NCBI GenBank assembly: GCA_016191645.1
Contig: JACPVQ010000259.1
Location: forward strand, 1-42,474
Length of the DNA stretch: 42,474 nucleotides
Direction of reading: 5' to 3'
Source: Candidatus Solibacter usitatus
GTDB lineage: Bacteria; Acidobacteriota; Terriglobia; Bryobacterales; Bryobacteraceae
The notes under the pieces were generated by a model. That model was given only the letters and a program-made list of their open reading frames with translations. It was not told the origin of the DNA and did no database searches. Of the stretch, positions 1 to 42,474 are shown piece after piece. Each line of letters opens with the position of its first letter. Position 1 is the first letter of the stretch. The translations under genes and the position numbers were made by a program.

Positions 1-1364
1 TGCAGGCGGGGCCGTTCGGCGGCTACAACGACGTAACCATACGGTTCTCACCCAGCGATACCAGCGCGCAGACGGGCACGTGGACGCTTTCGGGCGTCGG
101 GCTCACAACCACCATCGCGCTTACGGGCAACAGCGGTGGTGGTACGACAGGCGGTGGCGGCGGGAGCGCGTGCGTCGCGCCCGCTACCAATCTCGTCAGT
201 TGGTGGTCCGGCGATGGCAATGCCAACGATCTTACCGGAGGCAACAACGGCACGGCTTTGGGCGGACTCACCTACACCACAGGCAAGGTGGGTCAGGCAT
301 TCCAAATCAACGGAAGCACCAGCTACGTATCCATTGGCAATCCCACAAACCTGCGTCCGACCAGCGCGCTGACAATGAATGCGTGGATCAATCCCGCTGT
401 TGCGCCCACAGGCAGCAACCTGATGGCCATTATCACCAAGTGGGGTCAAACGGCGGGAACTACGCCGGACGCCGATTCGTTCGGTATGTGGCTGCAGCAG
501 AACGGCACTTCGTTAAGCGTCTACGCCGCAGTGCATCTCAGCGGGGGGACGAATGAGCCGCGTGCGCTAGGCGGCAATGTGCCGTTGAACGCGTGGTCGC
601 ACGTGGCCATGACCTTTGACGGTAGCAACGTGATCGCTTACGTCAATGGACAGCTAGTGAACACGTTCCCCGCCGCTGGAAGCATCATCTCCAGCAGCCG
701 CAACGTGCTGATTGGCCGCGAGGACTCCTCCCTGCCTCGCGCCTTCAACGGCGCAATCGATGAAGTGCAAATGCTCAACCGCGCGCTCACGGCGGCGGAG
801 ATTCAGGCCATCTACAACGCAGGGGCCAACGGCGTCTGCAAGACCGGCGGATCGACCGGTGGCGGCACCACTACGGGAACCATCCTGCAAGTGGACGACG
901 GCCGTGAGGAGTACACGTTCGGCACGGAGCAGGGCGGGCCAATCTACTTTGTGAACCGCCTCACGCCTACGCGCTACCCGGCGACGCTACGCGCGGTGCA
1001 GATCCTATTCCCAACCGGCGAACTCGCGGCCGGTTCCGCGGTCGCGGTGCTTTCGTCGCAGAATGCCGGCAGTTCCGGCGGCCCGCAACTCGCCGGTCTT
1101 GTCTTCGTGCGTTCGAACGGCACGGTCACTTCGCAAGGAACCTTCCTCGAGTTTGCCGTCGCTCCCATGACGATCCAGAGTGGCGATTTCGTGGTCGGCT
1201 TCTCCACCGTTGCGCCCCCGAACGTCTTCCCTGGAGCAGTGGACAGTTCCTCGGGCTCCAAGCAGCGCTCCTACGTCAGTTCGACTGGAAGCACGTTCAC
1301 ATTGCTCGATTCGATCACGGGATTAGTGCCCGGCAATCTGTTGATCCGCGCCAAGATCGATTGA
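1..1364 (+). CDS. LamG/concanavalin A-like domain surface protein, 3' part (5' end outside window)
   Basis: The frame is open from nt 3, so the N-terminus lies outside the window and 453 residues are visible. A Gly/Thr-rich linker (about residues 45-58) leads into a LamG-type jelly-roll domain (about 62-278). This starts with LVSWWSGDGNANDLTG and contains the typical stretch LNAWSHVAMTFDG followed by YVNGQLV. A second Gly/Thr linker follows, then a beta-rich C-terminal region of about 165 residues that I do not recognise. LamG domains bind glycans or proteins, and in Acidobacteriota they are common at the end of large secreted or cell-surface proteins, so an extracellular adhesin or glycan-binding role is likely. 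The gene converges on the next one with a single base between the two stop codons. The true function depends on the missing upstream part. Confidence 0.85.
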   Translation, partial: QAGPFGGYNDVTIRFSPSDTSAQTGTWTLSGVGLTTTIALTGNSGGGTTGGGGGSACVAPATNLVSWWSGDGNANDLTGGNNGTALGGLTYTTGKVGQAFQINGSTSYVSIGNPTNLRPTSALTMNAWINPAVAPTGSNLMAIITKWGQTAGTTPDADSFGMWLQQNGTSLSVYAAVHLSGGTNEPRALGGNVPLNAWSHVAMTFDGSNVIAYVNGQLVNTFPAAGSIISSSRNVLIGREDSSLPRAFNGAIDEVQMLNRALTAAEIQAIYNAGANGVCKTGGSTGGGTTTGTILQVDDGREEYTFGTEQGGPIYFVNRLTPTRYPATLRAVQILFPTGELAAGSAVAVLSSQNAGSSGGPQLAGLVFVRSNGTVTSQGTFLEFAVAPMTIQSGDFVVGFSTVAPPNVFPGAVDSSSGSKQRSYVSSTGSTFTLLDSITGLVPGNLLIRAKID

Positions 1365-1365
1365 T

Positions 1366-2517
1366 TCAGCCCTTGTTCCCCTGCGCCGCCACAAGCATCG
1401 AATTCATGCAGCCGAGCAGGTACGCCAGCGCGGGGTTGGGACGGAAGCCGCCGCCTTGCCCCTGGCCGCGCCCGCGCGTGCCTTCCATGCGCGGATCGCT
1501 ACCCAGCCCCGGCACGTGGTCGGGAATCACGATCCCTTCGAACTTCACCTCCACCAACGCGCGCATGATCTTGCTCATGTCGTAGTAGCCGTCATCGATC
1601 ATCGTCTCGGCGAAATGCGGCAGCGGCGCGCTCACGTTGCGGAAGTGGATCTTGAAAAGCTTCTTCCGCGCGCCGAAATAGCGGATCACTTCGGGCGGTT
1701 CTGCGCCGGTCATCTTGCCGCCTTCCAGCCACGATCCACAGCACAAGCACACGCCGATGTTCGGACTGTTGGCGATCTCGATGGCGCGCTTGTAGCCTTC
1801 GAAATTGGAGAAGATGCAGCGCGGCACGCCGGCCAGCATTGGTTGCGGCGGATCGTCCGGGTGAATGCCGATACGCACGCCCGCTTCCTCGGCTACAGGG
1901 ACCACCTTCTTGATGAAGTACGTGTAGTTTTCCCAGATCTCCTCTTTCGTATAGACACGGCCATGAGAGAGCGGCACATCGAAAGTTTTTCCACCCCAAC
2001 GTCCGCGCGCCTCGGGGCTGGCCAAATCCAATGACGATCCGGAATAGCCGCGCGGCAACGTTTCGCGTCCGCTGCGCCAGATGCCGTTGCCCATGTGCGC
2101 GTAAGTGGAATAGGGAATGCCGGCTTTCCCAAGATATCGAATGTAGTTCAAATACTCTTCGATCTTCTTGTCGCGGCCGGGAAGATTGAGTGTGACCTCC
2201 TCCATGTTATGAAGGCTGCCGCTAGGCCCCACTCCGCTGCCAATGTTGTAGACTTTGAAACCGCCGGCCTCCCATTGCTCGCGGATCTTCGTGAAGCCTT
2301 CGGCGGTAGCGTTGGCGGGCGACACGCCAAGGCTCACCCACTTCACCCCAAGCTGCTTAAGGTAGAGCAGGTTCTCTTCCGTCGGCTGGCCCGCGCTGGT
2401 GCCGATCTTAATTCCCGGCGGAATGGGGATCAGCTTCGCGGCTTTCGCATTGGTTGCCGATAACATCGCCGCACCACCCACGGCAATCTTGGCGAGATCT
2501 CGCCTCTCTAAGCTCAT
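1366..2517 (-). CDS. Mannonate dehydratase-like TIM-barrel enzyme with Tat-type signal
   Basis: The protein has 383 residues. The N-terminus has a twin-arginine signal (ERRDLAKI followed by a hydrophobic stretch to about residue 27), so export is likely. The body matches the UxuA/xylose-isomerase-like TIM barrel: HPDDPP at 219-224, a CLCCGSW segment at 257-263 where UxuA has its LCxGS segment, KIHFRNV at 289-295 and PDHVP near 332. UxuA dehydrates D-mannonate to 2-keto-3-deoxygluconate in glucuronate breakdown and needs a divalent metal held by these His, Cys and Asp residues. A Tat leader is unusual for UxuA, so this may be a periplasmic relative with another sugar-acid substrate. AGGGAGAA lies six bases before the ATG. 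It is downstream of and co-directional with a TonB receptor, which suggests coupled uptake and processing (inference). Confidence 0.75.
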   Translation of the reverse strand: MSLERRDLAKIAVGGAAMLSATNAKAAKLIPIPPGIKIGTSAGQPTEENLLYLKQLGVKWVSLGVSPANATAEGFTKIREQWEAGGFKVYNIGSGVGPSGSLHNMEEVTLNLPGRDKKIEEYLNYIRYLGKAGIPYSTYAHMGNGIWRSGRETLPRGYSGSSLDLASPEARGRWGGKTFDVPLSHGRVYTKEEIWENYTYFIKKVVPVAEEAGVRIGIHPDDPPQPMLAGVPRCIFSNFEGYKRAIEIANSPNIGVCLCCGSWLEGGKMTGAEPPEVIRYFGARKKLFKIHFRNVSAPLPHFAETMIDDGYYDMSKIMRALVEVKFEGIVIPDHVPGLGSDPRMEGTRGRGQGQGGGFRPNPALAYLLGCMNSMLVAAQGNKG

Positions 2518-2562
2518 ACGTTTCTCCCTTCATGTGTACTTCCCAGGCTGCGACGATTTCCA

Positions 2563-2640
2563 TTGGTTGCTGCTGTGCTGCTCTGTACTACTAAGACTTT
2601 AAGATTTTCTTTGGTTGCGGCTGTGCTGCTGTAGTAGTAC
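2563..2640. repeat. Short direct repeat with nested inverted arms upstream of the mannonate dehydratase-like gene
   Basis: A 21-base unit beginning TTGGTTGC occurs at 2563-2583 and again, with one mismatch, at 2611-2631. Each copy is followed by a GTACTACTA or TAGTAGTAC arm (2585-2593 and 2632-2640), and these two arms are inverted relative to each other. The block fills most of the 125-base gap between the stop of the TonB receptor and the start of the downstream gene on the same strand. It could be an operator, a transcript-processing hairpin or a small duplication; the sequence alone does not decide. Confidence 0.6.
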
Positions 2641-2642
2641 AT

Positions 2643-5600
2643 TCAAAATTCTGCACGGATGGACATTTGAACGTTCGCCTGCCCCGTACCGTAATTGGAA
2701 AAGTCGCCGACCACGCCGGAGAATCGCGCCCACGCGGCGGGGTTGTTCATGTTGTAAGTCGTATTGGGCGCGGCAAGATTCGGCCGCTTCCACGGCAGAT
2801 TGTGCCCATCTAAACGAAGACTGAGTTTGAGACGCTCATCGATCACCTTCCAACTCTTGGTGACAAAAAACTGCATCCACAAAATCCCCGGCGCTTGCAG
2901 CACTCTGGAGCCGAGCGAACCCGTAGTGTACGCGGCGGGATAGGCAAACGCGTTGAAGTTAAAGATGGGGTTCTGCGCCGCGATCGGAAAACGGTGTCCC
3001 ATTTCCCAGTCCGAAACCTTTGCCTGCTCAATGGTCATCAGCGGATTGACGCGGGAAGCGGTCAGGTATCTATTGGGGCTGCCGGCATGGCCGACGGAGA
3101 GCGGTATGCCGGAGAGCGCGTGTTCACTCACGCTCACTTTCCATCCGCCGAGCACGGCGTTTACCAGACCGCCTTGATTGAGCCAGCGCCCGCCGCGTCC
3201 CACCGGCAATTCATAAATGACGTATGCGCCGAAGGATTTCTGTTGATCCCAGGCGGTACGCGCCTTTCCTTGCCGGTTGTAGTAAGTGAGCGAATCGTCA
3301 TTGCTCAGCGACTTCGAGAAATTGAAACTGGCGTTCAACAGGAGCCCCCTGGCGTAACGCTTCTCGATGGTGATGTTTCCGCTGTGCCATGTGTTGTGAT
3401 TGAAGTTGGAAAGCAGCGAGACGCTGCCGAACTGCGGATAGCGCAGATAATTCTGCTGCGCCTGAAACACCGTATCCTGCAACGCGCGATCTCCGCCCAG
3501 CGCGATGGACAAAGGAATCTGGTTGATGTTCCAACTGCGCTGCAATCCCACGCCGGCGGTACCTTGATAGGTGACGTTGAGCAGCCAAGTGCGGCCGAGC
3601 TGATATTGGAAGCCGGCCGACGAGTTGATCACGTAGGCGTTGTGCAGATTGGGATCGCGCCAAGTGGCGTTCCTGCTGCCGAAGCTGGCTCCCGTATAAG
3701 GAACGGTCCCATCGGGATTCACTGTGTATGGGATGGGGCCGGGTCCGCTTTGCAATTGGAATAAGTAGCGCGGATCACCGGTCGGCTGCAGAATATTGAA
3801 CGCGCCGCTGTACTCATCGAAGCCGCCGGGACCCGAGCTATCCGACGTCATCAGGCCGAACGATGCGCGGAAGACCCACTTCGGACGAAAGCTCCAGGCC
3901 AGTCCCAGGCGCGGCTGAAAATTGTTCAGATCACGTTTGCCGATGGCGCCCTTGGGATGCGTGATTGCGCCCAGGCGTCCGGTCACCGGGTCCACCGCGG
4001 CGGGATCGAACTGCGATTGCTGTTCCCACTTCGTCTTGAAAGGCGATGAGTAGGACCAACGCACGCCGAGATTCAGCGAGATGTTGGGCGTTACTTTCCA
4101 GTCGTCCTGAAAATACAATTCGTGCGTCCATTGCCGCGGCATGAAAATCGCCAGTTGCTTGGTAAACGTTGCGCTGGTGACCACCCCCATTTCAAAAGCG
4201 GCGAAATCGATTCCCGTGTTTGGCGTAAAGGGCAGCGACGTGCCTCCGCCAAAGTTGTACTGGCCGGAAGGCAGCGAAGTGGCCTTGTCGCTGTACAACG
4301 TACGAATCATTTCGTAGCCCATCTTGAGATTGTGTTTTCCGGCGATGCGCGTGAGGTTGTCCTGCAGCACGCGATCCTCACCCACCTGGCGCGTATAGCC
4401 CAATGCGGCGATGCCGTATCCAATATTGAAGTAGGGGAACGTCTCGGGATTGACGCCGGGAATGCTCAGTGCGTCCTTGGCGGCGTCAGGCCGCGCGGGA
4501 TTGGACGCGGCGCGGCGGTTGTAGCCCAGCCGGAATTCATTGAACGTGACGCGCGAAATAATGGAGGTGTAATTGATGACGCCGTTGATGTCGTCGACGG
4601 GATTGATTTCCCGCGACGCGTTGAACTCCGCGCGGGCGAAATTGTCGCCGTTCTGGCCGCGGTGATGGCCCTGCGAATAGCGGAAGTAGATTTTTTGGCT
4701 GGGGGAGAATTGATGGTCGAGCTTCTCGTCCCAGCGATCTCTGTGCAGGCAGCGGCAGGTATTCACGAACAGCAGATTCTGCGAGGGGCCGGTCCTGCTT
4801 GGAGACCCCGGTTGATTGGGTTTGTTCCAAATACCCAAGCCGAGGAATTTTCTGGCGACGGGATCCATCAGACTCTGCGGAACGATATTGCCGGGAAGCG
4901 GATCGCGCGTCCACGTGGCGCCAACCTGTCGCGTTGAAAATGGATTGTAGATGGGAAGCCCGCCGCCGGGAGCATCCTTAAAAGAGAAGTCGCCGGCGAG
5001 CATCTCCGGCGTGGGCACGGTGCCCAGGGAAACGTTGATAGTGTGCTCGTGGTTGATGGCGTAGTCGGACAGCCAGAACGTTTTGTTCCTGCCGTTGTAG
5101 ATTTTGGGAATGACCAGCGGACCGCTGCCGACCAGATCGAAGGTCTGGTAGTACCACGGCGCTTCCTTCGGCAGCGGAATCTGCGTCAGATAGCCGCGAT
5201 GTACCCAACTGCCCGGCAGGTAGCGATCTTCAAACGAAGCATGCAGCGCATTGGTGCCCGACTTGTACACCATCTTCATGGAACCGCCGGAGGAATGCCC
5301 GTACTCCGCGGAGACACCGGTCGTAAGAACTTTGACCTCTTCCATGGCGTCCGTGCTGCCTTGAATCACACCATCCACCTGGTTCACTACGCCGGTGTAT
5401 GGCGACTTTGCGTTGATCCCATCCATGGTTGCGCCGATATCGTTCTGCGCTTGACCCATGATGTGCTGACCGGCTTGGCTTTGAACGGAAACGATGCCGG
5501 GCATATATTGGAGCAGGTAAACCGTGCGCTTCATCACGCCCGGAACCTCTTTCAAAACGTCCGCGGGAAGGACATAAGAACTCAGCACAGTTTCCGTATT

Positions 5601-5981
5601 CAACAAAGAGGCGGAGGCGCTCACGGTGACGCTTTCGGTGACCGCGCCCAACTCCAGCGCGATATCGACGCGCGGCACTTCGGCGGAGCGGAGCGTAAGC
5701 CCTTCGCGAACGAATTCCTTAAAGCCCGCGGCGTTCACTTTCACGCGATAGTCGCCGGGAATCAGATACGGAACGTAATAGCCGCCATCCATTGCCGTGG
5801 TTGTTTCGGTGAGAAAGGATGTCGCGGTGTTGACGACGGTCACCTTGGCGCCGGCGACGACGGATCCCGTAGAATCCCTAACGGTACCGACCAACGTCGC
5901 GCCTCCGCCCGTTTGGGCCATCGCGGCAGCGGCGGCAAGCATCAAAACGGCGACAGCGCGGAGCGGCAAGCTGGTAACCAT
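2643..5981 (-). CDS. TonB-dependent receptor, Oar-like, with carboxypeptidase-regulatory-like domain
   Basis: From the ATG at 5981 the protein has 1112 residues. This start follows AAAGGAA at good spacing; a GTG at 6005 would add eight residues. A signal peptide ends near the first MAQ. It is followed by a CarboxypepD_reg-like/Cna-type domain (about 22-105; GTVRDSTGSVVAGAKVTV, then YYVPYLIPGDYRV), a plug-like region (about 115-240) and a long beta-barrel ending in a C-terminal Phe (IRAEF). Such proteins sit in the outer membrane and import large substrates with energy from TonB, or act as Oar-type surface proteins. The substrate cannot be read from the sequence. It is a paralogue of the receptor encoded at 7071-10433. 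The co-directional mannonate-dehydratase-like gene downstream hints at a sugar-acid or glycan substrate (inference). Confidence 0.88.
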   Translation of the reverse strand: MVTSLPLRAVAVLMLAAAAAMAQTGGGATLVGTVRDSTGSVVAGAKVTVVNTATSFLTETTTAMDGGYYVPYLIPGDYRVKVNAAGFKEFVREGLTLRSAEVPRVDIALELGAVTESVTVSASASLLNTETVLSSYVLPADVLKEVPGVMKRTVYLLQYMPGIVSVQSQAGQHIMGQAQNDIGATMDGINAKSPYTGVVNQVDGVIQGSTDAMEEVKVLTTGVSAEYGHSSGGSMKMVYKSGTNALHASFEDRYLPGSWVHRGYLTQIPLPKEAPWYYQTFDLVGSGPLVIPKIYNGRNKTFWLSDYAINHEHTINVSLGTVPTPEMLAGDFSFKDAPGGGLPIYNPFSTRQVGATWTRDPLPGNIVPQSLMDPVARKFLGLGIWNKPNQPGSPSRTGPSQNLLFVNTCRCLHRDRWDEKLDHQFSPSQKIYFRYSQGHHRGQNGDNFARAEFNASREINPVDDINGVINYTSIISRVTFNEFRLGYNRRAASNPARPDAAKDALSIPGVNPETFPYFNIGYGIAALGYTRQVGEDRVLQDNLTRIAGKHNLKMGYEMIRTLYSDKATSLPSGQYNFGGGTSLPFTPNTGIDFAAFEMGVVTSATFTKQLAIFMPRQWTHELYFQDDWKVTPNISLNLGVRWSYSSPFKTKWEQQSQFDPAAVDPVTGRLGAITHPKGAIGKRDLNNFQPRLGLAWSFRPKWVFRASFGLMTSDSSGPGGFDEYSGAFNILQPTGDPRYLFQLQSGPGPIPYTVNPDGTVPYTGASFGSRNATWRDPNLHNAYVINSSAGFQYQLGRTWLLNVTYQGTAGVGLQRSWNINQIPLSIALGGDRALQDTVFQAQQNYLRYPQFGSVSLLSNFNHNTWHSGNITIEKRYARGLLLNASFNFSKSLSNDDSLTYYNRQGKARTAWDQQKSFGAYVIYELPVGRGGRWLNQGGLVNAVLGGWKVSVSEHALSGIPLSVGHAGSPNRYLTASRVNPLMTIEQAKVSDWEMGHRFPIAAQNPIFNFNAFAYPAAYTTGSLGSRVLQAPGILWMQFFVTKSWKVIDERLKLSLRLDGHNLPWKRPNLAAPNTTYNMNNPAAWARFSGVVGDFSNYGTGQANVQMSIRAEF

Positions 5982-6090
5982 TGTTTCCTTTATTTTGTCC
6001 ACCAATTGCGGTCAAGCATATCACAAGCCGCAATTGTAAGGATGCGTCCGAACCGAACCGATGTGGCATAATCTTACTGGAGTCTTACCA

Positions 6091-6357
6091 ATGGAAACTA
6101 CACGGCTTTCGACAAAGGGTCAGATCGTACTGCCCAAGACGATTCGCGATTCCCGGGAGTGGGAACCGGGAACCGAGTTCTATTTCGAAGAAACCGCAGA
6201 CGGAGTACTACTGCGTCCCGCGGCGCGTTTTCCGGAAGCCAACCTCGACGAGGTAGCCGGCTTTTTGCGGTCGAAGCGCAAGCTGAGAACGCCGGCCCAG
6301 ATACGCGCTGCCGTTGACGGGGAAGTGATGCGGCGTCATGATCGCGGTCGATACTAA
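6091..6357 (+). CDS. AbrB/MazE-family antitoxin (swapped-hairpin DNA-binding protein)
   Basis: The protein has 88 residues starting at METTRLSTKGQIVLPK. The ATG at 6091 is preferred over the one at 6061 because TGGAG lies eight bases upstream and the AbrB fold begins right after it. The signature TKGQIVLPKTIRD, then WEPGTEFYFEE and GVLLRP, is the swapped-hairpin AbrB/SpoVT DNA-binding domain. The C-terminal tail (about 50-88) would bind and block the toxin. It overlaps the following PIN toxin gene by 20 bases, the usual arrangement of a VapBC-type module, and is expected to repress its own promoter (family knowledge). Confidence 0.88.
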   Translation: METTRLSTKGQIVLPKTIRDSREWEPGTEFYFEETADGVLLRPAARFPEANLDEVAGFLRSKRKLRTPAQIRAAVDGEVMRRHDRGRY

Positions 6358-6808
6358 CGTCTTAGTCCGCCTGCTGACTGGCGATGATCCGGTACAGGCG
6401 GCCGCGGCACGCTCTCTGTTCGCCTCCGGCCCAATCTGGATCGCGAAGACGGTTCTACTGGAAACCGTGTGGGTGCTGCGCAGATTGTACGGATTTGAGG
6501 TGGACACGATTCAGGCAGCGTTACGAAGACTGCTCGGCCTCAAGAACGTTCACGCCGAAGATGAATCCGCGGTGGCGGCCGCTTTGGAACTCACGGCGCG
6601 AGGAATGGAGTTCGCCGACGCTTTGCATGTGCACAGCAGGCCACGGGGAGCCGTTTTTGCCATCCGCACGAAACGTAGTGCATCGAAACTCTTTTCTAAT
6701 CAGTGCGGGGAACGCAGAGATGGCGTACCGAAAGGCGGTGAAAAAGGGGTTGTCGGGGGAAGTTTCTTACCAGAATCCACGAGACAAACTGGTGACGATC
6801 CGCTTTAG
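6338..6808 (+). CDS. PIN-domain toxin (VapC-like) with a replaced, out-of-family C-terminus
   Basis: PIN-domain ribonucleases of type II toxin-antitoxin systems cleave RNA with a cluster of acidic residues. Here D5 (VDTNVLV), E42 (LLETVWVL) and D94 (FADALH) are in place. The expected final segment, normally F-A-T-F-D with the fourth acidic residue, breaks off after GAVFA near residue 108. From there the frame reads non-PIN sequence to the stop at residue 156. In the +1 frame, the same DNA encodes a DUF4288-like domain. The toxin gene therefore looks fused by deletion to the 3' part of another gene. Loss of the terminal beta-strand and fourth acidic residue suggests it is weakened or dead, while the antitoxin is intact. 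The PIN assignment is firm; the activity is doubtful. Confidence 0.8.
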   Translation: MIAVDTNVLVRLLTGDDPVQAAAARSLFASGPIWIAKTVLLETVWVLRRLYGFEVDTIQAALRRLLGLKNVHAEDESAVAAALELTARGMEFADALHVHSRPRGAVFAIRTKRSASKLFSNQCGERRDGVPKGGEKGVVGGSFLPESTRQTGDDPL

Positions 6809-7040
6809 AGGGTTATCCTCGCTGATTGAAGTCATGGACCCGCTGGAGGATGGCGGGGAGATCATGTGGAACGAGCGAGTCGGCGTCTCTGAAAAAACAA
6901 TCATCGGCATGATCCCTGCAAAGGAAAGACTGGCGGTCTTTCGTCCCCGACCGGCATTCCCGTCAATTCGTGAGCCAAATTATGCTTCAAAGGAAGTAGT
7001 TGAGGAACTCATTCGGCGTCTCAAGGCTAAGCCGCGTTGA
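6660..7040 (+). pseudogene. DUF4288-like protein, 5'-truncated remnant
   Basis: In the frame one base off the PIN gene, the sequence from about 6681 reads as a DUF4288-type domain: FLISAGNAEMAYRKAVKKG, then EVSYQN, then DPLEDGGEIMWNE. It continues with a conserved-looking IPAKERLAVF tail to the TGA at 7038-7040. The upstream part of the family domain is absent, because the PIN gene occupies its place. No ribosome binding site is evident; possible restarts are the GTG at 6678 or the ATG at 6720. DUF4288 proteins are small and of unknown function. This one is probably a leftover of the rearrangement that damaged the toxin gene, unless internal initiation still makes a short product. Confidence 0.6.
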
Positions 7041-7070
7041 TGCAATCGAATCCGAACTCGAGTCAGCGTC

Positions 7071-10000
7071 CTACCACTGCAGACGAAATACGAGTATCGT
7101 GTGCCAGCGCCCCGTTCCGATATCGGAAAAACTCCCGCGCGTACCCGTGAACGTGCCGAAGCTGGACTGGTCGGTCCTGTTGAATGTCGAGTTCGGCGGA
7201 TTGAAGTTGTGATACTTGAAGATGTTGTTCACATCGCCGCGCAGTGTGAAGCGAATGCGCTCAAACATAGTCCAGGTCTTTTGCACGGAAGTCTGCGGCC
7301 AGATCACGCCCGGCGCTTCCAACGTGTTGCGGCCCAGCGCGCCGATGGTGTAGGCAGCCGGATAGGCAAAGCCATTGATGTTGAGGTAACGATTCTGCGC
7401 CGCGAACGGGAAGCGGTTGGGGCCAATATCGACGTGAGCGAGTTTCACTTGATCGTTGGGCAGAATCTGATTGGGACGGTTGCCCACGCCGGGTAGATAG
7501 TTCGACGGGCTGCCGCCTTGTGTCACAGTGAAGGGCGGGCCAGTCTGGAACGTTTGGATCCACACCATCTCCCAGCCTCCCAGCAGAGCATTCTTCACGC
7601 CGCCGCCGTTCAGCCAACTACGCCCCTTGCCAAAGGGCAACTCGTAGGTCAGCGTGGTGACCCAGCGATGATGAATATCGTAACTGGCGCGGGCTTTCTC
7701 CAGCGAGCGGTTGTAGTAAGTGATGCCGGAAGCCGTTCCATCATCGTCCGAGTTGCTGATGGTTTTTGACCACGTGTAGAAAGAGTTCAACGTCATGCCG
7801 CGGGAGTAACGCTTTTCGAAACGCAACGTCGCCGCATGGTAGGTGTTATGTCCGAAGTTGCTCACCAGGTTCACGTTGCCGAACTGCGTGTAGGGCTTGA
7901 AATTCTGGAACTGCTGGCGCATCTGTTCCGTGCGCGCGGGATCGCCGGGATAAGGGAATGCGCTGATGGGAAGCACGTTGATGTTCCAGGTATTCATCAG
8001 TTTCACGCCCGCCGATCCCTGATACATCGCCTCCATCAACCATGTCTTGGTGAACTGCCATTGCACTCCGCCCGACCAGTTCATGACGTACGGCGTGCGC
8101 ATGTTGGGGTCATACCAGGTGGCGTTGCGGCTGGCGTAGTTTGTGCCCACATAAGGAACGCTGCCATCGGCGTTGGTCGTGAAGGCCACCGCCGGCGGGC
8201 CTTGCGAAAGCTTGAACGCCGTGCGCGGATCGCCGGTGGGCGATTGAATGTTCGCGCTGGCCAGATATTCTTCGAAGTTCTGGTTCAGGTCGTTGGTCAT
8301 CAGATCGATGCTGATCAAAGTGAAGCTGGAACGGAAAACGAAATTCGGACGGAAGTTCCACGCCAAACCGAGACGCGGTTGGAAATTGTTGAGGTCCTTA
8401 CGCGCCAGTTGGCCCGTTTTGTGCGTAATCGCCCCGGGCAGTTTGGTGATGGGATCGATCGCCGTGGGGTCGAATTGTGATTGCTGTCCATACTTTGTTG
8501 AGAATGGCGATTCGTACGACCAGCGCAATCCGATATTCAGCGTCAGATTCTTCATCGGACGGAAATCGTCCTGAAGATACAACGCCTGTCCCCACCAGCG
8601 GGGAAGCCACGTTGCTTGATTGCGCGTGAACTGAGCGCTGGCAACATTTCCAAGCAGAAAACTGGCGAAGGTGTTGCCGGTGTTCGGCGTGAACGGCAAC
8701 TCCGTCCCGCCCATGTTGTAGATGCCGGAGGGAAGTGCTTCGGCCAGAGCGTTGTAGCGCGTGCGCACCATCTCATAGCCGAACTTGAGCGTGTGCCGCG
8801 AAACCACTTTGGTCAGGTTTTCCTGAAGCGTGTTGTCTTCGGAGATGTTCTGAAACCTTCCGCCGGGGCCGCCGTTGTAACCCGTGACGAAGCGCGGAAA
8901 CGTCGTCGCGCCGGCGTTCGGCATTCCCAATTGCGCGGCGAATCCCTGGCCGTAGCTAATGGGGTCTTTGGTCTCATGCCGACGGTTATAGCCAAGGCGG
9001 AATTCGCTGATCAACGTCGGCGAAAAGGTGTAAGTGTCGGAGAAAACAATGTTGGTGAAATCGTTCGGCTGCACCATCACCGGATCATAGACATCCCAGG
9101 CGATGTCAGTGGAATAGCGCCCCGGAGCGCGATTGCGCATGCGCGATAAGCGCCCAAACACGCGGTGATTGGTGCTGAACTGATGATCCACCTTGTTGTC
9201 GTAGCGCGTGAAAAAGTAGCGGCCCTTGGTGGGAAGCACCAAATCCTGCGTGACCCCGGTGGGCGTGATCACGCCCGGACGATTGGCCTGAGTCCACGGA
9301 TTGAAGGAGAGGAACTTCTTCACCACGGGATCGATTTGCGAAACGGGAAGACGATTGCCCGCGAATGGATCGCGCAGCCAGCGGCCGGTCGAATCCTGCC
9401 GCGTCGTCGAAGGATCGTAGATGGGGAATCCGCGTCCGCCGAAACTGAAGTCCCCGCCGTACATCTCCGGCGTCGGCACGTTGGTGATGGCCGTCTCGGA
9501 GACCTTTTCGTGATGACGTTGGAAGCCGAAAAACCAGAACGTCTTGTTCTTCCCGTTGTAGATCTTCGGAATGTAGACCGGACCTCCGAGCGTGGCGGAC
9601 ATCTCGTGATAGCCCCACGGATTGCAGGGCAGCCCCACGTCGCAGCGTTTCAGCTGATCGAAGTATTGCCGGTGCACCAGCGCGCCGTTAAGATATCGAT
9701 CTTCCGCCGATCCGTGGAAGCTGTTGGTGCCGCTCTTGTACACGGCGGAGAGGATGCCCGCGCCGGAGTGACCGAATTCCGCAGGCAGGCCCGTGGTCAT
9801 CATCTTGAATTCCTGAATCATGTCGAGCGTGCCGGTCATGATGCGCTGGTCGTCATTCACCGCGCCGCGCACGGGCTCTTTGCCGCTCATTCCGTCCAGC
9901 GTGACGCCCAGAGCGCGTTCGCGCTGGCCGTCGGCGTGGAGACCATTGATGACGTTGACCCCCGGCATGTAAAGCGTCATTCGCTTCACGCCCTTTTGCA

Positions 10001-10433
10001 TCACAGGAAGTTTGATGACCGTGGAGCCCTCCATGATTTGGCCCGCCGCCGCCGTTTCCGTTTCCAGAAGCGGAGCGGTTCCTTCGACGCTAATCGTGTC
10101 CGACACCGCGCCCACTTCCATGCGCACATCAATACGCGGTGTTTCGTTAGTGCGCAAGCTGATGCCGTCGCGGACGTGCTTCTTGAATCCGGCCGCCTCC
10201 AGCGTCAGGCGGTACGGGCCGGGACTCAGGTACGGGACATAGTATGAACCTTCGGAATTGGTGACGCTCTCGGCGACAAACGACGTCGCCGTATTGACCA
10301 CGGCAACCTTCGCGCCGGCAATCACCGCGCCGGTGGAATCAGTAACGGTGCCGACGAGCGTGGCCGACCCGGTGGTCTGCGAAAACGCGAAGGGAAGGAA
10401 AGAGAGCAATGCCGTTACGACGCGGATCAACAT
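7071..10433 (-). CDS. TonB-dependent receptor, Oar-like, second paralogue
   Basis: The protein has 1120 residues starting at MLIRVVTALLSFLPFAFSQ, a clear signal peptide. Its ATG is preceded by AGGAGA at seven bases. The order is the same as in the receptor at 2643-5981: a carboxypeptidase-regulatory-like domain (about 20-105; GTVTDSTGAVIAGAKV), a plug region (about 120-245) and a long outer-membrane beta-barrel with many aromatic strands, ending LVFRLQW. The two proteins align across their whole length by eye but are clearly diverged, so this is an old duplication or two members of a large family, as is usual in Solibacter-type genomes. Its substrate is unknown. It is the last gene of a minus-strand run behind the CHRD and GMC genes, but has its own likely promoter. 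Confidence 0.88.
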   Translation of the reverse strand: MLIRVVTALLSFLPFAFSQTTGSATLVGTVTDSTGAVIAGAKVAVVNTATSFVAESVTNSEGSYYVPYLSPGPYRLTLEAAGFKKHVRDGISLRTNETPRIDVRMEVGAVSDTISVEGTAPLLETETAAAGQIMEGSTVIKLPVMQKGVKRMTLYMPGVNVINGLHADGQRERALGVTLDGMSGKEPVRGAVNDDQRIMTGTLDMIQEFKMMTTGLPAEFGHSGAGILSAVYKSGTNSFHGSAEDRYLNGALVHRQYFDQLKRCDVGLPCNPWGYHEMSATLGGPVYIPKIYNGKNKTFWFFGFQRHHEKVSETAITNVPTPEMYGGDFSFGGRGFPIYDPSTTRQDSTGRWLRDPFAGNRLPVSQIDPVVKKFLSFNPWTQANRPGVITPTGVTQDLVLPTKGRYFFTRYDNKVDHQFSTNHRVFGRLSRMRNRAPGRYSTDIAWDVYDPVMVQPNDFTNIVFSDTYTFSPTLISEFRLGYNRRHETKDPISYGQGFAAQLGMPNAGATTFPRFVTGYNGGPGGRFQNISEDNTLQENLTKVVSRHTLKFGYEMVRTRYNALAEALPSGIYNMGGTELPFTPNTGNTFASFLLGNVASAQFTRNQATWLPRWWGQALYLQDDFRPMKNLTLNIGLRWSYESPFSTKYGQQSQFDPTAIDPITKLPGAITHKTGQLARKDLNNFQPRLGLAWNFRPNFVFRSSFTLISIDLMTNDLNQNFEEYLASANIQSPTGDPRTAFKLSQGPPAVAFTTNADGSVPYVGTNYASRNATWYDPNMRTPYVMNWSGGVQWQFTKTWLMEAMYQGSAGVKLMNTWNINVLPISAFPYPGDPARTEQMRQQFQNFKPYTQFGNVNLVSNFGHNTYHAATLRFEKRYSRGMTLNSFYTWSKTISNSDDDGTASGITYYNRSLEKARASYDIHHRWVTTLTYELPFGKGRSWLNGGGVKNALLGGWEMVWIQTFQTGPPFTVTQGGSPSNYLPGVGNRPNQILPNDQVKLAHVDIGPNRFPFAAQNRYLNINGFAYPAAYTIGALGRNTLEAPGVIWPQTSVQKTWTMFERIRFTLRGDVNNIFKYHNFNPPNSTFNRTDQSSFGTFTGTRGSFSDIGTGRWHTILVFRLQW

Positions 10434-10466
10434 GTTTTGTTCTCCTGAAAAGTTTCAGACATTATA
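10434..10466 (-). promoter_or_regulatory. Putative -10 box and ribosome binding site of the second TonB receptor
   Basis: Read on the minus strand, a perfect TATAAT (10461-10466) lies about 27 bases before the ATG, and AGGAGA (10441-10446) lies just before the start codon. No good TTGACA-like -35 box is seen at the usual distance, so the promoter call rests on the -10 box and position alone. Confidence 0.4.
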
Positions 10467-10553
10467 TAACGGACGGGCGGGAAGACGCTGAAACCAGGAT
10501 GGGACGTCTTGGAAGTGGTACGCGGCAAGATGGCCGCCACAGGAAAGTAGCTG

Positions 10554-12236
10554 TTACAGCCGCCTGGCTTTCAACTCCGACGCCAGATAATCCGTGGCGC
10601 GCCAGGCCAGCGCAAGGATGGTGAGCGTGGGGTTCTTCTCCGTAGCCGTTGGAAACGCCGCGCCATCCACGCAAAACAGATTCTTCACTTCGTGAAACTG
10701 GCAGAAGCCGTTGAGCGCGGCGCGCTTCGGGTCGTCGCCCATGCGCACGGTTCCGTGCTCGTGTATGGCGCTGCCATTCACATCAAGCGATCCGCGACGG
10801 AACGGAACAATCTCGGCCTTCGCGGCTTTCAAGATACTCTCCGCCGCGTCGTACATCTCCGCCGCCATCTTACGCTCGTTGTCGCCGATCTTGTATTCCA
10901 AACGCGGCGTGGGAATGCCGAAGCCATCGAGCGCGGTTCCCTCCACGGTGACTCGATTCTCGCGCCGCGGCAGCACTTCGCCGTAAGGATGAATCGCCAC
11001 CAGCGACGGATAACGATCCTTCACGCCCTTCTTGAAATCCGCGCCAAACCCCGGCAGGTTCTTGGCAAACGCAGCGCTGCTTTGCGCGCCGCTTCCCCAG
11101 AACTGCATGCCGAATCCGCGCAGGTAATCGCGCTTGCGCCCGTCGCGGTGGTTGTAACGCGGCAGATAGATGTGCTCGCCGCCGATGCCGTCGTCGTTGC
11201 GCGCCTTGGTTCCACGCAACTCCGGCAGAAAGCCGTACATGTGGAAGCGCACCTGCTCGGTGAGATAGCGGCCCACGACATCGTTGGAGTTGCCGATGCC
11301 GTTGGGGTAGCGCTCCGATTTGCTGTTGAGTAAAATGCGCGTCGAATCGATGCACGAGGCGGCGACAATCACCACGCGACCGCGCACTTGCCGCTCCTGT
11401 TTTGTAAACCGGTCGAAGTATTGCACGCCGCTCGCCTTGCCGTCCGGGCCGCTCAACACACGCGCCGCGACGGCATTGTCGATGATCTTCAACTTGCCGG
11501 TTTTGTATGCGGGCTCCAGCAGATAGTCGCTGGAATTGAAAAACGCGCCGACGTCGCAGCCGCGCCCGCAGACGCCGCAATAGTGGCACGGCGCGCGGCC
11601 GTTGTGCGGCTTCGTCAGAACGGCGCGGCGGCCGCTGACAATCGTCATGCCGATGGAAGCCGCCGATTTCTTCAACAGGCTTTCCCCGCAGCGCGGACGC
11701 GGAGGCGGCAGATGAAAGCGGCTGCCCGGAAGCGAATCCTGATCGTCATTGCCGCCACAGACGCCGATGAGTTGATCGACCTTATCGTAATACGGCGAGA
11801 TGTCTTTGTAGCGGATGGGCCACGGAATCTCCCAACCGTCGCCGGCGGCCCCTGCGAAATCGAGATCGGAGTAGCGCAGCGAGACGCGGCCCCAAATATT
11901 GGTCTTGCCGCCGCGCCCCCACACGCGCACCAAATCGAAAGGCTGACCTTCCGGCGTATGGTAGGGCTGCTCTTTGAGATCGAGATGGAACGCGGGCGGA
12001 CGCTGTCCGGCATCCATTTTGCGCCACCATTCCCACGGCTTCACGTGCGACCAAAAGGACGAACGTGGAAAACGTGTGCCCGCGTCGAGCAGCAGAACGT
12101 TCACACCTTGCCGCGTGAGATTCCATGCGGCCATGCCGCCGGATGCGCCGCTGCCTATGATGATGACGTCGTGAACCTGCTGAGTAGGAACGATCTGCAT
12201 GATATCGAGTGGCCGACCCCCGGAGAGGCCGGCCAT
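10554..12236 (-). CDS. GMC-family FAD-dependent oxidoreductase with Cys-rich motif
   Basis: The protein has 560 residues from the ATG at 12236; an internal ATG at 12200 (MQIVPTQQ) is an equally plausible start. The FAD-binding Rossmann motif IIGSGASGG is at about 26-34 with the acidic end at D51. The GMC_oxred_C domain carries HEHGTVRMG (H492/H494) and N535 in EKNPT, the usual catalytic His/Asn region. A cysteine motif C-x2-C-x2-C-x3-C at 217-227 is typical of the membrane-linked glucose, gluconate or fructose dehydrogenase branch and may hold an iron-sulfur cluster (inference from relatives). These enzymes oxidise sugars or alcohols at C-OH groups. The usual small Tat-exported partner subunit and cytochrome c are not encoded next to it. 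It lies 15 bases behind the CHRD gene, so co-transcription is likely. Confidence 0.87.
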
Positions 12237-12251
12237 CTGTTGACTCAGAGT

Positions 12252-14303
12252 TTAGCGAACCGGCAGATTGATCGTGTTCGAGCGCTGGCCGCGTGCGGTA
12301 AGCTGCAACGGTTGCGAGCCCGACGGAGTTCCTGGAATGACAACGAAGGAAGTCACGTTGTACCCCGGGTACCCCGGAAATGCGATGGACAAAGCGACCG
12401 GTGCGGGTCGTCCGCCGAGCGTCGCCGAAACCTCCGTCGTGTTATAGATGGGCGTGTCCGGAACCAGGCGTCCCGTGGGCAACGCCGGAGTAGTGCGGCC
12501 CATGCCGGTGGTGAGCATCAGCAAAACGTCGCCCGCATTGGCGGGATTCGATGCGCTGATGAAAGTGAAATCGGCAAGCCGCAGTACCACGCCTTCGGTT
12601 GGAGACGACCCTGTCAGGATACCAGGTGCCGATTCGTTCACCATCACCTGGAATGGAGCGCTCTCGCCGATGGCGTTCTTGACTATCACGGCGCGCGAGC
12701 CGGCCTCCACTTCATAAGGCACCTGCACGTCGACTTGGTCGGCCCATACATGAATGATGGGAGCGGCGCGTCCGCCGATGGTCACCGAGACGCCGTTCCA
12801 TGCATTCGGAATTGTGCGGCCGTCCCACGCTAGTAAATGGGTTTCCGAATAAGCGAACCGCGCTCCGTAAATGGAGGCGACGCCGCCCGGCGCCACCGCG
12901 CGCACCCCAGGGCCCGCGCCGCTTACCACATCGCCGATAATCGGCGCGTTCTTGTAACCCGCGGCCACCTGTTCACGAATCACACCACCTGGATTGATGG
13001 TGGTGTGCAGATTCATGTAGTGGTTCTCCGGCGTTGCCATCATTGAGTTCACCGTGGCCAGCTCGGCTTCCGTGGTTGCCAAAACTGGAACATAGATGTT
13101 GCCAAAACCGGTGGTGGTAACAACACTGTTGGCGGCGGAAAGACCCGTGTTCACAATTACGGGACCGTTCTGTCCGGCCACCTGATTGTGAATGTGCAGG
13201 CCGGTGAAGGTTACACCTTCCGGAAAACGATAGTTCATATCGAACGTTACAAGGGCGGCGATCACGTTGCCGGCCTCGTTGCGAATGGAGTTGACGCGCG
13301 CGACAGCAGGTCCCGATGCCTGGATCGGCAGCGGCGGAACTTCATTCGCGGGCGAAAGAGTGATGTTGAAGATCTGATCGTCGGTGCGGCGCAGCTGGCC
13401 ACGGATAAGTCCGCCGGTGAATTCCGTCGTATGGATATTCGCATAGAACCCTGCCGGGTCGTTGAACAGGCCGTTGACCACGGCGGCATTCGCGGCAACC
13501 GAGATATCCACTTCCGGAGAAAACTGCAAGCTGCCCACACCGGTTGGCGTACTCGGAAGATTGGCCAAACCGCTGGCCACCACCACTCCGGCATTCACTC
13601 CGGCGGGACCATTATGAAGATGGAAGCCCGTCATGGTGACCTGACGACCGAAATTGTAGTTCGCACGGAAGATCACTTGAGCCGAGCCCATGCGGCCCCG
13701 GTCGTCGAAGGAGCGGATCACATTGACCGCAACCGCACCACTCGCGTTTTGTCCGGGGATCGGCGGAACCTCGTTCATCGGCGAGAGCAAGGCAATGTAG
13801 GTAGCGACTTCGGCGCGCTGCAACTGGCCGCGGATCACGCCGCCGGGATTCACCGTCGAATGCAGATTCGCATAGAACGCCGCCGGCTCGTTGATCAAGT
13901 CGCGCAGCGCCGCCAGGCCAACCGTATCGGTGGGCAGAATCTGCGCCGGTCGATTGATACTGCCGCGGCCCGTGCTGTCCTTGATGGTGTTCGACCCGCT
14001 GAGACCGGTGTTGATCTCCACGCCGCCGTTCACGCCGGCGGGAGAGCGGTGAAAATGCAATCCCGTGAATTCCATCTCACCGGGAAAGCTGTAATTGACG
14101 TTGAAATCGACCGTGCCGGAAGCAATTTGTCCGGCTGCGTTGCGCACCACGTGCACATAGAATGTCCCGGCGCCGCTGGCGCTGATGTTGATGGCCGGAA
14201 CTTCGTTCGAAGGCAGCATGACCGCCCTGAACACGTGAGTTTCGGCTGTCTGAGCAAACAGAGAAAGCGCGGATAGCGCGAGTAGACTAACCAGTTTATA
14301 CAT
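12252..14303 (-). CDS. Secreted protein with three CHRD domains and a TIGR03437 C-terminal domain
   Basis: The protein has 683 residues. A signal peptide (to about residue 18, LFAQ) is followed by three tandem CHRD repeats at about 21-163, 165-305 and 309-445. Each starts with a variant of L-x-x-x-NEVP, has a GLH(F/I)H or GFHLH core and ends in GGxIRGQL or GGVIREQV. The remaining part, about 452-683, matches the TIGR03437 type found in many copies in Solibacter (PGGVASIYGARF, QVDVQVPYEV, a terminal TARGQRSNTINLPVR). CHRD domains occur in chordin and in bacterial secreted proteins; their bacterial role is unknown. TIGR03437 is an extracellular domain of unknown function. A GA-rich Shine-Dalgarno (GAGGGGG) precedes the ATG. 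The gene is divergent from the PQQ-propeller gene and leads into the GMC oxidoreductase. Confidence 0.88.
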   Translation of the reverse strand: MYKLVSLLALSALSLFAQTAETHVFRAVMLPSNEVPAINISASGAGTFYVHVVRNAAGQIASGTVDFNVNYSFPGEMEFTGLHFHRSPAGVNGGVEINTGLSGSNTIKDSTGRGSINRPAQILPTDTVGLAALRDLINEPAAFYANLHSTVNPGGVIRGQLQRAEVATYIALLSPMNEVPPIPGQNASGAVAVNVIRSFDDRGRMGSAQVIFRANYNFGRQVTMTGFHLHNGPAGVNAGVVVASGLANLPSTPTGVGSLQFSPEVDISVAANAAVVNGLFNDPAGFYANIHTTEFTGGLIRGQLRRTDDQIFNITLSPANEVPPLPIQASGPAVARVNSIRNEAGNVIAALVTFDMNYRFPEGVTFTGLHIHNQVAGQNGPVIVNTGLSAANSVVTTTGFGNIYVPVLATTEAELATVNSMMATPENHYMNLHTTINPGGVIREQVAAGYKNAPIIGDVVSGAGPGVRAVAPGGVASIYGARFAYSETHLLAWDGRTIPNAWNGVSVTIGGRAAPIIHVWADQVDVQVPYEVEAGSRAVIVKNAIGESAPFQVMVNESAPGILTGSSPTEGVVLRLADFTFISASNPANAGDVLLMLTTGMGRTTPALPTGRLVPDTPIYNTTEVSATLGGRPAPVALSIAFPGYPGYNVTSFVVIPGTPSGSQPLQLTARGQRSNTINLPVR

Positions 14304-14382
14304 CTCGACCCCCTCGGATGGTTATACCCCGAACCATGCGCAACACGCAATGGCCGGCGAGGTCCTGCGATACGATGGCTGA

Positions 14383-15798
14383 GTGATCCTCCGGCGAATG
14401 TTGTTTTTTGCGGCGCTTTCCGCGCCCGCGTTATTGTGCGAAGAGTGGGCGCGGTTGCGCGGTCCCAACGGAACGGGCGTCGCCGACGGCGCGGCGCTTC
14501 CACGCGAGATCGGACCGGCGAAAAATGTTGTCTGGAAGTCATCCATACCGCTGGGCAAGTCTTCGCCGGTAGTCACCTCGGATCGTATTTTCCTTACCGG
14601 GCACGACAAAGGTACGCTCAGTACATTCGCCATCGACCGCAAGTCGGGCCGGATGCTGTGGAGGAAGGAAGCGCCGGGCCATCGCGATGAAAAACGCAAC
14701 AAGCTGAATGACCCGGCTGCGCCCACACCTGTCACGGATGGCTCGAACGCATACGTCTTTTTCGCCGGGTACGGATTGGTGAGCTACACCGGAGATGGCA
14801 AGGAACGTTGGAAACTGCCCATGGGACCGTTCACCAACTTCCACGGCATGGCGGCGTCGCCCGTGTTGGCGCTCGACAAAGTGCTGATGGTTGTGGATCA
14901 GGATGAACAAGCCTACTTGTTGGCCGTGCAGCGGGACACAGGCAAGGTCGCGTGGAGAGTGGAGCGTCCGGAGATGGTGCACAGTTTCTCCACTCCGGTG
15001 ATTTACAAAAACAAGAAAGGCCGCACGGAGCTGATTGTACCGGGATCGTATCAATTGAACAGCTACGACGTGGAAACGGGGGAGCCGATTTGGAAGGTGG
15101 GAGGACTGACCTACCAGGTAAAATCCATTCCCGTGATCGAGAAGGACGTCCTTTACTTCAACGGTTGGGCGCCGGGCGGCGAACCGTCGGAACGGATCGA
15201 ACTGCCTGCCTTTGAAGAGATGATCAGGATTTACGACAAGAACGGCGATGGAAAACTTTCGCGTGAAGAGGTTCCGAAGAACTGGCACCCGGGAACGTGG
15301 GAGATGCAGGACCTCAACAAAGACGGCCTCTTCGACGCGCGCGACTGGCAGTATTACCGCATGCGCCGCACGTCGTCGAATTCCACGATGGCCATTCGTC
15401 TGGACGGTGAAGGCGACGTGACGGAATCGCACGTGTTGTGGCGCTACCAGAAATCGCTGCCGGATGTGCCCAGCGTGCTGCTCTATCGCGGCGCGCTGTA
15501 CTTGCTGCGCAGTGGAAGCATTCTGCAAACGCTGGATCCGGCCACGGGGAAGATGCTGAAGCAGGGCCGGTTGCCGGGCGAGATCGACGATTACTACGCG
15601 TCACCGGTGGCGGGCGATGGAAAAGTGTTTCTGCTCAGCAAGAACGGCGGCTGCACGGTGCTGGAAGCAGGCGCGGATTGGGGTGTTGCGGCATCCAGCC
15701 AATTTGGGGAAGAGATCTTCGCCACTCCCGCCATTGTGGACGGCCACATCTTCGTACGCACGGCAACGGCGCTTTACGATTTCGCCCTCTCTAACTAA
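14383..15798 (+). CDS. PQQ-type beta-propeller protein with an inserted EF-hand pair
   Basis: The protein has 471 residues if it starts at the GTG at 14383, which gives an RR-containing signal peptide; an ATG at 14398 is the alternative. Neither start has a good ribosome binding site. The body is made of PQQ-like propeller blades with repeated W/L-K/R and DxxTGK or DRKSGR signatures, such as FAIDRKSGRMLWRKEAPG, VQRDTGKVAWRVERP and LDPATGKMLKQGRL. Between blades, at about 284-295 and 310-321, are two EF-hand calcium loops (DKNGDGKLSREE and DLNKDGLFDARD). Proteins of this kind are exported and often act as assembly scaffolds (BamB-like) or as quinoprotein dehydrogenase relatives. I see no dehydrogenase catalytic residues, so a structural or binding role is more likely. 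Confidence 0.82.
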   Translation: MILRRMLFFAALSAPALLCEEWARLRGPNGTGVADGAALPREIGPAKNVVWKSSIPLGKSSPVVTSDRIFLTGHDKGTLSTFAIDRKSGRMLWRKEAPGHRDEKRNKLNDPAAPTPVTDGSNAYVFFAGYGLVSYTGDGKERWKLPMGPFTNFHGMAASPVLALDKVLMVVDQDEQAYLLAVQRDTGKVAWRVERPEMVHSFSTPVIYKNKKGRTELIVPGSYQLNSYDVETGEPIWKVGGLTYQVKSIPVIEKDVLYFNGWAPGGEPSERIELPAFEEMIRIYDKNGDGKLSREEVPKNWHPGTWEMQDLNKDGLFDARDWQYYRMRRTSSNSTMAIRLDGEGDVTESHVLWRYQKSLPDVPSVLLYRGALYLLRSGSILQTLDPATGKMLKQGRLPGEIDDYYASPVAGDGKVFLLSKNGGCTVLEAGADWGVAASSQFGEEIFATPAIVDGHIFVRTATALYDFALSN

Positions 15799-15820
15799 TC
15801 CCGTGCTCTCGCCGATTTGT

Positions 15821-15940
15821 GTGGGGCAGATCTCCAGATCTGCGAGGCGGTCTCCAGACCGCCTCTGCCGGCAATGATCGACATCCCCGAAGAAGGCGGG
15901 ATCTGAAGATCCCGCCGCAGGTCTGGAGACCTGCCCCACC
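15821..15940. repeat. Four-hairpin palindromic intergenic element, copy 1
   Basis: Four hairpins follow one another. Each has a two-base loop inside a TCT-NN-AGA core: 15826-15841 (loop CC), 15844-15865 (arms GAGGCGGTCT/AGACCGCCTC, loop CC), 15895-15916 (arms GGCGGGATCT/AGATCCCGCC, loop GA) and 15917-15934 (arms GCAGGTCT/AGACCTGC, loop GG). The outer ends, from GTGGGGCAG to CTGCCCCAC, are also complementary over about 23 bases with two mismatches. The element thus has a two-forward, two-reverse layout like a BIME/REP cluster. It lies between the PQQ-propeller stop and the M16 operon start. There is no T-tract, so it is not an ordinary terminator. Confidence 0.85.
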
Positions 15941-16086
15941 AACCAAATGGAAATCTTCGCGGCTTGTGGAGATTTCAGAGAGTAGTAGTAAATTGGTTTT
16001 CATCACGATTCGTCTGTCTCTATGGGCCGTGCACACCAAGAAGATTCCAGAGGCAGCCGATAGTAAATCGCAACTACAATAGAAAT

Positions 16087-17580
16087 ATGCGAATGAAAAG
16101 CCTTCTGGCTGCACTTGTGTTCTCTGTTCCGCTAGCCGCGCAGAATCTGAAAGATCTGGAAAAAAGGGTCACGGAGTTCACCCTCTCCAATGGCTTGCAC
16201 TTCATCGTGCTGCAGCGCACCGATGCTCCGGTGGTATCGCTGGTCACGCAGGTGAATGTCGGCAGCGCCAATGATCCCGCGGGCAAGACCGGCCTTGCGC
16301 ACATGCTGGAACACATGGCGTTCAAGGGTACTGACTCCCTGGGAACAACGAATTGGACCGAGGAGACCAAGCTGCTCTCCGAGGCGGAATCAGTTTACGA
16401 CAAGCTGGAGTCCGAACGGGCAAAGGGTCCGCGCGCGTCCGCGGAGAGCATCAAGAAACTGGAAGCCGCCCTGAAGACGGCGATCGACAAGGCCAATGGC
16501 TATGTAGTGAAGGAAGCCTATTCGAAGATCATTCAGCAGAATGGCGGCGTCGGATTGAACGCGGGCACTTCGCTCGATAATACAACGTACTTCTACAGTC
16601 TTCCTTCGAACCGCGTCGAGCTATGGTTTTTGCTCACGTCGCAAGTGTTGAAGCGTCCGGTGATGCGCGAGTTTTACAAAGAGCGCGACGTGGTGCGCGA
16701 AGAGCGGCGCATGAGTTTTGAATCGAGCCCGCAGGGAAAACTGCAGGAAGCATTGTTGCAGACTTCGTATATCGCTCATCCGCAGCGCTCGCTCATCGGC
16801 TGGGCCAGCGATATTGAAAGCCTCCGCGCCAAGGATTCCGAAGCCTTCTTCAAAATGCATTATGTCCCGTCGAACATGGTGATGGTGCTCGCGGGCGATG
16901 TCGATCCGAAAGAAGTAAAGCGCATGGCGGATCAGTACTTCTCCGCCCTGCCCTCAGGCGTGATGCCTCCGGCAATCATTACGAGAGAGCCAAAGCAGGA
17001 AGGCGAACGGCGCGTAGCCATCGAGAGCGCCGCGCAGCCGATGATCTTCATGGGATTCAAGCGGCCGGATGGCATTCATCACGACGCGGCCGCGTTGACC
17101 GTGCTTGCATCCGCGCTCTCCTCGGGGCGTACGGGCATCCTCTATAAAGAGTTGGTCGAAGAGAAGAAACTGTCGCTGGTTGCCGTCGCCAGCCAGAATT
17201 TTCTCACCAACAAATTTCCCGGCTTGTTCGCCTTCATCGCGTTGCCCGCCGCGGGCAAGACCGTGGAGGACAACGAGAAAGCCATCCTCGATATCATCGA
17301 GCGAACCAAGAACAAGCCCATTGACGACGCCGTCCTCAAGCGGGTGAAGACGCAGATTCGCGCAGGACTGATACGCGGATTGGAAAGCAACATGGGGATG
17401 GCCATGCAACTTGCCTCCAACTACACGCTGACCGGCGATTGGCGTCGCATGTACGCCCGCATCGAGGAGATTGAAAAAGTGACAGCCGCCGATGTGCAAA
17501 GCGCCGCCAAGGCCTACTTGAACGAAGTGGGGCGAACCGTTGTTTATTCGAAGACCGCGGCGAAAGGAGGAAGCAAATGA
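16087..17580 (+). CDS. M16-family zinc metallopeptidase (active subunit type)
   Basis: The protein has 497 residues from the ATG at 16087; the open frame extends further upstream, but MRMKSLLAALVFSVPLAAQ is a good signal peptide. The inverted zinc motif HxxEH is intact (H72-M-L-E75-H76). The third ligand should be a Glu in the segment REFYKERDVVREERRM (about 194-209). Between the two lies an extra, charged, probably helical insertion of about 55 residues (about 90-150). A second, inactive M16-type half follows, with the usual substrate-gripping features. M16 enzymes degrade peptides in a closed chamber; this one is expected in the periplasm. It is the first gene of a three-gene operon and overlaps the next by four bases (ATGA). 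No strong ribosome binding site is visible. Confidence 0.9.
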   Translation: MRMKSLLAALVFSVPLAAQNLKDLEKRVTEFTLSNGLHFIVLQRTDAPVVSLVTQVNVGSANDPAGKTGLAHMLEHMAFKGTDSLGTTNWTEETKLLSEAESVYDKLESERAKGPRASAESIKKLEAALKTAIDKANGYVVKEAYSKIIQQNGGVGLNAGTSLDNTTYFYSLPSNRVELWFLLTSQVLKRPVMREFYKERDVVREERRMSFESSPQGKLQEALLQTSYIAHPQRSLIGWASDIESLRAKDSEAFFKMHYVPSNMVMVLAGDVDPKEVKRMADQYFSALPSGVMPPAIITREPKQEGERRVAIESAAQPMIFMGFKRPDGIHHDAAALTVLASALSSGRTGILYKELVEEKKLSLVAVASQNFLTNKFPGLFAFIALPAAGKTVEDNEKAILDIIERTKNKPIDDAVLKRVKTQIRAGLIRGLESNMGMAMQLASNYTLTGDWRRMYARIEEIEKVTAADVQSAAKAYLNEVGRTVVYSKTAAKGGSK

Positions 17581-19670
17581 GAATCCTGATTGCGACTTTT
17601 CTCATCGCCCTTTGCGCGGCAGCACAGACTCCCAGGCCCGCCGCGCGCACCGTCTCTCCGAAGGATTTGAAGTATCCGCCGCTGCGCCCCATCCGCACAC
17701 CGGACATTACGACGTTTACGCTGGACAATGGAATGAAGGTTCACCTTCTGCAGAACCACGAGATCCCGCTGGTGCGTGGTTCGGCGCGCGTTCGTACCGG
17801 GAACGTTCATGAGCCGTCCGGCAAGGCCGGGCTCACGGATATCTTCGAGCAAGCGCTGCGCACCGGCGGCACGAAGTCGCGAACCGGCGATCAGATCAAT
17901 GAAGCGTTGGAAAACGTCGCCGCCTCGGTGGAAGCGAACATGAGCGATACGGCCGGCACTGTGTCGTTTAACACCTTGAAGGAGAACACGGATCTGGTTC
18001 TCGATATCTTCAAAGACATTCTCTCCTCCCCCGAGTTCCGTCAGGACAAGATCGAAGTAGCGAAGACGCGAGCGCGGGGCGGCATCGCCCGCCGCAATGA
18101 TCAGCCGGCGGGAATCGCGTCGCGCGAGTTCAATCGTCTACTCTATGGCCGCAACACGCCGTGGGGGCGTGAAATGGAGTACGAAACCGTGGAGAAGGTT
18201 ACGCGGGAAGATTTGCTGGAGTTCCACAAGCGCTACTTCTTCCCGGCGAACATCGTTCTCGCCGTCAATGGCGATTTCGAGACGGCGGCAATGCGCGCGC
18301 AATTGGAGAAGCTGTTCGCGGGCTGGAACGCGAAGCAGGGCCCCGTGCCGCCTTTCCCGGCGGTGACGAATGTTCCCAAACCCGGCCTCTACTTCGCCGA
18401 GAAAAAAGATGTCAATCAGACCAACTTCCGCATCGGCCATCTGGGCGGACTGCTCAATGATACGAACTATCCGGCAATTGAAGTGATGAACGATATCCTG
18501 GGCGGATCGGCATTCAGCAGCAGGTTGGTGCAGACTGTGCGCAGCGATCTGGGGCTGGCCTACAACGTCGGATCGGCGTGGAATGCGGGCTTCACGAATA
18601 TCGGAACCTTCACCATCTACGGCGGGACGAAGTCGGAATCGACGCTGCAAGCGATACAGGCGATCCGCAAGGAGATCGACCGCATTCGCACCACCGAAAT
18701 TTCCGACGAGGAGTTGAAGATCGCCAAGGAAAGCATCTTGAACGGCTTTGTCTTCAACTTCGATTCGCCCGCGAAATTTCTTTCGCGCCTCGTGCTCTAT
18801 GAGTACTACGGCTATCCGAAGAATTTTATCGACACCTACCAGAAGGCGATTGGCGCGGTCACGAAAGCGGACGTACTTCGTGTGGCGAAGGACTATTTGA
18901 AGCCCGAGAACTTCGTCATGGTGTTAGTGGGAAACCCGGCCGAGATGGGCACACAGCTTGCTTCGCTCAACATGCCCGTGAATAAGCTCGATATTACGAT
19001 TCCGGAGCCAAAACGCGAAGGCGTGAAATCGGACGCCGCATCGCTGGCGCGCGGCAAAGCGATGTTGCAGGCGTTCCAGAAAGCCATTGGCGGCGCGGAC
19101 AAACTGGCCGCGATCAAAGATTATTCGCACGTCGCCGCGCTCTCACTACCGCCCGCGACGCAGACCACCAAAGCGATTCCACCGCAGATTCGTTTTGAAC
19201 AATCGGGCGGATTTGGAAGCATCGTTGTTTACTATGACGGTAAGGGCGGCGGATTCCTCAAAGCGCCGCAAGGCGAAATGCCGCTGCAGGCGCAGCCCGT
19301 GGCGATGCGCCAGGCAAAAGACGAAGTGTTCCGCATGCACCCCACGCTTTGGCTGAGCGATCGCGATCCCGATCGTACAGTGAACGCCACCGGACCACGC
19401 TCCGTGGAGATCGGCGATAAGGATGGGAATCGTATCACCCTGCACTTCGATGAGAAGACTGGCCTTCTGGAACAATCCACTTATAGCAGCCCGGGCATGA
19501 ACGCGCCCGTGGAACTGGAAGCGGCTTACAGCGATTGGAAGGAAGTGAGCGGCATCAAAATGCCGCACAAAGCGAAAATCTCTTCGGGCGGTAAACAGAT
19601 GACCGAGATCACCGTCAAAGAGTATAAGTTGAACAGCGGGCTGACGCCGGAGGAGTTGTCGAAGAAATGA
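17577..19670 (+). CDS. M16-family peptidase-like protein (zinc motif lost) with C-terminal LolA-like domain
   Basis: The protein has 697 residues with a signal peptide (MRILIATFLIALCAAAQ). The M16 fold covers about 40-480. The HxxEH site reads D88-I-F-E91-Q92, so both zinc-binding histidines are gone, as in the non-catalytic partner of bacterial M16 heterodimers. Residues about 491-697 are an added beta-rich domain like the LolA/outer-membrane lipoprotein-sorting fold (AIGGADKLAAIKDYSH, later GLLEQSTYS and VSGIKMPHKAKIS). Its start overlaps the stop of the active M16 gene (ATGA), and its own stop overlaps the next gene in the same way, so the three products are probably made in fixed ratio and may form a complex. 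The LolA assignment is by pattern and less certain than the M16 call. Confidence 0.87.
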   Translation: MRILIATFLIALCAAAQTPRPAARTVSPKDLKYPPLRPIRTPDITTFTLDNGMKVHLLQNHEIPLVRGSARVRTGNVHEPSGKAGLTDIFEQALRTGGTKSRTGDQINEALENVAASVEANMSDTAGTVSFNTLKENTDLVLDIFKDILSSPEFRQDKIEVAKTRARGGIARRNDQPAGIASREFNRLLYGRNTPWGREMEYETVEKVTREDLLEFHKRYFFPANIVLAVNGDFETAAMRAQLEKLFAGWNAKQGPVPPFPAVTNVPKPGLYFAEKKDVNQTNFRIGHLGGLLNDTNYPAIEVMNDILGGSAFSSRLVQTVRSDLGLAYNVGSAWNAGFTNIGTFTIYGGTKSESTLQAIQAIRKEIDRIRTTEISDEELKIAKESILNGFVFNFDSPAKFLSRLVLYEYYGYPKNFIDTYQKAIGAVTKADVLRVAKDYLKPENFVMVLVGNPAEMGTQLASLNMPVNKLDITIPEPKREGVKSDAASLARGKAMLQAFQKAIGGADKLAAIKDYSHVAALSLPPATQTTKAIPPQIRFEQSGGFGSIVVYYDGKGGGFLKAPQGEMPLQAQPVAMRQAKDEVFRMHPTLWLSDRDPDRTVNATGPRSVEIGDKDGNRITLHFDEKTGLLEQSTYSSPGMNAPVELEAAYSDWKEVSGIKMPHKAKISSGGKQMTEITVKEYKLNSGLTPEELSKK

Positions 19671-20467
19671 TTACGCGCCGATGTTGGATGCTGACCGCGG
19701 CAGGGCTCCCTCTGGCGGCGGAGATTAGCGCGGCACGCGGAAAGAAGATTGTCGAAGAGTCCATCGCCGCGCTCGGTGGGAAGGCTTTTGTGAACATGCG
19801 CGACCGCACCGAAACCGGGCGCGTCTATTCCTTCTATAGCGACCGGCTCTCCGGGCTCTCACGCGCCAAGATCTACACGCGCTATCTCACCAAGCCGAGT
19901 CCCATGCGCGCCGATTTCTTCGGATTGCGCGAGCGGCAATCGTTCGGCAAAGACAAGGAAGATTCGGCGGTCCTATTCACGGAGGTGGACGGATGGTCCA
20001 TCTCGTTTCGCGGCGCGCGGCCTATCGGCAAGGAGTTGGAAGACCGTTTCCGGGACTCGACGCGCCGAAACATTTTCTACCTTTTGCGTGTCCGGCTGGA
20101 CGAGCCCGGAATGTTGATTGAGCACCTGGGCGACGACACGGCGGACAATCTTCCCGTGCACGTGGTTCATTTCACGGACGCTGAGAACCGCGTGGTGAAG
20201 GCTTTTTTCCACATCTCCACAAAACTGCCCGTGCGCCAGGAATATGTCCGCCGCGATGATAAGACGCGCGACCGCATCGACGAAGTGTCGCGCTTCGCCA
20301 AGTTTCGCGACGTCAACGGCGTGCAGTGGCCGTTTCAAATTCAGCGCGAGCGCAATGGCGGCAAGTACTACGAGATCTTCGCCGAGAGCGTGCAGATCAA
20401 CAGCGACCTGAAAGACGACTTGTTCACCCTGCCTGGAAACCTGAAGGTGCTGCCCCCAGCCCGCTGA
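19667..20467 (+). CDS. Exported LolA-like protein of unknown function
   Basis: The protein has 266 residues. The N-terminus has a Tat-like leader (TRRCWMLTAAG and on to about residue 22). The mature part begins GKKIVEESIAALGGKAF, which resembles the start of the LolA-like domain at the end of the preceding M16 protein (QKAIGGADKLAAIKD). It continues as alternating beta-strands with FRDVNGVQWPFQIQRERNGG near the end, the place where the neighbour has KEVSGIKMPHKAKIS. I therefore read it as a stand-alone relative of that domain, perhaps binding lipids or lipoproteins in the periplasm (inference). It is the last gene of the M16 operon, with an ATGA overlap. The four-hairpin element, copy 2, starts 12 bases after its stop. 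Confidence 0.72.
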   Translation: MITRRCWMLTAAGLPLAAEISAARGKKIVEESIAALGGKAFVNMRDRTETGRVYSFYSDRLSGLSRAKIYTRYLTKPSPMRADFFGLRERQSFGKDKEDSAVLFTEVDGWSISFRGARPIGKELEDRFRDSTRRNIFYLLRVRLDEPGMLIEHLGDDTADNLPVHVVHFTDAENRVVKAFFHISTKLPVRQEYVRRDDKTRDRIDEVSRFAKFRDVNGVQWPFQIQRERNGGKYYEIFAESVQINSDLKDDLFTLPGNLKVLPPAR

Positions 20468-20479
20468 GTTTTTCCGGCG

Positions 20480-20563
20480 GTAGGGCAAGCTTCAGCTTGC
20501 GCGAGGCTTCAGCCTCGCCACCGAGCAGGGCTGAAGCCCTTTGCAAGCTGAAGCTTGCCCTAC
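20480..20563. repeat. Four-hairpin palindromic intergenic element, copy 2
   Basis: The outer ends are a perfect 21-base inverted repeat (20480-20500 against 20543-20563). Inside, four hairpins follow with GCT-NN-AGC cores: 20484-20500 (GCAAGCT-TC-AGCTTGC), 20501-20518 (GCGAGGCT-TC-AGCCTCGC), 20527-20540 (AGGGCT-GA-AGCCCT) and 20543-20558 (GCAAGCT-GA-AGCTTGC). The two-forward, two-reverse order is that of copy 1, but the stem words differ. It fills the gap between the LolA-like gene and the CocE-type hydrolase, ending 22 bases before the ATG of the latter. Confidence 0.87.
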
Positions 20564-20585
20564 TGCGGGGCGTATAGTTGTGTAT

Positions 20586-22310
20586 ATGTTTCGCCTGCTG
20601 GTGCTTTCTTTTTTCCCGCTGTTTCTGCCGGCGCAGGAGTTCACGCAGCGCGATGCCTCCGTTCCCATGCGTGACGGCGTCAAACTCGCATCCACGGTTT
20701 TTTTGCCTTCCCGCCCCGGACCTTATGCGACGCTGCTGGTACGCACTCCCTACAACCGCGGCGGCGTCTCTCGTCTCGCCACCTATTTGGCGGGGCGCGG
20801 CTATGCCGTGATGACCCAGGATTGCCGCGGACGTTTTCAATCGGAAGGATCCTTTTACGCGTTCGTCAACGAAGGCGAGGACGGCTACGACACCATCGAA
20901 TGGATTGCGAAACAACCCTGGTCGAACGGAAAAGTGGGAACATTCGGCGGATCTTATCTGGCGTGGGATCAGTTGTACACAGCGGCCTTCCAGCCGCCGC
21001 ACTTAAGTGCGATGTTCCTCATTGTCGGCGGATCGAACTTTTATCAGGACTACGCATTTCCAGGCGGTGCTCCGAATCTCGGCTGGTCGATGTGGCTGGC
21101 GCAATCCGCATTAACCAGTAAACAGGCTGCTTCTGATGCGAGCAGGCCTAATCCGCAGACTTGGATGCAGCTTCCGCCCCGTCAACGCGGCGTCTTCTTC
21201 GATTCCTTTTCCGATCACCGACGCATGTTCGCTGATTATTTCGCGCACCCCAACTTCGATGCCTATTGGAAGCAGTTGGGCTTCTTCACGGAAGACAGTT
21301 ACAAAAAGGTGAAGGACGTTCCCGCGCTTTTTCTCAGCGGCTGGTACGACTATTTTCTCGAAGGCACGTTGAAGAACTATCTGGGGTTGAAGGCAACACA
21401 AAAGAGCGAGAAGAAGCTCATCGTCGGTCCGTGGCCGCATGGAACGGGGCGTGCGGAATGTGGGGATGCGGCCTTTGGGCCGAGCGCCGCATACAACGAT
21501 GGCGAATGGATTGCCGATTGGTTCGATCACGTATGGAATGCCTCGCCATTCCGAGTGCTGCCCTCCGATGCGGTGTCGCTGTTCCGCATGGGCGGCGGTG
21601 GCGGCGGCAGATCGTCGACAAACAAATGGCAGAACGGCGGCGAATGGGTAGGGCACACCGCGTGGCCTCCGGTGCAAAGCAAGTCCGCTCGATATTTCTT
21701 CAGTGCCGGCGCGACGCTCCACACGGCCGCGCCGAAGATCGGCGGCAGCGTGTCGTATGTCTACGATCCGGCCAATCCCGTTCCTACCGTTGGTGGACGC
21801 TACACCGTCGGCGCCGCGCCGCCCTGCGCGCAGGATCAGCGTCCGCTCGACAATCGCGCCGATGTCTTGCGTTTTTCCACCGCCGCGCTCGATCAGCCTT
21901 TAGATATCGCAGGTAAGGTTCGAGTTCGCATGTTCGTGTCCACCAATGCGCCGGACACCGACTTCACCGCGAAGTTGATCGACGTCTATCCCGACGGCTA
22001 TGCCATGATTCTCGCCGACCATCAATTGCGCTTGCGATTCCGCGAAAGTTTTGAACGTCCGAAACTGTTTCGCCGCGGCGATGTGGAAGCCATCGAATTC
22101 GATCTCGGCTCGTTGAGCAACCGCTTCGCAAAGGGACATCGCATTCGATTGGATGTATCCAGCAGCAACTTCCCGAAATTCGAACCGAACGCCAACACGG
22201 GAGAAGATCCCACATCAACCGGGCCCGGCGTGAAGGCCACGAATCGCGTGTTCTGGGGCGCGGCGCAATCTTCCTATCTCGAATTGCCGGTGCTCACTTC
22301 GAAGCAATGA
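20586..22310 (+). CDS. CocE/NonD-family (S15, Xaa-Pro dipeptidyl-peptidase-like) hydrolase
   Basis: The protein has 574 residues from the ATG at 20586, which gives the signal peptide MFRLLVLSFFPLFLPAQ; longer frames would start inside the hairpin element. The alpha/beta-hydrolase domain has the family opening VPMRDGVKLAS, nucleophile S123 in TFGGSYLAWDQ, the acid D255 in GWYDYF and the base H285 in GPWPHG. From about residue 400 the jelly-roll domain of the S15/CocE group follows (RADVLRFSTAALDQPLDIAGKV and on to YLELPVL). These enzymes cut Xaa-Pro dipeptides or hydrolyse acyl esters and amides such as beta-lactam side chains. The true substrate is unknown. An exported peptidase next to the M16 operon suggests extracytoplasmic peptide use. 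It converges on and overlaps the CehA gene by 17 bases. Confidence 0.88.
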   Translation: MFRLLVLSFFPLFLPAQEFTQRDASVPMRDGVKLASTVFLPSRPGPYATLLVRTPYNRGGVSRLATYLAGRGYAVMTQDCRGRFQSEGSFYAFVNEGEDGYDTIEWIAKQPWSNGKVGTFGGSYLAWDQLYTAAFQPPHLSAMFLIVGGSNFYQDYAFPGGAPNLGWSMWLAQSALTSKQAASDASRPNPQTWMQLPPRQRGVFFDSFSDHRRMFADYFAHPNFDAYWKQLGFFTEDSYKKVKDVPALFLSGWYDYFLEGTLKNYLGLKATQKSEKKLIVGPWPHGTGRAECGDAAFGPSAAYNDGEWIADWFDHVWNASPFRVLPSDAVSLFRMGGGGGGRSSTNKWQNGGEWVGHTAWPPVQSKSARYFFSAGATLHTAAPKIGGSVSYVYDPANPVPTVGGRYTVGAAPPCAQDQRPLDNRADVLRFSTAALDQPLDIAGKVRVRMFVSTNAPDTDFTAKLIDVYPDGYAMILADHQLRLRFRESFERPKLFRRGDVEAIEFDLGSLSNRFAKGHRIRLDVSSSNFPKFEPNANTGEDPTSTGPGVKATNRVFWGAAQSSYLELPVLTSKQ

Positions 22311-23811
22311 GCCCTTCGTAGAACTCGATCGCTTGCCGGTATGCGGAACTCGCCGCGCGATGGTCCTCGGCAGAGAGGTAATCAGACGGACTTAACGTTG
22401 CTGCAAGGTGGCGCACGAACTCCGCCCAGCGCCTGGCGTCAGCGGGTTGCGCGGGAAGTTTGCCGTTTTGCGGGAACCAAAATGGAGTTGTATGCGCGTA
22501 GCGAATGGTATTCGTGACTGGTTCAAAGCAGCGCACCGCCAGCCATCCGGGCTTTGCGACGTTGATGGATATGGTTTGCTGAAAAGTGGACGAGCGCGGG
22601 TGAAGCCTGCGGATCACTTCGCCGTTGAGAACCACTTCGATGCGCTCGATGCTCGCCTGCGAACGAGTTTCGATGCTGAGCCTCACTTTTGTGGGCTTGC
22701 TCCACTGGAACTCCGAGCCGGGCTGCTTGCCGTTCGCGGTGACAAAAAGGAGCGGCCCATTGGTGGCGAAACTTGCACCCGCTTTGAGCCGCGCAAACCA
22801 GCGCTCGTAAGTGAACGGGCCGTCGAGATGAACGTATACGCGCTCGTAGCCCGGCCAACTCGGCATCACACCGGAAGCGGAGCCCGCCGAAACGGGAATG
22901 CGAAATCCGCAATTCAGAAAACTGGAGTAGAGATCGAGCATCCACTGCGCAAAACCCGCGATGGTTTTGTACTCCGGTTTCTCGCGCTCCATCGAGCCGT
23001 AGGTTTCCGCGTCCAGCAGCATGCCGTTGGGATGAAAGTGGTTGTTCACAACGCCGATCGCATCCACCTGCCCCAAGGCGAGAGTGACCGGCACGTGTTT
23101 CCAGATGGGCTTCTCGGCGTCGGCGAATGCGCCCTCGGCGCGAGCCGCGCGCGCGAAATCCACCTCCATGGGATAGTGCGTCATCATCCGCGCGGCGGCG
23201 GCGGTGGGCGCGTTGAGCAGATCGATTGCGCCATGGCCTCGCTGCAAGCGTTCGATCTCCTGATTCTGCACGCTGACCAAATGCGTTGCATCGGAGGGCG
23301 CCATCGCCTGCGCTGGATACGCGGCATCGGCAGCGCGTGGACCGCCCAGGTGCCGCGTGATGACAGGTGAGACGTTCAACTCTTCGGCACGAGCAAGCAA
23401 CGGCATCTCGATTGGGCTCCGATGAATGTGCAAGTCGCCCGAATACCAGCCGCGCGCGTTCATGTCGACGAATCGCGGAAGATCGAGATGGACTCGGGTC
23501 AAGCCTTGCGCCGGAACGTCGATGGATTGGGAAGAGGGAAGAAACTCCGTTCCCTTTTCCGCGCGGATCGTGTACATGCCCGCCGGCAGCGTGAAGCGCT
23601 TTCCACCATCGACAATGGAATGCGTCTCGTTGCGCCGTATGTAAGACACAGCGTTGGGAATGGACAGCGCTTTGCCCGCAACATCAAGGATGTAGACGCG
23701 CGCCGCCGTGGGTTTGCCCTGCGTCGTAACAGACAGATCCACTTCGCCCGCATAGGCAGCGCATGCGGCCGCCAGGGCAAGCGCGTTAAGTGAGCAGAAT
23801 CTTGCGAGCAT
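22294..23811 (-). CDS. CehA/McbA-family metallohydrolase (PHP-like), exported
   Basis: The protein has 505 residues with a signal peptide (to about AYA, residue 21). A beta-sandwich region (about 23-115, with LPAGMYTIRAEKG) precedes the metal site. This begins with GWYSGDLHIHRSP (D126, H128 and H130 as first ligands), the signature of the CehA/McbA branch of the PHP superfamily. Further His residues follow in VNNHFHPNGM (about 255-265). The C-terminal part (about 345-420) is a beta domain with SIERIEVVLNGEVIRRL. Known CehA and McbA hydrolyse the ester of carbaryl, but most members act on unknown phosphoesters or esters. It is the last gene of the minus-strand run that begins with sdhC, and its start lies 26 bases inside the preceding gene. 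Confidence 0.82.
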   Translation of the reverse strand: MLARFCSLNALALAAACAAYAGEVDLSVTTQGKPTAARVYILDVAGKALSIPNAVSYIRRNETHSIVDGGKRFTLPAGMYTIRAEKGTEFLPSSQSIDVPAQGLTRVHLDLPRFVDMNARGWYSGDLHIHRSPIEMPLLARAEELNVSPVITRHLGGPRAADAAYPAQAMAPSDATHLVSVQNQEIERLQRGHGAIDLLNAPTAAAARMMTHYPMEVDFARAARAEGAFADAEKPIWKHVPVTLALGQVDAIGVVNNHFHPNGMLLDAETYGSMEREKPEYKTIAGFAQWMLDLYSSFLNCGFRIPVSAGSASGVMPSWPGYERVYVHLDGPFTYERWFARLKAGASFATNGPLLFVTANGKQPGSEFQWSKPTKVRLSIETRSQASIERIEVVLNGEVIRRLHPRSSTFQQTISINVAKPGWLAVRCFEPVTNTIRYAHTTPFWFPQNGKLPAQPADARRWAEFVRHLAATLSPSDYLSAEDHRAASSAYRQAIEFYEGLIASK

Positions 23812-24835
23812 ATTCGAGGCTTCGCTCCAGATCCAGACGTTCCTGCAAGACCAGCGCGTCGCGAAACTCTTTGGGCTGCGTGCCCGTTCCGGCGATCATC
23901 ATCGTGCCCATGAACGGATGTCCGGCCTTGGCGATGGCGGCGAAACGCGCGAAGTCCGCAGCCGGAGTGTCCCCAAAGCCTTTCCAAAAAGCTGGTTCCA
24001 GATAAGGAAGCACTTGCGGCGGACGTCCCGTGATGATCTCCAGCAGAAACGGCGCTTGCGGGCAAACTTCCGCCCAACGGCGCGCGAGCCGCTTCAGATC
24101 AATCACGCCTTCGCCCAGCGCAACCCACTGCACAGCCGCCCCACGCGGATGTTCGTAGACAACGGAATCGCGAATGTGCGAGGTGACTATATAAGGTCCG
24201 AGAACCTCGAACGCGAGCAGCGGATCTTCCGCCAGATTCACGGGATTGCCGGAATCGAAGCAACTGGCGGCGACGTCGCGCCCCGCTTCCTCAATCACCG
24301 TCCGCATTTGCCGCGCCAGCAGATCGCCGTGGTTCTCGATCGCGATGCGGATGCCGGCGTCTCGCGCCCGCGGTGCCGCCGCGCGCAACGACTTGATGGC
24401 GGATTCCATCATCGCGGCAATGGAGGTGCCGGCCACGCGGTCCGGCAGGCCTCCGATGAATACGCGAAAAGCAGTTCCTCCCAACGTCTTGGTTACGCGG
24501 ATACCCTCTTCGATGTAGCGCACCGGATCACCCGCGCGCGCGGCGTTCCAACCATTCGATACGGGACAGATGCAGCCGAATCCCGGCTCCAAGCCGATTC
24601 CCAGCCGCTTCGCTTGCTCCTTCAGCCGCAGCAAATACGGCTCCTCCAAACTTTCGAAATCCACCTGGCTCATCTGCACCGCGTCGAGCTTCAACGATGC
24701 CGCGTAGTCGAGCAGCCTCGGCGCCTTCCAACGTGAACTGCGAATGGAGTACGTGTCGATGCCCAGTTTGATCTTGCGGCCTTGCGCAAGCGCCGGCAGA
24801 GCCATCGCCGATTGCAGAAACTTTCGCCGCAGCAT
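23786..24835 (-). CDS. Sugar phosphate isomerase/epimerase-like TIM barrel (AP endonuclease 2 fold), Tat-exported
   Basis: The protein has 349 residues. The N-terminus MLRRKFLQSAMALPALAQG carries the Tat pattern RRKFLQ. The body is an AP-endonuclease-2/xylose-isomerase-like TIM barrel: KLGIDTYSIR on the first strand, then AIENHGD (metal Glu), CFDSGN, SHIRDS (metal His) and ALGEGVIDLKRL. Family members isomerise or epimerise keto-sugars or inositol derivatives with a divalent metal. The last 60 residues (GHPFMGTMMIAGTGTQPKEF) are an extension common in Solibacter-type exported members. There is one base between it and the TPR-like gene upstream, and the CehA gene starts inside its 3' end, so these are translated together. 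The substrate is unknown. Confidence 0.8.
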   Translation of the reverse strand: MLRRKFLQSAMALPALAQGRKIKLGIDTYSIRSSRWKAPRLLDYAASLKLDAVQMSQVDFESLEEPYLLRLKEQAKRLGIGLEPGFGCICPVSNGWNAARAGDPVRYIEEGIRVTKTLGGTAFRVFIGGLPDRVAGTSIAAMMESAIKSLRAAAPRARDAGIRIAIENHGDLLARQMRTVIEEAGRDVAASCFDSGNPVNLAEDPLLAFEVLGPYIVTSHIRDSVVYEHPRGAAVQWVALGEGVIDLKRLARRWAEVCPQAPFLLEIITGRPPQVLPYLEPAFWKGFGDTPAADFARFAAIAKAGHPFMGTMMIAGTGTQPKEFRDALVLQERLDLERSLEYARKILLT

Positions 24836-24836
24836 A

Positions 24837-25337
24837 TTACTCCGACATCACCGGCGTGATCTCATCATGCGCGGGAGGAGCAATCTCCGGATGCTGCATG
24901 AGGAATCGCGCGCAGGTGTTCCAGCGAAGGATGGCGTCGTCGTTATGCGGATGGCGCAGCTTCTCGGCCTCTTCAAACAACTGCATGGCGCGCGCCAGAA
25001 AATCGTAGACCGAATGATGCGCGCCGATGCCGCCGTCTTCCAGGCGCGCCTTCGCGCGGCGCTCCCAAAGAATGCCCGCGTAGTAGGCGCGGTCGTACGC
25101 GTCGGTGAGCCGCGGCAGGAGTTCGCGCGCTTCGCTGAACACGCGGTGGTCTCGCCCCAGTCGATCCGACAGAGAAAGGAAAAGCATGATCAAGGCCTGC
25201 TGATTTGCCGGATCGATTTGCAGTACATCCAGGCAGATGCTGCGCGCCTCCAATGGCTCATTGAGCAGGCGGTAGCGTTCGGCCTTGGCCAAAGCGCCGG
25301 GAATGGCGTCGTGGGAGAGGGGTTTCAGTTGGAACAT
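24837..25337 (-). CDS. Small TPR-like helical protein of unknown function
   Basis: The protein has 166 residues, with no signal peptide and no membrane segment. Residues 10-60 form a helix pair of tetratricopeptide type (ALAKAERYRLLNEPLEARSI, then VLQIDPANQQALIMLFLSL). About 80-130 could be another such pair (YDRAYYAGILWERRAKARL, then DFLARAMQLFEEAEKL). TPR proteins act as protein-binding adaptors. It starts 21 bases after the sdhB stop and ends one base before the isomerase start, so it belongs to the sdh transcript. A role in assembling the dehydrogenase is possible but is only a guess from position. Confidence 0.72.
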   Translation of the reverse strand: MFQLKPLSHDAIPGALAKAERYRLLNEPLEARSICLDVLQIDPANQQALIMLFLSLSDRLGRDHRVFSEARELLPRLTDAYDRAYYAGILWERRAKARLEDGGIGAHHSVYDFLARAMQLFEEAEKLRHPHNDDAILRWNTCARFLMQHPEIAPPAHDEITPVMSE

Positions 25338-25358
25338 CGCTGTCCTCGCCTTCCTGGT

Positions 25359-26099
25359 TTACTTTAGCAGGATGTGGATCAAGCGCTTCAGCGGGTCGTA
25401 GAATTCGTCCACCACGCGCTCCTTCAACGGAATGATCGCGTTCTCCGTGATGGTAATCTCTTCGGGGCACACCTGGCGGCAGCACGTCGTGATGTTGCAA
25501 TAACCAATCCCGTTGCTGTTCTTCAAATCGGCGAGACGGTCTTCGGTATCGAGCGGGTGCATTTCCAGCGCGGCGTTGTAAACGAAATATCGCGGACCGA
25601 TAAACTCATCGTGCTTGTGATGCTCGCGCAAAACGTGGCACACATCCTGGCAGAGAAAGCATTCGATGCACTTGCGGAACTCCTGCACGCGATCGACGTC
25701 TTTCTGATTCATGCGCCAGCTTCCGTCGGGGAAGTCGGGTTTGCGCGGCTTGAAGCGGCGGATCTTTTTCTTGACTTCGAAATTCCAACTGACGTCGGTG
25801 ACCAAATCCTTGATCGAGGGGAACGTGTGCATCGGCTCGACGGTGACGGGCTGCGTGAGATCCAGCGAGTTGAGCCGCGTCATGCACATGAGCTTGGGCA
25901 TGCCGTTGATCTCCGCCGAACACGAACCGCACTTGCCGGCTTTGCAATTCCAGCGCACGGCGAGATCGCCGGCTTGTTCGGCCTGTATCTTGTGCACGGC
26001 GTCCAACACAACCATGCCTTCCGAAATGCCGGTCGTGTAGTCTTGAAACGAACCGCCTTTGGCGTCGCCGCGCCAGATGCGAAAAGTCGCCTCGGCCAT
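25359..26099 (-). CDS. sdhB: Succinate dehydrogenase/fumarate reductase iron-sulfur subunit
   Basis: The protein has 246 residues, the normal size for the family. The plant-type [2Fe-2S] site is C52-x4-C57-x2-C60 with C72. The two ferredoxin-type clusters are served by C144-x2-C147-x2-C150-x3-C154 (CIECFLCQDVC) and by C201, C206/C207 and C211 (CNITTCCRQVCP). It passes electrons from the flavin of SdhA to the membrane subunit and the quinone. The start codon follows directly on the sdhA stop (26100), and no other start is sensible. The sequence style, with long charged stretches between the clusters, resembles the actinobacterial Sdh1 type rather than the proteobacterial SdhB. Confidence 0.95.
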   Translation of the reverse strand: MAEATFRIWRGDAKGGSFQDYTTGISEGMVVLDAVHKIQAEQAGDLAVRWNCKAGKCGSCSAEINGMPKLMCMTRLNSLDLTQPVTVEPMHTFPSIKDLVTDVSWNFEVKKKIRRFKPRKPDFPDGSWRMNQKDVDRVQEFRKCIECFLCQDVCHVLREHHKHDEFIGPRYFVYNAALEMHPLDTEDRLADLKNSNGIGYCNITTCCRQVCPEEITITENAIIPLKERVVDEFYDPLKRLIHILLK

Positions 26100-27914
26100 C
26101 TATTTCATCTCCTCGACGATCTGTTTCAGCTCGGCGGGCATTTCCGGAATAGGCCGCTGTTCCACGATCATCTCGCCGCTTGCGCCGCGTCGAATGACGT
26201 TATTGACCTTACCCCATTGCGCATCTTTCTCCGGATAGTCTTCGCGGAACTGCGCGCCTCGGCTCTCCTTGCGAAGAACGGCGGAACGCGCGATGGCTTC
26301 CGAAATGTCAAGCATATTCGGAAGATCCATCGCCGTGTGCCATCCGTTGTTGTATTGACGGTGGCCGCCGGTGCCGGTCTGCGCTTCCTTCTCGCGCAGC
26401 TTCGATATGATCTCCAGCGCCTGCAGCATTTCACTTTCCTGGCGCACGATGCCGACCAGGTTCTGCATATGCTCCTGCAATTCGTACTGCACCGCATAAG
26501 GATTGGCCCCGCTGGGACCGCGTTCAAACGGCGCAAGTGCGAACTTCGCCGCGGCATCAATTTGCGAATCGTCCACGGCGGCCTGCGCGTTGCCTTTCGC
26601 GAAAATGGCCGCGTGCTCTCCGGCGCGTTTGCCGAAAACCAGCAGGTCGGAAAGCGAGTTGCCGCCCAAGCGATTCGCTCCGTGCAATCCCGCCGCGACT
26701 TCACCGGCGGCGAACAGACCCGGCACGGTGGACATCTGCGTATCGCCATCCACGCGCACGCCGCCCATCATGTAGTGCGTCGTGGGTCCAATCTCCATCG
26801 CCTCTTTCGTGATGTCGATGCCGGCCAGCTGCTTGAACTGATGGTACATGCTGGGCAGCTTTTTCTTGATGTGCGCTTCGGCGTCGGGCAGACGCTTCTT
26901 GATCCACGCGATGTCCAGAAAAACACCGCCGTGCGGGCTTCCGCGACCCGCTTTCACTTCGCGATTGATGCAGCGCGCCACGTGATCGCGCGTGAGCAGT
27001 TCCGGCGGACGCCGCGCAGATTTGTCGCCTTGCGTGTAGCGCCAGCCCTCTTCTTCGTTGTCGGCGGTCTGACTGCGATAATTCTCCGGAATGTCGTCGA
27101 ACATGAACCGGCGTCCTTCGGAGTTGACCAGAATGCCGCCTTCGCCGCGCACGCCTTCGGTCACCAGAAGACCGGCGACACTCGGCGGCCAAACCATTCC
27201 CGTGGGATGGAATTGCACGAACTCCATGTCCATCAATTCCGCGCCCGCGCGATAAGCGAGCGCCTGCCCATCGCCGGTGTACTCCCAACTGTTGCTGGTA
27301 ACTTTGAACGCGCGTCCGATGCCGCCCGTGGCCATGACAACCGCTTTCGCTTTCCACAAAATGAAGTGGCCACGCTCGCGATCGTACCCGAACGCTCCGG
27401 CAATGCGGCCGCCATCCAGCAGCAGCGTGAGCACCGTGCATTCCATGTGCACGGTCATACCTTGATGAATGCCGTGATCCTGCAACGTACGGATCATTTC
27501 GAGACCGGTGCGGTCGCCGACATGCGCCAATCGCGGATAGCGGTGGCCGCCGAAATTGCGCTGCAGGATGCGGCCTTCCTGCGTGCGATCGAAGAGCGCG
27601 CCCCAGGCTTCCAGGTCGCGCACACGATCGGGCGCTTCCTTGGCATGCAGTTCCGCCATGCGCCAGTTGTTCAGATACTGCCCGCCGCGCATCGTGTCCG
27701 CGAAATGAACGCGCCAGTTGTCGCGTTCATCGACGTTGGCGAGCGCAGCCGCAACGCCGCCTTCCGCCATTACGGTGTGCGCTTTTCCCAAGAGCGATTT
27801 GCAGACCACGCCGACGCTGACGCCGGACGCCGCGGCTTCGATCGCGGCGCGCAATCCCGCGCCGCCAGCGCCGATCACCAGAACGTCGTATGAATGCGTT
27901 TGATATTCCGCCAT
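26100..27914 (-). CDS. sdhA: Succinate dehydrogenase/fumarate reductase flavoprotein subunit
   Basis: The protein has 604 residues from the ATG at 27914 (MAEYQTHSYDVLVIGAGGAG); the frame is open further upstream but would overlap the membrane-subunit gene. The FAD-binding GAGGAG motif is at about 15-20. KAHTVMAEGG is the region of the covalent FAD histidine. FVQFHPTGM, the TEGVRGEGG loop and HGGVFLDI belong to the active-site and capping domain. GLFAAGEVAAGLHGANRLGG is the second FAD contact. It oxidises succinate to fumarate in the TCA cycle, or runs in reverse. It starts two bases after the membrane-subunit gene and abuts sdhB, an order (C-A-B) like the actinobacterial Sdh1 operon. Confidence 0.95.
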   Translation of the reverse strand: MAEYQTHSYDVLVIGAGGAGLRAAIEAAASGVSVGVVCKSLLGKAHTVMAEGGVAAALANVDERDNWRVHFADTMRGGQYLNNWRMAELHAKEAPDRVRDLEAWGALFDRTQEGRILQRNFGGHRYPRLAHVGDRTGLEMIRTLQDHGIHQGMTVHMECTVLTLLLDGGRIAGAFGYDRERGHFILWKAKAVVMATGGIGRAFKVTSNSWEYTGDGQALAYRAGAELMDMEFVQFHPTGMVWPPSVAGLLVTEGVRGEGGILVNSEGRRFMFDDIPENYRSQTADNEEEGWRYTQGDKSARRPPELLTRDHVARCINREVKAGRGSPHGGVFLDIAWIKKRLPDAEAHIKKKLPSMYHQFKQLAGIDITKEAMEIGPTTHYMMGGVRVDGDTQMSTVPGLFAAGEVAAGLHGANRLGGNSLSDLLVFGKRAGEHAAIFAKGNAQAAVDDSQIDAAAKFALAPFERGPSGANPYAVQYELQEHMQNLVGIVRQESEMLQALEIISKLREKEAQTGTGGHRQYNNGWHTAMDLPNMLDISEAIARSAVLRKESRGAQFREDYPEKDAQWGKVNNVIRRGASGEMIVEQRPIPEMPAELKQIVEEMK

Positions 27915-27916
27915 GT

Positions 27917-28717
27917 TCAGATGATCCTCAAATCGGTCCAGATTCCCATGGCGCAAAGCCTCACGTAAATATCGGCGAAGGCCACGGAAAACAGACTGCA
28001 CCACGCCCAGCGCTTGTGATTGTGATTGAGGCAGCTCACGCACTCGTAAAGTTTTTCGCGCGTGGGCTGCTCGGAGAGGCAATCGACGCGGCCTCCAATC
28101 AGATGGCGAATGGAATGGCATCCCAGCGCGTAGCTTCCCAGGAACACAACATTGACCGCCAGAATGATAGTGCCGAGTCCAATGCCGAACTCCGTACCGC
28201 CCGTTGCCTTCACAAACCACATCGCCTTCCAAACATCGTAGGCAAGGATCAGCAGGAACGAAATGGCGAGATACAACATGTACCGATGCACGTTTTGCAG
28301 AATGAGCGGAAACGAATGCTCGCCCAAATAGGAGTTGCGCGGCTCACCGACGGCGCAGCCCGGCGGATCGGCCCAGAAGGCCTTGTAATAAGCGCCGCGG
28401 TAGTAATAACACGTGAAGCGAAAGAGTCCGGGAACCCACAGAATCAACAGCGCCGGAGAAAACGGAAGCCACGACGGAAACCACCCGGGCTTGGGTCCGA
28501 ACCACGCGTGCGGAGAATCGCCCCAAATCTCCGGCGAGTAGAACGGCGACAAATAAGGACCGGAAAAGTAATTGTTCCCTTGCCACGCCGCCCAGTTGGC
28601 ATAGGTGAGAAAAGAAGCGAAAACAAGGAAGTCAAAAAACGGCGCCACCCACCACGAATCGCGGCGCTGCGTCGCGCCAAACTTGCCGTTTTTCCAAAGA
28701 ACGTCGGGAACAGACAT
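27917..28717 (-). CDS. Succinate dehydrogenase membrane subunit, Sdh1-like, with Cys/His-rich segments
   Basis: The protein has 266 residues with about five hydrophobic segments (about 25-45, 83-103, 140-165, 178-198, 236-258). It is unlike classical SdhC or SdhD. Its pattern FTCYYYRGAYYKAFWADPPG, then CAVGEP, QNVHRY and GCHSIRHLIGG matches what I recall of the membrane anchor of mycobacterial Sdh1. Cys and His residues are numerous: C103, C121, H134, H144, C200, H201, H205, C213, C226, C229, H232 and H234. In mycobacterial Sdh1, a membrane-embedded Rieske-type [2Fe-2S] cluster and haem have been described, so some of these are likely ligands. It anchors SdhAB and reduces the quinone. It is first in the sdh gene run. 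Confidence 0.83.
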   Translation of the reverse strand: MSVPDVLWKNGKFGATQRRDSWWVAPFFDFLVFASFLTYANWAAWQGNNYFSGPYLSPFYSPEIWGDSPHAWFGPKPGWFPSWLPFSPALLILWVPGLFRFTCYYYRGAYYKAFWADPPGCAVGEPRNSYLGEHSFPLILQNVHRYMLYLAISFLLILAYDVWKAMWFVKATGGTEFGIGLGTIILAVNVVFLGSYALGCHSIRHLIGGRVDCLSEQPTREKLYECVSCLNHNHKRWAWCSLFSVAFADIYVRLCAMGIWTDLRII

Positions 28718-28762
28718 GAGTTGAAAATTATCCTATTTATGGGGTGTCCAGCGCAAGGTTCG

Positions 28763-29164
28763 TTAGAGGCGCGGCGGGAAGACGAGATCATCCATCAGAT
28801 CCTTGTTAGGCACGTTGCGAATCTTTGGATCGACGCCGAAATTGCTTCGATACAGCACAATGAACGGAGTTGTACTCGGCGCGGAGGTGCAGTGCGGATA
28901 CGCCGCGCAAAGATGTGGAGGCGCATTCCAAGGAGAGAGTGCGTTCAAGCCGGGAAGGAAGCCTGCCCGGTTCGTCGAGCAGATCGATCATTACGCGCAA
29001 GCATTGGGAACATCGCGCCGACCGCGTGTACATTTCCATCAAGTGCACTACTGGCTTCTTGCCTTCGATGAGCGCGTTGAGGGCGAGACCGGCTTCTATC
29101 GTCTTGCGGATCTTCCCCGGCGACGCGTTTCAAAGGCGTACAGCAGATCGTTCGCAAGCGACAT
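28763..29164 (-). pseudogene. Small unrecognised gene broken by two compensating one-base shifts
   Basis: The 465-base gap between the MazF gene and the sdh genes holds one likely broken gene. From the ATG at 29164 the frame reads MSLANDLLYAFETRRR and then hits a stop. Shifting at a run of G (about 29115-29118) continues as GKIRKTIEAGLALNALIEGKK and on through MEMYTRSARCSQCLRVMIDLLDEP. Shifting back at a second G run (about 28966-28970) returns to the first frame: AGFLPGLNAL, then PFIVLYRSNFGVDPKIRNV and a last DLVFPPRL with its stop at 28763. One lost and one extra G would explain it, giving a protein of about 134 residues. I know no family for it. Sequencing errors in G runs are an alternative. 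Confidence 0.5.
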
Positions 29165-29181
29165 GAGACTATTCTTGCTAT

Positions 29182-29514
29182 TCACTCGAAAATCGGAGTC
29201 AACCTCGCCAGCACTTCATCCATGATCGCTTCAGGAACGGTTTCCAGTTTCTTGCCGCGGCGCGCCGCGAGATCGAGCGCGCGCGGCTGATCGCACCGGA
29301 CGACGCCCGTTGTCTTAATGCCGGCGCCCACAAGTGAAACGGCGAACCCCGCCGTGCGCGCAAAAGTTCCGCCGCTGGTGATGGGGAGAACCACGGGCAC
29401 CTTGGTCACGTTGTTGAACGCCTCCGGCGAAACGATCACGACTGGGCGGCGGCCCTTTTGCTCATGCCCTTCCGAAGGGTCTAGCCCCACGAGCCAGATT
29501 TCACCACGTTTCAT
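29182..29514 (-). CDS. mazF: MazF/PemK-family mRNA interferase toxin
   Basis: The protein has 110 residues, the family's usual size. It starts MKRGEIWLVGLDPSEGHEQKGRRPVVIVS, which holds the conserved RGEIW opening, the G-x-E-x-x-K/G-x-RP loop and the first strands of the SH3-like barrel. VVLPITSGG and TGVVRCDQPRALDLAAR follow, with the R and Q of the catalytic strand. MazF-type toxins cut mRNA at short sequences when the antitoxin is degraded. Its ATG shares one base with the antitoxin stop (TGATG), so the two are translationally coupled. No damage is visible. Confidence 0.93.
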   Translation of the reverse strand: MKRGEIWLVGLDPSEGHEQKGRRPVVIVSPEAFNNVTKVPVVLPITSGGTFARTAGFAVSLVGAGIKTTGVVRCDQPRALDLAARRGKKLETVPEAIMDEVLARLTPIFE

Positions 29515-29771
29515 CAGATGAGTTCGGCGCCTGTCGGCTTATTCCTAAGCCATTCACGATCGTGCATGGTCCGCGCCGCCTTAGGATTGCATCTGGCTAG
29601 GAGTTCGTCCAACGTATAGCGGGGCCGCTGCCGCGGCTCCACCACCAGCCGGCCGCTTTCAATGGCGATACCAACCTGCGCTCCCGGCCGCAGCCGCAGG
29701 ATGTCGAGCAGCGCGGGCGGCACCGCCAGCATGATGGAACCGCCGACCTTGCGAAGGTTTGTTGTGTGCAT
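29514..29771 (-). CDS. mazE: MazE/ChpS-like AbrB-fold antitoxin
   Basis: The protein has 85 residues. The start MHTTNLRKVGGSIMLAVPPALL, followed by LRPGAQVGIAIESGRLVVEP, is the MazE/AbrB swapped-hairpin DNA-binding domain. The rest (about 50-85, YTLDELLARCNP and on) is the toxin-binding tail. It is the first gene of the pair and should repress the pair through the AT-rich sequence just in front of it. It is a different lineage from the antitoxin encoded at 6091-6357. The start codon lacks a clear Shine-Dalgarno. Confidence 0.92.
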   Translation of the reverse strand: MHTTNLRKVGGSIMLAVPPALLDILRLRPGAQVGIAIESGRLVVEPRQRPRYTLDELLARCNPKAARTMHDREWLRNKPTGAELI

Positions 29772-29776
29772 GGCAT

Positions 29777-29800
29777 GAATTATATATTAGTATAACATCA
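29777..29800 (-). promoter_or_regulatory. AT-rich promoter/operator candidate of the MazEF-type pair
   Basis: In a G+C-rich window, 29777-29800 is almost purely A/T. On the minus strand it contains TATACT (29789-29794) and a TATAAT (29779-29784) that is too near the ATG for a normal -10 box. TATACT would give a leader of about ten bases. An autoregulated toxin-antitoxin promoter is expected here (family knowledge); the exact boxes are uncertain. Confidence 0.35.
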
Positions 29801-29813
29801 TCGGATGTTTTCT

Positions 29814-31028
29814 TTATCCGCGCAACGCGGCGATCTTAGGCGCACGGCTCTTCGGGCTGTCCAGGCTAAACGACCGCGCGTCGCCCAGTTGCTCGCGCAC
29901 ATACGTTTCGGTGCGGCTCACCGCATCCGTCAACGCCTTGTCCTTCTTCACGAACGCACACCACGCAATCGATTCGGTCCCGGGATCGTACTCCCAAAGT
30001 CCCACAATGCGGCCGCGATCGAGAATCGCGTGACTCGGAAGATCTTTGAGTCCACTCAGTTCGCATGACGATTTCTCGCACATAATCTGACGCTTGGCGT
30101 CGGCGGCATCGACGAACGAATTTACATCGCGGCGCGCCAGGAACAGGCTGTCCAAGCCGCTCACCAACGAATAGTGCGGACCCTTCGGCGGTACATACGA
30201 AAGTAAGGAATCACGATCCTCGGCGAACATTAGGCGATCACTTCCTTCCAACATCGGAACCAGTCCGAGCTGCTCCATTGCACTCTTCGCCGCTTTGCCG
30301 CTCAACGCGGAGAACCATTGAAACTCCGCTTGGGTCGCGGGGCCCACCCAACGAAAGAATCGCCGCGCCAACTCTGTGTGCGCCACCTCCTCGGATAGCT
30401 TCGACTTCGCCAGCGGGTTCGATTTCCAAACGGTGTACTTGTATCGTTGCTGGTCGAGACGTCCATTGATCGGGATACGCCGGATATCGCCCGTAGATTG
30501 CAAAAAACCCAGCGCCAGCGGCAGTGTGGTCGTGATCCCCTTCTTCTTCCCTTCCTCGCCCAAATTACGCGAAGCGCTGCCCACGGCCTGTTTCAGGCCC
30601 TCCGGATCGAGCGGACTCTTGCCAAGCGCGTCAAGAACCTTCTGCCGCAGCCTTTCGATCTCTTTGTCCGTCACGCCCAACTTGCGCGCTGTGCGCATGT
30701 CCCCGCCATCCCAAAAGTTCTGCCCGAGTTTCAATCCAAGCGCGTAATCAACGGCGGGTAAAACATAGGTGCACCCGCGCGCCGAAGGCAATTCGTGAAT
30801 CTCCAACTTCGCCACCGCCGCATCGCAGGCCTGCCGCGTGATTCCGGCGCGCGCATGCAGCGTGAGATACGGGCCCACTCCGCCTACCGACCGCGCCCAT
30901 CCCGCGCGCTCCAATACTTGCTCAGCCTTCGCGCCGGCAAGCGATCCGTCCAATCCTTGCCTCCACCACCACCATGCACGCAATCTTTCGCCGCCTATCT
31001 TTCCTATGGCCATTAGAAGAGGATACAT
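29814..31028 (-). CDS. Winged-helix protein of the YcaQ/AlkZ (crosslink-repair DNA glycosylase-like) family
   Basis: From the ATG at 31028 the protein has 404 residues. An ATG at 31013 or a GTG at 31085 are other options, none with a good ribosome binding site; the GTG would overlap the longest form of the divergent gene. The conserved opening LRAWWWWRQGLDGS, then ERAGWARSVGGVGPYLTLHAR and HELPSARGCTYVLPA, and the later GPATQAEFQWFS segment fit the winged-helix HTH_42 (DUF1006) superfamily. Characterised members (AlkZ, YcaQ) remove alkylated or crosslinked bases from DNA. I cannot locate the catalytic residues with certainty, so glycosylase activity is not shown. It stands alone, divergent from the Omp85 operon. 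Confidence 0.72.
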   Translation of the reverse strand: MYPLLMAIGKIGGERLRAWWWWRQGLDGSLAGAKAEQVLERAGWARSVGGVGPYLTLHARAGITRQACDAAVAKLEIHELPSARGCTYVLPAVDYALGLKLGQNFWDGGDMRTARKLGVTDKEIERLRQKVLDALGKSPLDPEGLKQAVGSASRNLGEEGKKKGITTTLPLALGFLQSTGDIRRIPINGRLDQQRYKYTVWKSNPLAKSKLSEEVAHTELARRFFRWVGPATQAEFQWFSALSGKAAKSAMEQLGLVPMLEGSDRLMFAEDRDSLLSYVPPKGPHYSLVSGLDSLFLARRDVNSFVDAADAKRQIMCEKSSCELSGLKDLPSHAILDRGRIVGLWEYDPGTESIAWCAFVKKDKALTDAVSRTETYVREQLGDARSFSLDSPKSRAPKIAALRG

Positions 31029-31158
31029 CGAATCGCAGGAAACCCAAAGCGCGTGGTGCGCATCACAGGTGTGAATGGCTGTCACGCTTCCCGCTGCGCC
31101 ATGGCCTTTGTTTCAAGTGACATACGACATGGCACGACACGTGCAATCGACTCTGCGT

Positions 31159-32409
31159 ATGCGATTGGCACTTTGCTTCCTCTCCGTTCTCCCGCTACTG
31201 CCCGCGCAGGAAGGCGATCCAAATGTAAACTCGCGCTACGTCGTGGAGGGCGTCGACGTATCGGCGCGCGTGAAGACGCGCATCAGCGGATCACTACTAA
31301 GCCAGCTGCAAAAACTGGCGGGTGAGAAATTTAATCAGGAGACAGTGGACGCGCTGGTAAAACAAATCCGTAAGCAGTTGCAAGGGTACAAAGTTGTGCA
31401 ACGGGTTGCGAAGGGATCCAAGCCCGAGCAGGTGCGCGTGCAGTTCGACGCCGTGCGCATCAACAAAATGCGCGACGTCGTTTGGCCGCGTCTGGCTTTT
31501 CATTCCAAACAGAACTTCACGTTTGGGCTGCAGAGCGATTTCGATGTCGATGGCAACGTGTTCCGCTTCGGCGCGCTTACGGACAGCAATGAATCGCTGG
31601 AACGATACTCCGGGATTCGCGGCGGTTATGATCGCGTTCTGCTGGGCGGCAAACTGCATGCGGGCGTGATGGTGGAAAGCTACCGCGCACAGTGTAACGA
31701 CACGCTGCGCGTGGCCGTCGACAAACAAAACGGCGTGCCGGGAATTTATCGCACGCGTCTGCACATCCAACCGGACGCGCAGGCCGAAGTACTGCCGGGC
31801 GTCTGGGTTTCGGCGGGCATCAGCATCCAACGCATACAGACTCAGTTTCCGGCCGCGCACTATGAAGACTCTCATGCGCTTGTTTCGTCTCTGCGCCTGG
31901 AACGGCGATGGGATCTTCAAGACTACGGCAAACACGGCGTGGAGGCAGGCTACGGTCTGCGCGCGGCCACCAAAATGTTGGGCAGTGATTTTCTCTACAC
32001 GCGCCATCTGATGGACGCGCGTTATTGGTTCCGGCATCGCAAGGAACAAGTGAGCGCGACATTTTCCGCCGGCATCATAAACGGCCGCGCGCCGCTTTTC
32101 GAACGCTTTGTACTTGGCAACAACGACACGCTCCGCGGCTACAACAAGTTCGAAATCGCGCCGCTAGGAGGCGATCGCCTGTTTCATGGCTCGCTCGACT
32201 ACCGCCACCATTGGTTTCGCGCGGTGTATGACGTGGGAACCGTTTATGGCCATGACCGTTCGAATTACACAGGTGTGAACAAAGTGCGGCACTCGCTGGC
32301 GGGCGGACTCACCACGAGCCTCAAGCGCGACAGCTTTTCTTTTCTTGTGGCGTTTCCTTTGAAGGATGGGCGCGCCGAGCCCATCTTTATCGTCGGTATG
32401 AATTTTTGA
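31159..32409 (+). CDS. Omp85/BamA-like outer-membrane barrel with one POTRA-like domain
   Basis: From the ATG at 31159 the protein has 416 residues with the signal peptide MRLALCFLSVLPLLPAQ; ATGs at 31129 and 31075 are in frame upstream, the last with AGGTG nearby. Residues about 25-100 (RYVVEGVDVSARVKTRISGS and on to VVQRV) resemble a single POTRA domain. The rest is a beta-barrel with the Omp85 signature loop in FVLGNNDTLRGYNKFE (about 318-333) and a C-terminal Phe. Omp85 proteins insert or translocate proteins across the outer membrane. The short length and single POTRA-like domain set it apart from BamA (five POTRA domains). It heads a tight operon with a two-component system: one base separates it from the next gene. 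Confidence 0.78.
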   Translation: MRLALCFLSVLPLLPAQEGDPNVNSRYVVEGVDVSARVKTRISGSLLSQLQKLAGEKFNQETVDALVKQIRKQLQGYKVVQRVAKGSKPEQVRVQFDAVRINKMRDVVWPRLAFHSKQNFTFGLQSDFDVDGNVFRFGALTDSNESLERYSGIRGGYDRVLLGGKLHAGVMVESYRAQCNDTLRVAVDKQNGVPGIYRTRLHIQPDAQAEVLPGVWVSAGISIQRIQTQFPAAHYEDSHALVSSLRLERRWDLQDYGKHGVEAGYGLRAATKMLGSDFLYTRHLMDARYWFRHRKEQVSATFSAGIINGRAPLFERFVLGNNDTLRGYNKFEIAPLGGDRLFHGSLDYRHHWFRAVYDVGTVYGHDRSNYTGVNKVRHSLAGGLTTSLKRDSFSFLVAFPLKDGRAEPIFIVGMNF

Positions 32410-32410
32410 C

Positions 32411-32998
32411 ATGCGGAAACACGAAGCAGTCACCATTGCGCTGGGAATGGCGGCGGTTTTGTCTCCCATGCTCCGCGCGCAGGAATTGAAAGCGGTCTGG
32501 AACGGGACGGAGCTGCGCGCCGCGGCGTCGAAATTGAATTTTATCTCCGGCCGTGGATGGGAGCAGTTGCGCAGCGGGCGCACAGCCTCCTACGTCATTC
32601 AACTGAGCGTGCATGGCGAAGGCATGGCAAGCCTGCGCGCCGCCGAGCGCTTCGTCATCAGCTACGATTTGTGGGAGGAGCGATTTCGCGTGACTCGAAT
32701 AGCAAGAGGAGCGTCGCGACGTCTTTCGCAATCCAATCTTCTGCAACCCGCCGCGGAAGCATGGTGCGTGGAGAACACTGTGCTCTCCACGGGCACTCTA
32801 GCGGCGGAACGCACGGTCACTGTTCAATTGGACATTCGCGCCGAAGAGCCTGCGGATCCGGCGCTATCGGTGAACACGGGATTGAGCCTCACCAGCCTCA
32901 TTGAACTTTTCAGCCGTCCCGCACGGTCGCAACAGCAGCATTGGACGCTGCGCTCCAATGCCATGCGTTTGTCGGAAGCGCGTGCGAGGCCAAACTGA
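32411..32998 (+). CDS. Secreted DUF4390-like protein
   Basis: The protein has 195 residues with a signal peptide (to about LRAQ, residue 24). The mature part has the order of DUF4390: ELKAVWNGTELRAAASKLNF, a strand pair ending in YVIQLSVHGEG, then ERFVISYDLWEERFRVTRI. DUF4390 genes sit directly before NtrY/NtrX-like kinase and regulator genes in other bacteria, and the same is true here, which supports the call. Its stop overlaps the start of the kinase (TGATG). The function of DUF4390 is unknown. Being periplasmic and coupled to a membrane kinase, it may modulate the sensor (inference). Confidence 0.62.
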   Translation: MRKHEAVTIALGMAAVLSPMLRAQELKAVWNGTELRAAASKLNFISGRGWEQLRSGRTASYVIQLSVHGEGMASLRAAERFVISYDLWEERFRVTRIARGASRRLSQSNLLQPAAEAWCVENTVLSTGTLAAERTVTVQLDIRAEEPADPALSVNTGLSLTSLIELFSRPARSQQQHWTLRSNAMRLSEARARPN

Positions 32999-34440
32999 TG
33001 TTTGGCTTCCGCCGCCGCCTGTTCGCAGCGTTCCTGATCACCACGCTAGCGCCGCTGAGCCTGACTCTCTGGGTCACGGGATGGCTGGTGGAACAGAGTC
33101 TGTCGCATTCCATGGCACGCGAGACGGACGAACTTTCGCGCGCTCTGGAACAGGCGGGCCACGCGTTTTATCGCGAAGCGCAAGAGAATTTGCGGACCGC
33201 GGTACAGAGCGGCCGTGTCGCGCCGCGGCGGTTCCTGCTTTCGCAGCGCGCGTCGTGGCCGGCGGAAATCGACACCTTCTGGGAGAGCGGCGAGAAAGAA
33301 GCGACACAGCACGCGGGCGAGGAGGGAGAGCGGCTGGACCTATTGGTTCGCCACGAGCAAGAAGTTTGGCGTTATTCGCGATCGCTTGGCGCGATGCGCA
33401 TGGAACAGGTGACTGCGCTCCTCTCGCGAACTCGCCAAAGTGTGGAGAGCGTTCGCGCACGGGACCTGCGCCGCGGATTCCTGCTCACGCTGCTGGTAGT
33501 CGCGGCCGCCGCGGGAACGGTCGCACTTGCCTTGTGGCTCATCTTTGCGCATCGCATTTCCGGGCCGGTGCAAAAGCTCACGGGCGCATTGGAGAGATTG
33601 GCGGCCGGTGATTTCTCCGTGCGCGTGCCTTCCGGGCGCGGCGATGAAATCGGAGCGGCAATGGACGCATTCAATCGAATGGCGGAAGAGTTGCAGCACA
33701 GCCGCGAGCGTCTGATCATGCTGACGCGCCTGGAAAGCTGGCAATCGATGGGACGCAAGATGGCCCACGAAGTGAAAAACTCGCTCACGCCAATCCGGCT
33801 GGCTGTGGAAGAGATGGCCGCGCGGCAGTTGCATGGCCCCGATAACGCGTTTGCGGAACTGGCTTCGCGCGTGATTGCCGACGAGGTCACGCGCCTGGAG
33901 CGTCGCGTGCGCGCCTTCTCCGATTTGGCGGCCGAGCCGCCGGTGCATCTCACGAACGTTTGCGTCAACTCCATTGTGAAGGAACGCGTTGCTTTGCTGC
34001 GCGGCGCGCATCCCGATGTGATCTACAACCTGCGCCTCGCGCCGCGTGATCCGGAGGCTGTAGCGGATGAAGACCTGGTACGCGGGGTCCTCACGAACCT
34101 TTTGGAAAATGCCGCCGAAGCGGCAGGCCCGGGCGGAGTGGTTGTGGCCATCACACGCGCCGTGCGCGGCACGATGTCCATTGAGATTCACGATTCCGGG
34201 CCGGGGCTGAGTCTTCACGCGCGCCAGACGTTGTTCCAGCCGACCATTTCGTTTAAGCGCACGGGCATGGGGCTGGGACTTTCCATCGCGCGCAAGAGCG
34301 CCGTGCTCTGCGGCGGCGACATCGAACCGGTGCCAGGCGAATTGGGCGGCGCGGCATTTCACGTAACACTGCCGTTGTCATCCACGAACGAATCCGAAAC
34401 GAAAGAGCAGGTGGCGGCTTGGGCTCAAGACGGATTCTGA
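32998..34440 (+). CDS. NtrY-like membrane sensor histidine kinase
   Basis: The protein has 480 residues from the ATG at 32998. Transmembrane segments at about 8-31 and 158-181 enclose a periplasmic sensor region of about 125 residues with helical, charged sequence. A HAMP domain (about 180-235), a dimerisation helix with H257 in MAHEVKNSLTP, and the ATPase domain (N-box NLLENAAEAA, G1 IHDSGPGL, G2 GMGLGLSIARKS) follow. The H-x-x-K-N-x-L-x-P form of the H-box is of the NtrB/NtrY type, which usually pairs with a sigma-54 regulator, as found next to it. It overlaps both neighbours. The signal sensed is unknown; the Omp85 and DUF4390-like partners suggest an envelope signal. Confidence 0.9.
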   Translation: MFGFRRRLFAAFLITTLAPLSLTLWVTGWLVEQSLSHSMARETDELSRALEQAGHAFYREAQENLRTAVQSGRVAPRRFLLSQRASWPAEIDTFWESGEKEATQHAGEEGERLDLLVRHEQEVWRYSRSLGAMRMEQVTALLSRTRQSVESVRARDLRRGFLLTLLVVAAAAGTVALALWLIFAHRISGPVQKLTGALERLAAGDFSVRVPSGRGDEIGAAMDAFNRMAEELQHSRERLIMLTRLESWQSMGRKMAHEVKNSLTPIRLAVEEMAARQLHGPDNAFAELASRVIADEVTRLERRVRAFSDLAAEPPVHLTNVCVNSIVKERVALLRGAHPDVIYNLRLAPRDPEAVADEDLVRGVLTNLLENAAEAAGPGGVVVAITRAVRGTMSIEIHDSGPGLSLHARQTLFQPTISFKRTGMGLGLSIARKSAVLCGGDIEPVPGELGGAAFHVTLPLSSTNESETKEQVAAWAQDGF

Positions 34441-35753
34441 TTGTCGATGACGAGGAGAACATCGGGCGCTCGCTCGGCTGGATTCTGGAGCACGAAGGCT
34501 TTTCCGTCACGGTGTGTAAATCTGCAGCGGAGTTCGATGCGCAGAAGAGTCCGGTAGACCTTTATCTATTAGATGTCCGGCTCCCCGATGCCAACGGCAT
34601 CGACCTGCTGCGCAGGCTGCGACAGAACGGCTCGGCCGCGCCTGTCATCATGATCTCCGGACACGGAACCATCGCCGATGCCGTGGAAGCCGTGCGCATC
34701 GGTGCTTACGATTTCCTGGAAAAGCCTCTCTCGCGGGAGCGCGTCCTGCTTGCCGTGCGCCACGCTTTGGATCAAAACAAACTGGAGCGGGAGAACGAGG
34801 CGTTGCGCGAAATCGCCGGCGGCGAGCCGCGCATGATCGGCGCGAGCGCGGCGTTCCGCCAAGCGGTTGAGCAAGCGACAATGGCCGCCCGTTCCGACGC
34901 GCGCATTCTGCTGAAGGGCGAATCGGGGACGGGCAAAGAGCTTCTCGCCGCCCACGTGCATCAGCAAAGTCCTTTCGCCGCGGGCCCGTTTGTGAAGGTG
35001 AATTGCGCCGCGATTCCCACCGAGCTTATTGAAAGTGAACTCTTCGGCCACGAGAAAGGTTCGTTCACTGGCGCAACGTCGGCGCGGCGCGGCAAGTTCG
35101 AATTGGCGGATGGAGGAACCATCTTTCTGGACGAGGTAGGCGATTTGCACGCGGCGTCGCAGGCGAAGCTGTTGCGCGTGTTGCAGGAGGGCGAGTTTCA
35201 TCGCGTCGGCGGCGAGAAGGCTATCCGCGTTGCGGTGCGAGTCATTGCCGCCACGAATCGCAACCTGGAAGAGATGGTCTCGAAAGAGAAGTTCCGCGAA
35301 GATCTATACTACCGTTTGTGCGTGGTCCCCATCCGTCTTCCCGCTCTGCGCGAGCGGCCGGACGACATCCCCGCGCTCGCATCGTATTTCTTGGAGGAGT
35401 TCTGCCGCCGCAACAACTTTCGTACGAAATGTTTCGAGGTGGAAACCGTCTCAGCTCTATCGGGCTACGCCTGGCCCGGCAACGCGCGCGAACTGCGCAA
35501 TGCCGTGGAACGCATGGCTATTCTCTCCGCGGGGGAACGCATCGGCCCGACCGCCGTGCCGCTGGAAATCCGCAACGCCCGCCCGAATTCGACACGCAAC
35601 ACGGTGCAGGAAGCGCGCGAAGGCGCTGAGCGCGACCATATTCTTCGCGCCCTGGAACACGCTTCGTGGAACGTGTCCTCCGCGGCCCGCGCGCTTGGCA
35701 TGGAACGCACCAACCTGCATAAGCGCATGCGGACTTTGGGTCTGCATCGCTAA
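34419..35753 (+). CDS. Sigma-54-dependent response regulator (NtrC/NtrX family)
   Basis: The protein has 444 residues. The start is a TTG at 34419, with AGGTGG just before it. No ATG or GTG in this frame comes early enough to keep the receiver domain. The receiver (about 5-118) has D10/D11, phospho-acceptor D52 and K102. The AAA+ domain (about 138-370) has Walker A GESGTGKE (167-174), the sigma-54 contact loop as GSFTGA (214-219, where GAFTGA is commoner) and Walker B TIFLDEV. A Fis-type helix-turn-helix ends the protein (NVSSAARALGMERTNLHKRM). It overlaps the kinase gene by 22 bases. It should activate sigma-54 promoters when phosphorylated. Confidence 0.94.
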   Translation: MGSRRILIVDDEENIGRSLGWILEHEGFSVTVCKSAAEFDAQKSPVDLYLLDVRLPDANGIDLLRRLRQNGSAAPVIMISGHGTIADAVEAVRIGAYDFLEKPLSRERVLLAVRHALDQNKLERENEALREIAGGEPRMIGASAAFRQAVEQATMAARSDARILLKGESGTGKELLAAHVHQQSPFAAGPFVKVNCAAIPTELIESELFGHEKGSFTGATSARRGKFELADGGTIFLDEVGDLHAASQAKLLRVLQEGEFHRVGGEKAIRVAVRVIAATNRNLEEMVSKEKFREDLYYRLCVVPIRLPALRERPDDIPALASYFLEEFCRRNNFRTKCFEVETVSALSGYAWPGNARELRNAVERMAILSAGERIGPTAVPLEIRNARPNSTRNTVQEAREGAERDHILRALEHASWNVSSAARALGMERTNLHKRMRTLGLHR

Positions 35754-35771
35754 CGGATGTAGACTAGGCAT

Positions 35772-35972
35772 ATGGCACAAACGATCGAACAGAAGTACGC
35801 ATCGGGCGGACATCCCTCGATCGAGGAGTTGAAGCTGGCTCAAGGCACCATTCCGACTTTGGACCCGAGAGAGCTAGTTGGCGACTTTTGGCCCGAAGAA
35901 GAAAACATCGACGATTTCCTCTCGGCATTGCGCGAATGGCGGGGACATACCGAGGCTGATCAGGCTGCATGA
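35772..35972 (+). CDS. Small antitoxin-like protein upstream of a PIN toxin
   Basis: The protein has 66 residues, acidic, with no recognised domain: a mixed first half (SIEELKLAQGTIPTL) and an acidic C-terminal half (FWPEEENIDDFLSALREW). It overlaps the next gene, a PIN-domain toxin, by four bases (ATGA), which is why I call it an antitoxin. The acidic tail would fit toxin binding. There is no AbrB, RHH or Phd signature, so its DNA-binding mode, if any, is unknown. It begins 18 bases after the response-regulator stop but is probably a separate unit. Confidence 0.65.
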   Translation: MAQTIEQKYASGGHPSIEELKLAQGTIPTLDPRELVGDFWPEEENIDDFLSALREWRGHTEADQAA

Positions 35973-36367
35973 ATTCGGCTGTGGTTGACACCGATGTGGT
36001 TTCGCTGGTCTTCAAGGGAGACAGCCGCGCCGAAAAGTATTTATCGGTACTGACAGCCCCCGACCTTCTCGTTTCGTTCATGACCGAAGCTGAATTGGAG
36101 CGCTGGATTCTCCAGTCCAGGTGGGGACCCGAGCGAATCATTCGTTTTCGAACCTACATGAAGCGGTTCGTTTCTGTACCCTCTTCACGCGACCTCATCG
36201 TTAAATGGGCGCAGGTAATGGTAGTAGCGCGCTCCATGGGCCGCCGGATCGAAGTTGCTGACGCCTGGGTTGCCGCAACCGCGCTGCTTTACGATGCGCC
36301 TCTGGTTACCAACAATCCCGGTGATTACGCAGGGGTAGCCGGGATCAAGTTACTGCCAACCGAATGA
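35969..36367 (+). CDS. PIN-domain toxin (VapC-like)
   Basis: The protein has 132 residues, the family's normal size. The acidic cluster of PIN ribonucleases is complete: D7/D9 in VVDTDVVSLV, E40/E42 in FMTEAELERW, D98 in EVADAWVAATAL and D119 in the closing TNNPGDY. It would cleave RNA such as tRNA or rRNA when free of its antitoxin. It follows the 66-residue acidic protein with an ATGA overlap. Unlike the PIN gene at 6338, it is intact. Confidence 0.88.
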   Translation: MNSAVVDTDVVSLVFKGDSRAEKYLSVLTAPDLLVSFMTEAELERWILQSRWGPERIIRFRTYMKRFVSVPSSRDLIVKWAQVMVVARSMGRRIEVADAWVAATALLYDAPLVTNNPGDYAGVAGIKLLPTE

Positions 36368-36453
36368 ACTGTTAACTCAGCGACAGGCATGCGGGGGCGG
36401 CCCGCAACAGGAAAGTACGAAAGAAATCTCTATTTGTCCGATGCAATTGGTAC

Positions 36454-36759
36454 ATGGAAACCATCGCGATGAATTTCAATCCGCCGCACGAAGCGCTCCT
36501 ACGATACGCGAATCAAACGTTTTGTCTGGCCGCGTTTGACGAGCGGCGCTTCGATAACGATCATGCTCACTGCATGGCCTGTTGGCAAAAAATTGCGGAA
36601 CCGCAAAGAGTACAGAGGCACGAACCTATCGAGTACGACGGTTACGTGACCGTGCATGCGGTTTCCGCTCAATACCATTGGGTCTGCAAGACATGCTTCG
36701 CGCAATTTGGTGAAAGGTACGGCTGGCAAGTGTCTGAAACGCTACCTGAGATTTCGTAA
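36454..36759 (+). CDS. Small protein with two CxxC knuckles, unrecognised
   Basis: The protein has 101 residues (a start at 36472 is also possible). Two C-x2-C pairs, C40/C43 in HAHCMACWQKI and C78/C81 in HWVCKTCFAQF, are spaced like a zinc ribbon, with His at 37, 39 and 75 nearby. The N-terminal part (NPPHEALLRYANQTFCLAAF) is mixed. It has no signal peptide, no neighbour that explains it and no family that I recognise. Base composition is slightly lower in G+C than nearby genes. It is probably real, because the cysteines are so regular. Confidence 0.55.
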   Translation: METIAMNFNPPHEALLRYANQTFCLAAFDERRFDNDHAHCMACWQKIAEPQRVQRHEPIEYDGYVTVHAVSAQYHWVCKTCFAQFGERYGWQVSETLPEIS

Positions 36760-36799
36760 GAAACTAGGGGTGCGTTCAATCTCGCTTGTGCGACGGCCA

Positions 36800-37834
36800 T
36801 CACGACGGCGTGACGGTCACTTTCCCCACTCCTTCGCTGTAGTTCTCCAGTAACTCGAACCCATAAGCAATTCGATCCAGCGTCACATGGTGCGTTAGAA
36901 GCGGTGCAAAAAAAGCAGGCCGTTCCGCCAGAATCCGCAGCGCCATCTCCGTCTCATGATTCGACCGGCGCACCGCATACAACGCCAGTTCCTTGCGGCG
37001 CACTTCGTGAAACTCCAGAGCAACGGCGGGCTCGGATGGAATCCCGGTGTACACCACGCGGCCGGCGTTGCGCGTAATACGCAGGCAGAGATTCATCGTT
37101 CCATTCTTGGTTGCGCAATCGATGGCGATATCGACGCCGCGTTGTCCAGTGTCCTGCCGGATGCGGCGCGTTACATCTTCGGATTGCGGATCGATCACGG
37201 CGTCCGCACCCATGTGCAGAGCCATCTCGCGCCGGTGCGCCACCGGCTCTACCGCCCATACGCGAGCTACGCCGGACAATCGAAGCGCCGCTACGGTCAT
37301 CAGTCCGATGGGACCCGCGCCGAAAACGGCAACCGTATCGCCGGGCGCGGGCAAGGCGAATTTCAAAGAGTGCAATGCGATGGCCAGCGGCTCCGCCAGC
37401 GCGCCTTCGGAAAAACTCAAATGCCGGGGGAGCGGCAATACGTTCGCGGCCGGCAGATTCACCACTTCGCGGAAGAAGCCTGGGTCCGATGGTTGGCTCA
37501 GGAAGCGCAGATGCGAGCAAACGTTGTGATGCCCCGTGCGGCAGAATTCGCAGTGATAGCAGAAGATGGCGGGCTCCAGCACCGCATGGCTGCCCGCGGT
37601 CCAACCCGTCACGCCATCGCCCGTGCGAAGAACTTCCCCCGCCGGCTCGTGACCCAACACCATCGGGTAGACGCATGGCGTATCGCCGATGCCGCCCTCG
37701 AAATAGTAATGCAGATCGGATCCGCAAATACCCACCGCTTTCACCAAGACTTGAATTTCACCAGGCGCGGGATTTGGAATCGTGCTGTTCGTCAATCGGA
37801 ATTGACGCGTGGCGATCAGTTCGGCGGAGACCAT
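36800..37834 (-). CDS. Zinc-dependent medium-chain alcohol/polyol dehydrogenase
   Basis: The protein has 344 residues. Catalytic zinc ligands are C37 (GICGSD), H62 and E63 (GHEPAGEV), with E148 in LAEPLA. The structural zinc site has all four cysteines (C92, C95, C98, C106 in FCYHCEFCRTGHHNVC). The NAD(P)-binding motif is VFGAGPIGL. The closest pattern is the sorbitol/L-idonate 5-dehydrogenase group (GICGSDLHYYFEGGIGD), which oxidises polyols or sugar acids to ketoses. It starts eight bases after the stop of a cysteine-rich small protein on the same strand, so the two are probably co-transcribed. The substrate is not certain. Confidence 0.88.
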   Translation of the reverse strand: MVSAELIATRQFRLTNSTIPNPAPGEIQVLVKAVGICGSDLHYYFEGGIGDTPCVYPMVLGHEPAGEVLRTGDGVTGWTAGSHAVLEPAIFCYHCEFCRTGHHNVCSHLRFLSQPSDPGFFREVVNLPAANVLPLPRHLSFSEGALAEPLAIALHSLKFALPAPGDTVAVFGAGPIGLMTVAALRLSGVARVWAVEPVAHRREMALHMGADAVIDPQSEDVTRRIRQDTGQRGVDIAIDCATKNGTMNLCLRITRNAGRVVYTGIPSEPAVALEFHEVRRKELALYAVRRSNHETEMALRILAERPAFFAPLLTHHVTLDRIAYGFELLENYSEGVGKVTVTPS

Positions 37835-37842
37835 CCAGACGT

Positions 37843-38322
37843 CTACTTTTTGAAGAGGTTGTCGAATGCGGCGCGGGCGTCATTGGCAGAGCGAGGCTCA
37901 TAGACGCGCGAACCATTTGTGTGCATCGGCGCGGGAGGCGCGGACGTATCGCGCGCAACGGTCACGCGTTGATCGAACAACTCGCACTCGTTCGGCTGGT
38001 CCTTATAAGCTACGCGCACGGGTATCGGTTTCAAACACTGGAATCGCGTAGAAGGCTCAAAGTGCGAGCACTGCTTGCAGCAATGCAGCGGAGCATGGCA
38101 CTTTACACAATTGCTTTTGAAATCCGTGCCCTCCAGCAGCATCGTGGCGCAATTCCAACAGCGCGACGCCGCCACCGACTGCACCAGGCGCGGCAGCCGC
38201 GGACCGGTAATATCTATGGGAGGACGCGGGCCCTTGGGCTTCTGCGGTTCACGCTGTTCGCGCGGTCCGCGGTCACGGTCGGAATCCTGGTACCCGTGTT
38301 GTCTGTATTTGCGATCTTCCAT
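37843..38322 (-). CDS. Cysteine-rich zinc-ribbon-like protein, unrecognised
   Basis: The protein has 159 residues. The first 40 are highly charged and Pro-rich (disordered). The centre carries many cysteines: C55/C58, C72/C75, C81/C82/C85, C96 and C113, in CWNC, CVKC and CCKQC. These could bind two zinc ions. The last 45 residues end in a helix, RSANDARAAFDNLFKK. AAAGGAGG lies 13 bases upstream of the ATG, rather far. I do not know the family; it could be a nucleic-acid or protein-binding zinc protein. Its position in front of the alcohol dehydrogenase gives no clear function. Confidence 0.7.
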   Translation of the reverse strand: MEDRKYRQHGYQDSDRDRGPREQREPQKPKGPRPPIDITGPRLPRLVQSVAASRCWNCATMLLEGTDFKSNCVKCHAPLHCCKQCSHFEPSTRFQCLKPIPVRVAYKDQPNECELFDQRVTVARDTSAPPAPMHTNGSRVYEPRSANDARAAFDNLFKK

Positions 38323-38588
38323 GGCCGGTTAAAGGCCTCCTTTGGTAAGGGCGAAGGAGAATGCTCGAAGTGATTGGCTGGAATCAGGACCAAGAACTCT
38401 TCCACGGAAAATCTAGCGTTTCCGCTTACCGGCGGCGGTCTTATTTAGGAAACAACCGGAGGACCCAATTGTAACAGTGGACCGTAGCCCCTTGGCCGTG
38501 ATGACCTACCTTCTATGTACCACGGAAACAGAGTGGAATGCAAACGTTTTATGCAAGCCACTCCATTTTGAGGGGGGAGGCCTATGCC

Positions 38589-41135
38589 TTAGCTCCAACG
38601 CAATAGCGAGTGCACGGGCCTGCTCAAAGGATCCTCATAATGATTGGGCGACACGCGCATGGCATAACCCAGACGCCCCGTCTTAGCCGGAATAAACTGA
38701 GCGGCGAACAATTGCGCCGAAGGCGAACTGCCATCCGCCACGGGCGTCAGCGCGATCACCTGCATCTCCTCCAGATAGCCGCCCGCTCCCACTCGTCCCA
38801 CTACCGCCTCCACTTTGACGTCGGCGGGACGCAACCCCGCCAGGTCCAATACGGCGCGCAACGTTACGGCCTGCCCGGTGAGGACGTGCGCATCGGAATT
38901 CGTGCTCACCTCCACAAACCGCACGCGGTCCCATGCGGCGCGGATCTCTCCATCCCAGCGAACTTTCCTGCGCGCGGGCTCGCACTGATTCTGTCTGACC
39001 TCCGCCCAGCCTTTATGGGCCAGTTCGTACATCTCCGCGTCATACTCCTCCACCATGCGCGTGGAATTGAAGCGCGGAGTCATGTTCGTGAGACACTGCT
39101 TCATGCGGCGGATCCACTCTTCGGGATAGCCTTCTTCCTTGCGGTCATAATAGAGAGGAACGATTTCGTTCTCCAGCAGGGAATAGATGGTGGACGCGTG
39201 AACCTCGTCCTGGTCTTCGGAATACTCCTCGCGATCGCCGATGGCCCACGATCCGCTGGTTTCATACGCTTCATCGAACCAGCCGTCGAGAATACTCAGG
39301 TTCAGCACGCCGTTCAACGCGGCCTTCATTCCGCTGGTGCCGCAGGCCTCTTCGCCGCGGCGCGGATTGTTCAACCAGAGATCGACGCCGTGCACCATCT
39401 CGCGCGCCACGTCGATGCCGTAGTTCTCCAGAAACACGATGCGCTTGGCCACTTCGGGCTCGCGCGTCAATTGGAAGATCTCGCGAATCAGAACCTTTCC
39501 GCCGTGATCGCGCGGGTGCGCTTTGCCGGCAAACAGAATCTGCACCGGCATTTTCGGATTGAGCAGAATCTTTTTCAGCCGGTCCACGTCGCGGAACAGC
39601 AGCGTGGCGCGTTTGTAAGTGGCGAAGCGGCGCGCGAATCCGATGGTGAACGCGTCGGGATCGAGCAGTTCGTGCGTTTTTTTCAACTCCGCGCTGGACG
39701 CCTTGCGCGCCGCGCCCTGTGCAAATAAACGCTCGCGCGCAAACTGCACCAATAAGCGCTTACGGTGTCGTCGCGCCTCCCACAATTCCACGGCGGGAAT
39801 CTCTTTCACCAGATCCCAGGTGCGCGGATCGGCATGGCGCTCGCGCCAATCGGGTGTCAGGTATTGATCGTAAATGGTCGCCAGGTCGCCGTTGAGCCAG
39901 GTCATCAAATGAACGCCGTTGGTGACGTGAGATATGGGGATCTCCCACGCCGGAAGCTCCTTCCACAACGCGGACCACATGCTTTGCGATACGCGCCGGT
40001 GCAGTTCGCTGACCCCATTGCGGTACGACGACGAAGCCAGCGCGCTGATCGCCATCGAAAACGGCTCACCGTGATCGGAGGCGCTATGTTTCCCCAGCGC
40101 CATGATCTGATCGAAGGCGATGCCGGATTCTTCGCAGTAGCTGCGGAAATACTGGTGCATCAATCCGGTGTCGAACAGGTCAATGCCCGCGGGCACGGGA
40201 GTGTGCGTAGTGAAGACATTATTGCGACGCGCCGCTTCCAATGCTTCGGCGAACGAAAGCTTCTGCTCCTCCATCAGGTTGCGGATGCGCTCCAATGCCA
40301 GAAACGCCGAATGCCCTTCGTTCATGTGATAGACAGTCGGTTCCATCCCCAACTTTCGCAGCGCGCGGATGCCGCCGATGCCGAGCACGATCTCCTGTTG
40401 AATGCGCTTGTGATTGTCGCCGCCGTATAACTCGTCCGTGATGGAGCGATTGGCCTCGTTTGTGTTTTCGGGAACGTTGGTGTCCAACAGCAGCAGCCGC
40501 ACGCGGCCGATAATCATCTGCCACACTTTAACGAACACTTCGCCGGACGGGAGATGTACGCTGACAACGACATCCTCTCCGTGCGCATTGACGCAAGGCG
40601 CGACGGGGAGCGTGTAGAAATCGTTTTCCGGATGGCTCTCCATCTGCCATCCATCCTGCGTCAACCGCTGCCGCATGTAACCGCGCTGGTAGAGCAATCC
40701 CACCGCGGTCAATGGAATGCCCGCGTCGCTGGCGGCTTTCAAATGATCGCCGGAGAGAATGCCCAATCCGCCGGAATAGATGGGCATGCATTCCAGCAGC
40801 CCATACTCCATGGAAAAGTAAGCGACCAATTTGTCTTTCTTCCCCATCGGGGCCATGTAGGCATCGTGCAACTCACACGCGCGCCGGTAGACAGCCAGGT
40901 AGCGCGGATCTTTTGCCGCCTTCTCCAACGCCGCCTGTGGAATGTGTCCCAACATCAGCACCGGGTTGTGGCCGCTGCTTTTCCAAAGCACCGGATCCAG
41001 ACGGCGGAACACGGCGCGAATGTTGTGCTCCCAACTCCAGATCAGGTTATAAGCGAGCTCCGTCAATCGCGACAGCGACGGCGGCAGTTCGGGATGGACA
41101 AGGAATTCCTTAACAGGTTGAATTTGAAAAGCCAT
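38589..41135 (-). CDS. glgP: Alpha-glucan (glycogen/maltodextrin) phosphorylase
   Basis: The protein has 848 residues. An N-terminal DUF3417-type segment (about 1-115, LTELAYNLIWSWEHN) leads into the GT35 phosphorylase body: YFSMEYGLLECMPIYSGGLG, YHMNEGHSAF, FTTHTPVPAGIDLF and the pyridoxal-phosphate site GTSGMKAALNG (Lys near 600). The C-terminal beta region after about 700 is typical of the bacterial short type found in Thermotoga and Mycobacterium. It releases glucose-1-phosphate from alpha-1,4-glucans and marks glycogen turnover. It is divergent from the Rrf2 regulator with an 82-base gap that should hold both promoters. The 266 bases downstream (38323-38588) hold no gene that I can support. 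Confidence 0.94.
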   Translation of the reverse strand: MAFQIQPVKEFLVHPELPPSLSRLTELAYNLIWSWEHNIRAVFRRLDPVLWKSSGHNPVLMLGHIPQAALEKAAKDPRYLAVYRRACELHDAYMAPMGKKDKLVAYFSMEYGLLECMPIYSGGLGILSGDHLKAASDAGIPLTAVGLLYQRGYMRQRLTQDGWQMESHPENDFYTLPVAPCVNAHGEDVVVSVHLPSGEVFVKVWQMIIGRVRLLLLDTNVPENTNEANRSITDELYGGDNHKRIQQEIVLGIGGIRALRKLGMEPTVYHMNEGHSAFLALERIRNLMEEQKLSFAEALEAARRNNVFTTHTPVPAGIDLFDTGLMHQYFRSYCEESGIAFDQIMALGKHSASDHGEPFSMAISALASSSYRNGVSELHRRVSQSMWSALWKELPAWEIPISHVTNGVHLMTWLNGDLATIYDQYLTPDWRERHADPRTWDLVKEIPAVELWEARRHRKRLLVQFARERLFAQGAARKASSAELKKTHELLDPDAFTIGFARRFATYKRATLLFRDVDRLKKILLNPKMPVQILFAGKAHPRDHGGKVLIREIFQLTREPEVAKRIVFLENYGIDVAREMVHGVDLWLNNPRRGEEACGTSGMKAALNGVLNLSILDGWFDEAYETSGSWAIGDREEYSEDQDEVHASTIYSLLENEIVPLYYDRKEEGYPEEWIRRMKQCLTNMTPRFNSTRMVEEYDAEMYELAHKGWAEVRQNQCEPARRKVRWDGEIRAAWDRVRFVEVSTNSDAHVLTGQAVTLRAVLDLAGLRPADVKVEAVVGRVGAGGYLEEMQVIALTPVADGSSPSAQLFAAQFIPAKTGRLGYAMRVSPNHYEDPLSRPVHSLLRWS

Positions 41136-41217
41136 CGAAAATGAAAACCTTCGGGGACGAAACCAGAGTGGAAACTTCTATTGTGCCACTTACTACCTGC
41201 CGCGTGGGGGGACTACA

Positions 41218-41715
41218 ATGGTTGCTATGAAATTGAGCGCCCAGGAGGAGTACGGAATCCGTTGTCTTCTCCACATGGCACGGCTTGAGGATGGCCAGAG
41301 CCTGAGTATTCCGGAAATCAGCAAAGCGGAAGGATTGTCGGTTCCCAACGTGGCAAAACTGATGCGGCTTCTGCGCCTGGGCGGCCTGGTCACCTCCGTG
41401 CGCGGACAGGCGGGCGGTTACACGTTGTCAAAGCCGGCAAGCGAAGTCAGCGTGGCGGCAATTCTGGAAATCCTGGGCGGCCAACTGTATGGTCCAAAAT
41501 TCTGCGAACGGCATACGGGCTTGGAAGATGTGTGCACGCACACCACCGATTGCGCCATTCGCGTGGTGTGGAACACGATTCAGCAAACGTTGGACAATGT
41601 GTTGCGGCGGCTCACGTTGAAGGATTTGCTTTGCAGCGAACAGCAAATGACCGTCTTGCTCGATCAGGCGTTTCTCTCCGATGGCGGACGCGCCACCATG
41701 CCATCGCCACAGTAG
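41218..41715 (+). CDS. Rrf2-family transcriptional regulator with candidate Fe-S cysteines
   Basis: The protein has 165 residues from the ATG at 41218, which follows a GGGGGGA at good distance; an ATG at 41227 gives the family-typical start MKLSAQEEYGIRCL. The winged-helix DNA-binding domain covers about 4-75 (SIPEISKAEGLSVPNVAKLM, then the wing RGQAGGYTL). C96, C106 and C112 (FCERHTG, DVCTHTTDC) lie where IscR/NsrR-type members bind an iron-sulfur cluster. Rrf2 proteins sense iron-sulfur status, nitric oxide or redox. No suf or isc genes are visible nearby; its neighbours are glycogen phosphorylase (divergent) and a DUF5763-like gene (convergent). The target is unknown. Confidence 0.9.
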   Translation: MVAMKLSAQEEYGIRCLLHMARLEDGQSLSIPEISKAEGLSVPNVAKLMRLLRLGGLVTSVRGQAGGYTLSKPASEVSVAAILEILGGQLYGPKFCERHTGLEDVCTHTTDCAIRVVWNTIQQTLDNVLRRLTLKDLLCSEQQMTVLLDQAFLSDGGRATMPSPQ

Positions 41716-41721
41716 CGGGAC

Positions 41722-41997
41722 CTACGTCTTCTTCTTGGTCTTCGATTCTTTCTTGGTGCCGTGCTGCCAGCAGAATTTGCTGCCCGCGGCGGCCTTCCGT
41801 TTACACTGATCGCCGTCCTGCGTCATCGCCTGGCATTGATCGGCCGCACTCTTTGCTTTTGCCGCTGCAGCGGCTTTCTTTGCAGGCGCTTTTGAATCTT
41901 TCGCCGCCTTTGCATCCTTCTTAGGCGTCGTAGTCCCCTGAGAGAAAACGAGCGCGGCGGACAATAGTGCGCAAACTAATATTCGTGTGAAACACAT
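41722..41997 (-). CDS. Small exported Lys/Ala-rich protein with a DUF5763-like Cys3His knuckle
   Basis: The protein has 91 residues. A signal peptide (MCFTRILVCALLSAALVFSQ) is followed by a Lys/Ala/Ser linker (about 24-52), like a histone-type or PAKKA-type tail. Then a knuckle with C55, C65, C76 and H79 follows (QCQAMTQDGDQCKRKAAAG, then FCWQHG), and a basic end (KKESKTKKKT). The C-x9-C-x10-C-x2-H pattern is that of DUF5763-type modules, whose role is unknown; zinc binding is likely. Export of such a basic, nucleic-acid-like protein is odd. Confidence 0.72.
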   Translation of the reverse strand: MCFTRILVCALLSAALVFSQGTTTPKKDAKAAKDSKAPAKKAAAAAKAKSAADQCQAMTQDGDQCKRKAAAGSKFCWQHGTKKESKTKKKT

Positions 41998-42079
41998 GAG
42001 AGAGAATTTAGCACAAAATCGCTTACTCGAATTGTTCTGAAAACACTTTCCGGCGGTCGCGTGCGGGCGTCAGAATGAA

Positions 42080-42474
42080 TCAGACGCCGACCTCTTGAAG
42101 CGAAGCGGCCGCCAGCGCTCGACGGGTCAAAGTCCGCAGTTCGTCCACGGAATCGATTGCTGCCACGCGGCCGGTCACTGGCTCATCCGGCGGACCGAAG
42201 CGGGCAGCCAAAACGTCCAGCAAGACCGCGCGTAATGCGCCAAGCGCTTCCTGCTTGCCCTCCACGCGGCCTTCCTGCAGACCCTCCACGCGGCCTTTCT
42301 GCAGGCCCTCCGCGCGACCTTCCACACGGCCTTCCACGCGACCCTTCTCGATCCCTTTGAGCTCCCAACTGGTGACGTATTCCACAATTTCCTCCTTCTG
42401 CTCCGGCGGCAGCTTTTCTTCGGCGATGGAACGGAACCGCATGTCTTCGGTTTCGTTCAACCTCAAGTATGCAT
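42080..42474 (-). CDS. Rpn/PD-(D/E)XK transposase-like protein, C-terminal part (5' end outside window)
   Basis: The frame stays open to the window edge (reading AYLRLNETEDMRFRSI), so the N-terminal nuclease domain lies outside. The visible part is the typical C-terminus of Rpn/PD-(D/E)XK-family proteins: EQKEEIVEYVTSWELKGIEKG, then a run of GRVEGR and GLQKGRVEG-type repeats (about 42250-42350) and a helical end with ALRAVLLDVLAARFGPP. Rpn proteins are recombination-promoting nucleases, some acting in phage defence. A TTG at 42466 could be misread as the start. Its catalytic residues cannot be checked here. Confidence 0.75.
   Translation of the reverse strand, partial: AYLRLNETEDMRFRSIAEEKLPPEQKEEIVEYVTSWELKGIEKGRVEGRVEGRAEGLQKGRVEGLQEGRVEGKQEALGALRAVLLDVLAARFGPPDEPVTGRVAAIDSVDELRTLTRRALAAASLQEVGV
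42250..42350 (-). repeat. Degenerate tandem repeats encoding (E)GRVEG units in the Rpn-like gene
   Basis: Within the Rpn-like gene a 12-to-24-base unit encoding GRVEG, GRAEGLQK or GLQEGRVEG recurs at least six times without interruption. It is the Gly-Arg-Val-Glu-rich linker seen in many members of this family. Near-identical units (CACGCGGCCTT, CACGCGACC) can change in number by slippage. Confidence 0.7.

Follow-up and report, generated by a model that had tools for sequence, protein, structure and literature searches.

The 84-bp palindromic element found in the window, i.e. the whole 42,474-nucleotide stretch of Candidatus Solibacter usitatus DNA analysed here, is very probably a paired inverted REP (a BIME/REPIN-like miniature element) of the GTRG family, and its mobilizer is most likely RAYT-2, a Y1/HUH single-stranded DNA transposase encoded elsewhere in the genome on contig C167. 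The genome assembly comprises 4.47 Mb in 267 contigs and is 79% complete, and the contig of the window is referred to as C171. The element was probably once mobile. REP, BIME, RAYT, and REPtron are already known; as far as the literature seen goes, the two-hairpin arm as the mark of a clade and the layout in which a RAYT gene lies inside an element with polar, gene-less derivatives (29 paired copies) are new. An odd pair of hairpin clusters is thereby turned into a testable REP/RAYT system in Acidobacteriota.

Each arm of the window element (copy 2) consists of a GTAG foot and two tandem hairpins (Table 1). A sequence-only reading had described a perfect 21-nt inverted repeat enclosing four hairpins. 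The segment at 20480–20500 (GTAGGGCAAGCTTCAGCTTGC) is indeed the exact reverse complement of 20543–20563, and the four hairpins exist with the cores that had been read (GCT-TC-AGC twice, followed by GCT-GA-AGC twice), but the repeat does not enclose them all, since H1 and H4 sit inside its arms. The distance given for the start codon of the downstream CocE-type gene (ATG at 20586) was also correct. The foot of copy 2 lies 1 nt from H1, within the 0–2 nt that separate a GTRG foot from a short perfect hairpin in REPs, and two inverted REPs form one unit in the window element as well as in the genome copies, as in BIMEs and REPINs. H2 is identical in the family-2 element beside RAYT-2, and the H2–H3 spacer is longer in the related copies on C90 and C167 than in the window. 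Folded as single-stranded DNA, copy 2 reached −39.7 kcal/mol (z −9.85; 0 of 200 shuffles equally stable or better), and its lowest-energy fold is one long hairpin, not four, which counts against a reading based on local hairpins. No match was obtained in the window with the Rfam covariance models at the gathering score or with a tRNA scan.

Table 1. Features of the two elements and of the genes adjoining copy 2 (positions in the window).
Feature	Position	Strand	Remarks
Copy 1	15821..15939		Family-1 element with CTCCAG core and GTGG feet; shorter than the common 151–155 bp form
Third gene of the M16 operon	19667..20467	+	No Pfam match; the element begins 12 nt after its stop codon
Copy 2, whole family-2 element	20480..20563		84 bp; inverted pair of two-hairpin REPs
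Left GTAG foot	20480..20483	+	Candidate guide tetranucleotide, by analogy with parts of PMC8266576
Hairpin H1	20485..20500	+	GCAAGC-TTCA-GCTTGC, GCAAGCTTCAGCTTGC
Hairpin H2	20501..20518	+	GCGAGGC-TTCA-GCCTCGC, GCGAGGCTTCAGCCTCGC; left-end type
Spacer between H2 and H3	20519..20526		Short
Hairpin H3	20527..20540	+	AGGGC-TGAA-GCCCT, AGGGCTGAAGCCCT; apparently decayed right-end type
Hairpin H4	20543..20558	+	GCAAGC-TGAA-GCTTGC, GCAAGCTGAAGCTTGC
Right CTAC	20560..20563	-	GTAG foot on the minus strand
Peptidase_S15/PepX_C (CocE-type) gene	20586..22310	+	ATG 22 nt past the element

Copies 1 and 2 share the arrangement GTRGGGCA-stem-CTYCAG, and their end-to-end alignment fails. The half-site pattern GTRGGGCN{1,6}CTYCAG has 382 matches in the genome, as opposed to 3 for the reversed pattern, and the repeats are, as expected of REPs, numerous and, judging from the paired copies placed, mostly extragenic. 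Among 100 half-site places listed, CTCCAG was present in 93 and CTTCAG in 7, and two families can be distinguished by their sequences, namely family 1 (CTCCAG; copy 1 and most of the 382 half-sites) and family 2 (CTTCAG; copy 2). The copy-2 word, with one mismatch allowed, occurs 15 times (12 exact matches and 3 with one mismatch), compared with 0 control matches; taken by itself, family 2 is therefore a low-copy family. The failure of the end-to-end alignment could be read as a sign of two unrelated palindromes that are alike by accident, but the excess of both patterns over their controls, the words common to both copies, and the similar arms beside the RAYT genes make such a coincidence extremely improbable. 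At least 15 of the 100 listed half-sites lie <200 bp from a contig end, where 2.4 would be expected; the repeats break the assembly, and the copy numbers are thus probably underestimates.

The paired copies in the fetched loci comprised 31 distinct sequences, from which two spanning neighbouring elements were dropped (n = 29). Fifteen of the 29 are 151–155 bp long and, as judged by eye, contain two further inner hairpins. In family 2, complete units are present on C90, C145, C167, and C171 (the window), half copies on C23, C147, and C244, a collapsed copy on C8, and head-to-head pairs on C43 and C143, while the match on C38 lacks a hairpin. The C90, C145, and C171 units have GAAGCCCTTTGCAAG in common at a position where C167 retains a full hairpin stem, and this change in the C90/C145/C171 sub-type would be derived. 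Judged by eye, the flanks of the C171 unit differ from the others, which suggests that the whole unit has spread on at least one occasion; the flanks common to C90 and C145 may reflect a single event together with a duplication.

The local hairpins are the structure retained among the copies. The first hairpin is fully paired in 104 of the 117 distinct half-sites read, with nine Watson–Crick stem types, one stem being common to 61 of the 117. For the outer hairpins of the 29 paired copies, local pairing was better in 13, long-range pairing in none, and the two tied in 16. The type of inner hairpin could be determined at both ends in 20 of these copies, and all 20 combine a left type with a right type; in the other 9, the type was readable at one end only. 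Hairpin order in the other copies is therefore not random. The proposal that the architecture is conserved rather than the bases holds for the layout (two forward and two reverse hairpins), which is kept while the stem words differ, but not for the bases as a whole, given the shared GTRGGGCA-stem-CTYCAG.

A search of the genome with PF01797 yielded two genes, both with intact frames and both carrying a Y1_Tnp domain (Pfam E-values of 6e-10 and 2e-9) with no other domain found. RAYT-1 (192 aa, contig C62) lies inside a family-1 element: the left arm and then TGCCGGAAGTGA are on its left side, and the inner hairpins and the right arm are on its right side, in the same order as in the gene-less 151–155 bp copies. 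For RAYT-2 (182 aa, contig C167), a complete family-2 element is located 80 bp upstream of the start codon, and a collapsed half-arm starts at the stop codon. A gene between two inverted REPs, the arrangement expected of RAYTs, is thus found on both sides for RAYT-1 and as a complete upstream element plus a downstream remnant for RAYT-2, so the tie of RAYT-2 to family 2 rests on one side. Among solved structures, E. coli TnpArep (4er8) gives the best match to RAYT-2 (E 9e-5). Both proteins have NHVH, WQ, and NPV[RK]AG motifs and the conserved tyrosine of the Y1/HUH domain. An NP(L/V)(R/K)xG motif and a conserved N-terminal threonine are given as marks of RAYTs in parts of PMC2817692; the counterparts here are NPVRAG and NPVKAG, together with T21, which is invariant in 12 aligned rows. 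The two RAYT genes link each family to a probable mobilizer, and the positions of RAYT-1 inside a family-1 element and RAYT-2 beside a family-2 element make the dispersed copies look like gene-less derivatives. A broken third RAYT homologue was observed at L216 (C66:14472-14800), with a family-1-like arm nearby.

In the mechanism proposed here, the four hairpins would fold locally when the strand is single (e.g. on the lagging strand), the RAYT would read the hairpins together with the GTRG foot and cut at a dinucleotide that the foot specifies, and it would then move or copy the unit. By analogy, we infer that the RAYT performs the cleavage step and that the local hairpins are its substrate; RAYT-2 would be the enzyme acting on the window copy. 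E. coli TnpAREP recognizes single-stranded REPs and cuts at CT, according to parts of PMC8266576. The GTAG foot of family 2 and the GTGG foot of family 1 may, again by analogy, set different cut sites; under the guide model of that paper, GTAG would direct cutting to CT and GTGG to CC or CA. As described in parts of the same paper, dependence on the GTAG foot varies between systems: replacing GTAG with GTGG permitted cutting at CC in the Mb system, and similar attempts failed in two others.

A doubtful but not negligible alternative is that the element is a REP/BIME relic that owes its spread to recombination or slippage, the RAYTs having been domesticated and no longer moving it. The small and partly decayed state of family 2 (half, collapsed, and head-to-head copies) and the common flanks of the C90 and C145 copies, as from duplication, are consistent with this alternative, and parts of the literature call TnpAREP a domesticated transposase (parts of PMC8266576) and say that REPtrons do not move as a unit (parts of PMC6006769). 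However, both RAYT frames are intact, family 1 is numerous with one stem common to about half of the half-sites read, and the left/right polarity of the copies is that of a transposon. These data favour the RAYT-mobilized REP pair, and the system would be active, now or recently.

The stop codon at 20467 and the ATG at 20586 are separated by 118 nt, and the element takes up 84 of these. A terminator, attenuator, or mRNA-stabilizing stem specific to the M16/CocE junction and kept for regulation would also account for a palindrome at this position, and a strong stem is indeed predicted when the element is folded as RNA together with its flanks (−80.8 kcal/mol, z −9.1). Furthermore, the copies favour 3′ positions. 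With a simple purpose-made gene caller, 27 of the 29 paired copies could be placed relative to called genes, the other 2 being too near a contig end; 19 are intergenic, 7 overlap a called ORF, in 6 cases close to one of its ends, and 1 has no right-hand gene. The 19 intergenic copies lie between convergent (11), tandem (8), and divergent (0) genes, compared with 5, 21, and 4 gene pairs, respectively, in the window itself (Fisher, convergent excess of the copies, p 0.005). On the other hand, no terminator-like or promoter-like (sigma-70) match was found at 20350–20700, the element is not a hairpin followed by a T-run as in Rho-independent terminators, the pattern recurs throughout the genome, and where the arms differ, the copies keep the local hairpins and not the long stem. 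The orthologue of the gene 5′ of the element was found in loci of 19 relatives; no REP-like arm was present within 300 bp 3′ of it in 18 of them, and the one REP-like match has a different sequence. Regulation specific to this junction is thus an unlikely explanation. As RNA, copy 2 is predicted to form a strong stem, and a secondary RNA effect of the element is possible as a side effect of the REP pair.

The same data do not support the suggestion that the bracketing of the M16 operon by the two copies is meaningful. With 382 half-sites in the genome and 18 of 19 relatives without a REP-like arm, the bracketing is best read as two incidental insertions in a repeat-rich genome, and the insertion in the window has probably been tolerated and not favoured by selection. 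The M16 gene and the third gene are both retained in ten same-genus loci, and a CocE gene was downstream in 0 of the 19 orthologous loci, the downstream DNA being short in a few. No empty site was obtained at the base level from the same-genus relatives, which are 69–75% identical in the upstream gene.

The association between RAYTs and their flanks was analysed in 61 genomes (our own plus 60 relatives), in which matches at E-values up to 1e-3 were obtained in 31 genomes for RAYT-2 and 30 for RAYT-1. For 34 RAYT homologues, including our own two, the median inverted match between the upstream flank and the downstream flank of the same gene was 22, compared with 9 for mismatched pairs, and 15 of the 34 beat 99% of the mismatched flank pairs; against this, the one top-ranking match was a RAYT's own downstream arm in only 14 of the 34. 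Enrichment for the CTYCAG pattern was seen in seven of the 61 genomes, every one of which belongs to the group of 20 whose RAYT match reaches E <= 1e-27 (Fisher p 1.8e-4). Both thresholds (for enrichment, at least 15 matches and double the control; for the RAYT match, the E-value limit) were chosen after the tables had been seen, and the pattern catches CTYCAG words only. Against a strict RAYT–REP pairing, one relative (G004) has an enriched word, GTGGGGCAGACTTCAG, that could not be spotted by eye in the DNA flanking its three RAYT homologues (L158, L210, and L215). A scan of named genomes gave at least 80 loci, of which 79 were scored (L289 lacks an upstream flank), and the best matches among the loci listed belong to Terriglobia/Bryobacterales, which places the genome of the window in this group.

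Two-hairpin arms are concentrated in one branch of these homologues. When one rule was applied throughout, a GTRG arm was found in 36 of 54 acidobacterial rows and in 36 of 58 rows from other phyla, and the arm has two hairpins in 22 and 4 of these, respectively (Fisher p 1.7e-5); in the acidobacterial set, two of the named rows are duplicates of rows from relatives, and the two L211 genes were counted once. In base-shuffled flanks, any arm occurred in 57 of 4460 and a two-hairpin arm in 1 of 4460. The tree (109 rows, quick search, four short rows dropped) was labelled with two slightly different rules, one for the named rows and one for the rows from relatives, which gave 25 acidobacterial and 7 other two-hairpin rows instead of the 22 and 4 of the single rule. 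It contains a 35-row clade (SH-aLRT 96) with an arm in 26 rows, 21 of which have two-hairpin arms and 5 one hairpin only, the last counting against a strict mark; in the 15 neighbouring acidobacterial rows, an arm is present in 8, none with two hairpins. Among six clade rows scored as having none, L228, L231, and L233 do carry inverted two-hairpin arms that the rule missed owing to an imperfect first hairpin or to GGAG in place of GTAG; the two-hairpin arms of L234 face the other way, L219 has a 19-nt match only, and L217 lacks an inverted pair. Double-hairpin ends therefore look like the mark of one acidobacterial RAYT branch, and no description of two-hairpin REPs in this group was recognized among the open-licence papers listed.

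More tentatively, and with somewhat less than even confidence, we suggest that an acidobacterial RAYT clade shifted from one to two tandem hairpins per end and kept transposon behaviour, with the RAYT gene between distinct left and right ends, and that gene loss gave rise to a high-copy, multi-hairpin miniature element (382 half-sites). If true, the RAYT system would move as a transposon instead of being purely domesticated, and its mode of end recognition would be new. A clade in which the flanks went from a single hairpin at each end to two would help in studying how RAYTs recognize their ends and whether RAYT units are still able to transpose.

The system most closely resembles GTAG-superfamily REPs, BIMEs, and REPINs with their RAYTs, as described in parts of PMC2817692 and PMC3733652, sharing with them the GTRG foot, the hairpin, the inverted pairs, the many copies, the RAYT bracketed by the same repeats, compensated stem changes, and the coexistence within a genome of several families, each with a RAYT of its own. 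It differs from them in having two tandem hairpins per arm and in the common family-1 unit, whose left and right ends remain distinct and which also keeps its inner hairpins, as a transposon lacking its gene would. IS200/IS605 elements and their miniature derivatives likewise have a Y1/HUH transposase, subterminal hairpins at both ends, and left/right asymmetry (parts of PMC6006769), whereas the RAYT-type NPV[RK]AG motif, the GTRG foot, and two hairpins per end are found here. In Pseudomonas, double inverted repeats composed of a degenerate GTAG-1 unit and other stem-loops are also compound palindromes of high copy number beside Y1 genes, but the fused stem-loop there is unrelated, whereas both hairpins here have the CTYCAG core in both families (parts of PMC3733652).

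Surveys have described acidobacterial Y1 genes flanked by TIRs (parts of PMC3733652) or by CnGA-foot structures (parts of PMC6006769), and both types were considered. The TIRYT of Acidobacteria share the phylum and a Y1 transposase between inverted repeats (parts of PMC3733652), whereas the flanking repeats here are GTRG hairpin REPs and Y1_Tnp is the only domain found; the TIRs of TIRYT are unrelated to GTAG REPs, and the GTRG arms that accompany both RAYT genes do not fit this type. In Solibacter usitatus, class 3 TnpAY1 is associated with atypical repeats in ~600 copies; it is similar in being an acidobacterial Y1 gene with many dispersed secondary structures, but it has a CnGA foot and a Y----Q motif (parts of PMC6006769), in contrast to the GTRG feet and the NP after the tyrosine found here.

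Several further repeats and genes were observed. A 66-bp unit, often in tandem, has at least 59 matches in the genome (40 of 133 candidates scored), e.g. at C150:4904-5162, C51:18133-18330, and C147:42086-42349. In the fetched loci, its 3′ end abuts the GTRGGGC head of elements in 27 of 40 unit-like matches, 5 of the remainder run into the next unit, and 8 are other cases, some of them chance matches. Where the unit flanks an element on both sides, a larger inverted repeat results, and the unit may be a target or part of the mobile unit. The word AGAGTAGTAGTAAATT at 15975–15994 in the window, beside copy 1, looks like a remnant of this unit, and a near-identical word adjoins the RAYT-1 element. 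At L023 (1417–1517), a 101-bp family-1 element was called inside a 2.1-kb reading frame, representing either a real in-gene insertion or a miscalled frame. Two minus-strand ORFs located close together in the window (2643–6005 and 7071–10433) have the same length (1120 aa) and are possibly paralogues.
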